Source of the DNA: an uncultured Mucispirillum sp.
GTDB lineage: Bacteria; Chrysiogenota; Deferribacteres; Deferribacterales; Mucispirillaceae
Length of the DNA stretch: 64,000 bases
Reading direction: 5' to 3'
Assembly (NCBI GenBank): GCA_944324495.1
Contig: CALUWN010000004.1
Coordinates: 1-64,000 of the forward strand
Shown here: positions 1 through 64,000 of the stretch, piece after piece
Layout: every line of letters starts with the position of its first letter
Position numbering within the stretch: position 1 is the first letter of the stretch
Made by a program: the position numbers and the translations under genes
The notes under the pieces: generated by a model
The model's input: the letters and a program-made list of their open reading frames with translations, nothing else
Database searches by the model: none
What the model was told of the DNA's origin: nothing

Positions 1-39
1 CTATTAATAATATTACAACCCTATACAATTAAAAAGGTT

Positions 40-92
40 AAAAGAAACTGCTTCGCCTACTATCGTAGGCTCAGAATAACAGTTATTACAAT
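40..92. repeat. Intergenic hairpin element of the 'ATTCTGAG' type
   Basis: A short hairpin (6-bp arms at 55-60 and 65-70, 4-nt loop) is followed on the plus strand by a CTCAGAATAAC tail. On the minus strand it reads as a GTTATTCTGAG motif next to the hairpin. From memory, ATTCTGAG-containing hairpins occur as dispersed intergenic elements in many host-associated bacteria. Only one copy was noticed in this window, so membership in a repeat family is an inference. A 63-codon minus-strand reading frame that runs through here (60-251) is lysine- and isoleucine-rich, resembles nothing known and is not called. Confidence 0.35.
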
Positions 93-100
93 TATTTCTA

Positions 101-128
101 TTTTTACATATATTATCAAGTAGTTATA
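101..128. repeat. 28-bp dispersed repeat, copy 1
   Basis: This 28-bp stretch matches 14311-14338 at 27 of 28 positions, in the same orientation. The core contains TATTATCAAGTAGTTATA. Both copies lie in non-coding DNA. The match is too long to be chance in a 64-kb AT-rich window. Its function is unknown; it could be a protein-binding site or the remnant of a larger element. Confidence 0.6.
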
Positions 129-278
129 GCTTTTTTTAATAAAAAATGGGGGTGATGCAGGAAAAATATATATCTTCCGTTTTTTCTCCTTCAAATACAA
201 GAAAATATTTCTTTTTAGGCTCTTTTTGAAGCCCTGCCCTGGTTCTTTCAAAATTATTTCTTTTCTCTCTCATTATAT

Positions 279-1661
279 CTACTCATCTATGGGGAAAATT
301 GTAGTAAATAAAGGAACACCACCATATCTGCCATCAAGATATGCTTTATCAATCTTTTTATCAAACCTTACATTATATTCATCAAGAGAATATATATTGC
401 TGTTACCTTCTGGTTTTTTATCCACAAACCATATCTCATCTCTACGAAGTAAATCAAAATCTAATAATCTTGATTCATGAGTTGTTACAATTAATTGTAC
501 ATCTAAATTGTTAGCTACATACTCAAAAAATGTCTTAATAAATCTATATGTAAGGCTTGGGTGTAAACACCTATCAAGTTCATCTATAATATACACCTTT
601 TTTTCTTCTGATAAAATAATATCTAACAATTCTAATATTCTTACTGTACCATCTGATTCTTCTAACAAATCAAATAAATTAGATATATTATTATGTCTAA
701 ATTTCAAACTTTGGCATTTAAGATTTTTTTCTATATCACTTGAAAAAATAAAATAATCCTTTTTACTTCTTACTACTGATTTTATTTCCGAAAGTTTTTC
801 TTCATTTTTTAAATCATTTTCCATTTTTTCAACAAGTTTTACCATTATTTCATTAGGTATATTACTACTATTAATATTATTTAAAGGTACATCGTCTAGC
901 TGTAACTCATTAATACCTGTATCAAAAGATTTTAAAAGTTCTGACGCCTTTTTTAATTTTTTTTCATTTGTAAAATATAATGATGATGATATGGGTCTAT
1001 CTGGATAGTTAATATCTAATACATCTTCAAACCATCCATAAACTTTCTTAAAAATATATAATTCATCAGATTCTTTATATGTTTTATATAAATTTTCTTT
1101 ATTATCATTCATAAAATGTAAAAAAAGCTGATTGCTGTTAGGTTTTATATCATCGGTATATACTTTAAATTTTAATGCTAAGTTTTTATCTTTTGGTGGG
1201 TCAAAGTCTAATATTCCTTGTTTTATATCCCTTTCAAATATTCTTTTTTCAGATTTTTCACCAATTTCATATAACCATTCTGATAAAAATTCGCCACTTG
1301 ATAATAATACTGTGAAACCATATAAATAATACTTGTTATCAATCATTAATTGAACTTCAAAATAACTTTCTTCTGTTTTATTAGTTTCATTTACCTTACA
1401 ATATAAATTACTATATCCTGTAGGAAGCTCACCATCAACTATTGTTTCCTGCATAAAACTTAATGCTTTAATAAAGTTTGATTTACCTGATGCATTAGCA
1501 CCATATAAAGCAGCAAATTTTAATAATTTTATAGTTTCATCCTTATATAGTCTTTCTTCTTTACTTTTTACCTTACCAGCTATCATAGAAAATTCTTCAC
1601 TTTTCCCATTATCCTGCTTATTAAACGATAAAAAGTTTCTTATATTAAAGCGTATAAGCAT
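279..1661 (-). CDS. AAA15-family ATPase (COG1106-like, SMC/OLD-type ATP-binding protein)
   Basis: A 460-residue ATPase of the ABC/SMC-like fold. The N-terminus (FNIRNFLSF) is the usual opening beta strand of this family. Walker A is GANASGKS near residue 55. A Walker B-like segment (YIIDELDRCLHPS) lies near residue 365, and an LIVTTHES switch segment follows. Relatives are often found in defence islands, frequently paired with an RloB-type protein; no such partner is visible in the 278 bases downstream to the window edge. The gene is preceded by an almost purely A/T stretch and a GAGGTG ribosome site. A role in phage defence or DNA metabolism is inferred from the family only; no nuclease motif was recognised in the C-terminus. 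Confidence 0.75.
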   Translation of the reverse strand: MLIRFNIRNFLSFNKQDNGKSEEFSMIAGKVKSKEERLYKDETIKLLKFAALYGANASGKSNFIKALSFMQETIVDGELPTGYSNLYCKVNETNKTEESYFEVQLMIDNKYYLYGFTVLLSSGEFLSEWLYEIGEKSEKRIFERDIKQGILDFDPPKDKNLALKFKVYTDDIKPNSNQLFLHFMNDNKENLYKTYKESDELYIFKKVYGWFEDVLDINYPDRPISSSLYFTNEKKLKKASELLKSFDTGINELQLDDVPLNNINSSNIPNEIMVKLVEKMENDLKNEEKLSEIKSVVRSKKDYFIFSSDIEKNLKCQSLKFRHNNISNLFDLLEESDGTVRILELLDIILSEEKKVYIIDELDRCLHPSLTYRFIKTFFEYVANNLDVQLIVTTHESRLLDFDLLRRDEIWFVDKKPEGNSNIYSLDEYNVRFDKKIDKAYLDGRYGGVPLFTTIFPIDE

Positions 1662-1795
1662 TTAAACACCTCAATTAAATACCATTATTTAATAATCAAT
1701 AAAAATTATTTAATTGTAAATAATAATTATTATTTAATATTAAATAATTTATAATTTTGCAAGTGATTTTTTCACATTAAAATATTTTTACATAT

Positions 1796-1834
1796 AAAAA
1801 AGACGGTTCACTCATAATTAGTAAACCGTCTTTT
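1796..1834 (-). terminator. Rho-independent terminator of the dehydratase activase gene
   Basis: Perfect arms at 1798-1808 and 1824-1834 (AAAAGACGGTT and its complement) enclose a 15-nt loop, with runs of A upstream and T downstream. On the minus strand the hairpin is followed by U residues and lies 22 bases after the stop codon at 1857. The symmetry would let it work in both directions. Confidence 0.8.
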
Positions 1835-1856
1835 AAATTTATTAGCTTATCATTTT

Positions 1857-4800
1857 TTATATCTGCTTTCTCATAATAGCTAAATTTTTCTGTGCTACGC
1901 TCATTAAAAGCTTAATACGGTTAAGCTGGTTAACTTCACTTGCACCCGGGTCATAATCCACCGCTGCTATATTTACATTATCATAAGCCATACGCAGTGC
2001 TTTCATTACTCCTTTACCTGTTACGTGGTTTGGAAGGCACGCAAAGGGTTGTACACATAAAATATTGCCTACTCCACCTTCAATTAATTCAACCATTTCA
2101 GCAGTTAAAAGCCAACCCTCACCAGACTGGTTACCAAGAGAAACTATTTTCTCTGCTAAATTTGCAAGCTCAAATATATTTGGCATAGCATCAAAATGTT
2201 TACTTTTTCTTAATGCTTTTCTCATAATATTGCGTTTATGCTCAATCATCCAAATAATATACCTTGCAACATATCGCCTGATTTTAGAGCCTGCCATATA
2301 CTTGCTTCTATAAATATCATCATAAGCACTGTAAAGTACAAAGTCCATAAAATCTGGCACAACAGCTTCACCGCCCTCACGCTCAATTACTTCTACGGCT
2401 TTATTATTAGCATCTGGGTGGAATTTAATTAATATCTCACCTACAATACCAACACGCGGTTTACGGTTTTCATCCATTTCTATATTATCAAATTCTTCCA
2501 CAATATCATAAACATCACGTTTAAACTGACGCCAGTTATAGTTATATACGTTTCTAGCACAAATATCTGCCCATTTATTATATAAAGCTTCTGTTTCGCC
2601 TTTCACTTTCTCATATGGGCGGCATCTGTATAACATTCTCATTAATAAGTCACCATATAATATACCCATAACCATTCTTCTAACCATAGGCATAGTAACT
2701 TTAAAGCCCTCATGAGCTTCTAAACCATGCAGGTTAAATGAAAGAACTGGTATATGACTAAGCCCTGCCCTGTTAAGTGCATTTTTAAGCCAGCCAATAT
2801 AGTTTGTAGCCCTGCAGCCACCTGCTGTTTGAGAAATTAAAACCGCAACCCTTTCAGTATCGCAATTTGGACTCATTACATAGTTTAATAACTGGCCAAC
2901 TGCTACAATAGCAGGAAAACAAGCATCGTTATTAATATGTTTTAAACCACATTCAATATCGCTTCTATCTGTTGTTTCTAAAACTTTTACCTTATAACCC
3001 TCTGCTAATAACGCCTCTTTCATCATATGAATGTGGATTGGTGAAAGCTGCGGTATAACAATTGTATGGGTTTCTTTCATTTCTTTTGTAAACTCTGCCC
3101 CTTTAGTTGCAGGAGTAAAGTTTCTATCTATTCCGCGTTTTTTCCTGTCTTGAATAGCAGCCATTAATGAACGGATACGAATACGAACTGCTCCTAAATT
3201 ACTGCCCTCGTCTATTTTAATTACTGTATATAATTTCTCATGCCTGTTTAAAATATCATAAACCTGCTCAGTTGTTACTGCATCAAGACCACAGCCAAAA
3301 GAGTTTAACTGTATAAGCTCTATATTATCCCTTTCAGCTACAAAACTTGCCGCTTTATAAAGCCTTGAATGGTATGTCCATTGGTCTACAGCATTCATAG
3401 GACGCTCAACTGTAGCAAGGTGAGCAATAGAATCTTCTGTTAATACTGCTAAACCATTAGATGTTATCAGCTCAGGAATACCATGGTTTATTTCATTATC
3501 AATGTGGTATGGTCTGCCAGATAATACGATACCTTGAATATTATGTTTTTCAATATAAGCAAGAGTTTCTTCACCTTTATCTCTAATATCCTGTTTAAAT
3601 GCTGCCATTTCTTTTTCTGCTTTTCTTGCAGCAATTCTCACTTCCTGCTCTGGTACATTGTATGTTTTAAACATATTTACTAAAGTGTTTTCTAGTACTT
3701 TAGAATCATTAAGCGGTAAAAATGGCCCAATAAATTCTACTTTTTCTTGTGTTAATGCATCCACATTTAACCTAATAACTTCTGGATAGCTGCACACTAC
3801 AGGACAGTTATAGTTATTATCTGCACCCTCTTCATGTACTTCTTTTTGAATACATGGATAGAAAATACGCTTAATACCTTTAGAAATTAAGTTCATTATA
3901 TGACCATGCACAAGTTTTGCAGGGTAGCAAACTGTCTGCGATGGTATAGTTTCAAGCCCTGTATTAAATAACTCTTTAGATGATTTATCTGATATTACAA
4001 CCCTGTAGCCAAGCTCTGTAAATAAAGTAAACCAAAATGGGTAGTTTTCATATACATTTAATACCCTAGGTATACCTATCACACCCCTTGGTGCTTTATC
4101 TTCATTTAATGGTATATAGTATTCAAATAAACGCATATTTTTATAAGCATAAAGGTTTGGAAGGTTATTTGCCTCTTCTACTTCCTGTACTCCTTTTTCA
4201 CATCTGTTACCAGTGATATAGCGTTTTTTATTACCACCAAATTTATTTACAGTTAATAAGCAGTGGTTAGAACATCTTTTGCATCGTACATTAATTGATT
4301 CCATTTCAAAAGAGCTGATTGCTTCTTTTGCTATTAATGTAGATTTTTCACCAGTATATCTATCTTTTGCTATTAAAGCAGAACCAAAAGCACCCATATG
4401 ACCAGAAATTGCAAAACGAGTAACTTTTGCACCAACAGAAAGTTCAAATGCTCTTAATACTGCATCGTTAAAAAATGCACCACCTTGAACAACTACATGT
4501 TCGCCTAAATCTTCCACACTGCTCATTTTTATAACTTTATATAATGCATTTCTTACAACAGAGTAAGAAAGACCAGCAGAAATATCACTAACTGATGCAC
4601 CCTCTTTTTGTGCCTGTTTTACTTTTGAGTTCATAAATACAGTACATCTTGAGCCTAAATCAACAGGATGTTCTGCTTTTAAGGCAGCTGAAGCAAAATC
4701 CTGCACTGTAGACTGAACTGATTTTGCAAAGTTTTCTATAAATGAACCACAACCAGAAGAACATGCCTCATTAAGTACTATCTTATCAATAGCACCTTTT

Positions 4801-6116
4801 CTAACATACATACATTTCATATCCTGGCCGCCAATATCTAAAATAAACGATACATTAGGCACAAAATATCTTGCAGCTGTGAAATGGGCTACCGTTTCAA
4901 CTTCACCTTCATCAACACCTAACGCTGCTTTTATAAGCCCTTCCCCATAACCTGTAATACATGAATTTGCAATATAAGCAGTAGATGGAAGCTCTGCATA
5001 TATTTTTTCAAGTACTAATAATACTGATTTAACAGGGTTACCAAGGTTTGATGAATATGATTCAAATAAAAGATTATCATTTTCATCAATAAGGATAGCT
5101 TTTGTAGTTGTAGAGCCAACATCAAGCCCTAAGAATAATTTACCTTCTGCCTGAGATAACTCTTTTTTATTTAAAACACCCTCTTTAGAGTGGCGTTCTT
5201 TAAATTCATTATATTCTTCTTCGCTTTCAAAAAGACGAGGTAACTGCTCTATTTCGCTTTCAACTTTTGTAGTTAAAAGAGTATCAACTTTTTCTATAAT
5301 AGATTTAAATGATACAGGCTCTGAATTTTTAGAAACTAATGCCGCACCCATAGCAACAAAAAGTTGCGGATGTTCTGGGAAAATAATTTCATTGGGTTGT
5401 AATGAAAGTGTTTCTATAAACCTTTGACGCAGTTCTGATAAGAAAAATAATGGGCCACCTAAAAATGCAACATTACCAGAAATAGTTCTGCCGCAGGCAA
5501 GCCCGCCTATAGTTTGGTCAACAACTGCTTGAAAAATAGATACTGCAATATCTTCTTTTGCTGCACCCTCATTTAATAATGGAAGTACATCCGTTTTTGC
5601 AAATACACCACAGCGAGCAGCAATAGGGTATATTGTTTTATAATTTTTTGCCATTTCATTAAGGCCTGCTGCATCTGTTTGGAGTACAACAGCCATCTGG
5701 TCAATAAATGCTCCTGTACCGCCAGCACAAGTTTCATTCATTCTTTGGTCTATACCATTATCAAAAAATGTAAGCTTAGCATCTTCACCACCAAGCTCAA
5801 TTGCTACATTTGTTTCTGGAATTTTTGTTTTAATACATTCTGTAGAAGCAATAACTTCTTGGATAAAACCAACACCAAGCCATTGTGAAACTGATATACC
5901 ACCAGAACCTGTTACATTAATTGTAACTAAAGCATCTGGAAATTCTGCATAGGCTTCTTTTATAACTGTAGCAAGTGTATTACGCATATCAGATAAATGA
6001 CGCCTGTATTGATGATAAAGCATATTATTATGCTCATCAGTAATGACTATTTTAATTGTAGTAGAACCAATATCAAGCCCCATATGATACATCTTTTTAT
6101 TCATATTACGCCCCAT
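1857..6116 (-). CDS. Fused 2-hydroxyacyl-CoA dehydratase activase (tandem BadF/BcrA ATPase domains plus DUF2229 and HgdB-like parts)
   Basis: A protein of about 1,420 residues with four parts. Two tandem ASKHA ATPase domains open with GLDIGSTTIK and GLDVGSTTTK (about residues 16-270 and 330-580). Each carries the cysteine signatures of HgdC-type activators: NETCAGG and AARCGVF in the first, NEACSSGCG and GSRCTVF in the second. A DUF2229-type region and a dehydratase-like C-terminal half follow. In characterised relatives, a [4Fe-4S] cluster and ATP hydrolysis drive low-potential electron transfer to 2-hydroxyacyl-CoA dehydratases. The substrate of this long fused form is not known to me. No dehydratase subunits are adjacent. 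Starts are possible at 6125, 6116 and 6104. The first lies inside an inverted repeat, so a later one is more likely. Length matches the fused family. Confidence 0.85.
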   Translation of the reverse strand: MGRNMNKKMYHMGLDIGSTTIKIVITDEHNNMLYHQYRRHLSDMRNTLATVIKEAYAEFPDALVTINVTGSGGISVSQWLGVGFIQEVIASTECIKTKIPETNVAIELGGEDAKLTFFDNGIDQRMNETCAGGTGAFIDQMAVVLQTDAAGLNEMAKNYKTIYPIAARCGVFAKTDVLPLLNEGAAKEDIAVSIFQAVVDQTIGGLACGRTISGNVAFLGGPLFFLSELRQRFIETLSLQPNEIIFPEHPQLFVAMGAALVSKNSEPVSFKSIIEKVDTLLTTKVESEIEQLPRLFESEEEYNEFKERHSKEGVLNKKELSQAEGKLFLGLDVGSTTTKAILIDENDNLLFESYSSNLGNPVKSVLLVLEKIYAELPSTAYIANSCITGYGEGLIKAALGVDEGEVETVAHFTAARYFVPNVSFILDIGGQDMKCMYVRKGAIDKIVLNEACSSGCGSFIENFAKSVQSTVQDFASAALKAEHPVDLGSRCTVFMNSKVKQAQKEGASVSDISAGLSYSVVRNALYKVIKMSSVEDLGEHVVVQGGAFFNDAVLRAFELSVGAKVTRFAISGHMGAFGSALIAKDRYTGEKSTLIAKEAISSFEMESINVRCKRCSNHCLLTVNKFGGNKKRYITGNRCEKGVQEVEEANNLPNLYAYKNMRLFEYYIPLNEDKAPRGVIGIPRVLNVYENYPFWFTLFTELGYRVVISDKSSKELFNTGLETIPSQTVCYPAKLVHGHIMNLISKGIKRIFYPCIQKEVHEEGADNNYNCPVVCSYPEVIRLNVDALTQEKVEFIGPFLPLNDSKVLENTLVNMFKTYNVPEQEVRIAARKAEKEMAAFKQDIRDKGEETLAYIEKHNIQGIVLSGRPYHIDNEINHGIPELITSNGLAVLTEDSIAHLATVERPMNAVDQWTYHSRLYKAASFVAERDNIELIQLNSFGCGLDAVTTEQVYDILNRHEKLYTVIKIDEGSNLGAVRIRIRSLMAAIQDRKKRGIDRNFTPATKGAEFTKEMKETHTIVIPQLSPIHIHMMKEALLAEGYKVKVLETTDRSDIECGLKHINNDACFPAIVAVGQLLNYVMSPNCDTERVAVLISQTAGGCRATNYIGWLKNALNRAGLSHIPVLSFNLHGLEAHEGFKVTMPMVRRMVMGILYGDLLMRMLYRCRPYEKVKGETEALYNKWADICARNVYNYNWRQFKRDVYDIVEEFDNIEMDENRKPRVGIVGEILIKFHPDANNKAVEVIEREGGEAVVPDFMDFVLYSAYDDIYRSKYMAGSKIRRYVARYIIWMIEHKRNIMRKALRKSKHFDAMPNIFELANLAEKIVSLGNQSGEGWLLTAEMVELIEGGVGNILCVQPFACLPNHVTGKGVMKALRMAYDNVNIAAVDYDPGASEVNQLNRIKLLMSVAQKNLAIMRKQI

Positions 6117-6123
6117 AAAAAAC

Positions 6124-6178
6124 ATAAAAATACCAAAAAGGTATTTTTATAAATATAATATTTTATTATAATTGTCAA
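6124..6178 (-). promoter_or_regulatory. Promoter -35 and perfect inverted repeat upstream of the dehydratase activase
   Basis: A perfect TTGACA -35 box on the minus strand lies at 6173-6178. The -10 is poor, within an A/T stretch around 6151-6157. A perfect inverted repeat with 11-bp arms (6124-6134 and 6140-6150) and a 5-nt loop sits where transcription would start. It could be an operator or a leader hairpin controlling translation. No gene follows upstream that would need a terminator here within 60 bases except the unknown gene ending at 6209, for which it could also be a terminator. Confidence 0.45.
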
Positions 6179-6208
6179 ATAAAAATCTTTGTATTGTTCT
6201 ATTATAAG

Positions 6209-7432
6209 CTAATCTCTATGTATAGATTTTATATCTAGTATATCTGCCTTTGATTTACTGCCCTTTTTCTGTTTTGTGCAACTCCATTTGTAAATATCTA
6301 AAGATACCATTTGTTTTGTTCTGTACTCTTTATTATACCTTAACATTACAAGGGTATTTCTATTATCACTTAACGCATATTCTTCATATGTTATAAATGG
6401 TAGTTCCTGCAATACTTTACAAGATATATCTGTTATAAAGAGCTTATCAGTTGTGGAAATTAGCCCCATATTATCATTTAATTCATCTATACCTAAAGCT
6501 TGGTAATATAATGGGGCAGGACCATAAAACTTATCAATATTGTATGCTTTATTCTTAATTTGAGCACATTCCATGGTGGCTTCAGAATCAAACACTTCCA
6601 TACCACCCACATCAGAATAAGCACTTGTTAATGATGTAAAAACATGGTTGTTTATTATGCCTAAACTATAAAAACCATAACGCTGAATATGGGTGTGTAT
6701 TTCGTCTGTTTTTACATTGTATATACATAAAAGCCCTGTTTCCTTGTCTGCACTATCACCTGCTATGGCTATTAGAGATTTATCTAATGAACAAGTGATA
6801 CCTAGCCAGTCTATATGGTAACTAGAAAAATCAAACTCTTTTAGTAAGTTTAAATCCCTGTCATAAAGCTCCCATTTTTTATCTTTAATGTTTACTGCAT
6901 AACCTTGGTTTATTAGCCATTTATTGCCGTCTATGTAGGCTATCTCTTTTAGTTTTTCATAGCCTTCTATCATATCATCATCTATAAGGTCTTCATCTAC
7001 AGTGTATAAATAAAGTCTCGAATGGCGAATAATCATAAGCCTAAACTGACCATTCTTATTAAACATACACATATAGCCCATGTCATGCTGGTATGATGCC
7101 CTTGGAAGAGATGCTATAAGCGTAATATCATCTTCACCTCTTAGCCTGTATATAACTAAATGCTCATCAAAGGGAGCAAAATCTGCCACCATTGCCACAT
7201 ATATATCATCACCTATATACATATAATCAAGTAAGTAATCTTCCATATAAAATAATTCATTTTCTTCCACCGTACAGCTGTTTAAAGATACACGGAAAAA
7301 CCTGTATGTATTATCATGAACTACAAATGAAATTGTGTTATCATCTATGAATTTTATTGTTTTTGAAAGAGTTGGGTTGTTATAAGATAAAACCATTTTT
7401 TCTATATCAATAGTGTTTTCAAGCTCAAACAT
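6209..7432 (-). CDS. Unrecognised 407-residue protein, beta-propeller-like
   Basis: No family recognised. The sequence is rich in beta-strand-like segments with recurring patterns of hydrophobic strands ending in aspartate or tyrosine (for example KLFITDIS, LLCIYNVK, LYLYTVDED). This pattern is typical of WD40/quinoprotein-like propellers. No signal peptide or membrane segment is visible, so it is probably cytoplasmic. The C-terminus is short, basic and lysine-rich. It starts 70 bases upstream of the regulatory region of the dehydratase activase and could be read with the small genes upstream. Function unknown. Confidence 0.6.
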   Translation of the reverse strand: MFELENTIDIEKMVLSYNNPTLSKTIKFIDDNTISFVVHDNTYRFFRVSLNSCTVEENELFYMEDYLLDYMYIGDDIYVAMVADFAPFDEHLVIYRLRGEDDITLIASLPRASYQHDMGYMCMFNKNGQFRLMIIRHSRLYLYTVDEDLIDDDMIEGYEKLKEIAYIDGNKWLINQGYAVNIKDKKWELYDRDLNLLKEFDFSSYHIDWLGITCSLDKSLIAIAGDSADKETGLLCIYNVKTDEIHTHIQRYGFYSLGIINNHVFTSLTSAYSDVGGMEVFDSEATMECAQIKNKAYNIDKFYGPAPLYYQALGIDELNDNMGLISTTDKLFITDISCKVLQELPFITYEEYALSDNRNTLVMLRYNKEYRTKQMVSLDIYKWSCTKQKKGSKSKADILDIKSIHRD

Positions 7433-7549
7433 TTTTCACCTGTTAAATAAAATATGAAGAAATTTATCACTATTTCACTGCTAAGTCAAGTTAAGATAAA
7501 ATAAGAAAAAATAGATAAAAATATACTGAAAATATTACAATTAGATTAA

Positions 7550-7765
7550 TTAGCCAACAACATCAATTATACGGCCAACACCTTTTGCCACAGCCATATT
7601 AGCACCTGCTAAACTCGCCTGCTTAGAAGAAGCATCCGTATTTGTCAGCTCTGTAATACCATGTTGATGTGAAAGCCCTTTTGATTTATTTGCAGTAGCA
7701 ATTGAATATTCCATGCCAAGCATCTGCGACTTTTCAAAAGAAGGCAGTCCTGAAACATATGCCAT
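7550..7765 (-). CDS. Small unrecognised protein (71 residues)
   Basis: A short reading frame with a good ribosome site (GGAG seven to eight bases before ATG on the minus strand). The composition is alanine-, serine- and glycine-rich with an amphipathic pattern (SSKQASLAGANMAVAKGVG). No signal peptide or membrane segment. It loosely recalls the small motility-associated proteins found near flagellar genes, but no diagnostic motif was seen. Intergenic DNA of 117 bases separates it from the downstream 407-residue gene. The ribosome site and absence of a competing frame support its being real. Confidence 0.55.
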   Translation of the reverse strand: MAYVSGLPSFEKSQMLGMEYSIATANKSKGLSHQHGITELTNTDASSKQASLAGANMAVAKGVGRIIDVVG

Positions 7766-7835
7766 ATATTCGCTCCTATAATGGTTATCCCACTACAACT
7801 AATTTATTTTATATAACCAAATTTGTCAACAAAAA

Positions 7836-8501
7836 TTATTTGTTTACATTATTACCGGTAATATTATCATTTAATTCTTCAAGCAATCCCCTGCCTGTAG
7901 AATTATCATTTGAATATATTACAATATCATGCGGTGAAATATATGTAGCTGGTGGAGTTGCACCGCAGTATGTTATATCTATATAATCATAAAACTCTTT
8001 TTCTGAAATATTGCCTGTTGCAACCATTAAAGAAATTTGTGCAATATTTGTGTATATTTCTTGAGTTATCTGCATTAATATTGTTTTAGCAAATTCTTGG
8101 TTATCGCTGAAATTTTCAACTATAACATTAACCAAATCATTACTAAATTTATCAACCATTTGCGTAGATAAAGAAGATGAAGCCAGCTTCTGAACTTGTT
8201 CTTCTGTCATATTATCAGTGGAAATATCGCTGTTATTTGAAAGCTCAGTATTAATACTAACAAATAACTTGCTTAACTGCTTGGCATCATTACAGGCTAT
8301 TTTTACCTCGCCTTTTTTAAGATACTCAAATGTTTCATAACCTAAAGCATTTGAAGATACTTCTGCTTTTTGTATAAATTCATTATGTTTTTTCTCAACC
8401 TTTAAATTACCTACAACTATTATTATAACAATTATTACAGCAATCAATACCATAAACCCTGCTGATTTATATATAATATTAGATTTCTTTTTCTTTTTCA
8501 T
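7836..8501 (-). CDS. Membrane-anchored protein of unknown function (221 residues)
   Basis: The N-terminus is a run of lysines followed by one strong transmembrane helix (about residues 13-32, isoleucine/valine-rich). An outer region of about 185 residues follows, with polar helices and a C-terminal asparagine-rich tail. Topology is predicted as N-in with the bulk in the periplasm. No family recognised. Downstream genes on the same strand are the 71-residue and 407-residue unknowns. An AAGGTGATAT ribosome site precedes the ATG. Confidence 0.6.
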   Translation of the reverse strand: MKKKKKSNIIYKSAGFMVLIAVIIVIIIVVGNLKVEKKHNEFIQKAEVSSNALGYETFEYLKKGEVKIACNDAKQLSKLFVSINTELSNNSDISTDNMTEEQVQKLASSSLSTQMVDKFSNDLVNVIVENFSDNQEFAKTILMQITQEIYTNIAQISLMVATGNISEKEFYDYIDITYCGATPPATYISPHDIVIYSNDNSTGRGLLEELNDNITGNNVNK

Positions 8502-8599
8502 ATATCACCTTGTAATTATTTCTATATACTATATACGCTTTTAATCTTTATTGCAACTATCTTAACAAAATTTACTTTTATTTTAAAAATTTAAAAATT

Positions 8600-8632
8600 T
8601 TAGTTGCAACTAATTTTTTTTAAATGTATAAA
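8600..8632 (+). promoter_or_regulatory. Promoter with palindromic operator for the P1B-ATPase module
   Basis: A perfect 14-bp palindrome TTAGTTGCAACTAA lies at 8600-8613. Its centre overlaps a TTGCAA -35 box (8604-8609), which sits 17 bp before a TATAAA -10 box (8627-8632). A second TTGCAACTA half lies at 8550-8558. The layout suggests a repressor bound over the -35. Palindromes of this general kind bind metal regulators of the DtxR/MntR or Fur type, but which one is not shown. Confidence 0.5.
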
Positions 8633-8663
8633 GAAATATAAAATTTGTATTAAGGAGTAATTT

Positions 8664-8897
8664 ATGGATAATGTTGGAGGAAACAAACTTTTATACTTTT
8701 TAGCAGGTGTTGCCGTTGGTGGAATTATTGTATATTCAGCACGTTCACCACAAGTTAGGAGTCTGCTTGCAAAAGCTGCGGGCAAAGGTTTAAAATTAAA
8801 AGAGGATGCAGCCGCATTGATAGAGTCTATCAAAGAAGATGCAGAAGATTTTGCAGCAGAAGCAAAACATTACAGCAAAAAACAACATGGTAAATAA
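8664..8897 (+). CDS. Small membrane protein of the YtxH/DUF6110 kind, partner of a P1B-ATPase
   Basis: 77 residues. One glycine-rich transmembrane helix (about residues 8-25, LLYFLAGVAVGGIIVY) is followed by a charged amphipathic helix rich in alanine, lysine and glutamate. AAGGAGTAATTT gives a strong ribosome site. Small proteins of this shape are commonly encoded directly before P1B ATPases with a GRIRLQ-type N-terminus in gut anaerobes, and the same holds here: the ATPase starts 15 bases later. Its likely role is as an accessory to the transporter; this is inferred from position. Confidence 0.65.
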   Translation: MDNVGGNKLLYFLAGVAVGGIIVYSARSPQVRSLLAKAAGKGLKLKEDAAALIESIKEDAEDFAAEAKHYSKKQHGK

Positions 8898-8912
8898 TAT
8901 TGAGAGGCGTAG

Positions 8913-11003
8913 ATGGAAGTTAAAGTAATTCATAAACTGCCCGGCAGAATACGCCTTCAATACAGAAAAAATACTTTAACCAGTAAACAAATTATACTGG
9001 TTAAAGTTCTTTTATCTACTCAAGAAGGTATTACAAGTATTAATATTAACCCTGTTACCTGCTCTATTTTAGTCTATTATAATGGTATTTCTGAAAAGCA
9101 GGTACTGGCTCTTTTTTACTCACTAAATAATGAATATTTAAATGATGAAGATATGCTTGCCTCTATTAACGAGCAGACAAGTGAAAAAAGTATTGCTACT
9201 TCAATTATTTTTATGGTAGCAAAACATTTTGGTAAAATGATACTGCCTTTATATGTAAGAAAATTTATTACAATAATAAATACTCTTCCTAGGATTAAGC
9301 AGGGGTTAAATATACTGCTTTTTCAAAAAAAACTTATTTCAGAAACCTTAGATGCTGCTGCTATAAGCCTATCTATTGCTAATGGTGATTATAAAACGGC
9401 AGGCTCTATTAATCTGCTGCTTAATATGGGCGAAACTTTAGAAGATTATGCAAAACGCAAGTCCTATGATAATCTGGCAGAATCACTGCTGAATTTACAA
9501 GGTCAAGTGCGTATTATTAAAGATAATGAAGAATACTCTATTCCTGCCCACTCTGTTAAAAAAGGTGATAATATTATTGTTAGAAATGCACAAAATATTA
9601 ATGCGGATGGCGTAATTATATCTGGTGAAGCTATGGTGAACCAAGCAAGCATTACTGGCGAGCCATTACCTGTAAAAAAAGAAGTTGATGATATAGTTTA
9701 TGCTGGCACTTTTATTGAAGAAGGCGAAATAATTATCAGAGTAACTGCAGCAGGAAATGATACAAAGGTAAGTAAAATTGTTAATCTTATAAATGATGCT
9801 AATAATCAAAAATCCAAAGCTCAAGAAAAAGCAGAAAAATTGGCAGATAAACTTGTACCTTATAATTTTTTACTTGCAGGAACTACATTTTTAGCCACAA
9901 GAGATATTGCTAAAACATCATCTACATTAATGGTTGATTATTCATGTGCTATGAAACTTGCAGCACCTATTGCAAGCCTTTCTGCTATGAAAGAAGCAGC
10001 AAATAAAGGCATCGTTATAAAAGGAAGCAAATATTTAGAAGAAACTGCCACAGCAGATACTATTATTTTTGATAAAACAGGCACCCTAACATATGCTTCA
10101 CCAAAAGTGGTAGAAATTATTGGGTTTAATAATTATTCAGAATATGAAGTACTAAAAACCGCTGCCTGTTTAGAAGAACATTTCCCACACCCACTTTCTA
10201 GAGCTGTGGTGCAAAAAGCTCAAGATGAAGGCATTGACCATAAAGAAGAACACGCAAAAGTAGAATATATTGTTGCTCATGGTATTGTTTCCACACTGTA
10301 TAATGAAAAAGTGGCCATTGGAAGCTATCATTTTATATTTGATGACGAAAAAACAAAAATCAGTAAAGAAGAAGTAAAAATAATTGAAAAAGCAGCTGCA
10401 AAATGCAGTTCTATACTATACCTTGCCATAGGTGATAAATTAATGGGGATTATATTGATTGATGACCCAGTTATAGAAAATGCTGCTCAAATAGTTGATG
10501 ACCTTAGAAAAAGTGGTATAGAACAAGTTGTAATGATTACAGGTGATGGAGAAAAAGCAGCTTCAAAAGCTGCGGCTGTTATTAAGGCAGATGATTATAT
10601 TTCACAAGCATTACCAGAAGATAAAACTAATTACGTAAAAAAATTACGTAAAAAAGGTCATAAAGTATTAATGACTGGTGATGGGATTAATGATTCCCCT
10701 GCTCTTGCAGCTGCTAATGCTGGTATCGCTATGAAAGGCAGTTCTGATATTGCAGGCGAAACAGCTGATATTATATTGAATGATAAAGGTATAGAAAGCC
10801 TTTTAGACACAAGAATATTAGGGCAAAATTTACTTAAAAGAATATCTTTTAATAATAAAGTAATAATTGCTGGAAACTCAATACTTATACTTCTTGGGCT
10901 TTTAGGTAAAATTAGGCCTGCTACAGCAGCATTGATACATAACACATTAACTGTGGGTATAAGCATAAACTCTATGAAACCACTATCAAAGGATGACAAA
11001 TGA
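8913..11003 (+). CDS. Heavy-metal P1B-type ATPase with an atypical S-C-A membrane motif
   Basis: 696 residues. The N-terminal region (LPGRIRLQYR) resembles a heavy-metal-associated domain but lacks the CxxC pair. The actuator TGEP motif (SITGEPLPV), the phosphorylation site DKTGTLT at D387, an HP motif (FPHPLS) and the hinge GDGINDSPAL are all present, so it should be catalytically intact. The usual CPC/CPx membrane motif is replaced by S344-C345-A346 (DYSCAMKLA). This points to a metal other than copper, perhaps manganese or iron as in CtpC-like pumps, but specificity cannot be read from sequence. GAGAGG precedes the ATG. It overlaps the next gene by four bases (ATGA). Confidence 0.85.
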   Translation: MEVKVIHKLPGRIRLQYRKNTLTSKQIILVKVLLSTQEGITSININPVTCSILVYYNGISEKQVLALFYSLNNEYLNDEDMLASINEQTSEKSIATSIIFMVAKHFGKMILPLYVRKFITIINTLPRIKQGLNILLFQKKLISETLDAAAISLSIANGDYKTAGSINLLLNMGETLEDYAKRKSYDNLAESLLNLQGQVRIIKDNEEYSIPAHSVKKGDNIIVRNAQNINADGVIISGEAMVNQASITGEPLPVKKEVDDIVYAGTFIEEGEIIIRVTAAGNDTKVSKIVNLINDANNQKSKAQEKAEKLADKLVPYNFLLAGTTFLATRDIAKTSSTLMVDYSCAMKLAAPIASLSAMKEAANKGIVIKGSKYLEETATADTIIFDKTGTLTYASPKVVEIIGFNNYSEYEVLKTAACLEEHFPHPLSRAVVQKAQDEGIDHKEEHAKVEYIVAHGIVSTLYNEKVAIGSYHFIFDDEKTKISKEEVKIIEKAAAKCSSILYLAIGDKLMGIILIDDPVIENAAQIVDDLRKSGIEQVVMITGDGEKAASKAAAVIKADDYISQALPEDKTNYVKKLRKKGHKVLMTGDGINDSPALAAANAGIAMKGSSDIAGETADIILNDKGIESLLDTRILGQNLLKRISFNNKVIIAGNSILILLGLLGKIRPATAALIHNTLTVGISINSMKPLSKDDK

Positions 11004-11302
11004 TTATAAGCAGTTTTTTTGAAGGAAGAGTACGTTTAAAAGCACCTCTTTTTAAAAATAAAGCAATATGTGATGAAGTAAGTAAAATATTATTTTCTAC
11101 AAATGGAATTGAAAATATTACTATAAATAATATTACAGGAAGTATGCTTATTGAATACAACCCTGTAAAAATTCCACTTTTAAAAATAAAAAAAGCTACC
11201 CCATATTTTGAGAAAATTAAAGAAATATATGATGAGTATCAAGATGAAGCAGTTGGTGATATTTTACTAATTATAAAAGAAATGGAAAAACTTTTTAAAT
11301 AA
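11000..11302 (+). CDS. HMA-like small protein without CxxC, last gene of the P1B-ATPase module
   Basis: 100 residues starting at the ATGA overlap with the ATPase gene, so translation is coupled. The N-terminal 60 residues (FFEGRVRLKAP, then a TNGIENITINNITGSMLIEY segment) mirror the N-terminal region of the ATPase itself: an RIRL-type strand, a helix, then a G-I-x-x-I strand pair. It therefore looks like a duplicated ferredoxin-like HMA fold without metal-binding cysteines. The C-terminal 30 residues form a charged helix. It may regulate or assemble with the pump; no experimental counterpart is known to me. Confidence 0.6.
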   Translation: MIISSFFEGRVRLKAPLFKNKAICDEVSKILFSTNGIENITINNITGSMLIEYNPVKIPLLKIKKATPYFEKIKEIYDEYQDEAVGDILLIIKEMEKLFK

Positions 11303-11325
11303 TATGGCAGAAAACCTGCCATATT
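11301..11325. terminator. Shared hairpin between converging metal operons
   Basis: Perfect 10-bp arms (11301-11310 and 11316-11325) with a 5-nt loop. The hairpin starts at the stop codon of the HMA-like gene and ends just before the stop codon of csoR on the other strand. The U tracts are weak in both directions (ATTATTAT), so termination is probable but not strong. Confidence 0.6.
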
Positions 11326-11326
11326 A

Positions 11327-11587
11327 TTATCTTAACACAGTATCTATTAAAGATGTCAGCTCTTTAAATTTTTCTTCATCATTATTAGCTGATGCATGAC
11401 GCACACAAGATAATATGTGGGCTTTTAATACTGCCTTATTTGTCTTACGGATAATTGCTTCCACAGCAAAAAGCTGATTTGAAATATCTATGCAGTACCT
11501 GTTATCTTCCATCATGCGTATAATACCTTCTATATGACCTTTTGCAGTTTTTAATAAAGGTATTACAGCATCTTTATCTGCCATCAT
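11327..11587 (-). CDS. csoR: CsoR-family copper-sensing repressor
   Basis: 86 residues of the all-helical DUF156/CsoR-RcnR-FrmR fold. The Cu(I) ligand set is present as C32, H57 and C61, with the same spacing (25 and 4) as the Cys-His-Cys of Mycobacterium CsoR; this separates it from RcnR and FrmR. It starts at the copA stop codon (TAATG junction), so it is translated with copA. It would repress the copA-csoR operon through the operator at 14099-14123 and release it on binding Cu(I), giving autoregulation. A second ATG one codon later could be the true start. Confidence 0.9.
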   Translation of the reverse strand: MMADKDAVIPLLKTAKGHIEGIIRMMEDNRYCIDISNQLFAVEAIIRKTNKAVLKAHILSCVRHASANNDEEKFKELTSLIDTVLR

Positions 11588-11802
11588 TATGCTTTCTCAA
11601 CTGAAACTGCTTCAAACCCAGCTTCATTTACTACATTTAAAAGTGCATTATCATCAACATCTTTTGATAATACTACTTTTGCATTTTTTGCTTCCAAACT
11701 AACTTCAGCAGAAACTACACCATCAACAGAATTTAATGCTTTTTCCACTGCCATTTTACAATGGTTACAGTTCATACCGTTTACATTAACAATTACATTC
11801 AT
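11587..11802 (-). CDS. Possible separately translated CopZ-like copper chaperone inside copA
   Basis: The last 71 codons of copA form a complete HMA domain (MNVIVNVNGMNCNHC opening, beta-alpha-beta-beta-alpha-beta length). They begin with ATG, and AAAGGGG lies eight bases before it (11811-11817 on the minus strand). Such a ribosome site inside a coding region is unlikely by chance in this AT-rich DNA. The sequence therefore allows a free CopZ-like chaperone to be made from the same mRNA as full-length CopA. E. coli copA makes a free chaperone-like product by frameshifting, so the idea has a precedent by another route. It could instead be the relic of a copA-copZ fusion. Confidence 0.5.
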   Translation of the reverse strand: MNVIVNVNGMNCNHCKMAVEKALNSVDGVVSAEVSLEAKNAKVVLSKDVDDNALLNVVNEAGFEAVSVEKA

Positions 11803-14070
11803 TTCTTTTTCCCCTTTGTTTATATATTTTTCAGCTTTAAAATTTCTTAACCTTAAAGCATTTGTTACCACAAAAACAGAACTAAAGCTCATAGCGGCTG
11901 CTGCTATCATAGGGTTTAACGTAAGCCCATAGGATAAATAAAATACTCCTGCTGCAACAGGTATGCCTATTATGTTATAAAAAAATGCCCAAAATAAATT
12001 CATCTTTATATTTTTAAGTACTGCTTTACTTAATTTTACAGATGTTACTGCATCAAGTAAATTATTATTAATCAATACTATATCTGCTGACTGTATTGCC
12101 ACATCTGTTCCTGCACCAATAGCTATGCCTAAGTCTGAACGCATTAATGCTGGTGCATCGTTTATTCCATCACCAACCATGGCAACTTTTTTACCTTTTT
12201 CCTGTAACTGCCTTATAATTTCCTCTTTATCCTGTGGCATAAGCTCTGCATATACATTTTCTATTCCTGCTTGAAAAGCTGTATATTCAGCCGACTGCTT
12301 ATTATCACCTGTAAGCATATATACTTCTATATTACTTTCTTTAAACTTTTTAACAGCTTCTATACTTGTTTCCTTTATTTTATCAGATACATTTATAATG
12401 CCTATCAACTCATTTTCTTCTGCTAAATATATAGGAGCAGATGTATTATCTATATTTTTTTGCTTATTTTTATATTCTATTCCTAATGATGTCATAAATT
12501 TAGCACTGCCACAGCTGTATTTTTTACCGTTTATAATACAGCTTATACCAAGACCATTATAAGAGTTAAAATCAGTAGCAGAAAACACATCAAACCCTAA
12601 TTTTTCACATTTATTTACAATTGCTTTAGCTATTGGATGTGCAGAACTTTTTTCTAATGTATAAGCTGTCTGTAATATTGTATTTTCATCATATTTATAC
12701 ACTTCAACAGATTTTACAGTCATCTTCCCTTCTGTAATTGTGCCTGTTTTATCTATGGCTATTGCATTAATGCTGTGAGCTGCCTCCAAACTTTCTGCAG
12801 ATTTTATTAATATTCCATTTTCTGCCCCTCTGCCTGTACCAACCATAATTGCAACAGGGGTGGCAAGCCCTAATGCACACGGGCAGGATATCACTAATAC
12901 CGATATGGCAATAGATAATGCAAACTCAAAAGACATACCCATATAAAGCCAAAAAACAGCCGATATTATGGAAATCGTAATCACTATAGGTACAAAAATA
13001 CCACTAATTTTATCTGCAAGTTTAGAAATTGGAGCTTTTGAATTTGCAGCCTCCCCCACAAGTGCAATAATTTGCGAAATAGTTGTATCTTTACCAACTT
13101 TTAATGCTCTATATTTAATATAACCTGTCTTATTGATTGTGGCACTGATTACTTTATCGCCAACACTTTTTTCTACAGGCATACTCTCACCTGTAATAGA
13201 TGACTGGTCTATAGTGGTGTTTCCTTCAATAATTTCACCATCTACTGCAATGCTGCCTCCGGGCTTCACTATAACAATATCCCCTGCTTTTACTTCATCT
13301 ACAAGTACAGTATATTCTTTGCCCTCTCGCTCAATAATTGCAGTCTTTGGCGTTAAATCCATTAACTTTTCTAACGCTTTACTGGTTTTTTTCTTAGATT
13401 TAGCTTCTAAATATTTACCAAGAGTAATTAATGTCAAAATAGTTGCAGCAGATTCAAAATAAAGAGAATGGCTGTATTTCATTACAAGTTCATGGTTTGA
13501 TACTGCTAGCCCATAACCTATTCTATAAATTGCAAAAATACCATAAATCATAGCAGAAAATGCACCTAAGGCAACTAATGTATCCATATTTGGTGCTTTA
13601 TGAATTAAAGCTTTATAACCTTTAATAAAAAATGCCCTGTTTATAAAAACAATAGGAATAGTAAGTAAAAACAATGTAAAAGCATAGTTTAAACTGTTTT
13701 CATAACCTTGTAAGATTGGTAGATTAGGCAGATGCATCATAGGACCCATAGAAAGATAAAGCACTGGTATAAAAAATATAAATGAATACTTTAATCTTTC
13801 ATACATTAAATCACTTTCATTTATCTGCTCTTTATTTACTTTTTTATTATCACTTTTATTTTGAGAAGCAACCTGTGCACCATAGCCAGCATCCACTACA
13901 GCAGTTATAATATCACTAGGCTTAATATTATCATCATATTCAACTACCATATTATTAGATAAAAGGTTTACATTAACATTTTTTACGCCATCCAGCTTGG
14001 AAACGGCTTTATATACATGGGCAGAACAGGCAGAGCAAGTCATACCTGTAATATCAAATTTATCTTTCAT
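11587..14070 (-). CDS. copA: Copper-exporting P1B ATPase CopA with fused C-terminal CopZ-like domain
   Basis: 827 residues. Order: N-terminal HMA domain with C12-S-A-C15; membrane helices; actuator motif TGES (about 294-297); CPC at 396-398; phosphorylation site DKTGT at D440; hinge GDGINDAPAL; final helix pair with the YN and MxxSS metal-site residues (FYNIIGIP, AAMSFSSVFVV). An extra HMA domain follows from residue 757, with C768-N-H-C771. CopA pumps Cu(I) out of the cytoplasm. A C-terminal HMA domain is unusual and looks like a CopZ chaperone fused to the pump. A strong ribosome site lies inside the gene just before residue 757 (see the separate entry). A CsoR-like operator and promoter lie upstream and csoR downstream. 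Confidence 0.93.
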   Translation of the reverse strand: MKDKFDITGMTCSACSAHVYKAVSKLDGVKNVNVNLLSNNMVVEYDDNIKPSDIITAVVDAGYGAQVASQNKSDNKKVNKEQINESDLMYERLKYSFIFFIPVLYLSMGPMMHLPNLPILQGYENSLNYAFTLFLLTIPIVFINRAFFIKGYKALIHKAPNMDTLVALGAFSAMIYGIFAIYRIGYGLAVSNHELVMKYSHSLYFESAATILTLITLGKYLEAKSKKKTSKALEKLMDLTPKTAIIEREGKEYTVLVDEVKAGDIVIVKPGGSIAVDGEIIEGNTTIDQSSITGESMPVEKSVGDKVISATINKTGYIKYRALKVGKDTTISQIIALVGEAANSKAPISKLADKISGIFVPIVITISIISAVFWLYMGMSFEFALSIAISVLVISCPCALGLATPVAIMVGTGRGAENGILIKSAESLEAAHSINAIAIDKTGTITEGKMTVKSVEVYKYDENTILQTAYTLEKSSAHPIAKAIVNKCEKLGFDVFSATDFNSYNGLGISCIINGKKYSCGSAKFMTSLGIEYKNKQKNIDNTSAPIYLAEENELIGIINVSDKIKETSIEAVKKFKESNIEVYMLTGDNKQSAEYTAFQAGIENVYAELMPQDKEEIIRQLQEKGKKVAMVGDGINDAPALMRSDLGIAIGAGTDVAIQSADIVLINNNLLDAVTSVKLSKAVLKNIKMNLFWAFFYNIIGIPVAAGVFYLSYGLTLNPMIAAAAMSFSSVFVVTNALRLRNFKAEKYINKGEKEMNVIVNVNGMNCNHCKMAVEKALNSVDGVVSAEVSLEAKNAKVVLSKDVDDNALLNVVNEAGFEAVSVEKA

Positions 14071-14098
14071 TGTATCACCTAAAAGCTAATGCAATACT

Positions 14099-14123
14099 TA
14101 CCCTACCCCCTAGGTATAGGGTA
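14099..14123 (-). promoter_or_regulatory. CsoR-type operator
   Basis: Inverted repeat TACCCTA (14099-14105) and TAGGGTA (14117-14123) around a C-rich centre (CCCCCTAGG). The overall pattern of TACCC, a G/C-rich middle and GGGTA is that of known CsoR boxes. It lies at roughly +8 to +32 of the predicted copA transcript, where bound repressor would block RNA polymerase. Confidence 0.7.
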
Positions 14124-14137
14124 TAAAGTATATGCGT

Positions 14138-14166
14138 ATAATAATCACATTATTTTTATATGTCAA
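14138..14166 (-). promoter_or_regulatory. copA-csoR promoter
   Basis: Minus-strand TTGACA (14161-14166), a 17-bp spacer and TATTAT (14138-14143). This is a perfect -35 and a five-of-six -10 at optimal spacing. The CsoR-like operator lies immediately downstream. Confidence 0.75.
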
Positions 14167-14310
14167 CACTATAATTTTGTTAAAAAATATAGATTTTTAT
14201 ATATTTTTATTATTTATAACAATAATTTTAGATTATATTTTCATTTTTTTATATATTTTACATTATTTTTAAGTAATTTTTTATAATTTTTAAAAAAATT
14301 AGATTATATT

Positions 14311-14338
14311 TTTTTACTTATATTATCAAGTAGTTATA
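14311..14338. repeat. 28-bp dispersed repeat, copy 2
   Basis: Matches 101-128 with one mismatch, in the same orientation. It lies in the A/T-rich space between the copA promoter and the pot operon promoter. Apart from this repeat and the promoters, the 14071-14473 interval shows no gene. Confidence 0.6.
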
Positions 14339-14411
14339 TAATATATTATAACTACATATGTATAAATTTTGTTGTCTTTATAATTAAATATATTATTTTA
14401 TAAAAATTAGC

Positions 14412-14438
14412 TTGACATATTTTTTAATGAAGTATAAT
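14412..14438 (+). promoter_or_regulatory. potABCD promoter
   Basis: TTGACA at 14412-14417 and TATAAT at 14433-14438 are both consensus, but the spacer is only 15 bp, shorter than the usual 16-18. The potA start lies 35 bases after the -10. Confidence 0.6.
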
Positions 14439-14473
14439 ACAATGCTTATTCTTTTTTACAATACAGGTGATAA

Positions 14474-15589
14474 ATGGAAAAACAAAAAGTTTTAGTTGAA
14501 TTAAAACAGGTTTGTAAAAGTTTTGACGGAAAGTCTGTACTTAATAATTTAGACCTTCAAATATATAATGGTGAATTCCTTACTATATTAGGTCCTTCAG
14601 GCTGTGGCAAAACAACTACTTTACGTTTAATTGCCGGATTTGAGCATGCCGATAGTGGCGATATTATTTTAGACGGTAAAAAAATAAATAATATCCCTGC
14701 AAATAATAGAGAAGTTCATACTGTTTTCCAAAACTATGCACTTTTTCCCCATATGACCGTATTTGAAAATATTGCTTTTGGTCTGAAAATGCACAAAGTG
14801 CCTAAAAATGAAATTAAAGATAAAGTAATGGAAGTGCTGCGTATTGTAAAACTAGAAGAATTTGTGGATAGAAAACCACACCAGCTTTCAGGTGGTCAGC
14901 AGCAGCGTGTGGCTCTTGCAAGAGCTTTAGTTAATAAACCACTTGTACTGCTCCTTGATGAGCCACTTAGTGCATTAGATGCTTCTTTAAGGCTTAATAT
15001 GCAAAAAGAATTAAAACAGCTGCAAAGAAAACTTGGTATTACTTTTGTACTTGTTACTCATGACAGAGAGGAAGCTCTTTCCATGTCTGATAGAGTAATT
15101 GTTATGAACCAAGGTGTTATAGAACAATGCGGCACACCTAAAAACTTATATGAAGAGCCAAACTCTATATTTGTAGCAAACTTTATTGGCGATGTTAATA
15201 TACTTAAAGGCGAAGTATTAGGCTTTGAAGATAACTTAGTAAAAGCAAAAGTTGAAGGCAGAATATGCAGTATTAAAACAAAAAAACAACTTCAAGTTGG
15301 CGAAAAATTTACCCTGCTGCTTCGCCCAGAAGATATGAGAATAGAAAAACTTAGTGAACACCCTGATACCGATGGGCTTATGGTTGGAAATATTGAAACA
15401 AAAATTTATAAAGGTGCTACACTTGATACTACAATCAAATTAAATAACGGCACTATTATTAAAGCCAGCGAATTTTTTGACGAAGAATATGAAGATTTTG
15501 ACTACAATATGAATGAACGTGTATCTGTTGGCTGGGTTTCTGGATGGGAGGTTATTTTACAAGATGAAAGAACAAAGCCTTTTTCATAA
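14474..15589 (+). CDS. potA: Spermidine/putrescine ABC importer, ATP-binding subunit
   Basis: 371 residues. It has Walker A GPSGCGKTT (about residue 38), Q-loop FQNYALFPHM, signature LSGGQQQRVALARAL, Walker B LLLDEPLSALD and the switch histidine VTHD. A C-terminal TOBE-type domain is present. It energises uptake of polyamines by the PotBC channel. AGGTG precedes the ATG. The start is fixed by a promoter 35 bases upstream. It is the first gene of the four-gene operon, and its end overlaps potB by 26 bases. Confidence 0.95.
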   Translation: MEKQKVLVELKQVCKSFDGKSVLNNLDLQIYNGEFLTILGPSGCGKTTTLRLIAGFEHADSGDIILDGKKINNIPANNREVHTVFQNYALFPHMTVFENIAFGLKMHKVPKNEIKDKVMEVLRIVKLEEFVDRKPHQLSGGQQQRVALARALVNKPLVLLLDEPLSALDASLRLNMQKELKQLQRKLGITFVLVTHDREEALSMSDRVIVMNQGVIEQCGTPKNLYEEPNSIFVANFIGDVNILKGEVLGFEDNLVKAKVEGRICSIKTKKQLQVGEKFTLLLRPEDMRIEKLSEHPDTDGLMVGNIETKIYKGATLDTTIKLNNGTIIKASEFFDEEYEDFDYNMNERVSVGWVSGWEVILQDERTKPFS

Positions 15590-16418
15590 AGTTACAATAG
15601 GTATCATTGTTTTATGGTTACTACTTTTTGCTTTAATACCTAATATTATTATGTTTGTTGTTAGTTTTATGGAGTATGACAGCTCATCTTTTGTTAAAGC
15701 TGTATTTACTTTAGATAACTATAAACAATTTTTTTCAGATAACTATTTTAAAATATTTATTAATTCTTTTAAAATAGCAGCTATCGCAACACTTTTATGT
15801 CTTTTTATAGGATATCCTTTTGCATATATTTTAGCACGCTCAAAATCCAGATATAAAGGGCTTTTAGCTCTTTTAGTAGTTATACCATATTGGACAAGTG
15901 CCTTAATTAGAACATATGCAATATTTTACATGCTTTCTGCAAACGGGCTTATTAATACTATCCTTATAAAAATAGGTATTATTGATGCCCCTCTTAAATT
16001 ATTATATACAGAAGGAGCTGTTATTTTTGGGTTTGTATACACACTACTGCCTTTTATGATATTACCATTATATGCAACTATTGAAAAATTTGATTTTAAA
16101 TATATTGAAGCAGCCCAAGATTTAGGTGCAAGTAAAATTAGAACATTTTACCACATAATTCTTCCTCTTACTTCACCGGGCATTATTGCAGGGGTTGTGC
16201 TTGTATTTTTACCTGCTTTAGGGCTTTTCTATATCCCTAATCTGCTTGGTGGAAAAACAATGATGGTCAGCAATATTATTCAAGAACAATTTATAACTTC
16301 CGTAATACAAAACTGGCCTCTTGGCTCTGCTGCAAGTGTGCTTATTACTGTTGTTATGGGTTTAATGATATGGGCATATTACAAAAGCTCTAAATCATTT
16401 CAAACAAAGGTGCTGTAA
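15564..16418 (+). CDS. potB: Spermidine/putrescine ABC importer permease PotB
   Basis: About 284 residues with six predicted transmembrane helices. The permease EAA loop appears as EAAQDLGASKIRTFYHIILP. The start is chosen at 15564 (MKEQSLFHKV), behind GGGAGG at 15546-15551. A longer frame from 15513 would begin deep inside potA and has no ribosome site. It overlaps the potA end and joins potC at a TAATG junction, so the subunits are translationally coupled. Confidence 0.93.
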   Translation: MKEQSLFHKVTIGIIVLWLLLFALIPNIIMFVVSFMEYDSSSFVKAVFTLDNYKQFFSDNYFKIFINSFKIAAIATLLCLFIGYPFAYILARSKSRYKGLLALLVVIPYWTSALIRTYAIFYMLSANGLINTILIKIGIIDAPLKLLYTEGAVIFGFVYTLLPFMILPLYATIEKFDFKYIEAAQDLGASKIRTFYHIILPLTSPGIIAGVVLVFLPALGLFYIPNLLGGKTMMVSNIIQEQFITSVIQNWPLGSAASVLITVVMGLMIWAYYKSSKSFQTKVL

Positions 16419-17191
16419 TGAAAACATCAAAATTACAATGGTCATACATTTTTTTAGTTTATGTATTTTTATACCTGCCATTAATAATTTTAATAATCTT
16501 TTCATTTAATGAAGCACCTACTGGGGCAGTATGGAAAGGTTTTTCTTTAAAATGGTATGATAAACTTTTTCACTCAAGTACACTTATTACTGGGCTTATA
16601 AATTCGCTCCTGATTGGTATATCTTCAGCTACTTTAGTTACTATTATTGGGACACTTTCTGCTGTTACTTTATTTAGATTTAAGTTTTTTGGTAAAAACT
16701 TTATTATATCCTTACTTTATATCTTAATAATGTCACCAGAAATCATTATGGGTATATCGCTACTTTTATTATTCAAATTTCTAAGCCTTAGTTTAGGGTT
16801 TCAGACTTTACTTATTACACATATTACCCTGTGCCTGCCTTTTGTAATGGCTGTGCTTTTTACAAGGCTTTCAAATTTTGATATACATATTATAGAAGCA
16901 GCAAAAGATTTAGGTGCAAATGAATTACAAACTTTCTTTCATATTATTTTGCCATCTATTTTCCCTGCTGTTGTTGCTGCGTGGATATTAAGCTTTACTA
17001 TTTCTATGGATGATAGTATATGTGCATTTTTCACATCTGGTCCAAGATTTGAAATATTGCCACAAAAAATATATGCAATGGTTAGAACTGGGGTAAAACC
17101 AGAAGTAAATGCGTTAAGTACTATTATATTTGGTGTATCAATGCTTATTGTTATTGTTACACAAATAATGCTAAAAGAGAGGAAAAGATGA
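16418..17191 (+). CDS. potC: Spermidine/putrescine ABC importer permease PotC
   Basis: 257 residues with six predicted membrane helices and the EAA loop EAAKDLGANELQTFFHIILP. It pairs with PotB to form the channel. It starts in the TAATG overlap with potB and ends in an ATGA overlap with potD. Length is standard for the family. Confidence 0.93.
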   Translation: MKTSKLQWSYIFLVYVFLYLPLIILIIFSFNEAPTGAVWKGFSLKWYDKLFHSSTLITGLINSLLIGISSATLVTIIGTLSAVTLFRFKFFGKNFIISLLYILIMSPEIIMGISLLLLFKFLSLSLGFQTLLITHITLCLPFVMAVLFTRLSNFDIHIIEAAKDLGANELQTFFHIILPSIFPAVVAAWILSFTISMDDSICAFFTSGPRFEILPQKIYAMVRTGVKPEVNALSTIIFGVSMLIVIVTQIMLKERKR

Positions 17192-18228
17192 AAAAAATTC
17201 TTGTTGTGCTTATGGCAGCTTTTACACTTTTTGCCTGCACTAAAAAAAACGAAAACGAATTATTTGTTTATAACTGGTCTGAGTACATTCCTGATGAAGT
17301 TATTAAACAATTTGAAGCTGAAACTGGCATCAAAGTTCATTATACTACATATGACAGTAATGAAGCAATGTACTCAAAAATTAAACTTACAGGTGGAGCA
17401 GATTATGATGTAGCTGTACCATCAACTTACTATATTGAAAAAATGCAAAAAGAAGGCTTAATACAAGCTATTGATAAATCAAAATTAACTAATTTTAATA
17501 ACCTTAATCCTATGCTTGTAAACCAGCCATATGACCCTGAAAATAAATACAGCGTTCCTTTTATGTGGGGTACTACTGCCATTGGTGTTAATGCAAAATA
17601 TATTGACCCCGCAACAATTACTTCATGGGATGATTTATGGAGAGAAGAATTTAAAGGCAAATTAATGCTGCAAAATGATGTTAGGGAAGTATTCCATACT
17701 GCATTACGCTCCCTTGGTTATTCTGGTAATAGTAAAAATAAAGCTGAAATAGAAGAAGCATATAATAAATTAGTTAAATTAATGCCTTCTGTTACTTTAT
17801 TTAACTCTGATTCTCCAAGAACTCCATTTTTAAATGAAGAAGTATATATTGGTATTATGTGGAGCGGTGAAGCATATATGGCATCTTTAGAAAATAAAGA
17901 TATTAAATATATATACCCAAAAGATGGTGCTGCTGTATGGGTGGACAGCCTTGTTATTCCTAGCAAAGCAAGAAATGTAGAAAACGCATATAAATTTATT
18001 GATTTTATAATACGCCCAGAAATTTCTGCAAAAATTTCAAACTATGTAGGATATGCAACTCCATTAAAACAAGAAGTAGTTGGAAAATATTTAGATGAAA
18101 ATGCTAAAAACAGCAGAATTATCTTCCCTACTGATGAAGATTTACAAAATTCTGAATTTCAGCTTAATATTGAAGAAGCTCTACCAATATACAGCCAGTA
18201 CTGGAATAAGTTAAAAGTTAATCAATAA
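17188..18228 (+). CDS. potD: Polyamine-binding lipoprotein PotD
   Basis: 346 residues. A lipoprotein signal (KKILVVLMAAFTLFAC) has its lipobox cysteine at residue 17, so the protein is membrane-anchored on the periplasmic side. The mature start (LFVYNWSEYIPDEVI) is the classic PotD/PotF opening, and W/Y/D residues typical of the polyamine pocket are present. It delivers spermidine or putrescine to PotBC. The last 50 codons and the terminator are repeated at 21402-21672, beyond the inserted accessory cassette (see findings). Confidence 0.93.
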   Translation: MKKILVVLMAAFTLFACTKKNENELFVYNWSEYIPDEVIKQFEAETGIKVHYTTYDSNEAMYSKIKLTGGADYDVAVPSTYYIEKMQKEGLIQAIDKSKLTNFNNLNPMLVNQPYDPENKYSVPFMWGTTAIGVNAKYIDPATITSWDDLWREEFKGKLMLQNDVREVFHTALRSLGYSGNSKNKAEIEEAYNKLVKLMPSVTLFNSDSPRTPFLNEEVYIGIMWSGEAYMASLENKDIKYIYPKDGAAVWVDSLVIPSKARNVENAYKFIDFIIRPEISAKISNYVGYATPLKQEVVGKYLDENAKNSRIIFPTDEDLQNSEFQLNIEEALPIYSQYWNKLKVNQ

Positions 18229-18352
18229 GTTATATAATTTAAGCCCATTTGGTTATCAAATGGGCTTTTTTAATACAATATTCAGGCGATCAATAAAATA
18301 TAACTAACATATAAGTATAAGTTTACTAAATTTACTAAAAAATCAATAATAC
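18079..18352. repeat. Long direct repeat, copy 1 (potD 3' end, terminator and flank)
   Basis: Aligns with 21402-21672 in the same orientation. The coding part differs only by three synonymous changes over about 140 bases, then in the last few codons. The terminator is conserved apart from its loop. The non-coding flank is more diverged but still alignable to the AATAATAC at the end. Confidence 0.85.
18241..18270 (+). terminator. potABCD terminator
   Basis: 11-bp perfect arms (18241-18251 and 18257-18267) around the loop GTTAT, followed by a T tract. The same hairpin occurs at 21563-21589 with the loop reversed (ATAAC). Confidence 0.9.
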
Positions 18353-18585
18353 AAAAACTCATATATAAAATATCAAACATAATAGCAATGTAACATTTTA
18401 ATAAATGTATTGCTTATATTCATAAAAACTATGTAGTGTATGATTATAATTATCTTAATAAAATAAATCTATAGAAGTATTCTTTAAAAAGCCTTATATA
18501 TTTTATTATATTATTATTTGGAAGAATAATTAAGTCTGGATATTTTAAAAGGTTTTTCTAAAGTTACAAAAGTTATAAATAGAAC
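18353..18585. other. Non-coding A/T-rich stretch between potD repeat and RCC1 promoter
   Basis: No reading frame, hairpin or RNA gene recognised. It lies between the end of repeat copy 1 and the C-tract promoter, and it belongs to the inserted cassette. Confidence 0.5.
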
Positions 18586-18612
18586 TTGACATTCCCCCCC
18601 CCGTGATATAAT
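18586..18612 (+). promoter_or_regulatory. Probable phase-variable promoter: C9 tract between -35 and -10
   Basis: TTGACA (18586-18591) and TATAAT (18607-18612) are both perfect. The 15-bp spacer contains nine consecutive C residues (18594-18602). Gain or loss of C by slippage would move the spacer between 14 and 17 bp and so change promoter strength. This is the arrangement of known phase-variable promoters such as those of Neisseria porA and opc. The transcript would cover the RCC1 lipoprotein and the nuclease-like gene. Confidence 0.75.
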
Positions 18613-18641
18613 GATAAAAATTTTATCAAAAGGAGTATTGT

Positions 18642-20375
18642 ATGCAAAAGAAAAAACTTATAATAATACTAATTTATGCAGTTTTATCAATTTTTATGAT
18701 AACTGCTTGTAGTGACAGCAATAATGGAAGTAATAACAGTGGAAATAATGGAGGTGATGGTTCAGTTTTACCAGAACCAAAGCCTGATCCAAATGCTGTA
18801 AAAGAGTTTTATCACTTTACTACATGGAATAATACCTTAAGATTATGGCAAGACTCCCTATATGCAATTTTAGATAATGGTTCACTTTATGCCTGGGGCA
18901 ATAATAAAGATGGTCAGTTAGGATTAGGACTTACTGATGAATATGTAGCCTATAATAAAAAAGTTGATATTCCAGGTAAAGTAAAATTGATTAAATGTGC
19001 AGGTGATAACCCTACTGAATCAGCGTGTTATGTTATAACAGAAGATGGTGCACTTTATGTATGGGGTAAGAATAGTTATGGTCAGCTGGGAGTTGGTGAT
19101 GAAGTAAATAAAAACACACCTACTAAGGTTAATTTACCTAGCAAAATTAAAGAACTAATAACTACTGGTTCGTCAGTTTATGCTATACTGGAAGATGGTT
19201 CTCTTTATTCATGGGGTTATAATTATTATGGTGAACTGGGAGTTGGTGATGAAGTAAATAAAAACACACCTACTAAGGTTAATTTACCTAGCAAAATTAA
19301 AGAACTAATAACTACTGGTTCGTCAGTTTATGCTATACTGGAAGATGGTTCTCTTTATTCATGGGGTTATAATTATTATGGTGAACTGGGAGTTGGTGAT
19401 GAAGTAAATAAAAACACACCTACTAAGGTTAATTTACCTAGCAAAATTAAAGAACTAATAACTACTGGTTCATCAGTTTATGCATTAATGGAAGATAGTT
19501 CTCTTTATTCATGGGGTAATAATGAAAGTGGTCGGCTAGGAGTTGGTGATGAAGTAAATAAAAACACACCTACTAAGGTTAATTTACCTAGCAAAATTAA
19601 AGAACTAATAACTACTGGTTCATCAGTTTATGCATTAATGGAAGATAGTTCTCTTTATTCATGGGGTGAGAATATTTTTGGTCAGCTAGGAGTTGGTGAT
19701 GAAGTAAATAAAAAAAACACACCTACTAAGGTTAATTTACCTGGCAAAATTAAAGAACTAATAACTACTAATGGTTCATCAGTTTATGCATTAATGGAAG
19801 ATAGTTCTCTTTATTCATGGGGTTATAATAGTTATGGTCAGCTAGGGGTTGGTGATGAAGTAAATAGAAACACTCCTACTAAAGTTAACTTACCTGGCAA
19901 AATTAAAAAGCTGATAACTAGTTCTTCAGCATCTTATGCTATACTGGAAGATGGCTCTCTTTATTCATGGGGTGAGAATAATAGTGGTGAACTGGGAGTT
20001 GGAAGTAATGAAGATAAAAACACACCTACAAAAGTAACAGCTATTAATGGCAAGATTATGGATTTAATAATTAATAGTGATAAAAATTATCCTACCTATA
20101 AATCAATTTTTGCTATAATAAAAGATGGCTCTCTTTATGCATGGGGTAATAACAAAGGTGGTCAGCTTGGGATTGGAAGTAGGGAAGACAACATTAACTC
20201 ACCTACAAAAGTAACTGATATTAACGGTAAGGTTACAAAAGTAATGACATTTATATATGTATATGAAGAAATATTTAGCACATATGTAGATGCAAGCACA
20301 TATATTTTAACTGAAAGTAGCTCACTTTATACAACTTATGGTTGGTATACTTTTAGCCAAATACTATTTAATTAA
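18642..20375 (+). CDS. RCC1-repeat surface lipoprotein
   Basis: 577 residues. The lipoprotein signal ends in MITAC (about residue 23), followed by a Ser/Asn/Gly-rich linker. Then come at least nine RCC1 blades of about 50 residues, each with the signature SLY-x-WG-x-N-x-x-G-x-LG-x-G, and one degenerate blade. A standard RCC1 propeller has seven, so this one is longer or forms a different solenoid. Blades two to six are almost identical at DNA level (150-bp period). AAGGAG precedes the ATG. RCC1 proteins bind other macromolecules; bacterial surface forms are often adhesins or secreted effectors. The role here is unknown. The promoter has a C9 tract and the nuclease-like gene follows after 16 bases. 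Confidence 0.85.
   Translation: MQKKKLIIILIYAVLSIFMITACSDSNNGSNNSGNNGGDGSVLPEPKPDPNAVKEFYHFTTWNNTLRLWQDSLYAILDNGSLYAWGNNKDGQLGLGLTDEYVAYNKKVDIPGKVKLIKCAGDNPTESACYVITEDGALYVWGKNSYGQLGVGDEVNKNTPTKVNLPSKIKELITTGSSVYAILEDGSLYSWGYNYYGELGVGDEVNKNTPTKVNLPSKIKELITTGSSVYAILEDGSLYSWGYNYYGELGVGDEVNKNTPTKVNLPSKIKELITTGSSVYALMEDSSLYSWGNNESGRLGVGDEVNKNTPTKVNLPSKIKELITTGSSVYALMEDSSLYSWGENIFGQLGVGDEVNKKNTPTKVNLPGKIKELITTNGSSVYALMEDSSLYSWGYNSYGQLGVGDEVNRNTPTKVNLPGKIKKLITSSSASYAILEDGSLYSWGENNSGELGVGSNEDKNTPTKVTAINGKIMDLIINSDKNYPTYKSIFAIIKDGSLYAWGNNKGGQLGIGSREDNINSPTKVTDINGKVTKVMTFIYVYEEIFSTYVDASTYILTESSSLYTTYGWYTFSQILFN
19081..19986 (+). repeat. Tandem 150-bp in-frame repeats in the RCC1 gene
   Basis: Six consecutive units start at 19081, 19231, 19381, 19531, 19681 and 19837. 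All are 150 bp except the fifth, which has gained two in-frame triplets (156 bp). Units one and two are identical over 145 bp. Units three and four share the same variants (ATTAATGGAAGATAG). The near-identity implies recent expansion and makes copy-number change by recombination likely. Confidence 0.9.
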
Positions 20376-20391
20376 TAATAGGAGAATTAAT

Positions 20392-21393
20392 ATGAATAAA
20401 CCAAATTTATTTGAAATAGGCACAAATGAACTTGCTCAAGATGCATTTTTAACGTGGCTTATTTCTTATGCTGATAATCAATATATAGAACATAAAGAAT
20501 TAAATACTTTGGCAAAAGATTTTATTAAAATGATTATTGGTAATGAAAACCTAAATATAGAACAAGTATATTGTTGGAGGCAGTGGGAAAAAATAGATAT
20601 ATCTGTTACAGTTAATAAAAAATATTTTATAATTATTGAAGATAAAACTGGAACAAACCAGCATGGAAACCAGTTAGCAAATTATAAAGAAAAAGCACAA
20701 AACCATTGCAATGAAAATAATTTAGAACTTGTATGTGTATTTCTTAAAACAAGAGATGACAGCACATATATTGTTAATTCTATAGAAAGAGAAAACTACA
20801 AATATATATCAAGAAATGATTTACTATCACTTTTTGAAAAACACAGCCATATAAAAAATGATATATTTATAGATTATTTTGAACGTCTTAAAAATATCGA
20901 AGCAAAAACAAATTCATATAAAACTGATTTGTCATCTATTAAGAAAAGTTATGATGCATGCTGTGGATTTTATAAAGAACTAGAAAAACGGATATATACT
21001 CGCTTAAAAGAAAAATCTATGGATAATGTGGTTTGTAATTGGGAACAGGTAAATAATCCTGGTGGAATGTTTCTCGGTTTTTGGTTTTATCCTGCAAATT
21101 ATCATAAATCTAACATGTATTTTCAAATAGAAAATTATTTTGATAAAAAAGATAAGATTTTATTGATTATTAAAACAGAATCAAAAGATAGAAATGAAAT
21201 AAATAAAATGCTTGATATTGCATACAAAACTTGTGAAAAGTATAATATTAATATTGAAAGAGTAAGCAGGTTAAAAATATATACATGGACACCTATTGCT
21301 TATATTAAAAATGATATATTTACTGGAACATATGAAGAATGTTTCAATAAAATAGAGCATATTTTGGATATGTTTGATAATTGGTGCATGTAA
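20392..21393 (+). CDS. PD-(D/E)XK nuclease superfamily protein
   Basis: 333 residues from the ATG at 20392, which has AGGAGA 7-8 bases upstream. A longer frame from 20338 lacks a ribosome site and overlaps the RCC1 gene. The motif set of PD-(D/E)XK proteins is clear: E13 in the first helix, D69 in the strand EKIDISV, then E83-D84-K85 in FIIIEDK, then a Q-x-x-x-Y helix (QLANYKEKA). The last 150 residues are not recognised. Relatives annotated only as PD-(D/E)XK family nucleases are scattered in gut bacteria. It is probably co-transcribed with the RCC1 gene. DNA cleavage and a defence role are inferred from the fold only. Confidence 0.75.
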   Translation: MNKPNLFEIGTNELAQDAFLTWLISYADNQYIEHKELNTLAKDFIKMIIGNENLNIEQVYCWRQWEKIDISVTVNKKYFIIIEDKTGTNQHGNQLANYKEKAQNHCNENNLELVCVFLKTRDDSTYIVNSIERENYKYISRNDLLSLFEKHSHIKNDIFIDYFERLKNIEAKTNSYKTDLSSIKKSYDACCGFYKELEKRIYTRLKEKSMDNVVCNWEQVNNPGGMFLGFWFYPANYHKSNMYFQIENYFDKKDKILLIIKTESKDRNEINKMLDIAYKTCEKYNINIERVSRLKIYTWTPIAYIKNDIFTGTYEECFNKIEHILDMFDNWCM

Positions 21394-21401
21394 AAAAAAA
21401 T

Positions 21402-21554
21402 GTTGGAAAATATTTAGATGAAAATGCTAAAAACAGCAGAATTATCTTCCCTACTGATGAAGATTTACAAAATTCTGAATTCCAGCTTAATATTGAAGAA
21501 GCTCTGCCAATATACAGCCAGTACTGGAATAAATTAAAAGTTGGTACAAATTAA
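21402..21554 (+). pseudogene. potD 3'-end remnant
   Basis: 51 codons without a start that encode the PotD C-terminus from VGKYLDEN through YSQYWNKLKV, then end in GTN and stop instead of the NQ and stop of the intact gene. It lies eight bases after the stop codon of the nuclease-like gene. Only synonymous differences separate it from the intact copy in the aligned coding part, so the duplication is recent or has been kept similar by recombination. Confidence 0.9.
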
Positions 21555-21562
21555 TAACCTTT

Positions 21563-21592
21563 AAGCCCATTTGATAACCAAATGGGCTTTTT
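21563..21592 (+). terminator. Duplicated pot terminator with inverted loop
   Basis: The same 11-bp arms as 18241-18267, but the 5-nt loop is ATAAC, the exact reverse complement of GTTAT. A T tract follows. It would terminate the RCC1-nuclease transcript. Confidence 0.85.
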
Positions 21593-21701
21593 AGTGTCAT
21601 ATTTAAAGTTTAAAATATAATATAAGATATATAAGTATAAGTTTACTCAATTAATTACTGAACCAATAATACTAAAAATAATAAATAAATCATTGAATAA
21701 A

Positions 21702-21740
21702 CTAAACCCCATTTATAAGCTATACAAATAGGGTTTAGCT
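21702..21740 (-). terminator. Probable terminator of the 174-residue protein gene
   Basis: Imperfect inverted repeat with CTAAACCCC-ATTT against AAATAGGGTTTAG. It lies 15 bases downstream of the stop codon on the minus strand, with an A/T-rich flank. Confidence 0.55.
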
Positions 21741-21754
21741 TATAATTAACAATA

Positions 21755-22279
21755 TTAATCTAATATAACAGGTTGTTTAATGATTTTAGAAAAATCTTTT
21801 TCCATTTCTTTTTTAACTTCATTTAATTGCTTTAATTTATCCTCATATTCTTTGATTATTTCTTCTTCGTTATTATAACCATTACCAAGCATAATATCAC
21901 TTGGAGTTAATGCTAGAGAAAGTGCCATATCTATCTTTAATTTCTGTCTTTCAATGAAATTATCCATATATTCCTGTGCCATACTTGTTTTAAGGTCATC
22001 TCTTAAACTTTCTAAATCATCAATAAAATTATTTTTTATATTATCAATTTCTACAGTAAAATTATTGAATTGGCTTATATTTCCTGTTGGTAATGAATTT
22101 ATAGATTGAGTAATTTCAGACGTAAATTTTTCTACTAATATGGCTTTTTTCTGATTAAATATTTTAATATCATCCATTAAATCAGCCTTATTAATTGAAT
22201 TTTTATACAAATAATATACACCAATAGCAGTTGCTAAAACAACTAAAACAATAAAAGGTATTAATAAACTTTTTTTCAT
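21755..22279 (-). CDS. Membrane-anchored coiled-coil protein of unknown function
   Basis: 174 residues. An N-terminal transmembrane segment (about residues 5-24, LLIPFIVLVVLATAIGVYYL) is followed by a long charged helical region with heptad-like spacing (DIKIFNQKKAILVEKF, then EEEIIKEYEDKLKQLNEVKK). No family recognised. The start is directly preceded by a run of eight G residues on its own strand (22283-22290), which takes the place of a normal ribosome site; see findings. It lies just outside the right end of the potD-repeat cassette. Confidence 0.6.
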   Translation of the reverse strand: MKKSLLIPFIVLVVLATAIGVYYLYKNSINKADLMDDIKIFNQKKAILVEKFTSEITQSINSLPTGNISQFNNFTVEIDNIKNNFIDDLESLRDDLKTSMAQEYMDNFIERQKLKIDMALSLALTPSDIMLGNGYNNEEEIIKEYEDKLKQLNEVKKEMEKDFSKIIKQPVILD

Positions 22280-22282
22280 ATA

Positions 22283-22290
22283 CCCCCCCC
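22283..22290 (-). promoter_or_regulatory. G8 tract serving as ribosome site of the 174-residue protein gene
   Basis: Eight G residues on the minus strand, three bases before the ATG at 22279. No other Shine-Dalgarno sequence fits except AGGUU just upstream of the tract, whose distance from the ATG depends on tract length. Confidence 0.55.
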
Positions 22291-22361
22291 TAACCTATTT
22301 TTTTGATATTTTATCAAATACAAAAATATCTATTAATATATAATATATATTGGATAAGATA

Positions 22362-22934
22362 TTATCTTTTTATATTTAATATATCCATCCACCAGTCATA
22401 TGATTTCATATTTAATGCAGCATCTATAATCTGCCTGCTTTCATCTAAAATAAGCCTGTCTATTGCCCCATTTATCCATATTTCTGCTTGAGTATTACCT
22501 TTATCTAATTCTTCCTTTAAAGTAAAAATAAGCTCTAAAACATCAGCATCTTGGGCAACTTTAGCTTCTATACTTTCCCCATAATTAAATTCATTATTAA
22601 GCACTACTAAATCATTTAATTCTGTGATAATAGATGCAATATCTTCCACCGCTTTAGTTTCATTTTTCTCTGTATATTTTTTTTGGAAATAATTAATATC
22701 ACCTGTTCTAGTTTCAGGTATATCATGAAATAATGTTAAAATAACGGCTTTATTTTCATCTGCATTAAGTCTTTTTGCCAAAATATATGCAATAATAGAT
22801 GCTCTAAATGAGTGCGATGCAATATTTTGATTACAAGTACCTAAAAAATCAAACCCACTGCGTTTAAAATTATTTAAAAGACCTGTTTCAAATATAAAGG
22901 ATGCAATATTTTTAAATGATGAATTGTTAGACAT
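22362..22934 (-). CDS. HD-domain phosphohydrolase (YfbR/HDDC2-like)
   Basis: 190 residues with the HD metal-site signature: H41 (SHSFRA), H70-D71 (LFHDIPE) and a distal aspartate in AQDADVLE (about 133). The spacing matches the HDDC2/YfbR group, which dephosphorylates (deoxy)nucleoside 5'-monophosphates. The substrate is inferred from the group. No clear ribosome site is seen before the ATG. The HU gene lies upstream on the same strand, separated by a hairpin. Confidence 0.8.
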   Translation of the reverse strand: MSNNSSFKNIASFIFETGLLNNFKRSGFDFLGTCNQNIASHSFRASIIAYILAKRLNADENKAVILTLFHDIPETRTGDINYFQKKYTEKNETKAVEDIASIITELNDLVVLNNEFNYGESIEAKVAQDADVLELIFTLKEELDKGNTQAEIWINGAIDRLILDESRQIIDAALNMKSYDWWMDILNIKR

Positions 22935-22949
22935 AGTTGAAATGATGAT

Positions 22950-22980
22950 ATAATAAGCATGGTTATTACATGCTTATTAT
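22950..22980 (-). terminator. Hairpin between HU and HD genes
   Basis: Perfect 12-bp arms (22950-22961 and 22969-22980) with a 7-nt loop, 13 bases after the HU stop codon. There is no strong U run, so it may attenuate rather than fully terminate. Confidence 0.55.
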
Positions 22981-22992
22981 ATCCATTTAAAA

Positions 22993-23262
22993 TTAAAATG
23001 ATTCTTTGAAAGATTTTCCCACAACAAATTTAGGCATTTTTTTAGCTGGAATAACCATTTCTTCGCCAGTTTTAGGGTTACGGCCTTTTCTTTCTTTTCT
23101 GTCGCTAACAGTAAAAGTACCAAAACCAACTATTGTTACTCTTTCACCTTTTTTTAAAGTTTCAAGAATAGTTGCTTCGTATGCAGAAAGCACTTTATCT
23201 GCATCAACTTTTTTTACACCAGTTTTTTGTGCAATAGAATCGATAAGCTCTTTTTTATTCAC
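22993..23262 (-). CDS. hup: HU-family DNA-binding protein
   Basis: 89 residues from a GTG start at 23262, placed five to six bases after GGAGG. The frame can be extended four codons to another GTG at 23274, but that would swallow the ribosome site. It has all HU features: NKKELIDSIA opening, VGFGTFTV strand, the ERKGRNPKTGEEM DNA-binding arm and the PKFVVGKSF end. It compacts and bends DNA as a dimer. A perfect -35/-10 promoter lies upstream, fitting an abundant protein. Confidence 0.95.
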   Translation of the reverse strand: MNKKELIDSIAQKTGVKKVDADKVLSAYEATILETLKKGERVTIVGFGTFTVSDRKERKGRNPKTGEEMVIPAKKMPKFVVGKSFKESF

Positions 23263-23296
23263 ATAAACCTCCACAATATATAGGGTACATTCGGCT

Positions 23297-23324
23297 ATTA
23301 TATACTATTACTACTACTTGTCAA
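23297..23324 (-). promoter_or_regulatory. HU gene promoter
   Basis: Minus-strand TTGACA (23319-23324), a 16-bp spacer and TATAAT (23297-23302). Both boxes are consensus. Confidence 0.8.
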
Positions 23325-23364
23325 GTAAAGATATTGCCTTTTTCCCTTTTATTTTTATTTTATT

Positions 23365-24381
23365 TTATTTTATTAATAACTCTGCAATTTGAACTGCATT
23401 TGTAGCAGCCCCTTTTCTTAACTGGTCACCACTTACAAAAAATGATAAACCATTTTCATATGCAATATCTTCCCTAATTCTACCCACATAGCATAAATCC
23501 TGCCCAGAAGCAAGAAGCGGCATTGGGTAAACTTTTTCATCTGGATTATCATATAATTTAACGCCCGGAGCGTTTTGTAATAACTCACGTGCTTTTTCTG
23601 GTGTTATTTTCTTTTCTGTTTCTATAAACACACTTTCAGAATGTGCTGTTAATACTGGCACTCTTACGCAAGTTGCACTTACTTTTATTTCATCAGAATG
23701 AAGCATTTTGCGAGTTTCATTAAACATTTTCATTTCTTCTTTAGTGTAGCCATTTTCAGTAAAAGCATCTATATGAGGAATAACATTAAATAATAATTGA
23801 TGAGCAAATGCACTTACTTCTAATTTTTCACCTTTGCTCCATGCTTTTGCTTGGTTAATAAGTTCCATAGTAGCAGCAGCACCAGCACCAGAAGCAGACT
23901 GATAAGATGAAACAACTACTCTTTTAATTTTACCATAATCATGTAATGGTTTTAATGGAACAAGCATAATAATTGTTGTACAATTTGGGTTTGCAATAAT
24001 ACCATTATTTTTTTGTACATCTTCTGGGTTTACTTCAGGTACTACTAATGGTACATCTTTATCCATTCTAAAAGCAGATGAATTATCAACCACTATTGCA
24101 CCAGCTTTAACTGCTGACGGAGCAAATTCTTTAGACCTTGAAGCACCTGCTGAAAATAATGCAATATCTACACCTTCAAAAGAATTATGAGTTAATTCTT
24201 CAATAGTGTACTCTTTTCCATTATATTCCATTTTTTTACCAGCAGACCTGCTAGATGCTAAAAGTTTTAATTCATTAATAGGAAAATTTCTTTCAGATAA
24301 TATATCTAAAAATGTTTGACCAACAGCACCAGTTGCACCAACTATTGCAACATTATAAGCCGATTTTTTTTGTACCATCAT
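23365..24381 (-). CDS. asd: Aspartate-semialdehyde dehydrogenase
   Basis: 338 residues. The N-terminal nucleotide-binding motif GATGAVGQ and the catalytic cysteine C134 in NPNCTTI are present, as are the SGAGAAATMEL segment and the H/R substrate residues in the C-terminal domain. It reduces aspartyl phosphate to aspartate semialdehyde for lysine, threonine and methionine synthesis. GAGGAG lies nine bases before ATG; two adjacent ATG codons are both possible. It stands alone, apart from the hom-lysC operon 6 kb away that uses the same pathway. Confidence 0.95.
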   Translation of the reverse strand: MMVQKKSAYNVAIVGATGAVGQTFLDILSERNFPINELKLLASSRSAGKKMEYNGKEYTIEELTHNSFEGVDIALFSAGASRSKEFAPSAVKAGAIVVDNSSAFRMDKDVPLVVPEVNPEDVQKNNGIIANPNCTTIIMLVPLKPLHDYGKIKRVVVSSYQSASGAGAAATMELINQAKAWSKGEKLEVSAFAHQLLFNVIPHIDAFTENGYTKEEMKMFNETRKMLHSDEIKVSATCVRVPVLTAHSESVFIETEKKITPEKARELLQNAPGVKLYDNPDEKVYPMPLLASGQDLCYVGRIREDIAYENGLSFFVSGDQLRKGAATNAVQIAELLIK

Positions 24382-24555
24382 GTTATCATCTCCTCAAATG
24401 TATATATCTTTATAGCTATATTATTATTTTTGTCAAGAATAAATAATAAATTTAGTAGAAAAATATATCTTAAATTCCATATAAAAGTACAGATTTTTAT
24501 TAAATTTAAAAATTACTTGAAATTTTGTAATAATTTATATAAAATTAGCCGATTT

Positions 24556-24628
24556 GGGCTATTAGCTCAGTGGATAGAGCACCAACCTCCGGAGTTGGGT
24601 GTCGCAGGTTCAATTCCTGCATAGCCCA
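24556..24628 (+). tRNA. tRNA-Arg (anticodon CCG)
   Basis: A 73-base cloverleaf. Acceptor arms GGGCTAT and ATAGCCC; D arm GCTC/GAGC; anticodon arm CCAAC/GTTGG with loop CTCCGGA, so the anticodon is CCG and the codon read is CGG; T arm GCAGG/CCTGC with TTCAATT. Discriminator base is A. CCA is not encoded. It lies head-on to aroE, whose stop codon is the next base. Confidence 0.95.
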
Positions 24629-25429
24629 CTATTTATACACTATATTTTCAAAATATTCCATATTCGGAACAATATCTTTTCCCGTCCATATATTAAATGA
24701 GCCAGCAGCTTGATAAATTAGCATACTTAATCCATTCACTAATTTAATATTATTCTTACTATACATTGATAAAAATGAAGTAACTTTAGGTTTATATATC
24801 ATATCTATGGCTGCTTCTTTTATATTAAAGCCATAATCAATAAACGGCTCACCTTTTACACCTAAAGATGTAGAATTGATTACAATATCAAATGTTTCAC
24901 CTTTCAAATCATTTAGGCTGCATACTTCTGCATCACCATTATATAAATATGCCAGTTCTTCAGCCTTTTCAACTGTTCTATTAGCTATTATAAAAGATAA
25001 TGGAGTATTTAAACGCATATAAGGAATAACTGCCCTTGAAGCACCACCTGCACCTAAAAGAAGCACCCTTTTATTCTGAGTATTTATACCGTTGCTTTCA
25101 AGCATCATATGAAAGCCAAAAATATCTGTATTATGGCCAATAATACCATTTTTTGTAAAATGAAGAGTATTAACTGCACCTATTTCTTTTGCTGTTATAT
25201 CAAGCTCTGTACAGTATTTTATTACTTCCTGTTTATATGGTACTGTAACATTAATACCTGTAAAATTATATTTTACAAACATATCTATTAAATCATCCAG
25301 CTGTTCTAAGGATGTTTCATAACAAGTATATCCACCGCACATTTTAGATTCATATAAAAAATAGTTATGAATAAACGGTGAAAAAGTATGCTGTAATGGG
25401 TTTCCTATTATTCCTAAATTAATGTACAT
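24629..25429 (-). CDS. aroE: Shikimate dehydrogenase
   Basis: 266 residues. It has the substrate-binding segment NVTVPYKQE with the catalytic lysine, the HNTDIFGF aspartate region, and the NADP-binding GAGGASRAV. It reduces 3-dehydroshikimate to shikimate in aromatic amino acid synthesis. The start lies one base after the stop of the DUF502 gene, behind AGGTAAG, so it is the last gene of a four-gene operon. Its own stop codon abuts the tRNA gene on the opposite strand. Confidence 0.95.
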   Translation of the reverse strand: MYINLGIIGNPLQHTFSPFIHNYFLYESKMCGGYTCYETSLEQLDDLIDMFVKYNFTGINVTVPYKQEVIKYCTELDITAKEIGAVNTLHFTKNGIIGHNTDIFGFHMMLESNGINTQNKRVLLLGAGGASRAVIPYMRLNTPLSFIIANRTVEKAEELAYLYNGDAEVCSLNDLKGETFDIVINSTSLGVKGEPFIDYGFNIKEAAIDMIYKPKVTSFLSMYSKNNIKLVNGLSMLIYQAAGSFNIWTGKDIVPNMEYFENIVYK

Positions 25430-25430
25430 A

Positions 25431-26079
25431 TTACTTACCTAACTTTTTTATCTCTTCTGGGTCTTTTATATTAATAATGCCAACAGAGAGCACAAATTTA
25501 ATGCCCTCTTCAACAGATATATCTAATTCTCTAATATCTTTTTTAGATACAACAGCCACAAAACCAAATGTTGGGTTTGGTGCTGTGGGAATAAAAAACA
25601 TTACAACTTTCTTCTTTGGTAGAAGCATTTTCCATAAAATCAAGTAAATCTCGCACTAAAAATTCTATCATCCACATATCACGCCGTGGAAATTCTACTA
25701 ATACAACCTTTGAAAAAGAACTGCCAGTAGAGTTTTTAAATGAATCTACCACTTGTTTTGTAGCATTATAAATGGAACGTGCTACTGGAATTTTTGCAAT
25801 AATATTATCTAAAATTTTAATAAGTCTTTTTCCAAAATACATTTTTGTTAAAATACCTATTAAAAATATTAATAAAATTACAATAACAAGAGTGGCTATT
25901 TGAAATACATACTCACTAAAATCAAAATTATACTGCCTTGCGATTTGTTTAACTCTAGGTGTAGCATTTGAAATAATGATACTATATAAAAAATATAGAA
26001 GGTATACCGTTATTACAAAAGGTAGTAATGATAGTATACCTGCTATAAAAATATTTCTTATTTTTTGAGAAATATTCAT
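25431..26079 (-). pseudogene. DUF502 membrane protein, interrupted by a single-base frameshift
   Basis: The first frame (26079 to 25543) gives the DUF502 N-terminus: two membrane helices (FIAGILSLLPFVITVYLL and IATLVIVILLIFLIGILT), then YFGKRLIKILDNIIAKIPVA and KVVLVEFPRRDMWMI. A second frame ending at 25431 gives the family's C-terminus (FIPTAPNPTFGFVAVV, SVEEGIKFVLSVG). Joining them needs removal of one base in the A6 run at 25593-25598, which yields NVFIPTAPNP exactly where the family has it. The joined protein is about 215 residues, a normal length. It could be a sequencing error, a real inactivation or a slippage switch. The function of DUF502 is unknown. Confidence 0.85.
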
Positions 26080-26082
26080 TTT

Positions 26083-26643
26083 TTATTTAACATTCCAGTT
26101 TTCAACCATTTTTAAAAGTGGGCTTTCTGGATATAATAATTTAAAATTATTAATGTTTGTTTCAACACTATTGTTATCAGAAGCTAAAACAGTTCTGTAA
26201 TACCAAAGTTCACGCATACTGCCTTGCTGATAGTTAGATGGAACAATTGACTCTCCTAAATCAAAAAGCATACCTGCACTGAACTCTGAATATTTACCAC
26301 CTACTTTTTTAAGTTCATTAATAGCTGCTGTATTATTATCAAACATATAATACATTCCAGCACCACGAAGATAAATATAATCTTTCAATGACGGTTCAGT
26401 AGCAGCAAGAGATATAAAAGTATCAACAGTTGCTGGGCTTGTCATTAAAACTTCAGCCATACCGATAGTATCTAAATTTTTGCTTTTTGAAACCATTTGG
26501 GAAGTATATATAACATAAGCAGCAATAAAAAGCACAAGCAAACCAGTAATTAATATTACAATTTTTCTAATATTATGCTGCAGGAAAGTTTCAAGTTTAT
26601 CAACCCCTGTATTATCAATATTAATTCTATCCTTTTTAGCCAT
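26083..26643 (-). CDS. Membrane-anchored TPR-like protein (YfgM/TPR_21-like)
   Basis: 186 residues from ATG 26643, which has GGAGG six bases upstream. A frame extension to 26667 lies inside the preceding gene and has no ribosome site. One transmembrane helix (about residues 27-48) follows a charged cytoplasmic N-terminus. The outer part is helical with TPR-like spacing (LKDYIYLRGAGMYYM, then NNTAAINELKKVGG). YfgM-type proteins act in periplasmic chaperone networks. Assignment is by architecture and is moderate. It overlaps the end of the PHP gene by eight bases. Confidence 0.6.
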   Translation of the reverse strand: MAKKDRINIDNTGVDKLETFLQHNIRKIVILITGLLVLFIAAYVIYTSQMVSKSKNLDTIGMAEVLMTSPATVDTFISLAATEPSLKDYIYLRGAGMYYMFDNNTAAINELKKVGGKYSEFSAGMLFDLGESIVPSNYQQGSMRELWYYRTVLASDNNSVETNINNFKLLYPESPLLKMVENWNVK

Positions 26644-27304
26644 TTTTTCCTCCAAAAGCTCTTTCAAATATATATTTATTATTATTTATAATACTTTTTA
26701 TTTCATCTTCTAAAAGCCCTGCTCCAAGCATAATTTTACAGGCTTTTTCATAACCTACAAAATCACCTGGCTCATGAGCATCATTATCAATTACAAGTTT
26801 AGCACCTGCCTGTCTTGCCATATTAGCTACATGACCATTTGTATATGCATGGCTTCTACGGGTAGTGATTTCTAAAAACACATTATTTTCTGCTGCTAAT
26901 TTTGCATCTTCTAATGTAATGAGCCCGGGGTGAGCTAAAATATCAACTTTAGCATCTATTGCTGCCCTGTTAGTGCCAGTATACACAGGCTCAGATATAG
27001 TTTCGCCATGCACTACAACTATATCTACACCATTTTCGCGTGCAATATTAGTAAGCCCTGCAATATCACTTGGGTTTACATGGGTTATTTCAACACCAAC
27101 AATAACTTTAAAATTAACAGATGATTTATTAAACCACTCTTTAAAATCCAAATTAGCTTTAATAACATTTAGTATATTAGAGCTATCCACATGGTCTGTA
27201 AGTGCTATACCTAAATAACCTTTTACTTCAGCGGTGCGTGCTACTTCAGCAGGTATAAGCATACCGTCAGAATGGGTAGAGTGCGTATGTAAATCATAAA
27301 TCAT
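26636..27304 (-). CDS. PHP-domain phosphoesterase
   Basis: 222 residues of the PHP metal-dependent fold. Metal ligands include YDLHTHSTHSDG at the N-terminus, ALTDHVD (about residue 37), VGVEITH, VVHGETI, DILAHPG, and VIDNDAHEPGDF at the end. These match histidinol-phosphatase-like and nucleotidase-like PHP proteins of this length. The substrate cannot be assigned. It is the first gene of the operon running to aroE. Confidence 0.85.
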   Translation of the reverse strand: MIYDLHTHSTHSDGMLIPAEVARTAEVKGYLGIALTDHVDSSNILNVIKANLDFKEWFNKSSVNFKVIVGVEITHVNPSDIAGLTNIARENGVDIVVVHGETISEPVYTGTNRAAIDAKVDILAHPGLITLEDAKLAAENNVFLEITTRRSHAYTNGHVANMARQAGAKLVIDNDAHEPGDFVGYEKACKIMLGAGLLEDEIKSIINNNKYIFERAFGGKNG

Positions 27305-27418
27305 AAAACACCAATAAAGTATTATATTTACAAATTATAGTTTTTAATTTATACTTGTTTTTTAGGGAAATAGCAAGAAGATTATTTCATATTAAATAAA
27401 TTATTTTAGGAAAATACT

Positions 27419-27793
27419 ATGCAGGAAAATTTTGAGATTAGAATACGTGAAATTGCTAAACTTAAAAAAGGCTGGTCTTTTGGGCAGGGTGAACCTTTTA
27501 ATGAAGAACACGTAGAAATAGCTGCCCTTCTAGCTTTACGATACTATAAAAAATATGCTTTAACAGTTAGCGGTACTCCATCTGTGGATGGTTCTATTAA
27601 TTTGATGTTTAATATTGGTGATATTTTCCTTGATGTAATTATTCTTCCTACAATCTCTGAAGCAACTATCAAATATACCCATGGTATAGGAAAAGATAAA
27701 ATAGAAGAATTATGGGGCACTGTTCCTATTAATAAACTTGATAATATAATGGAAAAATTTGTAAACCTTTCAAAAGAAGAAGTGAAATCTTAA
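27419..27793 (+). CDS. Unrecognised small protein (124 residues)
   Basis: A single plus-strand gene with a TTTTAGGAAAATACT ribosome site. The segment KLKKGWSFGQGEPFNEEHVEIAA resembles a widespread but uncharacterised family with an L-x-x-G-W-x-x-G-x-G-x-P motif, often encoded near toxin-antitoxin or phage genes. The C-terminal half has a strand-rich core (LMFNIGDIFLDVII) and an amphipathic helix. No membrane segment. Function unknown. Confidence 0.6.
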   Translation: MQENFEIRIREIAKLKKGWSFGQGEPFNEEHVEIAALLALRYYKKYALTVSGTPSVDGSINLMFNIGDIFLDVIILPTISEATIKYTHGIGKDKIEELWGTVPINKLDNIMEKFVNLSKEEVKS

Positions 27794-27816
27794 AAAGGGA
27801 CAAATAATCCCTTTTT
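27792..27816. terminator. Bidirectional terminator
   Basis: Perfect 9-bp arms (27792-27800 and 27808-27816), A5 on one side and T5 on the other. It lies between two converging genes (stops at 27793 and 27829). Confidence 0.8.
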
Positions 27817-27828
27817 AAGATTTTTAGC

Positions 27829-29412
27829 TTATTTATTATTATCCTTCAGCAATTTGTAAATAATAGAATCTAAAAGAGCCTGATAGCTGGCATCAATAAT
27901 ATTTTCTGCCACCCCAACAGTACTCCAAGATGATGTTTCATCTTTACTTAATATAAGAACTCGTGTAGTTGCCATAGTACCATTATGAGATAATATACGT
28001 ACTTTATAGTCAACAAGTTCCATAGTTTTTAAAGCTGGATAAAACCTTACAAGAGCTTTTCTCATAGCATTATCAAGTGCATTGACAGGGCCATTACCAG
28101 TTGCTACAACGTGCTCTATTTCCCCACGTACATCAACCTTAACAGTTGCTTCTGCCATAGGGGCAACAGATAACGCCTTATTTTTCTCATCAATTACCCT
28201 GTAACTAATAATATCAAAAAATTCAGGAGTTTTTTCATCCATTGCATTTCTAATTAAAAGCTCAAAAGAAGCTTCTGCACCTTCATATTGAAAACCTCTG
28301 TTTTCAAGGTCTTTTAATTGGTTTAATACGTTTTGTACTGTTTCAGACTTGCTGTCAATATCAAGCCCGAATTCCTTAGCTTTATATATAAGGTTGCTTT
28401 TACCAGATAAATCTGATAATAAAACACGCCTTGTATTACCTACCAATTCTGGCTCAATATGTTCATATGTTTTTGAATTTTTCAAAATAGCTGAAACGTG
28501 CACGCCACCTTTATGAGCAAAAGCAGAATTGCCAACATATGGTCTGTGAGTAAAATGCTTTAAATTACCTATTTCATCTAAAAAGTATGATAAACTTTTT
28601 AATTTTGCAAGGTTTTCCTGGCTTATACAGTTATAACCATATTTTAACTGCAAATTAGGTATAATTGAGCATAAATTTGCATTACCACAACGCTCACCAT
28701 AACCATTTATTGTGCCCTGCACATGGCTTGCCCCATTAATAACTGCCATAACACTGTTTGCTACTGCCATTTCGCAGTCATTATGTGTGTGTATTCCAAA
28801 AGGATAATCACCTAATGTATTTTTTACAACGGTAACAATTTCTGCTACCTTATCAGGCATAGTGCCGCCGTTTGTTTCACAGAGCACAACGCAGTCTGCC
28901 CCAGCATCACGAGCTGTCTTTAATGTTTTTAAAGCATATTCTGGGTTTGCCATATAGCCATCAAAAAAATGTTCAGCATCATAATAAACTTTATCTACTT
29001 TTTTCTTTAAATACTGGATAGTATCATAAATAATATCCAGATTTTCATCTAAAGAAATTTTTAATGCTTCTTCAACGTGCAAATCCCATGTTTTACCAAA
29101 AACAGTAATATTTGGTACTTCTGCTTCTAAAAGTGCTTGAATTATCTCATCATCTTCACATGATTTTTTAGCACGCCTTGTAGAGCCAAAAGCTGATATT
29201 TTACTTTTATCAATATTTGCACTTTTAAGTTTGGTAAAAAATTCCATATCTCTAGGGTTAGAGCCTGGCCAGCCACCCTCAATACAGTCAATACCAAAAT
29301 CAATTAACCTTTCTGCAATACGTAGTTTATCTATTACAGTAAAATTAACGTCTTCTGATTGAGTACCATCTCTTAAAGTTGTATCATATAAAAATATTTT
29401 TCTATTGTCCAT
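27829..29412 (-). CDS. cimA: (R)-citramalate synthase
   Basis: About 527 residues from ATG 29412 ([20 protein letters not shown]). A longer frame to 29478 lies inside lysC. The HMGL-like TIM barrel has the DTTLRDG start, the HTHND metal motif and [10 protein letters not shown]. The C-terminal LeuA-type allosteric domain is present ([16 protein letters not shown]). The long N-terminal and regulatory layout, with GWPGSNP, is typical of CimA rather than LeuA. It condenses pyruvate with acetyl-CoA, opening the threonine-independent isoleucine route. The C-terminal domain would bind isoleucine as feedback inhibitor. It overlaps lysC by 11 bases. Confidence 0.9.
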
Positions 29413-30637
29413 CTTGTTTCTCAGTGATAAATGCGCTGTGAAGCACACGTACAGCAAGTTCAGTAAATTTTTCTTCAATTATACAAGAAACTTTTATTTC
29501 ACTTGTAGAAATCATTTTTATATTTATTTGGTTATCTGATAACACTTTAAACATGGTAGCAGCTACACCAGAATGGCTTTTCATACCGATACCAACAATG
29601 GATACTTTAGAAATATTTTCATCAGATAATATTTCTGTAACACCAGCTTCTTTACCTAACCTTTCGCAGGCTGCTTTTGCTTTAATAAGGTCTGTTTTAG
29701 GTACTGTAAATGATATATCTGTTTTGCCGTCTTCTTTAGCAACATTTTGAATTATCATATCTACATTTATATTTGCTTCTGCTAAGCCAATAAATATTTT
29801 TGCAGCCACGCCCGGCTCATCTTTAACACCTAAAAGTGTAATTTTTGCTTGATTTTTATCACTAGTAACGCCTGATACAACGATACGTTCCATATTTTTG
29901 TCCTCCTTTGAAGTAACAAGTGTTCCTGGTTTATCTTCCATAGATGAAAGAACCATAATATCTACATTATAATTCATACCTAATTCTACACTTCTTGACT
30001 GAAGTACTTTTGCACCAAGGGAAGCAAGCTCCAGCATTTCTTCGTGTGAAATAGTATCCAATTTCTTAGCATTTTTAACAATACGAGGGTCTGCAGTATA
30101 TACACCGTCAACATCAGTATATATTTCGCAAACATCAGCTTTTACAGCAGCAGCAATAGCTACAGCAGTAGTATCTGAACCGCCCCTGCCTAAAGTTGTA
30201 GTATCACCTGTTTCTTTATTATACCCTTGAAAACCAGCAACAACTACTATTTTTCCTTCGCCTAATGCTTTTCTTATTCTTTCACCATTAATATTTAATA
30301 TTCTTGCTTTAGAATGTGCATTATCTGTTTCCATACCAATTTGCAAACCTGTCATAGATATTGCATCATACCCATCAACTAAAAGAGCTTGAGTAACAAG
30401 CGGAATACAAGCTGTTTCACCAGTGGAAACAAGCTGGTCATATTCTCTTAAAGAATAGTCTGGTGTGATTTCTTTTAAAAGGCCGATTAATCTGTCTGTT
30501 TCACCAGACATAGCAGAAACTGCTACAATTACATCATGGCCTTCGTCTTTTTTCTTTTCAACAATTTTTGCAACATTTTTAATGCGTTCAATACTGCCCA
30601 CACTAGTGCCGCCAAATTTCATAACAACAAGACTCAC
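29402..30637 (-). CDS. lysC: Aspartokinase
   Basis: 411 residues starting at GTG 30637, behind GGAGG with seven bases of spacing. The kinase domain shows [36 protein letters not shown]. Two C-terminal ACT domains follow ([36 protein letters not shown]). It phosphorylates aspartate at the head of the lysine/threonine/methionine pathway and is probably feedback-inhibited through the ACT domains. It is the third gene of the hom - apgM-like - lysC - cimA operon. Confidence 0.95.
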
Positions 30638-30653
30638 CGTATTTCCTCCATAT

Positions 30654-31823
30654 TTATATTATTTCTTTATTATTTATAAATAAATCTGCTATTTTATAAC
30701 CATCTTTAATATCAAATGACGGCTGTATATTTTCACTGTATTTTTTATTAATATCAGCTTTAATTCCACTGCCATAAATTACAGCAGGTATTTTTTCATT
30801 AGAGTGAGTTTTAAGCTCTATTGGCGTTGCATGGTCTGGAGTGATTAATACCCTGTATTCACCAAATTTTTTCATACCTTCTAATATAACAGGCATCATT
30901 TCTTTATCAATTAATTCTACTGCCTTTATTTTTTCTTCTATACTGCCTATATGCCCTGCTTCATCTGGAGCTTCCACGTGTACGAAAACATAGTCATGGT
31001 CATTTAGTGCATTAATAGCATACTCTGCCTTGCCTTTAAAATTAGTATCTGTAAAGCCTGTAATATTTGGTACTTTTATAATATCCATACCAGCACAAAC
31101 ACCAATACCTCTTATTAAATCAACAGCAGAAATTACTGCACCTTTTAATTTATATTCTTCTTTAAAAGCAGGTAATGCTGGCTTTTTACCCTGCCCCCAC
31201 AGCCAAATATTAGTAGCTTTGCCAGTATCTATAATGCTATTAAAAACTTCTTTAGATGCTTTTTCCATTATCTCTATAAGCCTTTGGCTGCCTTTGCCTT
31301 TTGGACTGTATCGTGTTACATCTTTATCACTTATATCATGAGGTGGCGTAGTTTCAAGTTCCATATCAGCATTACGTATTACCATTAAGTTACGATAGCC
31401 AACACCTTTATAAAATTCTACATCTTCATTTTTAAAAATATTATTTAATCCATTTATAATATTTTCAACATACTTCTCTTCAATATGGTGGGCAGTAAAA
31501 CTTTCCATAATATTATCTTTTATAGTAACAGTATTACACCTAAAAGCCATATCATTTGGTGATAATTCTATACCCATAGAGCAGGCTTCAAGTGGGCTTC
31601 TGCCTGTATAATATTTTCTTGGGTCATACCCAAAAACACTTAAATTACAAATATCACTGCCGGGAGCCATACCGTCTGGAGTAGTCTGAATATATCCACA
31701 AGCTCCATTTTCTGCTGCATAATTTATATTAGGAATATTTGCATATTCTATAATAGTTTTGCCACCAAGTTCTTTTATTGGTCTATCAGCAAGACCATCA
31801 CATAATAAAACAAGATATTTCAT
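30654..31823 (-). CDS. ApgM-like alkaline-phosphatase-superfamily protein; candidate homoserine kinase
   Basis: 389 residues from ATG 31823 ([15 protein letters not shown]), one base after the hom stop and behind AAGGA. It belongs to the COG3635 cofactor-independent phosphoglycerate mutase family. Motifs seen are LCDGLAD, the active-site serine in [27 protein letters not shown] and LITPDHATP. In several bacteria that lack ThrB, genes of this family cluster with hom and are predicted or reported to act as homoserine kinase. The position here, between hom and lysC, fits that better than glycolysis. No other thrB is in the window. The two functions cannot be told apart from sequence alone. Confidence 0.8.
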
Positions 31824-31824
31824 A

Positions 31825-33138
31825 TTAATTTCCTTCAACTCTTATAATAACAGTTTTTTCTTTAATAAATGGTTTTGCATCTATTTCCTTAACTGCATTT
31901 ATAATTTGGCTGCCTACAACTTCATGAGTCATAAAAACTAAAGGTACACAGCCACTACATTCAACAGATGATTCCCTTTGTAAAGCAGAAGATACACTTA
32001 TTCCATTATTTGCAAGAATTAACCCAACTTGAGCAAGTACGCCCGGAGTATCCTCCACCATTAAACGCATATAAAATGATGAATGTATATCTTTTATATC
32101 TATAATATTAATATTTTCTTCCTGCTTTTCATATCCTAAAACTGGAACGCGAACATTAATATTTGATGCAATATTTCTTGCAATATTAATAATATCTCCA
32201 GCAACAGCAGCTCCAGTTGGAACACTTCCCGCCCCTTGACCATAATGGAGAGTTGGACCAGTCCTATCAGATTTTAAATACACTGCATTAAATACGCCAT
32301 TAACTTGAGCAAGTGTATTTGTAAACGGTATCATTGTTGGGTGAACCCTTACTTCAATATCATTACCATGCCTTTTTGCAATTGCTAATAATTTGATTAC
32401 ACAGCCAAATTCTTTTGCAATTGCAATATCTATTGGTTTAATATTTGAAATACCTTCCACAAATACTTTATCCATATCTACCATTGTAGAAAAAGCAATA
32501 GATGAAAGAATAGATAATTTATGGGCAGAATCTATCCCTTCTATATCAAAAGTTGGGTCAGCTTCTGCATAACCTTGCTTTTGAGCATCTTTTAATACAT
32601 CTGCAAATTCTTTACCTTCTTCCGTCATTTTTGTAAGAATATAGTTTGCTGTACCATTGATTATGCTGTATATTTCTAAAATATTATTTACAGCTAAATC
32701 TTCTTTCATAACTCTAATAATAGGTATGCCACCACCAACAGATGCTTCAAAACCAATATCTACACCCATTTTTTTAGCAAGAGGGAAAATCTCTTTACCA
32801 TAAGTGGCTAGTAATGCTTTATTTGCTGTTACAACGTGTTTTTTATTTTCTAAGGCTTTAATAACAAAATCTTTAGCAAATGTATAACCACCAACAAGTT
32901 CCACTATTATATGGATATCTTTATTAGTAATTAAGTCCATTGCATCTTTTGTAACAATATCAATTTTAGATAAGTATTCATCCTGCTTTTTATCAATAGT
33001 TATATCTGCAACACCTTTTACAACTATATCTATACCTGTTTTACGTTTTACAGTTTCATAATTATCCATTAAAGCGGCAACAGTGCCTTTGCCAACCACT
33101 CCGTAGCCTATTATACCTACATTTACCACTTTATCCAT
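31825..33138 (-). CDS. hom: Homoserine dehydrogenase
   Basis: 437 residues. The N-terminal NAD(P)-binding GYGVVGKGTV is followed by the substrate region (NGTANYILTKM, GYAEADPTFDIEGIDSAHK). A C-terminal ACT domain (MRLMVEDTPGVLAQVGLIL) probably mediates threonine inhibition. It reduces aspartate semialdehyde to homoserine. It is the first gene of the aspartate-family operon. The 174-base upstream region is A/T-rich; no riboswitch or leader peptide was recognised. Confidence 0.95.
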   Translation of the reverse strand: MDKVVNVGIIGYGVVGKGTVAALMDNYETVKRKTGIDIVVKGVADITIDKKQDEYLSKIDIVTKDAMDLITNKDIHIIVELVGGYTFAKDFVIKALENKKHVVTANKALLATYGKEIFPLAKKMGVDIGFEASVGGGIPIIRVMKEDLAVNNILEIYSIINGTANYILTKMTEEGKEFADVLKDAQKQGYAEADPTFDIEGIDSAHKLSILSSIAFSTMVDMDKVFVEGISNIKPIDIAIAKEFGCVIKLLAIAKRHGNDIEVRVHPTMIPFTNTLAQVNGVFNAVYLKSDRTGPTLHYGQGAGSVPTGAAVAGDIINIARNIASNINVRVPVLGYEKQEENINIIDIKDIHSSFYMRLMVEDTPGVLAQVGLILANNGISVSSALQRESSVECSGCVPLVFMTHEVVGSQIINAVKEIDAKPFIKEKTVIIRVEGN

Positions 33139-33312
33139 AAAAACTCCTAAAAATACATTTTATAATTTAATCTGCTATGATATATATTTTCTTTTGTATA
33201 GTCAATATTTTAATAAAAAAAACAAACAATATATACTAATTTTATAATTTTTTTAAAATTATTTGATTATTTATTAAGAATAATATAAAATAAGACATGA
33301 GGTATCATTATT

Positions 33313-33996
33313 ATGCGAAAAATATTAAAATATATAAAAGACTTTTTTACTTCTGAAAAAATAGAGGTAAATTCTACATTAGAAAGGCTAAAAGAAGGTA
33401 ATCTATATTTTACATCATATATGCTGCACGCTGCTCCTGTTAGCAATATTGAAAAAGTTAGAGAGATGGCAGCTCTTGGGCAGGACCCTCATGCTGTTAT
33501 TGTTACCTGCTCCGATGCAAGAATTTCACCTGAAAGAATATTTAATGCAGAAATGGGAGATTTCTTTATTATCAGAACAGCAGGCCATGTGGTTGGACCA
33601 TACGAAATGGGCAGCATTGAATACGCCGTAACCCACAGTAGTGTAGATGTGGTAATTGTTATGGGGCATGAAAACTGTGGTGCTGTTAAAAGCTGCATTA
33701 TTGACCATGAGGGAACTGATTTAGGCTATATTCATAATATATTAGAAGAAGTACAGCCATCTATTGATAAAGCAAGGCAGGAAACAAATAATGATTATGA
33801 TTTACTAGAACGTGCTGAAGAATTAAACGTTTACCACACTGTTGCAAAAATAAAACAAAGTAAAATACTAGAGCCTTATATTAATTCTGGTAAACTTATT
33901 GTTATTGGTGCAAAATACGGAATAGCAACTGGTGAAGTTACTTTTTTTGATGATACTATTACCTGCCCTGTGGTATATAACAAAAAAATAGATTAA
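33313..33996 (+). CDS. Beta-class carbonic anhydrase
   Basis: 227 residues. The zinc ligands C66, H119 and C122 and the catalytic D68/R70 dyad (CSDAR, then GHENCG) mark an active beta-carbonic anhydrase. It interconverts CO2 and bicarbonate. There is no signal peptide, so it is probably cytoplasmic. Its stop codon overlaps that of mutS2 on the other strand by four bases. Confidence 0.93.
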   Translation: MRKILKYIKDFFTSEKIEVNSTLERLKEGNLYFTSYMLHAAPVSNIEKVREMAALGQDPHAVIVTCSDARISPERIFNAEMGDFFIIRTAGHVVGPYEMGSIEYAVTHSSVDVVIVMGHENCGAVKSCIIDHEGTDLGYIHNILEEVQPSIDKARQETNNDYDLLERAEELNVYHTVAKIKQSKILEPYINSGKLIVIGAKYGIATGEVTFFDDTITCPVVYNKKID

Positions 33997-36275
33997 AGCT
34001 CTATTATAGTTATTGCATTTCCGCCATCATTATTTTCTGCCAAGTTATATTTTTTTACGCGAGGATGAGTTCTCAAATACTCATGGACTGCTTTTCTAAG
34101 CTGCCCTGAGCCTCGTCCATGTATTACATATGCCTTATCATAATTTGTAAGCAGTAAATCATCAATAAATTTTTCAAGTAAATCTAATGCTTCCTCTACA
34201 CGCTTACCAACCAATAAAAGTTCCCTTTTAGTACTGCTTTTGCTTGTATTATTTGTAATTTTAACCTGTTTTTCTTTAACCTGCTTAACTTTATGGCCTA
34301 CCATATCAGACTTTTTCATTTTCATTTTTAAGCCATTTAAATCAACAGTTACATTATTACCATTAATATCTATAATCTTAACCTGAGCATTATATTTATC
34401 TAAAAATACAATATCATTTACCTTAATATCATCTATTTTTTCTTGTTTTGCTTTAATTTCTGTAATTTTTGATGCTGTATTTTTAATTGCTTCATCAATT
34501 TCATTATCACTTAATTTTATCTTTTGATTTGCAAGGCGTTTACCTTTCTGCAATAATGCATATGTTTCTTCTAAAAGTTCCATTTCTTTTGTATTTAATC
34601 TTTTATCTAGCTCATTTTTAGCAGAATTTAATATTTCTTCCTTTTTATTTAATTCTTCTTCTTTTGCTTGAAGCATTTTTTTAGTATGTTCTGCTTCTGC
34701 TTTCATTCTATTTAATTCTTCTACCTGCATTTCTAAAGATGATTTATATTTTAATAATTCATTTTTAGCTTCACTTATAACATCATGGGAAAAACCTAAT
34801 CTTTCAGCTATCATTATAGGGTCAGATTTACCCATAACTCCTTTTATCAACTTATATCGTGGTGATAGATTGTCATAATCAAAATCAACTGAATAAAAAT
34901 AAGCGTTATTGCTGTTTAAAGCATAATTTTTAACTTCTGTAAAATGGGTAGTAACTATTACAGTAGCATTTTTACTAACTAAGTTTTTTAAAATAGCCAC
35001 AGCAAGAGATGCCCCTTCCCTAGGCTCTGTTCCTGTACCTAGTTCATCAAATAATACAAGAGATTTATTACCAGAACGAGTAATAATATTATTAATATTT
35101 ACCATATGGGATGAAAATGTACTTAAGTCCATGATAATAGACTGGTTATCACCAATATCTGCATATATGCTTTCAAACATCATAAATTTAAAATAATTAC
35201 CAAATACTGGCAAACCGCAGTATGATATAAGATGATTTAGACCAATGGATTTTAAAGCAGCTGTTTTACCACCAGTATTAGGGCCTGTAATAACTATAAT
35301 ATCTCCCTGCTTATCAATATTAAAATCAATTGGTATAGAGCCTGAGCCTTTTCGTAAATACAGTAATGGGTGGTGGATTTTAGAAAACTCCATATTAGAG
35401 CCGCACTCAGCAAAAGTATATTCTTTATTAGAATAAAAAATACCAAGTTCTAATATCATAATAAGGTATGAATAAAGCTTTACAGTCTTATTTAAATCAA
35501 TAAGTGAAGCTTTTATCGCTGAAATTAATGAGTATATAATCTTTGCAATCTCAGCAGATTCAGCAATAATTAATTCCTGCATAGCATTATTTTCAGAAAC
35601 ACAACTTGAAGGCTCAATATACAATGTCTGCCCGCTGACAGATTTATCTTGAATAATACCTTGAATATACTGACTAAAGTTTGTTTTACAAGGTATAGTG
35701 TACCTGCCGTTTCGTAAAACAATAACTTTTTCTTGAATAAATTTATCGGCATTTGAAGAATTAAACATACCAGACAATATCTTCCTAATACTGCCCTTAT
35801 GCTGATTAATACCGTGCCTTATTTCACTTAACGCAGTAGTTGCATTATCTTTAATTACACCTTTATCATCAATGGACTGTACTATTAAATCTGATAAATA
35901 ATCATAAGAAGCAAAACTTTCGCTATATGCTGATAAATATTTATAATTTTTATCATCAATTAATTGTTTTAACTGCTTGATTTTAACAAGAAAGTTTTTA
36001 ATAACAATAAAATCAACCGGGTCAAAAGATTTAGTGCTGTCACTTAATGTGTAAAAAAGATTAAAGAATTCTTTATCATCTTCAACTAATTCTAATACAT
36101 CTTTACTAAACTCTACAGCCTGTTTTATTTCGTTTTGACGTTTATAAATATCATCTACATTGTGTAAAATATTTATACTTTTAAATGATGAGGTGGAAAA
36201 TGATGAAATAAAATTATTTAGAAGAAAATCTTTAAAGGATTCAAATTCTAAAGTTTTTATATCATATTTCATCAT
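33993..36275 (-). CDS. mutS2: MutS2-family ATPase/nuclease
   Basis: 760 residues. The MutS core ATPase has Walker A GPNTGGKT at 331-338 and the signature LVLFDELGTGTEPREG. A long coiled-coil insertion (about 500-600) follows, and the C-terminus is a Smr domain (YVIHGRGSGQLRKAVHEYL). The N-terminal mismatch-recognition domain of MutS is absent, as expected. MutS2 acts on branched DNA to limit recombination, and on stalled, collided ribosomes in some bacteria. It is the last gene of the queC - yqeY - cvpA - mutS2 operon. Confidence 0.95.
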   Translation of the reverse strand: MMKYDIKTLEFESFKDFLLNNFISSFSTSSFKSINILHNVDDIYKRQNEIKQAVEFSKDVLELVEDDKEFFNLFYTLSDSTKSFDPVDFIVIKNFLVKIKQLKQLIDDKNYKYLSAYSESFASYDYLSDLIVQSIDDKGVIKDNATTALSEIRHGINQHKGSIRKILSGMFNSSNADKFIQEKVIVLRNGRYTIPCKTNFSQYIQGIIQDKSVSGQTLYIEPSSCVSENNAMQELIIAESAEIAKIIYSLISAIKASLIDLNKTVKLYSYLIMILELGIFYSNKEYTFAECGSNMEFSKIHHPLLYLRKGSGSIPIDFNIDKQGDIIVITGPNTGGKTAALKSIGLNHLISYCGLPVFGNYFKFMMFESIYADIGDNQSIIMDLSTFSSHMVNINNIITRSGNKSLVLFDELGTGTEPREGASLAVAILKNLVSKNATVIVTTHFTEVKNYALNSNNAYFYSVDFDYDNLSPRYKLIKGVMGKSDPIMIAERLGFSHDVISEAKNELLKYKSSLEMQVEELNRMKAEAEHTKKMLQAKEEELNKKEEILNSAKNELDKRLNTKEMELLEETYALLQKGKRLANQKIKLSDNEIDEAIKNTASKITEIKAKQEKIDDIKVNDIVFLDKYNAQVKIIDINGNNVTVDLNGLKMKMKKSDMVGHKVKQVKEKQVKITNNTSKSSTKRELLLVGKRVEEALDLLEKFIDDLLLTNYDKAYVIHGRGSGQLRKAVHEYLRTHPRVKKYNLAENNDGGNAITIIEL

Positions 36276-36295
36276 TTAGTAACACCTATATAATA

Positions 36296-36805
36296 CTATT
36301 TTTTAAATGGATTATAGCGTTCAATATCAGATATAGCAGCAATTCTATCATAAAGATAAGGTAAAACTTTTAAAGTTGTTTGTGCTGTACTTGAAGCTTT
36401 TATATCTTTTACAAACTTCATATCTTTTGGCAGTACAGATATTATTATCCATAAAACAACACTGGCAATAACAGCACCTTTTAAAATACCAAAAGAAAAA
36501 CCAAAAACTTTATTTACCCAGCCTAAATGAATTGCCTGCAATGTATTGTGTATTAAATTAACTAATATTACCACAATTACATATACAATCAAAAACCCTA
36601 AAATATATGCCCCAATAGATGCACCATTTTCACCAAAACCTATTGCTTGCATTATTTTAAACAGTGGCTCAAAAAGCATATATGAACATAATATTGCAAG
36701 TATAATACCTAAAATGCTTATTGCTTCTGTAATAAAGCCATTAATAGTGCCTTTAAAAGCAAAAACAAGTATAAATACTATTAAAACAACATCAACAACG
36801 CCCAT
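36296..36805 (-). CDS. CvpA-family membrane protein
   Basis: 169 residues with four hydrophobic helices (starting VVLIVFILVFAFKGTINGFI) and the conserved family pattern GFxxGxxxG-like segment (FGFSFGILKGAVIASVVLW). CvpA-family proteins affect envelope stability and colicin V export in E. coli. It stands between yqeY and mutS2; in many bacteria cvpA is next to mutS2. Start two bases after the yqeY stop. Confidence 0.85.
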   Translation of the reverse strand: MGVVDVVLIVFILVFAFKGTINGFITEAISILGIILAILCSYMLFEPLFKIMQAIGFGENGASIGAYILGFLIVYVIVVILVNLIHNTLQAIHLGWVNKVFGFSFGILKGAVIASVVLWIIISVLPKDMKFVKDIKASSTAQTTLKVLPYLYDRIAAISDIERYNPFKK

Positions 36806-36807
36806 AT

Positions 36808-37248
36808 TTATAATATACCTTTTATAAGCTCGCTAACTTTTTTACCTTCAGCAGAAGCCCCAACTTTTGCCATTACAGCTTTCATAACAGCACCAAAATT
36901 TTTCTTCATACTATCATCAAGAGATGCAATAACTTCGTTAATGATTTTTTTAATAGCTTCATCATCAAGCTGAGCAGGTAAATATTTTTCTAATACTTTA
37001 ATTTCTGCTAACTCTTTATCTGCAAGTTCCTGCCTGCCATTTTTTGCATAAATTTCTGCAGAATCTTTTCTTTTTTTAATACTTGACTGTACAACTTTAA
37101 TAACACCATTATCATCAAGTTCTTTAATAGCAGCAATTTCAGCATTTTTCACTTCAGATTTAAGCATCCTAACTGCATTTAATGCTACAGTGTTTTTTTC
37201 TTTCATATAGTGTTTAATGTCTTCTAAAATTTGTTCTTTTAATGTCAT
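36808..37248 (-). CDS. yqeY: GatB/YqeY-domain protein
   Basis: 146 residues, the full length of stand-alone YqeY. Hallmarks include LKEQILEDIKHYMKEKN, RMLKSEVKNAEI and the C-terminal NFGAVMKAVMAKVGASAEGK. The fold equals the tRNA-binding tail of GatB. It may act in tRNA-dependent amidation. The AAGGAG ribosome site is good. It is the second gene of the queC operon. Confidence 0.92.
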   Translation of the reverse strand: MTLKEQILEDIKHYMKEKNTVALNAVRMLKSEVKNAEIAAIKELDDNGVIKVVQSSIKKRKDSAEIYAKNGRQELADKELAEIKVLEKYLPAQLDDEAIKKIINEVIASLDDSMKKNFGAVMKAVMAKVGASAEGKKVSELIKGIL

Positions 37249-37267
37249 ATCTATCTCCTTAATAGTA

Positions 37268-37939
37268 TTATTTGTATTTTAGTGGGTCTTGAACTCCAGC
37301 TTGAGCAAAACCATTTAATCTTAATTTACAGCTTTCACAAACACCGCAGGCTTCGTCTTCATTTTGATAACAGCTCCAAGTTAGATGAAGCGGTGCTTTT
37401 AATTCAATACCTTTTTTAACAATATCTTTTTTAGATAAATGTATAACAGGTGTTACAATCTGTATATCACTTTCATCTGATAATCCAACAGATAAAAGGT
37501 CATTAAATTTTTCGTAAAATATTTCTCTACAGTCTGGATATCCACTTGAATCTTCTTCCACAGCACCTACATATATTTTTTTTGCCCCTATCACTTCTGC
37601 CCAGCTTACAGCAATAGAAATCATATTAGCATTTCTAAATGGAACGTAAGTTGAAGGCAGGCTGCCAGTAGATGACGGTGTAGTATCTTCTTCAACTTTC
37701 ATACTCAAATCTGTTAAAGATGAGCCGCCTATTCTTTTTAAATAATCAATATCCACAGTCATTTTATTTTTTATGCCATAATATGCTGCAATATCATCAA
37801 ATGCTTTATCTTCCCTTTTTTGTGTCCTCTGCCCATAATTAATATGCAGTAGAGAAACTTCATAACCATCATTTATAGCACAAGCTACTGTTACGCAGCT
37901 GTCTAGCCCACCACTTGCTAAAACTATAGCTTTATCCAT
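37268..37939 (-). CDS. queC: 7-cyano-7-deazaguanine synthase
   Basis: About 223 residues from ATG 37939 (MDKAIVLASGGLDS), chosen because GAGG lies seven bases upstream; the longer frame to 37966 has no ribosome site. The PP-loop SGGLDS binds ATP, and the zinc cluster lies in the C-terminal SCYQNEDEACGVCESCKLR. It converts CDG to preQ0 in queuosine synthesis. The other queuosine genes are not in the window. Confidence 0.95.
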   Translation of the reverse strand: MDKAIVLASGGLDSCVTVACAINDGYEVSLLHINYGQRTQKREDKAFDDIAAYYGIKNKMTVDIDYLKRIGGSSLTDLSMKVEEDTTPSSTGSLPSTYVPFRNANMISIAVSWAEVIGAKKIYVGAVEEDSSGYPDCREIFYEKFNDLLSVGLSDESDIQIVTPVIHLSKKDIVKKGIELKAPLHLTWSCYQNEDEACGVCESCKLRLNGFAQAGVQDPLKYK

Positions 37940-38149
37940 TATAAACCTCATAAAACAGTATAACAATTAATTCTTATATAATAAATTCAATATAAAATAA
38001 AGATTTTTTTTAGGAACAATAATGTTTATATAAAAAGCGTATAATTTTATCAATATATTTTATGATTATATTAAGATAAATATAGACTTTTTTAAATCTT
38101 CATATTATACTATATAAAACTAAAAAAAACTGATAAATCAGGGGGTTTT

Positions 38150-39364
38150 ATGGGTAACATTCGTAACATCGGAATTATTACAGCAGGTGGTGACTGCGGT
38201 GGTCTTAATGCAGTTGTTAGAGGTGCTGCAAAAATGGCAGAATCAAAAGGTATAGGTGCATTTGTTATACCAAATGGTTATGCTGGGCTTTATAACTTAG
38301 TTGATTTTGATAAACTCACAAGTTTACATGGTTCAAGAAGTGAAGATATTAAATCTATTAGAGCAGGTAGTGAAGCTGGCCACTCTCGTGTAAAAATTTC
38401 TAAAATCAAAGATGATAATAAATACAAAAGAATTGTAGAAGGTTTAAAAAAGTTTAATATTGACGGTCTTGTTATCTCTGGTGGTGATGATACAGGAAGT
38501 GTTGTTGTAGACCTTCATGAAAATGGCATACCTGTTGTTCATGCTCCTAAAACTATGGATTTAGATTTACAAACATACTCAGTTGGTGGTGATTCTACTA
38601 TCAATAAAATAGCAACTATATTAGAAGATTTAAAAACTACAGGCAGAACTCATAACAGAATTATGGTTATGGAAGTTTTTGGCAGATATGCAGGTCACAC
38701 TGCTTTCCGTGGTGGCATTGCAGCAGATGCTGACTGTATATTAATACCAGAAGTACCTGTTGACTTTAATGCAGTTTACAACCACATTAAAGAAAACTAT
38801 ATGAGAAGAATTTTAGAAAGTGATGTTAAAGCAGGTACTTATACAATTGTTGTGGCAGAAGGCGTTAAAGATGAAAACGGCAACCTGTTCTCTGAAGGTG
38901 GAGAAAAAGATGCTTTTGGTCACGTAAAACTTGCTGGTGCTGGTAAATTTGTAAAAAGTAAAATTGAAGAAATGCTTAAAGCAGACCCTGATGTGAAAAA
39001 CTTCATGAAAGATTCTGGTATGTATGTTGAAGGTTTACTTGAAATTCCAGAAGTTAGAGATGTTAACCCTGGCCACATTGTAAGATGCGGTGAAAGTTCA
39101 GCATATGATGCTAACTTTGGTAAAGAAGTTGGTGCTGCTGCTGTTCAACTTTTAATTGATAATATTCATGGCGTCACTGTTTCTCACATTACAGGAAATG
39201 GCGAAATACGTTATATGGTTACAAAAGATGCTATCGTTCAAAGACACGTTGATTTAAACGTTGTAGCACTTCATGAAAACTTAGGAATTTGTTTTGGTAG
39301 AAAACCACAGCCATCAAGCCCTAAATCTGCTAAAATTGATTCTTTACCTGATAGAATTTATTAA
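38150..39364 (+). CDS. 6-phosphofructokinase, probably pyrophosphate-dependent
   Basis: 404 residues of the PFK family. Positions that decide the phosphoryl donor read GGDD (111-114), with aspartate where ATP enzymes have glycine, and P-K134-T, with lysine. Both are typical of PPi-dependent enzymes. The catalytic loop normally reads T-I-D-N-D; here it is T135-M-D-L-D-L. The catalytic aspartate is kept but the surroundings differ, as in a divergent long PFK clade. The enzyme phosphorylates fructose 6-phosphate, probably reversibly. A GGGGG run serves as the ribosome site. A strong terminator follows. Confidence 0.85.
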   Translation: MGNIRNIGIITAGGDCGGLNAVVRGAAKMAESKGIGAFVIPNGYAGLYNLVDFDKLTSLHGSRSEDIKSIRAGSEAGHSRVKISKIKDDNKYKRIVEGLKKFNIDGLVISGGDDTGSVVVDLHENGIPVVHAPKTMDLDLQTYSVGGDSTINKIATILEDLKTTGRTHNRIMVMEVFGRYAGHTAFRGGIAADADCILIPEVPVDFNAVYNHIKENYMRRILESDVKAGTYTIVVAEGVKDENGNLFSEGGEKDAFGHVKLAGAGKFVKSKIEEMLKADPDVKNFMKDSGMYVEGLLEIPEVRDVNPGHIVRCGESSAYDANFGKEVGAAAVQLLIDNIHGVTVSHITGNGEIRYMVTKDAIVQRHVDLNVVALHENLGICFGRKPQPSSPKSAKIDSLPDRIY

Positions 39365-39378
39365 TATAAATAAATACT

Positions 39379-39408
39379 GCCCTTTTGGTTTTCCAAAAGG
39401 GCTTTTTT
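39379..39408 (+). terminator. Phosphofructokinase terminator
   Basis: Perfect 10-bp arms (39379-39388 and 39393-39402) with a TTTT loop, followed by six T residues. Confidence 0.92.
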
Positions 39409-39419
39409 ATAGGTATAAT

Positions 39420-40046
39420 ATGCGATATTCTTATGATACTGTTGCCCTGGCTTTTGATTTTATTGATACTATCTTTTTTAAACTTGGCAAAAATAACCCT
39501 AGAAAAGCTATTTATAATTTAATTCCCAATGAAAACATTAATATATTAGATGTATGCACTGGCACAGGCTCTAATATAATAAAACTTGCAAGGAAAAAAG
39601 CTCTTGTAAATATAACTGGTATTGATAACTCTCAAGGCATGTTAAATGTTGGTTTAAAAAAAATATTAAAACATAAGCTATCTAATGTAAAACTGCTTTT
39701 ACAAGATGCTACAAATATGATGCTTGAAGCAAAATCGTTTGATTATGCAATAATATCGTTAATTCTTCATGAAATGGAAGATGATGTTGCCTATAAAACT
39801 CTGCAAAATACACATAAAGCATTAAAAGATGATGGCAAACTAATTGTATTTGAATTTATTGTACCAGAAAGCAGAAAATTTTTGCCAAATTTTGCTTTTA
39901 AACTTGTAAAAAAAGTTGAAAATAAAGAACTTTTCCCTGCTTTTTTAGCTAAAGATAAAGAAGAATATTTTAAAATAAACGGCTTTAAAATAGATAAAGC
40001 CCATAAATTTCAATATACTATAATTTATGAGCTTTCAAAAATATAA
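39420..40046 (+). CDS. Class I SAM-dependent methyltransferase (UbiE-like)
   Basis: 208 residues from ATG 39420 (MRYSYDTVALAFD). A longer frame from 39294 would overlap the phosphofructokinase gene and run through its terminator. SAM motif I is LDVCTGTGSN, motif II-like IDNSQGMLNVG, and LQDATNMML and the post-I SLILHEM follow. This is close to ubiquinone/menaquinone methyltransferases and to small-molecule methyltransferases. The acceptor is unknown. It starts only 12 bases after the terminator T run, with AGG as a minimal ribosome site, so it is read by terminator read-through or from a promoter inside the previous gene. Confidence 0.8.
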   Translation: MRYSYDTVALAFDFIDTIFFKLGKNNPRKAIYNLIPNENINILDVCTGTGSNIIKLARKKALVNITGIDNSQGMLNVGLKKILKHKLSNVKLLLQDATNMMLEAKSFDYAIISLILHEMEDDVAYKTLQNTHKALKDDGKLIVFEFIVPESRKFLPNFAFKLVKKVENKELFPAFLAKDKEEYFKINGFKIDKAHKFQYTIIYELSKI

Positions 40047-40061
40047 GTTATAGAAAAATAA

Positions 40062-40655
40062 TTATTTATGAGCATACCACATACACTCTGTTATTTTCAT
40101 CTCTGTAAATTCAGCCTTAAATGAAGATTTTTCAGGACTGCACGCATAAATTCCAAAAGTGATTTTATCACTGGCTTTAAATAAGTGGCAAATACGCATT
40201 TGCTTATAGTTTTCACCATCAAAAGAATATTCTATTTTAAAATCACTTTCCCTGCGACTAAGCCTGTACCACACTGCCTTAATATCTGTTGATATTTCAA
40301 TAGTTGCCCAGTCAGAATATCCGTTATTTGTAACGACACTGCCTAAATGTTGAAATTTTTCATTTTCATATTCAACTGATGCTTTTATCCAGTTTTCACT
40401 GTCTAAATAAACAGCAATACCACACTGGTCAAACCTTTGGGAACCATTAAATGATGTTTTTATGGTAAATGAAAAATATTTTTCGTCTGTTTCTGTTTGT
40501 AATACAGGTGCGTTATCATTAATAAAATTGTAATAAGTTTTTTGCCATAAATCGGTATTAGGAGAAGTAATAATTGTTATTTTATCATTACTTATAGAAA
40601 AATCTTCTGGTTTATGTACCCATTTTAAATTATTATCTATAAAATTATTCAGCAT
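40062..40655 (-). CDS. DUF1349-family protein
   Basis: 197 residues of the concanavalin-like DUF1349 type. Diagnostic segments are QTETDEKYFSFTIKTSF, FDQCGIAVYLDSENWIKAS, YSDWATIEIS and WYRLSRRESDFKIEYSFDG. Members bind or process carbohydrates by fold analogy; their function is not established. There is no signal peptide. It is the last gene of a minus-strand group after the flagellar rod protein (12 bases between). Confidence 0.85.
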   Translation of the reverse strand: MLNNFIDNNLKWVHKPEDFSISNDKITIITSPNTDLWQKTYYNFINDNAPVLQTETDEKYFSFTIKTSFNGSQRFDQCGIAVYLDSENWIKASVEYENEKFQHLGSVVTNNGYSDWATIEISTDIKAVWYRLSRRESDFKIEYSFDGENYKQMRICHLFKASDKITFGIYACSPEKSSFKAEFTEMKITECMWYAHK

Positions 40656-40667
40656 ACTAACCTTAAT

Positions 40668-41270
40668 CTATGCTTTTAAATTAACAACAGTGCCAAGCAT
40701 TTCATCACTTGTACGAATTGTTACTGCGTTTGCCTCAAAATACCGTTGGTTTACCATATTATTAACCATTTCATCAGCAATATTAACATTAGATGATACC
40801 ATATATCCAGATAATATACTAAACCCTGTTGGCTCATAGGCTTCACCCTGCCCTGCTGGTGTGATAGTTCCTATAAGTTCATCACCATTATACAGGTTAC
40901 CTTCTGCATCAAGCCTAACATTTCCGCCTGCACCAGTAAACAATAACTCACCAGAAGGGCCTCTAAAATTGCCAAAATCATCAACTGCAAACCTGCCAGC
41001 AGCATAAGAATATGTATTTAATAAATCCTCATTAGTACCTTTACCAAAAACAGCAACATCTGTAGGCACACCAGTAGGTATTAAGCTCCCTTGCGTATTA
41101 TTTGGCCTTATGGAGCTTAGCTTTACACCACCAGTGCTAAGTCCAGACAAAAAAGCACTATTTGACTTAAAACCCGGTGTCCTTGAATTAGCAATATTGT
41201 TAGCAGTAACAGCTGAAACGGCAGCAGCAGCATTTAAGGCTGTTGCCGCTCCAAACATAGCATCTATCAT
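40668..41270 (-). CDS. Flagellar basal-body rod-family protein (FlgG/FlgC-like)
   Basis: 200 residues. The N-terminal rod domain shows ALNAAAAVSAVTANNIANSRTPGFKS, the class signature. The C-terminal domain ends in the matching heptad helix (ADEMVNNMVNQRYFEANAVTIRTSDEML). The middle is short, giving a length between FlgC (about 140) and FlgG (about 260). It stands alone between a CoA ligase and a DUF1349 gene rather than in a flagellar operon. It indicates a flagellated cell; the exact rod position is uncertain. Confidence 0.8.
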   Translation of the reverse strand: MIDAMFGAATALNAAAAVSAVTANNIANSRTPGFKSNSAFLSGLSTGGVKLSSIRPNNTQGSLIPTGVPTDVAVFGKGTNEDLLNTYSYAAGRFAVDDFGNFRGPSGELLFTGAGGNVRLDAEGNLYNGDELIGTITPAGQGEAYEPTGFSILSGYMVSSNVNIADEMVNNMVNQRYFEANAVTIRTSDEMLGTVVNLKA

Positions 41271-41288
41271 CTAATACTCCCGATAATA

Positions 41289-42878
41289 CTATTTTAACCC
41301 TTCTATTTCGCCTTTAATCACCATTTCTTTTAACTTACGTTTTAAAATCTTACCAATAGTAGTAAGCGGTAACTCTTCAGGGAAATAGACATACTTAGGT
41401 ATTTTAAAGTTCGCTATATTCTTTTTCAGATGTGCTTTAACATCTTTCTCTGTAATATTAATATTAGGATCTTTTTTAATATATGCAAGTATTATTTCAT
41501 CGCCATCATCATTTGGTACGCTGATTACAGCCGCAGCCTCTACCCCGCGTATATTATGAATATGCTCTTCTATTTCTCTAGGATACACATTCATACCTTT
41601 TACTAATATTAAATCCTTTTTCCTGTCCACAATGGTAATATAACCATCTTTATCCATCGTACCTAAATCACCAGTAAAAAACCAGCCATTTTTTATAGCT
41701 TCTGCTGTTTCTTTTGGCATTTTCCAGTAACCCTGCATTATGTTAGGACCTTTGGCAATAATTTCACCAACTTCGCCTCGTGGCACTTCCATATCATCTG
41801 AATCTACAATTTTAACAGAAACCCCATAAAAAGCTCTGCCTACAGTGCCTGCTCTTGGATCCTCTAATGTATTACCTGCCACAACTGGCGATGCTTCTGA
41901 AAGCCCATACCCTTCTACTAATGGAATACCAAATTTTTTCAAAAACTTAGTATAAATATCAATAGGAAGCCCAGAACCAGAACACAAATGTATTTTAATA
42001 GGGTATATAAATTTTATAAATAATTTAGGCATTTTTGCTTTAACTAAAGCAGAATATACAGTTGGTACTGCTGCCATAACAGTTGGTCGTTTAAAAATTA
42101 AAATATTTCTGAATTTTTTCGTTTTTAAATCCATTACTGATTCTAAAATAATAATAGATGCCCCTAAAAATGACGGAAACATTATTGTTACTTCAAAAGA
42201 ATAAATATGAAACATTGGTAGAAACAGTAAGAACCTATCCTTATGGTCCATTTTATAAGATACGGAAGCCATTTTTACCATATTAATAAGGTTGCTGTGG
42301 GAAAGCATAGCACCTTTTGGGTTACCAGTTGTGCCTGATGTATAAATAATAACGGCAGTATCTTGCTCATCTATTTCTATTTCCAATGGAAGCTCACTCA
42401 TATTTCTATCTTTTACAAGCACATTTTGAGCTCCCCAGTTTTCTGCAGTATCATCATAAGAAAATACATACTGTAAACATTTACAGTCCTCTTTTACTTT
42501 ACTTATAATGCCTTTAAATTTTTCTGATGTAAAAATAGCGGAGGCCTCACAGTTATCTATAATATAGCTAACTTCTTTATCTTTTAAAAACGTATTAACA
42601 GGCACAACTATGCCACCAGCTTTTGCAATAGCAAAAATAGAAAAAATAAAATATGGGGAGTTTTCCATCATAATGGCTACCCTGTCCCCTTTGCGAATAC
42701 CTGAAAAAGCAAGCACACGTGATATTTTATTACAGATTTTTTCTGCCTGTTCGTATGTGTACACTATATCTTTAAAATACAAATACTTTTTCTTTCCATT
42801 TTTTACTGACTGATACGTTAATATATCTGCCAGCGTCAATGGTGCTTTAATTTCATCTCTCTTTTTTTTAAATAACAT
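41289..42878 (-). CDS. Long-chain acyl-CoA synthetase (AMP-binding)
   Basis: 529 residues of the ANL superfamily. It has the P-loop IIYTSGTTGNPKG, the core EGYGLSEASPVV, the adenylate-binding aspartate in FFTGDLG, the hinge DRKKDLI, and the C-terminal lysine in TTIGKILKRKL. It activates fatty or other carboxylic acids to CoA thioesters through an acyl-AMP. The substrate is inferred from similarity to FadD. Its start lies three bases after the stop of the 290-residue unknown, so they are coupled. Confidence 0.9.
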   Translation of the reverse strand: MLFKKKRDEIKAPLTLADILTYQSVKNGKKKYLYFKDIVYTYEQAEKICNKISRVLAFSGIRKGDRVAIMMENSPYFIFSIFAIAKAGGIVVPVNTFLKDKEVSYIIDNCEASAIFTSEKFKGIISKVKEDCKCLQYVFSYDDTAENWGAQNVLVKDRNMSELPLEIEIDEQDTAVIIYTSGTTGNPKGAMLSHSNLINMVKMASVSYKMDHKDRFLLFLPMFHIYSFEVTIMFPSFLGASIIILESVMDLKTKKFRNILIFKRPTVMAAVPTVYSALVKAKMPKLFIKFIYPIKIHLCSGSGLPIDIYTKFLKKFGIPLVEGYGLSEASPVVAGNTLEDPRAGTVGRAFYGVSVKIVDSDDMEVPRGEVGEIIAKGPNIMQGYWKMPKETAEAIKNGWFFTGDLGTMDKDGYITIVDRKKDLILVKGMNVYPREIEEHIHNIRGVEAAAVISVPNDDGDEIILAYIKKDPNINITEKDVKAHLKKNIANFKIPKYVYFPEELPLTTIGKILKRKLKEMVIKGEIEGLK

Positions 42879-42881
42879 TAC

Positions 42882-43754
42882 CTACTCCGAAAGGTGCACT
42901 AAATCACTACTTCTATCATTAAATGCACGTTTTAATATTGGCAGTGCTTCATCCATGGACATATAACTGCCTGTAATCTCAACCATCTCTTTATATTTTA
43001 CTTGAGCATTTTTTAAATCAAATTCTTCTATTTCCTCTCCATCATTATCAGAACCGCGGAGAGTAAGTTTACTGCAAAAATCATAAGTTAGTAATGATTT
43101 TGCAATTTCTTTTACTTGCGCATTGTTTAGGTTTTGTTTTTGTTTTGGTGCTGATATTGTAATATCAGCTTTTAACCCACCAAGTTCATTTATCATACCA
43201 AGAAGTGAGCCTTCTTTTGTTGTCATAAATTCAGATTGAATATCATAGCTAGGGAAATTTACTGTAATTGCTAATTTTTTATAAAAATCCCACGATAGAG
43301 TTTTAATGTCTATTTTATCTTCAAATAATGGCACTAATTTAATGCTGCCATCTTTTGAAAATTCATTCAGAAATTTTTTAAATGCTCCAACAGGACCACC
43401 GCCAGCTGCAGCAAGCGTTAAAATAAATCTAGCTTCTGGATTAAAAAGGCAATAATAAAGCTCCCCTAAAGAGCCTTCTGTAATAGGTATAGCAGAAATG
43501 CCTTCATCTTCATTTAAGTAAACAGGCCATGATGGTTTTTCTTTAAATAGTGAAATAAAAAATGTATCACCTTCTGTAATATCAACTTTATTTTCTATTT
43601 TCCAGTAATAGTGTGACTGCCCAGCATCAAAAGTACCAGAACTATCCTCACTATTTAAAAGTGCATTAAAAGCAAGCTTTGTTTCTGTAAAATATTCATC
43701 ATTAGCACTATCTATAAAATGGTACGACACCACAACTTTCTTAGTCCAGCTCAA
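42882..43754 (-). CDS. Unrecognised 290-residue protein coupled to the acyl-CoA ligase
   Basis: No family recognised. The N-terminal half is strand-rich (TKKVVVSYHFIDSAN, WKIENKVDITEGDTFFISLF). A glycine/alanine segment (LAAAGGGPVGAFKKFLNEF) is in the middle. No membrane segment or signal. The C-terminal third contains a predicted alpha/beta part with acidic stretches (RGSDNDGEEIEEFDL). AGGAGG with good spacing precedes the start. It is first in the group 290-residue protein - ligase - rod protein - DUF1349. Confidence 0.6.
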   Translation of the reverse strand: MSWTKKVVVSYHFIDSANDEYFTETKLAFNALLNSEDSSGTFDAGQSHYYWKIENKVDITEGDTFFISLFKEKPSWPVYLNEDEGISAIPITEGSLGELYYCLFNPEARFILTLAAAGGGPVGAFKKFLNEFSKDGSIKLVPLFEDKIDIKTLSWDFYKKLAITVNFPSYDIQSEFMTTKEGSLLGMINELGGLKADITISAPKQKQNLNNAQVKEIAKSLLTYDFCSKLTLRGSDNDGEEIEEFDLKNAQVKYKEMVEITGSYMSMDEALPILKRAFNDRSSDLVHLSE

Positions 43755-43879
43755 AAAAGCCTCCTTAATTTATACTATATTACTATCATAACAAAATTTA
43801 ATTATTTTGTAAACTTATAAAATAGTGCATAAACTCTATATTAATGTGTAAAAAAATACAAGTTGTTTTATATTTTTTC

Positions 43880-43908
43880 TTGAAATACTTATTTATTACT
43901 GATAGTAT
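43880..43908 (+). promoter_or_regulatory. Possible mltG operon promoter
   Basis: TTGAAA (43880-43885), a 17-bp spacer and TAGTAT (43903-43908), 32 bases before the mltG start. The -35 matches five of six bases and the -10 four of six. Confidence 0.4.
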
Positions 43909-43939
43909 TTTATAAAATAATGTATTTTAAGTTGGTGTT

Positions 43940-44956
43940 ATGGGAAAGAAAATTATTTTATCAATATTGGTACTATTTATAGTATGTTTAGTGGGTGTTG
44001 CTGCCGCTGCTTTTTACTGGTATAACTCATCAAAAGAATTTTTATTAAATAATAATATTACGAAAGAAATTCATATTGAAAAAGGCCACAGTTATGGTCA
44101 ATTATACAATGAATTATTTGAAGGCGTTACTACTCCACCTTACTTTGATGTATATGTTAGAAAAGTTGAAAAACTGCCTCAAAATATGAAGTTTGGCTAT
44201 TACTTTGCTGATAATATATCCTACTATGAGTTTATCCAAAACATTAAACAAGGTATCCAGTCAACTGTAAAAGTAACAATTCCTGAAGGCTTTAACCTTT
44301 TTGATATTGCAAATGCTGTAGATAAAGCGGGTGTTGCCTCAAAAGATGCCTTTTTAAAAACTGTTTTTGATAAAAATTTTATAAAAGAAATCACTGGTAA
44401 AACTTATGAAAGTTTAGAAGGCTTTTTATTTCCGGGCACATATCTTTTTCCTAAAAATTTTGGTGTTAGAAACGTAGTTGATACGATGTATAACGATTTT
44501 AAAAAATATCTTCCTGCTGATTTTAAAGGAAAAGTTGCAGCAAAAGGCTTAGATGAATATGAAGCAATCATTCTAGCTTCTATTGTACAAAAAGAAACTT
44601 ATAACAGCAGAGAAGCACCTATTGTTGCCTCAGTTTATTATAACAGGCTTAATATTGATATGATACTTCAAGCAGACCCTACTATACTTTATGGTAACTT
44701 TTTAAGGGGTGATTTTGAAATCAAAATTGGTAGAAGCGACCTGCGAGATGAAACAAATATTTATAACACATATAAACATAAAGGGCTGCCACCTACTCCT
44801 ATTTGCAACCCTTCTTTAGTTGCTCTTGAAGCAGTTGCAAATCCAGCTGATACAAAATATATATTTTTTGTAGCAAGCAGAGATGGCGAACATTTATTTT
44901 CAGAAACTTATGAGGAACATAAAAGATACGTAGATGAGCACCAAAAAAACAAATAA
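43940..44956 (+). CDS. mltG: Endolytic peptidoglycan transglycosylase MltG
   Basis: 338 residues. One N-terminal transmembrane anchor (about residues 4-26) is followed by a LysM-like part (PEGFNLFDIANAV) and the YceG catalytic domain. The catalytic glutamate is E219 in ASIVQKET, and QADPTILYG and THKGLPPTPICNPS-type segments (here YKHKGLPPTPICNPS) complete the signature. It cuts nascent glycan strands. The ribosome site is weak (GGTG). Its end overlaps the next gene by 23 bases. Confidence 0.93.
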   Translation: MGKKIILSILVLFIVCLVGVAAAAFYWYNSSKEFLLNNNITKEIHIEKGHSYGQLYNELFEGVTTPPYFDVYVRKVEKLPQNMKFGYYFADNISYYEFIQNIKQGIQSTVKVTIPEGFNLFDIANAVDKAGVASKDAFLKTVFDKNFIKEITGKTYESLEGFLFPGTYLFPKNFGVRNVVDTMYNDFKKYLPADFKGKVAAKGLDEYEAIILASIVQKETYNSREAPIVASVYYNRLNIDMILQADPTILYGNFLRGDFEIKIGRSDLRDETNIYNTYKHKGLPPTPICNPSLVALEAVANPADTKYIFFVASRDGEHLFSETYEEHKRYVDEHQKNK

Positions 44957-45857
44957 TATCGCAGCAGGCATTGATATTGGAAGTAACTCCATAAGGCTTT
45001 TAATTGCTGAAGTAGAAAACAATAAAATAAAGGAAATCATTTATCAGGAAAAAGCAACTACTCGTCTTGCAACCAATATTGATAAAACATCAATGCTGGC
45101 AGAAGAACCTTTTAAGAACTCAATAAATGTACTTTCAGGGTTTAAAAAAGCAATAGATAAATATAATATTAAAAATGTAATAACCGTTGCTACAAGTGCT
45201 GTTAGAGAAGCAAAAAACGGTAATGATTTTATTAATGCAGCAAAAAATGTTGGTATTGAAATTTCTATTATCAGTGGTAATGAAGAAGGCATGTTTGAAT
45301 ATTTAGGTGTTTGTTCTGGGCTTAATGTTGATACTCAGCCACTTATTCTTGATGTTGGTGGTGGCTCTTCTGAAATTATATATAAAATAAATGATAATGA
45401 AATACATACAGAAAGCCATAAAATTGGTGTAGTAAAAATGGCTGATATGTTTGATTTTAAAGGCTGCAATAATGGCAGTTTTGAAAAATGCCAGTTATAT
45501 GTAAACGAGTTTTTTAAGGACGTTGTTGTTCCTAATAATATTGAAACTTTTATAGCAACAGCAGGTACAGCAACTACATTAGCAGCAATCGATATGAAAA
45601 TGACAGAATATGATTATAAAAAAGTAAATGGATATAAGCTTCATATAAGTACTGTAAAAGAAATTCTTTCTAAAGTATATACTACTCCATATAATGAGCG
45701 TATAAACATCACAGGTATGGATAAAGGGCGTGAAGATTTAATAATCCCTGGTATCATTATTATCCTTGAAATATTAAATAAAACCTCATTAGAATATATC
45801 ACAGTATCTGATTTTGGTTTAAGAGAGGGTGCAGTTGTTAGAGCAGCCAGTTATTAA
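44934..45857 (+). CDS. Ppx/GppA exopolyphosphatase-family protein
   Basis: 307 residues of the short Ppx/GppA type without the C-terminal HD-like domain. ASKHA motifs are GIDIGSNSIRLLI, TSAVREAKN, the catalytic glutamate in GNEEGMFEYLG, LDVGGGSSEI and TAGTATTLAAID. It hydrolyses polyphosphate or (p)ppGpp; which one is unknown. It is translated by overlap with mltG, and its own end overlaps the DUF445 gene by 29 bases. Confidence 0.9.
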   Translation: MSTKKTNNIAAGIDIGSNSIRLLIAEVENNKIKEIIYQEKATTRLATNIDKTSMLAEEPFKNSINVLSGFKKAIDKYNIKNVITVATSAVREAKNGNDFINAAKNVGIEISIISGNEEGMFEYLGVCSGLNVDTQPLILDVGGGSSEIIYKINDNEIHTESHKIGVVKMADMFDFKGCNNGSFEKCQLYVNEFFKDVVVPNNIETFIATAGTATTLAAIDMKMTEYDYKKVNGYKLHISTVKEILSKVYTTPYNERINITGMDKGREDLIIPGIIIILEILNKTSLEYITVSDFGLREGAVVRAASY

Positions 45858-47265
45858 CCTTATTACCACTCCATTAGTTGCAGGTGTTGTTGGCTATGTT
45901 ACTAATAAACTTGCAATTAAGATGCTTTTTAGACCATACAAACCAAAGTGGTATACTCTAGGCTGGCAGGGTATTGTCCCTAAAACTCGCCCTATGCTTG
46001 CAGATAAAATATCTGAAATTGTAGGACAAAAACTTTTAGCACATGACGATTTTTTATATGCATTAGAGCATAATGATATAAAAAATTCCATTAATAATAT
46101 AATTTTAAATAAATTATCACTTCTTTCTCAAAAAGAAATATATGCAATTATTAGGTTATTAAATATAGAAGACAGAATAATTGCAAACAAAACAAGCATA
46201 AATGAATTTCTTAATAATACTGCTTATTTCTTTATTAACCAGTTTTGTGAAAAACACATAGATATATATAAGCTGCAAGTGCCTGCATTAAAAATTATAG
46301 AAAACTTTAATATTGAAAATGCAGTTTCTAAGGAAATACATAATACTGTAGCTGCACTTTTTAATGATAATAAAAAATTAAAAGAGCTCTTACCCAAAAG
46401 CATACTTAATCAAAAAAATAAGCTTGTTAGTATTACTGCTAATATTGTAATGAATAATATTGCCGTACTTGGCACAAATAAAGATGTTCAAAAAATACTT
46501 ATTCAAAAAATTATTGAATTTAAGAATAATATGTTTTCTTCTGCTTCTGGAATGGATGTATTAAAGGCAGGGTTTATTTCATTAGTTTTAAGTGATGAAA
46601 AAATTGCAAATATGGTGAAAGAGGAACTACCTTCTATTACATATGACCTTTCTAAAAATAAAGAACTTTATAAAAACTTTTATAACGTTATAGAAAGAGA
46701 AATAGATAAACTTTTAGATAAAAATATTGTAGAAGTTGTAGAAATTCTAGGCTGTAAAAGTCCAGAAGAATTATCTAATGCTATACAGGAAACATTCATA
46801 AATAAAATAGATATTAACAATAAAATAGTACAGATTATAATAAATAAGATGTATAAATATAATAACCTTACAATTAATGAAGTATTAAATATCCTGCAAA
46901 TTGATACAAAACAGTTTATTAAAATAGATATAATGGCAATACTTGGAAGCAGTAACTATAAGACTATTAAAAATAATTTTATTAGTAAGTTTGTTAATTT
47001 TGTTACACAAAATGCACCTAAAATTTCATCAATTATGACGGAATTACTTATAAAACTTATTAAAGGTAATTTAAAATATGCACTTAATGCAATAAATATA
47101 GAAAAAATAGTAAAAGACAAAATCAATGCACTCCCCTTACCTGAAGTAGAAAATATGCTCTTTTCTTTTATGAAAGAACATTTTAAATGGATTAATATTT
47201 TAGGCTTTTTTATTGGGTTTATAATAGGCTTAATACAGGCATTAAGCGTTCATTTTATGGGGTGA
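45829..47265 (+). CDS. DUF445-family membrane protein
   Basis: 478 residues. The N-terminal TTPLVAGVVGYVTNKLAIKMLFRP and GIVPKTRPMLADKI are hallmarks of DUF445. A long helical middle is followed by a C-terminal membrane helix (WINILGFFIGFIIGLIQAL) that repeats the pattern. The function of the family is unknown. The start is GTG 45829 or TTG 45835; GAGAGGG precedes both. It is the third gene of the mltG operon, and its stop abuts that of the small gene on the other strand. Confidence 0.88.
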   Translation: MQLLEQPVINLITTPLVAGVVGYVTNKLAIKMLFRPYKPKWYTLGWQGIVPKTRPMLADKISEIVGQKLLAHDDFLYALEHNDIKNSINNIILNKLSLLSQKEIYAIIRLLNIEDRIIANKTSINEFLNNTAYFFINQFCEKHIDIYKLQVPALKIIENFNIENAVSKEIHNTVAALFNDNKKLKELLPKSILNQKNKLVSITANIVMNNIAVLGTNKDVQKILIQKIIEFKNNMFSSASGMDVLKAGFISLVLSDEKIANMVKEELPSITYDLSKNKELYKNFYNVIEREIDKLLDKNIVEVVEILGCKSPEELSNAIQETFINKIDINNKIVQIIINKMYKYNNLTINEVLNILQIDTKQFIKIDIMAILGSSNYKTIKNNFISKFVNFVTQNAPKISSIMTELLIKLIKGNLKYALNAINIEKIVKDKINALPLPEVENMLFSFMKEHFKWINILGFFIGFIIGLIQALSVHFMG

Positions 47266-47484
47266 TTAGTTAATATAGTTTTTGATTTGGCTTTTATACT
47301 CTTCTTCACTTAAAGCACCACTGTTATAATAATGGGTTATTTCATCATATTTTGTAGGAAAATTATTTTCTTTTACAACTATTTCTTTTTCAATATGTTG
47401 TTCTTTTTTGTGACCTTTTGCCAGTAAAATGCCCGCAACAATCAAAACTAAAACAGCAACTGACACTAAGATTATGTTTATCAT
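47266..47484 (-). CDS. Small membrane protein with SHOCT-like C-terminus
   Basis: 72 residues. One N-terminal transmembrane helix (IILVSVAVLVLIVAGILLA), a charged linker, then a short-C-terminal-domain motif (YDEITHYYNSGALSEEEYKSQIKN), the usual SHOCT pattern of L/I-x-x-L-x-x-x-G-x-[IL]-[ST]-x-x-E-[FY]. SHOCT motifs mediate oligomerisation. It lies tail to tail with the DUF445 gene. Confidence 0.7.
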   Translation of the reverse strand: MINIILVSVAVLVLIVAGILLAKGHKKEQHIEKEIVVKENNFPTKYDEITHYYNSGALSEEEYKSQIKNYIN

Positions 47485-47654
47485 TTTAAATTCCTTATAA
47501 AATATTTAGTGTATTCTAATCAAATTTCTCAATCATGTCAAATATTATATTTCTAGTTTATCTTTTTAAAAAAATAATATATTATCTCATTACTCTTGAT
47601 TATATACTAAAAATAGAGTAGTATCGTAGCAAGTAAAATATGTAAGGATGATAT

Positions 47655-49781
47655 ATGACAGAACTTGATTCTCTAGTTAAAGAGTTTACTTTTCCAAAAA
47701 AGAATATTGAAAATCTATTAAATTTATATCTTGATGGCAATACTGTTCCTTTTATTGCACGTTATAGAAAAGAGCAAACTGGTGCTATGGATGAAATACA
47801 GATTAGAGCTGTTCTTGAAAGATATGAATATCTTGAAAACTTAAATAAACGCAGAGAAGAAATTATCAAAAATATTGAAGAAAAAGGTAAGCTGACAGAT
47901 GAATTAAAGAAATCTATTTTAAAAGCAGGAACTTTAACAGAATTAGAAGATATATATGCTCCATATAAGTCTAAAAAGAAAACTAAAGCAGATATTGCAA
48001 GAGAAGCAGGTGTTGAACCTATTGCTGAATATATAAAAAATAATACAGATATTAGTAACTTAGAAGAATTTGCAAAAGCATATATTAATGAAAAAGCAGC
48101 AGATATTGATACTGTGCTTTCTATGGCCAGGGATATTTTAACAGAAGAAATAGGCCATAATATTAATATAAAAAACAGATTACGCGAAATATATAATAAA
48201 GATGCAGTAATATCCACCTGCCAGGCAAAAGATTTTAAGGAAAGAACTCCTTATGAAGCATATTATGAGTTTGAAGAAAAAATATCAACGCTGCCGCCTC
48301 ATAGAATATTAGCAATATTTAGGGGTGAAAGAGAAAATATTTTAAAAGTAAAACTTATTATAGATGAAGAAACCTGTATTAATACCTGCCTTGCCCTTTT
48401 ATATACTGAAGGATATAAACATAATAAAATTATTGAAAAATGTGCAGCAAGGGCATATAAAACAATGCTTTCTTCTTCAATTGAGTTAGAAATACGTGGT
48501 GAGCTGCGTCAAAATGCTGAAGAAAGAGCAATACATGTCTTTGGCGATAACCTAAAAAGTCTTTTAATGACACCACCAGTTAAAGGACGTTCTGTATTAG
48601 GGTTAGACCCAGCTTATAGAACTGGGTGCAAATATGCTGCTGTTGATGAGACGGGTAAACTTTTAACATACGGTGTTATATACCCTACTCCTCCACAGGA
48701 AGATTATGAAGGCAGTAAGAAAAAAGTAGTAGAAATAATTAAAAAGTTTAATATTAATGCTATTTCTATTGGCAATGGTACAGCAAGCAGGGAAACTGAG
48801 GAATTTGTTGCAAAAGTATTAAGTGAAACCTCATTAGCTGTTGAATATACTATTGTAAATGAGGCAGGAGCAAGTGTTTATTCTGCTTCAGAAGTTGCTG
48901 CTAAAGAATTTCCTGATTTAGATGTTACAATACGTGGTGCAATATCTATTGCAAGGCGTGTGATTGACCCACTGGCAGAGTTAGTAAAAATTGAGCCTCG
49001 TTCCATTGGTGTTGGGATGTACCAGCATGATGTAAATAAAAAGAAACTTGAAAATACATTAGGTGCTGTTGTAGAAGATGTGGTAAATAATGTAGGTGTT
49101 AATTTAAATACTGCAAGCCCTTCACTTTTGCAGTATGTTTCAGGGCTAAATTATAATATAGCTGAAAAAATCGTTAAATACAGAGAAGACAATGGTGTCT
49201 TTAGCAATAGAAATCAGCTTTTAAAAGTAAGTGGGCTTGGAGATGCAACTTTTAAACAATGTGCAGGGTTTTTAAAAATATATGGTGGTGATGAGCCGCT
49301 GGATAGTATGTTTATACACCCAGAAACCTATGATGCTGTACATATGCTTTTAAATAAATTAAATTTAACAATAGATAAAGTATCAATGATACGCCTTGCT
49401 GTTAAAGGAAACAGTATTAATAAACTTTCAGAAGAAACTGGGCTTGGAACTTATACTTTTAATGATATTATAGAAAACTTAGAAAAACCAGATAGAGATG
49501 TAAGGGATAGTGTAGACCCTGTAATATTTAAGAAAAGTGTAGTAAATTTAGATGATTTAAAACCAAGTATGGTTATTTCTGGAAAAGTCACTAATATTGT
49601 TGATTTTGGTGCTTTTGTAGATATTGGGCTTAAAAATGACGGATTAGTACACATATCAGAACTTTCTGAAAACTTTGTAAAACACCCTAGTGAAGTAGTT
49701 AAAGTTGGGCAGAAAGTGCAGGTAATGGTTGTTGATATTGATAAAGAACGTGGCAGAATAAGCCTTTCTATGAGAATATAA
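47655..49781 (+). CDS. tex: Tex-family transcription accessory protein
   Basis: 708 residues with the complete Tex layout. It has the N-terminal NTVPFIARYRKEQTGAMDE, the YqgF-like domain (VLGLDPAYRTGCKYAAVD), helix-hairpin-helix repeats (LNTASPSLLQYVSGL, FSNRNQLLKVSGLGDATF) and a C-terminal S1 domain (VISGKVTNIVDFGAFVDIG). It binds nucleic acid and affects transcription and stress fitness. AAGGATGAT precedes the ATG. A terminator follows. Confidence 0.95.
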   Translation: MTELDSLVKEFTFPKKNIENLLNLYLDGNTVPFIARYRKEQTGAMDEIQIRAVLERYEYLENLNKRREEIIKNIEEKGKLTDELKKSILKAGTLTELEDIYAPYKSKKKTKADIAREAGVEPIAEYIKNNTDISNLEEFAKAYINEKAADIDTVLSMARDILTEEIGHNINIKNRLREIYNKDAVISTCQAKDFKERTPYEAYYEFEEKISTLPPHRILAIFRGERENILKVKLIIDEETCINTCLALLYTEGYKHNKIIEKCAARAYKTMLSSSIELEIRGELRQNAEERAIHVFGDNLKSLLMTPPVKGRSVLGLDPAYRTGCKYAAVDETGKLLTYGVIYPTPPQEDYEGSKKKVVEIIKKFNINAISIGNGTASRETEEFVAKVLSETSLAVEYTIVNEAGASVYSASEVAAKEFPDLDVTIRGAISIARRVIDPLAELVKIEPRSIGVGMYQHDVNKKKLENTLGAVVEDVVNNVGVNLNTASPSLLQYVSGLNYNIAEKIVKYREDNGVFSNRNQLLKVSGLGDATFKQCAGFLKIYGGDEPLDSMFIHPETYDAVHMLLNKLNLTIDKVSMIRLAVKGNSINKLSEETGLGTYTFNDIIENLEKPDRDVRDSVDPVIFKKSVVNLDDLKPSMVISGKVTNIVDFGAFVDIGLKNDGLVHISELSENFVKHPSEVVKVGQKVQVMVVDIDKERGRISLSMRI

Positions 49782-49786
49782 AATTT

Positions 49787-49819
49787 ATCCCCAAAATAAT
49801 ATATTTTGGGGATTTTTTT
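49787..49819 (+). terminator. tex terminator
   Basis: CCCCAAAATA and TATTTTGGGG (49789-49798 and 49802-49811) with a short loop, followed by a T7 tract. Confidence 0.9.
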
Positions 49820-50096
49820 ATAATTGCCTGATTTATACTACGCATAAATAATAACTAAGACACATTAGTGCTACTTATATCCCATATATACATTCTTTTA
49901 TTACTAAAAATAATAAAAAATCCATAAAACTATTAGTAAAATAATGAATTAAGCGATACTATTATCATCATAAAATATACAGCTTTGTTGTATAAAATAT
50001 TTTACAAACATAAATATTATATAAATGACAAAAGTATATAAAAATATTCAAATTATCCCAACCTGCCTTTTATACTATATAATTATTTAATCAAAA
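49820..50096. other. A/T-rich intergenic region without recognised content
   Basis: It lies between the tex terminator and the end of the inositol monophosphatase gene. No reading frame, RNA fold or repeat was recognised. Confidence 0.5.
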
Positions 50097-50867
50097 CTAT
50101 ATCTCGTTTAATAAGTTTAAAAACTCTACATGTAAAAGACCGTTTGAAGCAATAAGGCTGTCGCTGTCCATTTCGTGATATCTGCCATCCAGTTTTGTTA
50201 CAATACCACCTGCTTCTCTAACTATGATTAATCCACCAGCCATATCCCAAGGTTTAAGACGTGTTTCATAATATAAATCATAAATTCCACGAGCAGTATA
50301 GCATAAATCAAGTGATGCAGCCCCTGCTCTTCTTATACCCCTTGAATGTAATAAAACCTGCTCTAAAACTTTCATCAGGTATGGAAGATTATCTTTTTTA
50401 TATGGAAAGCCTGTAGCAATTAATGAATTAATTAAAGATGGTGTAGAAGATACTTTAATCTGAGTTCCATTGCAGTATGCACCCATACCAGTTTCAGCAG
50501 AATAAAGTTCATCTAGTATTGGGTTATAAACTACACCATATTTTCCTTCTTTTTCTGTAATAACCCCAACAGAAACAGCTACAAACGGCACACCATGCAC
50601 AAAATTTGTAGTACCATCTATTGGGTCAATGAAGATAACATTTTCATTTGGATATTCATTTGTATCATTATTTGATTCTTCACCAATTATTTTAAAATCA
50701 GGAAAAAGTTTTTGAAGTTTTTCTTTTAAAAATTCTTCAGTTTTTACATCGTACTCTGTAACTAAATCAACTTCACCTTTATATTTAATGTTTTTATTAG
50801 AATTAAAGCCAGTTTTAACTATCTCACCAGCTTCTAATACTATGTCACTAATTTGTTTTAACATCAT
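50097..50867 (-). CDS. suhB: Inositol monophosphatase family protein
   Basis: 256 residues. The metal-binding signature is intact: GEESNND, IDPIDGTTNFVHG, and KPWDMAGGLIIVREAGG. Length and motifs match SuhB, which hydrolyses inositol phosphates and in E. coli also joins rRNA antitermination complexes. Two adjacent ATG codons are possible starts. AGAGG lies upstream. It is divergently placed to the ZapE-like gene. Confidence 0.9.
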   Translation of the reverse strand: MMLKQISDIVLEAGEIVKTGFNSNKNIKYKGEVDLVTEYDVKTEEFLKEKLQKLFPDFKIIGEESNNDTNEYPNENVIFIDPIDGTTNFVHGVPFVAVSVGVITEKEGKYGVVYNPILDELYSAETGMGAYCNGTQIKVSSTPSLINSLIATGFPYKKDNLPYLMKVLEQVLLHSRGIRRAGAASLDLCYTARGIYDLYYETRLKPWDMAGGLIIVREAGGIVTKLDGRYHEMDSDSLIASNGLLHVEFLNLLNEI

Positions 50868-50908
50868 AAACCTCTTGATTATTTTTTAAAAATATATATA
50901 TTCATTGT

Positions 50909-51931
50909 ATGATAAACCATAATTATAAAGATATCAATACAATTAATTTTAATGTTTCAATTAATGAATGTTTTAACGAGCTTCGTCCTCATCCAAAATT
51001 TAAGGACTGCACATTTGACAGTTATCATGATGATAAAGCATACCCTTCTCAGGCTGCTTTAAAAGAGATATTGCGTAATATTTCAAACACTCAGAAGAAA
51101 AAACAAAAACGCTCGTTTTTTTCTAAAAAGCAAAAAGAAAATAAAATTGCTAAAAATATTTATATTGACGGCACATATGGTATAGGTAAAACACACCTGC
51201 TTTCAGCATGTTTTCATAATTTTCAAGGTACAAAAGCCTTTATGAGCTTTTTAGAGCTTACATATTTTATGAATTTTTCCGGCCTTGAAAAAACTATAGA
51301 GTTTTTTAAACCTGTTGATTTATTATTAATAGATGAATTTGATTTAGATGACCCTGCAACTACAAGAATGGCAGCAAGGTTTATTGAAAGCATTAATAAT
51401 AATACTACAATTATTACCACATCAAACAGACTGCCAAAAGAATTAGGCGGTGGTAAGTTTGATACAACTCAATTTGCACGAGAGCTGGGGATAATATCCA
51501 ATACATTTGATACTATCACAGTAGAAGGTAAAAGTTTTAGGATTAATCTTGCTTCATGGCAGGCAGTATATTCTAATAAATCTTTTAATGATGTATTAAA
51601 TTCATATGAAGCTAAACGCGGTATTCTACTTGTAGATTTTGATGATTTAATATTAAAACTTCAAGAAAACCACCCTTTTAAATTTTTTGTAATACCAAAA
51701 ACTTTTGATGCAGTATTTATTAAAAATTTTAAACCATTTACAAAACTAAATGATGCTTTAAGGTTTACTATTTTTATAGACCACTGCTATTATCATGATA
51801 CAAAATTATTTTTTGACGGTGAGATTACAGAAGATATTTTTCCAAAAGAAATAATGGAAACATCTTTTGAACGCCAGTTTTTAAGGTGTAACTCTCGTCT
51901 TGATGAGCTTGGGTTGTTTTTTAAAGAGTAA
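50909..51931 (+). CDS. AFG1/ZapE-like ATPase
   Basis: 340 residues. P-loop GTYGIGKTHLLSA (about residue 90), Walker B LLIDEFDLDDPATTRMAARF, sensor-like ITTSNRLPKEL. The N-terminal pattern PHPKFKDCTFDSY and YPSQAALKEI is that of the ZapE-like proteins of Gram-positive and deep-branching bacteria. Canonical ZapE has DEFxVxDIADAM; here it is DEFDLDDPATTRM, so the protein is divergent. ZapE destabilises FtsZ polymers in E. coli; the role in this clade is inferred. Confidence 0.75.
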   Translation: MINHNYKDINTINFNVSINECFNELRPHPKFKDCTFDSYHDDKAYPSQAALKEILRNISNTQKKKQKRSFFSKKQKENKIAKNIYIDGTYGIGKTHLLSACFHNFQGTKAFMSFLELTYFMNFSGLEKTIEFFKPVDLLLIDEFDLDDPATTRMAARFIESINNNTTIITTSNRLPKELGGGKFDTTQFARELGIISNTFDTITVEGKSFRINLASWQAVYSNKSFNDVLNSYEAKRGILLVDFDDLILKLQENHPFKFFVIPKTFDAVFIKNFKPFTKLNDALRFTIFIDHCYYHDTKLFFDGEITEDIFPKEIMETSFERQFLRCNSRLDELGLFFKE

Positions 51932-51935
51932 TCAA

Positions 51936-52676
51936 TTATTCTATAACTTCTAAGGTTATTTCTTCTTTATTATTTTTTATTGATTTATCCAGCATTTTTA
52001 AAGTTTCAGGCAGGTTATTTAAAAGTTCATCATTTGATAACACATTATGCTCTGCCATAGTTTTAAGCAGTATGCCTCTGTATGCTTTTGAAAAATGGCT
52101 TACTACTTTGCCACCTTTTATAAACTTATATGTGGTATATGGTTTTTTAATCTGATAAAATTTTTCATATATTCCAGCTCGTAAATCAACTATTTCTTCA
52201 TTATCAAGATAGCTGTCTAATGCATCTGAAAAATTTTCTTTATAATATTTTTCGTACGAAAAGCCGTTTATTTTTACCCCCTGTTTAAATTTATAATGGG
52301 GTAATTTATCACGTGCTGATACTGGACCAAATAAATTTGAAAAAATAATAAGATTATCTAAAATATATTCTTTTGCTTTTTCATTTAAAGTATTATAAGC
52401 GAGGTAAGAATAACTTACCCCGCTGTATCTTTCAATGGCAGAGCAGGTTTTTTCTTCAAAAATACTGTGCTGATACTGCTTTATTTCATCAATATCTTTA
52501 ATGCCAAAAATATCTTGAATATCTTCTGCCCTGTTATTAACTATATAATCATTATAAACTTTTACAGCATACACTCGTTTTTCATAAAGTTCAGGAAATA
52601 AAAACGAATCTCTGCCAAAAGCATCGCAATCATATAATTTTGTTTTGCCTTCACTTGGTGAAAAAAGTATTTTCAT
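51936..52676 (-). CDS. yaaA: YaaA-family peroxide stress protein
   Basis: 246 residues of the YaaA/DUF328 family. Diagnostic features are the MKILFSPSEGK start, YSYLAYNTLNEKAKEYILDNLIIFSNLFG, DLRAGIYEKFY and the VVSHFSKAYRGILLKTMAE end. YaaA lowers free iron and protects DNA from peroxide in E. coli. It lies six bases after the CoA-transferase stop, so the genes are probably co-transcribed. Confidence 0.9.
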   Translation of the reverse strand: MKILFSPSEGKTKLYDCDAFGRDSFLFPELYEKRVYAVKVYNDYIVNNRAEDIQDIFGIKDIDEIKQYQHSIFEEKTCSAIERYSGVSYSYLAYNTLNEKAKEYILDNLIIFSNLFGPVSARDKLPHYKFKQGVKINGFSYEKYYKENFSDALDSYLDNEEIVDLRAGIYEKFYQIKKPYTTYKFIKGGKVVSHFSKAYRGILLKTMAEHNVLSNDELLNNLPETLKMLDKSIKNNKEEITLEVIE

Positions 52677-52682
52677 TACTAA

Positions 52683-54245
52683 CTACTTTTTCTCCCAGAA
52701 ACGCATTGTGCCATTTTCCTGCAAGCTTATATGCATATCGTAACATTCTCTTAAAAGTTGTGGCTCATGGTGGTTACCTGTTGCTTTTGTAGCCCTTTCA
52801 AGATAATCTTTTAAATAGTCTTTATAAGCAGGGTGAGCACATTTTTCTATCATTACTTTTGCTCTGTCTTTTGGGTCAAGACCTCGTAAATCTGCTAAAC
52901 CTTGCTCTGTAACAATTATATCTAAATCATGCTCTGTATGGTCAACGTGTGGCACTTTAGGTACAACAGCAGATATACCAAATTCATCAGTTTTACTTGC
53001 CCTGCATGATGGAGTATGCATTATAGAAATATAAGCTGCACGAGCAAAATCACCAGAACCACCGATACCGTTTAACATTCTAGTACCACCAACTAATGTA
53101 GAGTTAGCATGACCATAAAAGTCAACTTCAACAGGAGTATTCATAGAAATAACACCAAGACGGCGTACAACTTCTGGGTTATTAGAAATCTGCATTGGTC
53201 TTAAAAGTACTTTTTCACGATAACTATCGTAATTTTTCCACCAATGTTCAAAACCTTCATTTGATAATGAAACAGAAGTAGCGTTAATAAATTTACATTT
53301 ACCAGAATCTAAAAATGGTAAAAATCCATCTTGAAGAACTTCACTATATACTGTTAAGTTTTCAAATGGAGAATTAGTTAAGCCAAGTACAACTGCATTA
53401 GCGATAGAGCCAACACCAGACTGTAATGGAAGTAAGTTTTTAGGCATACGCCCTGCTTTTACTTCTGCTTGGAAGAAATCAATAATATGCTGAGCAATAG
53501 TGTCAGAAACATCATCACTGCCTCTAACTGCCCTGCCGTTATCTGGTTTTGTAGATTCAATAATACCTACAATTTTACTTTTATCTGTTGGCACAAAAGG
53601 AGTACCTATTCTTTGCCTTACATCAGTAATTGGTATAATCTTTTTATAAGGTGGTTTATCGCTTACAAAAATATCATGCATACCTTCAAATGATGGGTTG
53701 TGAGTATTGATTTCTACAATAATTTTATCTGCCATAACAATAAATTCAGGAGCAGCGCCCACAGAACCTGCTAATATAATATTACCGTTTTCATCAATAG
53801 CAGATGCTTCAATAACAGCAATATCTAAAGTATTGCCATTATCCTTTGTATAGTACCCATAAAGAAAATCTTGAGAAAACATTGATAAATGCTTATCACC
53901 CATTTTTATGGAGCCATCATTGATTTTTTTATTTAAAATTTTTGCTGTTTGATATGGCCAGCGCATATTAGTAAGCTCTAATTCTGCCCACCTGTCTTCT
54001 ACTTCAGCACCCATAGAAGCACCAACAAAAAGATTAAAACGCCATTTACCCTGCAGATTATTTTTTTCCACATAGTCAGCAATCACAATTGGCATAACTT
54101 TAGGGTAACCAACAGGTGTAAACCCTGAAAAACCAACGTTCAATATTCTTTTCTCAGTTTCTTTAAAATAAGGTATAAGCTTTTCTGGTGTAGTAATTTT
54201 TGAAAGCAGGCTTTTATCCCTTATTCTGTTTTCTAACTCAGACAT
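52683..54245 (-). CDS. Acetyl-CoA hydrolase/succinyl-CoA:acetate CoA-transferase family protein
   Basis: 520 residues, standard for Cat1/AarC-type class I CoA-transferases. The likely active-site glutamate is E302 in VYSEVLQDG. GVGSIANAVVLGL and GGSGDFARAAYIS are conserved glycine loops. It exchanges CoA between succinyl-CoA or other acyl-CoA and acetate. It could serve acetate production or a modified TCA cycle; the exact partner acids are not readable. AGGAGG lies before ATG. Confidence 0.9.
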   Translation of the reverse strand: MSELENRIRDKSLLSKITTPEKLIPYFKETEKRILNVGFSGFTPVGYPKVMPIVIADYVEKNNLQGKWRFNLFVGASMGAEVEDRWAELELTNMRWPYQTAKILNKKINDGSIKMGDKHLSMFSQDFLYGYYTKDNGNTLDIAVIEASAIDENGNIILAGSVGAAPEFIVMADKIIVEINTHNPSFEGMHDIFVSDKPPYKKIIPITDVRQRIGTPFVPTDKSKIVGIIESTKPDNGRAVRGSDDVSDTIAQHIIDFFQAEVKAGRMPKNLLPLQSGVGSIANAVVLGLTNSPFENLTVYSEVLQDGFLPFLDSGKCKFINATSVSLSNEGFEHWWKNYDSYREKVLLRPMQISNNPEVVRRLGVISMNTPVEVDFYGHANSTLVGGTRMLNGIGGSGDFARAAYISIMHTPSCRASKTDEFGISAVVPKVPHVDHTEHDLDIIVTEQGLADLRGLDPKDRAKVMIEKCAHPAYKDYLKDYLERATKATGNHHEPQLLRECYDMHISLQENGTMRFWEKK

Positions 54246-54273
54246 TATACAGTCCTCCTCTTTTACTTTTTTA

Positions 54274-55344
54274 TTATCCCCTATAATTTACTGGAATATA
54301 GTTGCAAAATGGTTCTTCAGAAAGATAAGAACCTGTAACTGCATATGCTCTTGCACGGCAGCCACCACAAACTTTTAAGTATTTACATACGCCACATTTA
54401 CCTTCATAGCGTCTGAAATCTCGTAAATCTTCAAATAGTTTTGAGTTATCCCATATATCTTTTAAAGATTTCTCAAACACATTACCAGCTGATTCTGGAA
54501 AATAAGAGCAAGGCAGCACATTTCCCTCAGAATTAATAAAACATATTGTCTGCCCAGCAATACAGCCTTTACCACCACCTGTAGAAAATGTAAGGCTTCT
54601 TCTTTCTGTATCTTTACCTTCTTCCTTACTTTTTTCATGCCATATTCTGTAATATTGTGGTGCACAAGTTGGGCGTACAAGGATTTCTTCCTCCTCACGC
54701 TCCATTTTATAGTGCCATTCTAGTATTTCTTCATAATCCTCTTTTGATACAAGTTCTTTAAATATTTCTTCGCCCCTGCCTGTAGGTACAATTAAAAACA
54801 TATACCATGCATGAGCTCCTAAAGATTTTGCTTTTCTAAATGTTTCCATAATATAAGGCTGATTACGTTTAGTAAAAGATGAATTTATAATAAACTTAAT
54901 ACCATGTTTATTAAATAAAGCAGCAGCTCTTTCAACTCCTTCAAAAGCACCTGCGATACCGCCTCTGAAATCATCATGAACTTCTGCATTAGGGCCGTCA
55001 AGACTCATAGATACAATGCGTATGCCAGCATCTTTTATTTTTTCACATACTTCATCTGTAACAAGCACACCGTTTGTTGCCATAGCCATTTTTAAACCAG
55101 CCTGTGTGCCATATTTTGCAATATCAAAAACATCTGGTCTTGTAAGAGGCTCTCCACCAGAAATAACAACTACTGGCGAAGCAAATGAAACTATATCATC
55201 TATTAAATTTTTTGCTTTTTCTAAAGTAAATTTACCAACAGGGGAAAACTCCTCTGATGAAGAACGGCAGTGAACACATCTTAAATTACAAGCTGATGTA
55301 ATCTCCCAAGCCATCCATTTTAAATCCCATTTTTTTTCTTCCAT
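54274..55344 (-). CDS. AhbD/NirJ-type radical SAM enzyme, probable heme synthase of the siroheme route
   Basis: 356 residues. The radical SAM cluster is C19-x3-C23-x2-C26 ([10 protein letters not shown]). The C-terminal SPASM-type cluster is [20 protein letters not shown] plus EEPFCNYIP, as in AhbD and NirJ. Between them is [10 protein letters not shown]. AhbD decarboxylates Fe-coproporphyrin III to heme in the alternative pathway of sulfate reducers and archaea. NirJ makes heme d1, and some peptide-modifying enzymes look similar. AhbD is the best guess because of the C-terminal pattern. Neighbouring genes are not heme genes. Confidence 0.78.
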
Positions 55345-55447
55345 ATATTTACACCTTAAATTAGTTTATATTATAACTTATAATATTTTATTACAAAAGT
55401 CTATGTTATAAAATTAAAACAATACTTTTTTTATATTTTTTACACAA

Positions 55448-56260
55448 TTACCTTAAATATTTATACAAATCATCACCAATTGTATATATAAAAAATGCTT
55501 CATCAATATTTAACTGGTGTAGTTCATAAGATTCAGGCAGTGGCACTTTCCCCATATTTTTTAATACTCTCATTACTTCTCTATCAAGTGCTGGATATCC
55601 ACTTGACTCTATCATCCTAATATTTACTATAGACCCATCTTTCAAAATTGAAAATGACATTTTTACAACACCTGTTTCTCCCCTTGCAACAGACTGAGCA
55701 GGATAATCCCATAACTGATATACTCTTTGTTTAAATTTAAAGAAATATGATGCATACCTTTCTTCAAACTTATTATATGATGCTGTATCTTCACCTTTTG
55801 GCTGAACTTTTTTTTCTTTTAAAATATTATCAAGTATTGCATCATTATCATATAAGTTGATACTGTTTGCTGCCATTTCCTGATTAGAAGTATCTTCTAC
55901 TACTTTTTCTTTACTTTCAGTCTTTGGTATATTGATTTTTTCTTTTACTGGAGCTTTTTCTTTTTTTATTTCTGCTTCCTTAGCACCATTTTCTACTCCA
56001 GCGTTTTTTCCACCTGCCCTATCATGCTCCAGCGTTGTTTCTTCTGTATCTAATAAAGGTTCAGGCTCAACCGGTACTATATCTTTAAGCATTTCTTCAT
56101 TTTCAAGGCTGCTTTTTGGTATAACAGAAATCTCCACAGGTTCTGAGCCTTGATTTTCTTTTTGGTCTTCATCTGGAACAAACTTAACAAATATTATAAT
56201 TAAAATATGCAGTAATAAAGATAGTATAACTGCTATTATTAAGGTCTTATTTTTATTCAT
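55448..56260 (-). CDS. tonB: TonB-family energy transducer
   Basis: 270 residues. An N-terminal transmembrane helix (about 8-26) is followed by a periplasmic linker rich in E, K and P. The C-terminal TonB domain (GETGVVKMSFSILKDGSIVNIRMIESSGYPALDREVMRVL) closes it. It transmits proton-motive force from ExbBD to outer-membrane receptors. ExbB and ExbD are not in the window. It shows that the cell has an outer membrane. Confidence 0.88.
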   Translation of the reverse strand: MNKNKTLIIAVILSLLLHILIIIFVKFVPDEDQKENQGSEPVEISVIPKSSLENEEMLKDIVPVEPEPLLDTEETTLEHDRAGGKNAGVENGAKEAEIKKEKAPVKEKINIPKTESKEKVVEDTSNQEMAANSINLYDNDAILDNILKEKKVQPKGEDTASYNKFEERYASYFFKFKQRVYQLWDYPAQSVARGETGVVKMSFSILKDGSIVNIRMIESSGYPALDREVMRVLKNMGKVPLPESYELHQLNIDEAFFIYTIGDDLYKYLR

Positions 56261-56339
56261 ATCACCATACTAATTTATGAAGTAAAAATAGTATATCACT
56301 ACTTTTAAAAAAATAAAAATAAATTTTTTTATTAAATCA

Positions 56340-56369
56340 CTTGACAATAACACACTTAATTCACATATT
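56340..56369 (+). promoter_or_regulatory. Heat-shock operon promoter with HAIR-like HspR operator
   Basis: CTTGACA (56340-56346), seven bases, then ACTTAAT (56354-56360). The HspR HAIR consensus is CTTGAGT-N7-ACTCAAG, so each half matches five of seven bases at exactly the right spacing. The left half overlaps a perfect TTGACA -35 (56341-56346). A CATATT -10 lies 17 bp further. Confidence 0.6.
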
Positions 56370-56399
56370 ATAAGAAGATTAAGTTATGAGGGTGGAAAA

Positions 56400-56837
56400 G
56401 TGAGTATAATGAAGTGGGATCCGTTAAAGGATTTATTCTATATGGAAAAGCATATAGATAAGATAATTGCTTCATCATTTAAAAAGACAGAGAGCAACTT
56501 TATGCCTTATGTTGATGTTATAGAAAATGAGGAATACATCATATTGATTGCTGAGCTTGCAGGGGTAAATGAAAGTGATATGAAAGTTACTATCAGCGAA
56601 GGGATATTAACTATTAGTGGTGTAAAATCATCATCTATGGATATATACCCGGAAGATGAATACTACTATAAGCTGGAACGTCCATATGGTAAGTTTGTAA
56701 GAAGTTTTGCACTACCTGCAAATGTTAATACTGAAGTTATAAAAGCATCTTTAAAAGACGGGCTTTTAAAAATTGTGCTTACTAAAACAAATAAAAGCAA
56801 CAGCAAAACAATAAAAATAGTATCAAATGAGAAATAG
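56400..56837 (+). CDS. Hsp20 small heat-shock protein
   Basis: 145 residues from GTG 56400, with GGTGG seven bases upstream. The alpha-crystallin domain is complete: [44 protein letters not shown] and the [10 protein letters not shown] end with an I-x-I-like tail (KTIKIV). It holds unfolding proteins in a refoldable state. It is the first gene of the hsp20 - dnaJ - hspR - clpB operon. Confidence 0.95.
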
Positions 56838-56845
56838 AGGAATAT

Positions 56846-57955
56846 ATGGCAAAAAATTATTATGATATTTTAGAAGTAAGTAAAAATGCTACTGCTGATG
56901 AAATTAAAAAAAATTATAGAAAACTTGCAAGAAAATATCACCCAGATGTAAACCCCGGTGATAAAGAGGCTGAAAGTAAATTTAAAGAACTTTCTGAAGC
57001 ATATGCTGTACTTTCTGATGAAGAAAAAAGAAAAGAGTATGATGCAGTAGGACATGATGCTTTTACAAACAGCGGTCATGGCTATAATTTTAAAAATATG
57101 AATTACGATGATATGCGTAATTTTAATTTTGGCGGAACATCTTTTGAAGATTTATTTGGTGATTTTTTTGGCGGGTTTACTACTCGTTCCTCAAGAAGCA
57201 GAACCCAAAAGAAAGCTACTAGCAGAGGCAGCGATATAGTATATTCTATAAAAGTACCATTTGCTGATGCTGTTAAAGGCTCTACATATGATTTAAACAT
57301 AAAGCATGATGAAGAATGTCCAACCTGCCATGGTACTGGCGGTAAAAAAACATCATGCAGCTCATGCCATGGAACAGGGCTTAAAAATGACGGTGGTTTT
57401 TTTGCATCACCTTGCAGTGCCTGTGGTGGAACTGGTGAAAAATCATTAGAAACTTGTAAAGACTGCCATGGCAGGGGATATTTAAACGTTTCTGAAAAAA
57501 TAAAAATTAAAATTCCTGCTGGTGTGGATAACGATTCTAAAATAAGAATTGCAGGTAAAGGCAACGCAGGTGGAAACGGAGCTCCTGCTGGGGATTTATA
57601 TATTAAAACAACAATAATTGATAATCCAGTATATGAAAGGCAGGGAAATGATTTATATATCAATATGGATATTGATATTTTTGAGGCAGCCCTTGGTACA
57701 AAATTAACAGTACCAACTCCATATGGAGCAATAAATATTAATGTACCAGTTGGTGTAAAAAGTGGTCAAAAACTTCGTATTAAAGGTAAAGGTATGCCTG
57801 TACTTAAAAAGGATACTTACGGTGATTTATATATTGTTATAAATATTAAAGCACCTAATAACCTAAGTGAAGGAGCAAAAGACTTGCTAATTTCTGCACA
57901 GAAAATGACTACACCAATAGATAGAAGTGATATTATTGCAAAAGGAACAATATAG
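56846..57955 (+). CDS. dnaJ: Chaperone DnaJ
   Basis: 369 residues. J domain with HPD ([10 protein letters not shown]), a short G/F region ([16 protein letters not shown]), four zinc repeats ([32 protein letters not shown]) and the substrate domain. It stimulates DnaK, which is not in the window. It starts nine bases after the hsp20 stop, behind GAGGAAT. In HspR systems this copy may be a stress-specific one next to a housekeeping dnaJ elsewhere. Confidence 0.95.
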
Positions 57956-57964
57956 GTTATCTAT

Positions 57965-58327
57965 ATGGATAAAAATTTACCAAAATATATGATAAGTGTT
58001 GCTTCGGAGCTTTTAGGGCTGCACCCACAGACTTTAAGGCAGTACGAACGTTTGGGGCTTGTTGTTCCCACAAGGGTTGATGGTAAAAACAGGCTATATT
58101 CTGAAAATGATATTGAAAAACTGCAGCTTATAACAAACTTAACAAAGCAGCATGGGGTAAATTTAGCAGGGGTTGAAATAATCATTAATATGCAGGAACA
58201 AATTTCTGCTTTAAATGAAAAAATAAACCAGATAGAAACAAATATAAAAATAAAATATGGAGAAGATATTTCAATAATACCAAAAGAAAAAAACACTGTA
58301 AGAACAATAAAAATAGAAAAAGAATAA
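57965..58327 (+). CDS. hspR: MerR-family heat-shock repressor HspR
   Basis: 120 residues. MerR-type winged helix: YMISVASELLGLHPQTLRQYERLGLVVPTR, then RLYSENDIEKLQLI. The HPQTLRQYE helix is the HspR signature. A coiled-coil helix follows. HspR binds HAIR sites with DnaK as co-repressor and lets go when DnaK is titrated by unfolded protein. The operon therefore encodes its own repressor. A HAIR-like site lies at 56340-56360. Confidence 0.93.
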   Translation: MDKNLPKYMISVASELLGLHPQTLRQYERLGLVVPTRVDGKNRLYSENDIEKLQLITNLTKQHGVNLAGVEIIINMQEQISALNEKINQIETNIKIKYGEDISIIPKEKNTVRTIKIEKE

Positions 58328-58342
58328 AAGAAGGGAAAAAGT

Positions 58343-60940
58343 ATGATTAATTACAACAAAATGACTATTAAAGCTCAAGAAGCTTTACAAGAAACAGTAC
58401 AATTAGCAGAAAAATTATCACATCAAATGTTGCAGGTAGAACACTTAGCCTATGCTGTTATATCTCAGCAGGACGGTTTACTACGCCCATTACTGCAAAA
58501 ATTAGGTGTAAATCCTGACTTACTTTTAACAGAGATTAAAAAAGTAATTGATTCTCTTCCAAAAGTAACAGGTTCTGCTCAGCCTACCCTTTCTAATGAT
58601 GCACAAAGGGCCATTGATTATGCTTTTGATGAAGCAAAAAAAATGGGTGATGAATATGTTTCCACAGAACATATTTTACTTGGTACTATTGAGCATGCAG
58701 GATATACTTTAAGAAAAATATATTCTGCTAATGGTGTGGACAGCAAAAATATTTTAAAAGCTATAAAAGAAATACGTGGCAGCACTAAAATTACAGACCA
58801 AAACCCAGAAGAAAAAATGAATACTTTAGAAAAATACACTGTAAATTTAACAGAGGCTGCTAGAAATGGTAAACTTGACCCAGTTATTGGCAGAGATGAA
58901 GAAATAAGGCGTGTAATACACGTGCTTTCAAGAAGAACTAAAAATAACCCTGTATTAATAGGTGAACCAGGGGTTGGTAAAACTGCCATTGCTGAAGGGC
59001 TTGCTCAAAGAATTGTAAGCGGTGATATACCAGAAAGTCTTAAAAACAAAGTGATTGCTGTTTTAGATATGGGTAGTTTAATAGCAGGTACAAAATACAG
59101 AGGCGAATTTGAAGATAGGCTTAAAGCAATATTAAAAGAAATTAGAGAATCTAATGGTGAAATCATTCTCTTTATTGATGAAATACATACTCTTGTTGGG
59201 GCTGGTGCAACTGAAGGGGCAATGGATGCTGCAAATATTTTAAAACCGTCCCTTGCAAGAGGAGAACTTCACTGCATAGGTGCTACAACTCTTGATGAAT
59301 ATAAAAAATATATTGAAAAGGATGCAGCACTTGAAAGAAGATTTCAGCCTGTAATGGTTGGAGAGCCATCTGTGGAAGATACTGTTTCCATACTTCGTGG
59401 TTTAAAAGAAAAATATGAAATACACCATGGTGTTAGAATAAAAGACGGTGCATTAGTTGCTGCTGCTCATCTTGCAAATAAATATATATCTGACAGATTT
59501 ATGCCAGATAAAGCAATAGATTTAATAGATGAAGCAACTGCAAGGCTTAGAATGGAAATCGACAGTATGCCAGCAGAACTTGATGAGCTTGAAAGACGTG
59601 CAAGACAGCTTGAAATTGAAAGGCAGGCGTTGAAAAAAGAAAGCGATGCAGCATCTAAAACAAGATGTGAAAATATTGAAAAAGAGCTTGGTGATTTAAA
59701 AGAAAAAATTGCTACCCTTTCAACTCAATGGAATAACGAAAAAAATGTTATCCAGCAGTCAAGGGATATTAAGGAAGAAATAGAGAGTACAAAACATCAG
59801 GCAGAAATGGCAGAACGCAGTGGTGATTTAGAAAAAGCAAGCCAGTTAAAATACGGCAAACTTGTAGAGCTTAATAAAAAATTAGAAGATGTAACAGAAA
59901 AAATGAAAGAAATTCAGCATGGAAAAGCTATGCTTAAAGAAGAAGTTGATGAGGAAGATATTGCAGAAGTAATTTCCAGATGGACTGGAGTGCCTGTTAC
60001 AAAACTTTTAGAAGAAGAAGCAGATAAACTGCTTAATATGGAAGAATACCTGCATAAAAGAGTTATTGGGCAGGATACAGCTATAAAAGCAGTAAGCGAA
60101 GCTGTTAGAAGAAGCCGTGCTGGTCTTAACGACCCAAGACGTCCTATGGGTTCATTTATCTTTTTAGGACCTACTGGGGTTGGTAAAACAGAGCTTGCAA
60201 AAGCATTAGCAGAATTTTTATTTGATACAGAAGATGCTCTTATCCGTATAGATATGAGTGAATATATGGAAAAACATTCTGTGGCAAAATTAATTGGTGC
60301 TCCTCCGGGATATGTTGGTTATGAAGAAGGCGGTCAGTTAACTGAAAAAGTAAGAAGACGCCCCTACTCTGTTATACTGCTTGATGAAATAGAAAAAGCT
60401 CACTCAGATGTATTTAATATACTCCTGCAGCTTTTGGATGACGGCAGGCTTACAGATTCTAAAGGCAGGGTTATTAACTTTAAAAATACAGTTGTGATTA
60501 TGACATCAAATGTGGCTTCTCAAAGCATTATGGAAGAATTTGCAGGCGATGGTACAATGGAAGAAAAGTATGAGAAAATAAACAAAAAAGCCATGAGCGA
60601 GCTTTCTTTATACTTTAAGCCGGAATTTTTAAACAGGGTTGATGATATTATTGTTTTCCACCCTCTTACAAAAGAAAATATTCGCTTAATTGCAAGGCTT
60701 TTAATAAAAAGTGTTGGAAAACGCTTGGCAGATTTACCTGTTACATTAGAAGTAGATGATAGTGCTATTGATTTAATTGTGGAGCAGGGTTTTGATGTTA
60801 CTTTTGGTGCAAGGCCTATGAAACGGGCTATCCAAAAAATGATAGAAAACCCTGTGGCTGAAAGCATTATTAAAGGTGAAACAAAACCAAATACTACAAT
60901 ATGCTTAACAGCAGAAAATGGCAAAATAGCTATTAAATAA
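58343..60940 (+). CDS. clpB: ATP-dependent disaggregase ClpB
   Basis: 865 residues with the full ClpB plan. N-terminal Clp repeat domain; first AAA+ module with Walker A GEPGVGKT starting at G207; coiled-coil middle domain (about 405-525); second AAA+ module with Walker A GPTGVGKT starting at G609; and the D2 small domain. No ClpP-binding IGL loop was seen, as expected. It dissolves aggregates with DnaK/DnaJ. It is the last gene of the HspR operon. Confidence 0.97.
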
Positions 60941-60947
60941 TTATAAA

Positions 60948-60978
60948 GCCCCTTATATTATATATAAGGGGCTTAGTC
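60948..60978 (+). terminator. clpB operon terminator
   Basis: Perfect arms GCCCCTTATA (60948-60957) and its complement (60963-60972) with a 5-nt loop. The T tract is only moderate (TTAGTCTTT). Confidence 0.8.
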
Positions 60979-61134
60979 TTTAATACAATTTACTTTATTT
61001 ACATATAATTTCTATGCAGCACTAAAATGTGGGCTAAGACAAACAAAATCATTGTGTCAAATATATTTAATAATATGTTATAAAACATACGACTTCTAAA
61101 ACTAAACTTATATCAGTTGCTTATTGTATATGTT

Positions 61135-62172
61135 TTACTGTTTTGGTAAATATTTTAAGTATTTTTTATTAAGCAGTATATCTTCCCAGTATTCTGGTAT
61201 TTCATAATCTGTTAGTTTTAGAAATTCTTTTGCTTTTTCATAACTTAATTTATCAAACTCACTAAAAAACTCAAACACATATTCTTTCCACTCTTTATAG
61301 TCTTTATTTAACATATTAAGATTATCAAAAACTTCTTCTATTGTATTATATTTAACTTCATATAACTCATCCCCATCTTCATCATAAATATAGTTACCAT
61401 CTTCATCTAATACTGCTCTATAATAAGGTTTCCAAGGCAGTGGCATTTCATATGCAAATATTGGTGATAATTTTAGTGATTTTATTTCATGTAAAAGTTC
61501 ATTATTATTTGTTTCTATTTTATATATTTGAACATAATCATGATGTTGTTGTGTAATTCCATAAGCAGTAGTATGCAGTATACTTAAAAATACTACCGTA
61601 TCTTTATTTTCAAATTTTACATTCATACTATTGTATCTTTTTTTAGGCTTTCTATCTTCTTCTGGCAGGATACCTATTTTATTCCTGTTTATAAGTTTAT
61701 TATTATATTTTTTAACATATGCTAAAACATTGGATAATAATTTATTATTTGCTTCAGGTATATATTTTTTTATTATATTTACTATATCTACACTTGTATC
61801 TAAAAACTTATCTGTTATTATTATAGAATTATATTTATAAAAAGAAGCTGTTTTAGAAAGGAATACTTTTGGATACTCATTAATATCATCATACATGTAA
61901 AGTTTATACTTTTTACCTTTTTTTATGTCATATCTTTTTATATTTTTTATATAATTTTTAATATCATCAAGGTAATAAAATAATGCACTGCCTGCAAGAA
62001 TACTTATAATAATAACAGCATAAAAAATTACTTGTCCTTTGACAGTATAAATTGAAGGAAATATTTTAGGGAGTATAAATTCTATTAATATAAAAAGAAT
62101 TAATACAACTATAGCATTAACTATATTACCCTTGTTAATAATATTACTAAGCTTTGAGCCTTTATTAGCCAT
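61135..62172 (-). CDS. Unrecognised membrane protein (345 residues)
   Basis: Two N-terminal transmembrane helices (about residues 16-36 and 45-67: IVNAIVVLILFILIEFILP and VIFYAVIIISILAGSALFYYL) are followed by a large soluble domain. That domain is lysine- and tyrosine-rich and contains acidic repeats (DEDGNYIYDEDGDELYE). No family recognised. It lies 34 bases downstream of the secreted 285-residue protein on the same strand and is probably co-expressed with it. Confidence 0.6.
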   Translation of the reverse strand: MANKGSKLSNIINKGNIVNAIVVLILFILIEFILPKIFPSIYTVKGQVIFYAVIIISILAGSALFYYLDDIKNYIKNIKRYDIKKGKKYKLYMYDDINEYPKVFLSKTASFYKYNSIIITDKFLDTSVDIVNIIKKYIPEANNKLLSNVLAYVKKYNNKLINRNKIGILPEEDRKPKKRYNSMNVKFENKDTVVFLSILHTTAYGITQQHHDYVQIYKIETNNNELLHEIKSLKLSPIFAYEMPLPWKPYYRAVLDEDGNYIYDEDGDELYEVKYNTIEEVFDNLNMLNKDYKEWKEYVFEFFSEFDKLSYEKAKEFLKLTDYEIPEYWEDILLNKKYLKYLPKQ

Positions 62173-62206
62173 AATAAATTCCCATACATCATCAAATACA
62201 ATATAC

Positions 62207-63064
62207 TTAGTACATTAAATATTCACAATACTCTACCTGGCTTGAATGAATATATCCAAATACACCAGTTTCCCAGGTTGACTGCCCTGCTTTTAAAAAT
62301 ACAACTGGCAGCCATTTGCTGTCAGAACTTTTCGATGGCATTTCTATTAGATAAGCTTTTTCATTATCCATGCTGCTATCATTATTTAAATTGTTTTTAT
62401 ACACCTTAAAAAGAATTTTACCACCAGGGGTTTCTCTTAAATTAGAATAATCATCTTCTGTTGTAAGGCATAAAGTGTTACCTGTTTTTGAAGCATCTAA
62501 ATACCATTTTTTCACATCACCTGTTGGTTTAATATATGAACTATTAAATTGTGCTGCATAGCCTAACTCATTTATTATCTGTAAGTTGTTAATAGTAAGC
62601 TCCACATGAACTGCAAAACCACCTATTATATATTTATCTCCATTATGAAATTTTTCTCCAAATATCTTTTTAAATTCACTGTCTGGTATATCCATACTAT
62701 CACTTAATATACTTGCTAAATACTTATTAGATACATCATTTAGTAATACAATGGTATCAAAACTATATCCATCTGATACATCTATTCTCTCCTGCTTATC
62801 AGGATAAAATATAAATCGCCATTTAGCAGGCATTGCTACATCATCCAAATAATAATGGTAAACTAAAACACCACTAATTTTACCACTGCCACTAAAATAT
62901 ACTGATGATTGGTCTTCTGAGCGTTTATCATACTTTAAAGATAAATTACTAACCATATTACTACTAAATAAATCAGTAAAATCATCTCGTGAAATAAGTT
63001 CCTTATAGGCATATGATGAAGATACAATTGTAAATGTGAATATAACAAGAAATACCTTTTTCAT
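62207..63064 (-). CDS. Secreted protein with SH3-like segment (285 residues)
   Basis: A signal peptide (KKVFLVIFTFTIVSSSYA, likely cut after SYA) directs it to the periplasm or beyond. The N-terminal domain is strand-rich. The C-terminal third has the pattern of a bacterial SH3 domain (SNLRETPGGKILFKVYKN, then SKWLPVV and GVFGYIHSSQVE), which usually binds peptidoglycan or peptides. An AAAATAATG context without a strong ribosome site precedes it. Function unknown. Confidence 0.65.
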   Translation of the reverse strand: MKKVFLVIFTFTIVSSSYAYKELISRDDFTDLFSSNMVSNLSLKYDKRSEDQSSVYFSGSGKISGVLVYHYYLDDVAMPAKWRFIFYPDKQERIDVSDGYSFDTIVLLNDVSNKYLASILSDSMDIPDSEFKKIFGEKFHNGDKYIIGGFAVHVELTINNLQIINELGYAAQFNSSYIKPTGDVKKWYLDASKTGNTLCLTTEDDYSNLRETPGGKILFKVYKNNLNNDSSMDNEKAYLIEMPSKSSDSKWLPVVFLKAGQSTWETGVFGYIHSSQVEYCEYLMY

Positions 63065-63172
63065 TATTTTCTCCCACCTTAAAAAATAATTATAAAATCA
63101 ATTAAAATACCTATATTTTAAAGTAATAATATACTTTTTATTTACTATAGTCAACTTTTTTTAAAATTCTTC

Positions 63173-63200
63173 TTGCATTATAAATAAATATGTTTATAAT
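63173..63200 (+). promoter_or_regulatory. nhaB promoter
   Basis: TTGCAT (63173-63178), a 16-bp spacer and TATAAT (63195-63200), 33 bases before the start codon. Confidence 0.65.
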
Positions 63201-63233
63201 GGAAGTGGCGAATTTTTTTGTCGGGAGAACGAG

Positions 63234-64000
63234 ATGAACGAAAACGGTAGTCCTTACGCTCAAAAAGAGCAAAACATTCTATCTGCCTTAGGTTCTAACT
63301 TTTTAGGCAGAGCTCCAAGATGGTATAAAATATTAATACTATCTTACCTTATCATTAACCCTATTTTATTTGCTATTAACCCATTTGTAGCAGGCTGGGT
63401 GCTTATGGCAGAATTTATTTCTACATTGGCCTTAGCTTTAGTATGCTATCCCCTTCCTTCAGGTGGTTTATTAGCTATTGAAGCAGTCGTTATTGGTATG
63501 ACTAATGCAGCACATGTATATGACCATGTGAAAGATAACTTCCCAGTATTATTATTACTTATGTTTATGGTAGCAGGTATATTCTTTATGAAAGAACTGT
63601 TACTCTTTATATTTACTCGTCTTTTAGTATCTGTACGCTCTAAAATATTATTATCTTTAATATTTGCATTTTTAGGCGCATTTTTATCTGCATTTTTAGA
63701 TGCTTTAACAGTTGTTGCTGTTGTTATTACAGTTGCTTACGGATTTTACGGCATCTACCATAAATATGCATCATCTAAAGGTGAAAAACAAGCCAAATCA
63801 ATTAAAGATGATGATGATATTGATGAACAGGATAAAAAAGATTTAGAAAACTTCCGTGGTTTTTTAAGAAATTTAATGATGCACGCTGCTGTTGGTACTG
63901 CTTTAGGTGGTGCTTTAACTCTTGTTGGTGAACCACAAAACTTAATTATCGGCAAACAAATGGGCTGGGATTTTATTGAGTTTTTTAAACAATGCTCACC
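63234..64000 (+). CDS. nhaB: Na+/H+ antiporter NhaB (5' part, cut by the window end)
   Basis: The frame is open from ATG 63234 (GGGAG seven to eight bases upstream) to the last base. The visible 255 residues start [20 protein letters not shown] and include [11 protein letters not shown], characteristic of NhaB. Several hydrophobic helices follow ([64 protein letters not shown]), as does [16 protein letters not shown], the conserved ion-translocation region. It exports sodium in exchange for protons at the inner membrane. About half of the usual length of 500 or more residues is present. Confidence 0.92.

What the first reader, a model, noticed from the sequence alone, without database searches (positions are those of the whole stretch)
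18586..18612. C9 tract in the spacer of a perfect -35/-10 promoter: a phase-variable switch
Consensus TTGACA and TATAAT are separated by 15 bp, of which nine are C. Slippage by one or two bases gives 16 or 17 bp, near optimum, so present expression may be low and reversible. C or G tracts of this length are rare in a 30% G+C genome. This is the layout of known phase-variable promoters (Neisseria porA and opc; Haemophilus hif uses a dinucleotide repeat). The switched genes would be a surface lipoprotein and a nuclease-like protein.
Basis: partly seen in the sequence, partly recalled or inferred. Interest (0 to 1): 0.8.

Follow-up and report, generated by a model that had tools for sequence, protein, structure and literature searches.

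The report
Poly-C promoter switch for Mucispirillum lipoproteins
A run of nine Cs sits between the two contact boxes of a promoter for a surface lipoprotein in the mouse-gut bacterium Mucispirillum, and the same arrangement recurs before many other surface genes in the genus, so it is probably a slippage-prone on/off or volume switch of a known type that I found no earlier report of in this phylum.

Summary
In detail: TTGACA, a 15-nt spacer containing C9, then TATAAT, 29 nt before an RCC1-repeat lipoprotein gene that is followed by a PDDEXK_4 nuclease gene. The host is Mucispirillum (Deferribacterota). The site is not isolated. A relaxed pattern finds 58 such promoters in 9 of 10 Mucispirillum genomes, against 1 for the reversed-pattern control. 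The genome holds 37 C/G tracts of 8-11, a population clearly separate from ordinary runs (which end at 5-6). Eighteen tracts lie inside reading frames, 8 in frame and 10 out of frame. Orthologous tracts differ by one base between species. Genes behind the C-tract promoters are enriched for lipoproteins (9 of 17 families versus 7% of ORFs). A slippage-variable promoter family within a large phasome is the best reading. Promoters without C tracts peak at 15-16 bp, C-tract promoters sit at 15 bp in 38 of 58, and a paralogue with a broken tract also has 15 bp, so C9 is probably an ON state. Switching itself is not shown; no reads or same-species isolates were available. Type: new member of a known kind (Neisseria fetA/opc/porA).

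The parts
18586..18591 (+). -35 hexamer TTGACA (perfect consensus)
18592..18606 (+). 15-nt spacer TT-C9-GTGA
   Evidence: same 2+9+4 layout in 32 of 58 genus promoters
18594..18602 (+). C9 homopolymer, the putative slippage tract
18604..18606 (+). TGA: extended -10 motif (TGn)
   Evidence: sequence; recurrent in the promoter family
18607..18612 (+). -10 hexamer TATAAT; transcription start expected about 7 nt downstream (inferred)
18628..18635 (+). Shine-Dalgarno AAAAGGAG
   Evidence: sequence
18642..20375 (+). RCC1-repeat surface lipoprotein, 577 aa, lipobox ITAC (Cys23), tandem 150-nt repeats
20392..21393 (+). PDDEXK_4 nuclease-like protein, 333 aa, 16 nt after the lipoprotein gene with no terminator between: probably co-transcribed (inferred)
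21563..21589 (+). intrinsic-terminator-like hairpin that would end the two-gene unit

Best explanation
The site is a sigma-70-type promoter whose spacer carries a slippage-prone C tract. Slipped-strand mispairing would add or remove single Cs and so change the distance between the -35 and -10 boxes, which changes transcription of the RCC1 lipoprotein and nuclease genes in a heritable, reversible way. C9 gives 15 bp, which is the usual spacing in this genus, so the assembled state is most likely ON; loss of one C (14 bp) or gain of several (18 bp or more) would lower it, and 16-17 bp should stay active. It is one of about six such promoters in this genome and part of a larger set of about 37 C/G-tract loci, many of them inside reading frames of cell-envelope genes. 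Shown: the layout, its recurrence, the separate tract population, the lipoprotein bias and the tract differences between species. Inferred: slippage within a clone, the effect of length on transcription, the ON assignment and co-transcription.
For: 58 genus promoters of this layout versus 1 in the reversed control. Spacer 15 in 38 of 58 and 14-17 in 54 of 58; non-C flanks add up to 6 in 45 of 58 whether split 2+4, 3+3 or 4+2, so total spacing is kept rather than one copied sequence. Three promoters in another genus of the family with different flanks are also 15 bp. Promoters without C tracts peak at 15-16 bp. A paralogous outer-membrane-protein promoter in L061 has its tract broken to C5 by substitutions and still has 15 bp. 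Upstream flanks of the RCC1-family promoters differ between species groups while the 27-bp module is kept; flanks of different promoters in this genome are about 25-50% identical. Tract population separate from ordinary runs. Eighteen mid-gene tracts, 8 in frame and 10 out of frame. Orthologous tracts differ by one base: coding C10/C9, C10/C11, C9/C10; promoter C10/C10/C9 and C9/C8/C8. Lipoprotein enrichment 9/17 families versus 19/261 ORFs, p = 4e-6.
Against: No within-clone or within-species length variation could be examined. At this gene family all five species show C9, and the two nearest (G000, G005) share a recently exchanged segment, so they are not independent. MutS1 and MutL are present, so slippage may be slow. 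The extended -10 could reduce dependence on -35 spacing. Nine is short compared with many switching tracts in Neisseria (fetA C10-C14, PMC5320596).
Confidence: 0.75

Rival explanations
1. The C9 spacer is a fixed promoter element: a set of lipoprotein genes shares a stereotyped promoter in which C9 is read by a dedicated regulator, or shapes the DNA, and length changes are not used for regulation.
For: The 27-bp module is nearly invariant (32 of 58 have exactly 2+9+4) and is kept while the flanks diverge. All five RCC1-family promoters are C9.
Against: C9 is equally the mode of tracts elsewhere (p = 0.32), including tracts inside genes. Tracts of 7, 8, 10 and 11 occur in other promoters of the set, and orthologous promoters differ in length.
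Confidence: 0.13
2. Phase variation works: C9 is the low state because 15 bp is too short, and C10-C11 is the high state.
For: General textbook preference for 17 bp (own knowledge); two MNKSLISILLV-family promoters are C10 with 17 bp.
Against: 15-16 bp is the commonest spacing of consensus promoters in this genus, and C-tract promoters settle at 15 bp whatever their flanks. The broken-tract paralogue keeps 15 bp.
Confidence: 0.1
3. The tract is a neutral homopolymer or an assembly artefact with no regulatory role.
For: Tract lengths in draft assemblies are consensus values, and several of the genomes are MAGs.
Against: Strong enrichment and placement: 58 versus 1 for the control; lengths 7-11 all occur, so assembly does not force 9; a one-contig genome (G002) shows the same distribution.
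Confidence: 0.02

Closest known systems
Neisseria fetA (frpB) promoter, poly-C between -10 and -35
   Same: C tract in the spacer of a surface-protein promoter; tract length alters expression (PMC5320596, citing Carson 2000); one scheme scores 9C as the high state (PMC4235727, Table 2).
   Different: Unrelated organism and gene; here both boxes are near-consensus, an extended -10 is present, and the module recurs before many gene families. Switching is not shown here.
Neisseria opc and porA promoters
   Same: Unstable homopolymer between -10 and -35 thought to alter sigma-factor binding (PMC2791445).
   Different: In Neisseria there are a few single promoters; here about six per genome of one stereotype, mostly for lipoproteins.
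Campylobacter/Helicobacter poly-G phasomes
   Same: Tens of G/C tracts, many inside envelope genes, in and out of frame, in an A+T-rich gut bacterium (PMC8355987, PMC2823697).
   Different: Here there is also a sizeable transcriptional arm of promoter-spacer tracts; MutS1 and MutL are present; the phylum is Deferribacterota.
Mycoplasma hyorhinis vlp lipoprotein promoters (recalled, not verified here)
   Same: Homopolymer in the promoter region of a lipoprotein gene family.
   Different: Poly-A rather than poly-C, one tandem gene cluster rather than scattered unrelated lipoprotein families.

Membership tests
Transcriptionally phase-variable promoter (homopolymer in the -35/-10 spacer) | Homopolymer lies between recognisable -35 and -10 boxes upstream of a gene | tested here: met
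Transcriptionally phase-variable promoter (homopolymer in the -35/-10 spacer) | Tract longer than the composition predicts | tested here: met
   one search run-length histogram; shuffles of the window
Transcriptionally phase-variable promoter (homopolymer in the -35/-10 spacer) | Tract length varies within a clone or between isolates of a species | not testable with these tools
   one genome per species; no reads. Between species: all C9 at this gene family, differences at other promoters
Transcriptionally phase-variable promoter (homopolymer in the -35/-10 spacer) | Transcription depends on tract length | not testable with these tools
   no expression data
Transcriptionally phase-variable promoter (homopolymer in the -35/-10 spacer) | Controlled gene is a surface or envelope component | tested here: met
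   lipobox ITAC, Cys23; set-wide lipoprotein enrichment
Genome with a simple-sequence phasome | Many tracts inside genes, in mixed in-frame and out-of-frame states | tested here: met
   8 in frame, 10 out of frame; envelope functions in the in-frame genes scanned

The most novel reading that the evidence does not exclude
The 27-bp module TTGACATT-C9-RTGATATAATG is a shared, transferable promoter cassette that ties dozens of unrelated surface lipoprotein genes of a gut genus into one stochastic or factor-controlled regulon, with C9 itself acting as a promoter element read by a dedicated factor rather than only as a slippage site.
Probability: 0.13. Interest if true: 0.75.

Novelty: new member of a known kind. 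Interest (0 to 1): 0.55.

Why it matters
[quoted passage not shown] If many of its surface lipoproteins and envelope enzymes switch by tract slippage, clonal stocks used in gnotobiotic work would be mixtures of surface types. That would bear on immune recognition, phage sensitivity and reproducibility. I found no report of phase variation in this genus (main text of the genome paper), and the claim is directly testable with existing reads.

Tried and rejected
First guess of Brachyspira as host: rejected by named relatives, so literature searches were aimed at the wrong genus. Plasmid search of the upstream region: no match. Loss of mismatch repair as cause of long tracts: rejected, MutS1 and MutL are present in this genome. 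C9 as promoter-specific length: rejected, same share elsewhere. A dispersed mobile repeat carrying the promoter: flanks of different promoters are about 25-50% identical, no shared element. Poly-C tracts limited to this family: not so; other Deferribacterota have some C9 runs, some probably assembly ends, but the promoter layout is nearly confined to Mucispirillum plus one genus of its family. PADLOC: only weak PDC-S26 hits for the nuclease. Within-species variation could not be examined.

Full report
Observation. The sequence at 18586-18612 reads TTGACA-TTCCCCCCCCCGTGA-TATAAT: perfect -35 and -10 hexamers, 15 bp apart, with C9 at 18594-18602. The -10 is preceded by TGA, an extended -10. A ribosome-binding site (AAAAGGAG) and ATG 18642 follow. 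The gene is a 577-aa lipoprotein with RCC1 repeats; 16 nt after its stop comes a 333-aa PDDEXK_4 nuclease-like gene, and a terminator-like hairpin lies at 21563-21589.

Host. The polyamine-type binding protein upstream is 98-99% identical to Mucispirillum MAGs, so the window comes from Mucispirillum (Deferribacterota), 2.43 Mb in 62 contigs.

Is it chance? No. The genome has 37 C/G tracts of 8 or more. In 240 kb that contain all of them, C/G runs fall off geometrically to 36 of length 5 and 1 of length 6, none of length 7, and then rise to 3, 25, 8 and 1 for lengths 8 to 11. These tracts are a population of their own.

The promoter recurs. In this genome five other tracts lie between -35 and -10 boxes. 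In the genus, TTGAYA-(0-5)-C6 or more-(2-12)-TANAAT occurs 58 times in 9 of 10 genomes, with one match for the reversed-pattern control. In the rest of the phylum there are three more in one genus of the same family, all with 15 bp, and one weak match elsewhere. Flanks of different promoters in this genome are only about 25-50% identical, so this is not a dispersed repeat.

Spacing. Tract length is 9 in 43 of 58 and 7-11 in all; spacer is 15 in 38 of 58 and 14-17 in 54. The bases around the tract add up to six in 45 of 58, split 2+4, 3+3 or 4+2. Total spacing at the modal tract length therefore seems to be what is kept. To ask whether 15 bp is poor in this host, I looked at promoters without a C tract. 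Consensus sites in the genus, deduplicated, peak at 15 and 16 bp (11 and 13 of 51). Sites with at most one mismatch that lie upstream of genes show 5, 5 and 3 at 15, 16 and 17 bp and none at 13 or 14, while sites inside genes show no peak. Numbers are small, but 15 bp is normal here. A tandem paralogue in L061 has TTGACA-TTCCCCCATTCAAGA-TATAGT: the tract is broken by substitutions and the 15 bp remain.

What the promoters drive. Of 17 protein families behind these promoters, 9 are lipoproteins by a simple lipobox rule, against 19 of 261 ORFs in the same kind of DNA (p = 4e-6). Families were joined by BLAST hits that include signal peptides, so the family count is approximate. Others carry signal peptides, such as the outer-membrane-like proteins of L061 and L072.

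The other tracts. Eighteen tracts lie well inside reading frames: 8 with the same frame open on both sides, 10 with the frame broken at the tract and a long open frame continuing in another phase. In-frame examples include an arylsulfotransferase, a Big_2 protein, a sulfatase-fold membrane protein, an MBOAT acyltransferase and DUF6056. Such genes are typical of phase-variable envelope loci (general knowledge).

Does length vary? Between species, yes at several tracts: coding tracts C10/C9, C10/C11 and C9/C9/C10/C10/C9/C9; promoter tracts C10/C10/C9 and C9/C8/C8 in two orthologue sets. At the RCC1 family all five species have C9. G000 and G005 are not independent there: DNA from the promoter through the first 600 bp is 99-100% identical and the nuclease gene is 100% identical over 1002 bp, although the neighbouring binding-protein gene is 95.9%. 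The share of C9 at promoters (43/56) does not differ from other tracts (48/71, p = 0.32), so constancy of C9 neither proves nor refutes slippage. MutS1 and MutL are encoded. No reads or same-species isolates were available.

Comparison. The layout matches fetA, opc and porA of Neisseria, where homopolymers between -10 and -35 change expression (PMC2791445, PMC5320596; PMC4235727 lists fetA 9C as a high state). It meets the structural features of that class; the two functional ones (variation in a clone, effect on transcription) are untested. I found no mention of phase variation for Mucispirillum in the library searched, which does not cover most subscription papers.

Verdict. A real, non-random feature; most likely a member of a slippage-variable promoter family that is part of a sizeable phasome. 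New as an instance and in its scale for this phylum, not a new kind of mechanism.

Noticed in passing
window 22283-22290: A second tract, C8 on the + strand (G8 on the coding strand), lies 3 nt upstream of the ATG of the minus-strand 174-aa gene 21755-22279, in the place of the Shine-Dalgarno sequence; slippage there could change translation start efficiency.
   Followed up: partly
window 18079-18384 and 21402-21704: The 3' end of the binding-protein gene with its terminator is repeated (141 nt at 98%, then weaker) on both sides of the RCC1-nuclease pair, as if the pair had been inserted; it is absent between the same neighbours in L077, L078 and L079. Recombination between the repeats could delete it.
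   Followed up: partly
window 20388-21387 versus L075: The nuclease gene is 100% identical in DNA over 1002 bp to that of another Mucispirillum species whose adjacent gene is 95.9% identical: recent transfer or conversion.
   Followed up: partly
window 19012-20067: 150-nt tandem repeats in the RCC1 lipoprotein gene are reshuffled between this genome and L075 while the ends of the gene are nearly identical.
   Followed up: no
L041:3047-3055: A G9 tract on the coding strand sits in a 19-bp spacer, TTGACA-TTTAAGGCTC-G9-TATGAT, before a secreted 113-aa protein: possibly a long-spacer OFF example of the same logic.
   Followed up: partly
window 18612-18628: An inverted repeat TGATAAAA-A-TTTTATCA covers the expected transcription start; it is present in G005 but not in the other three species, so it may be no operator.
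   Followed up: partly
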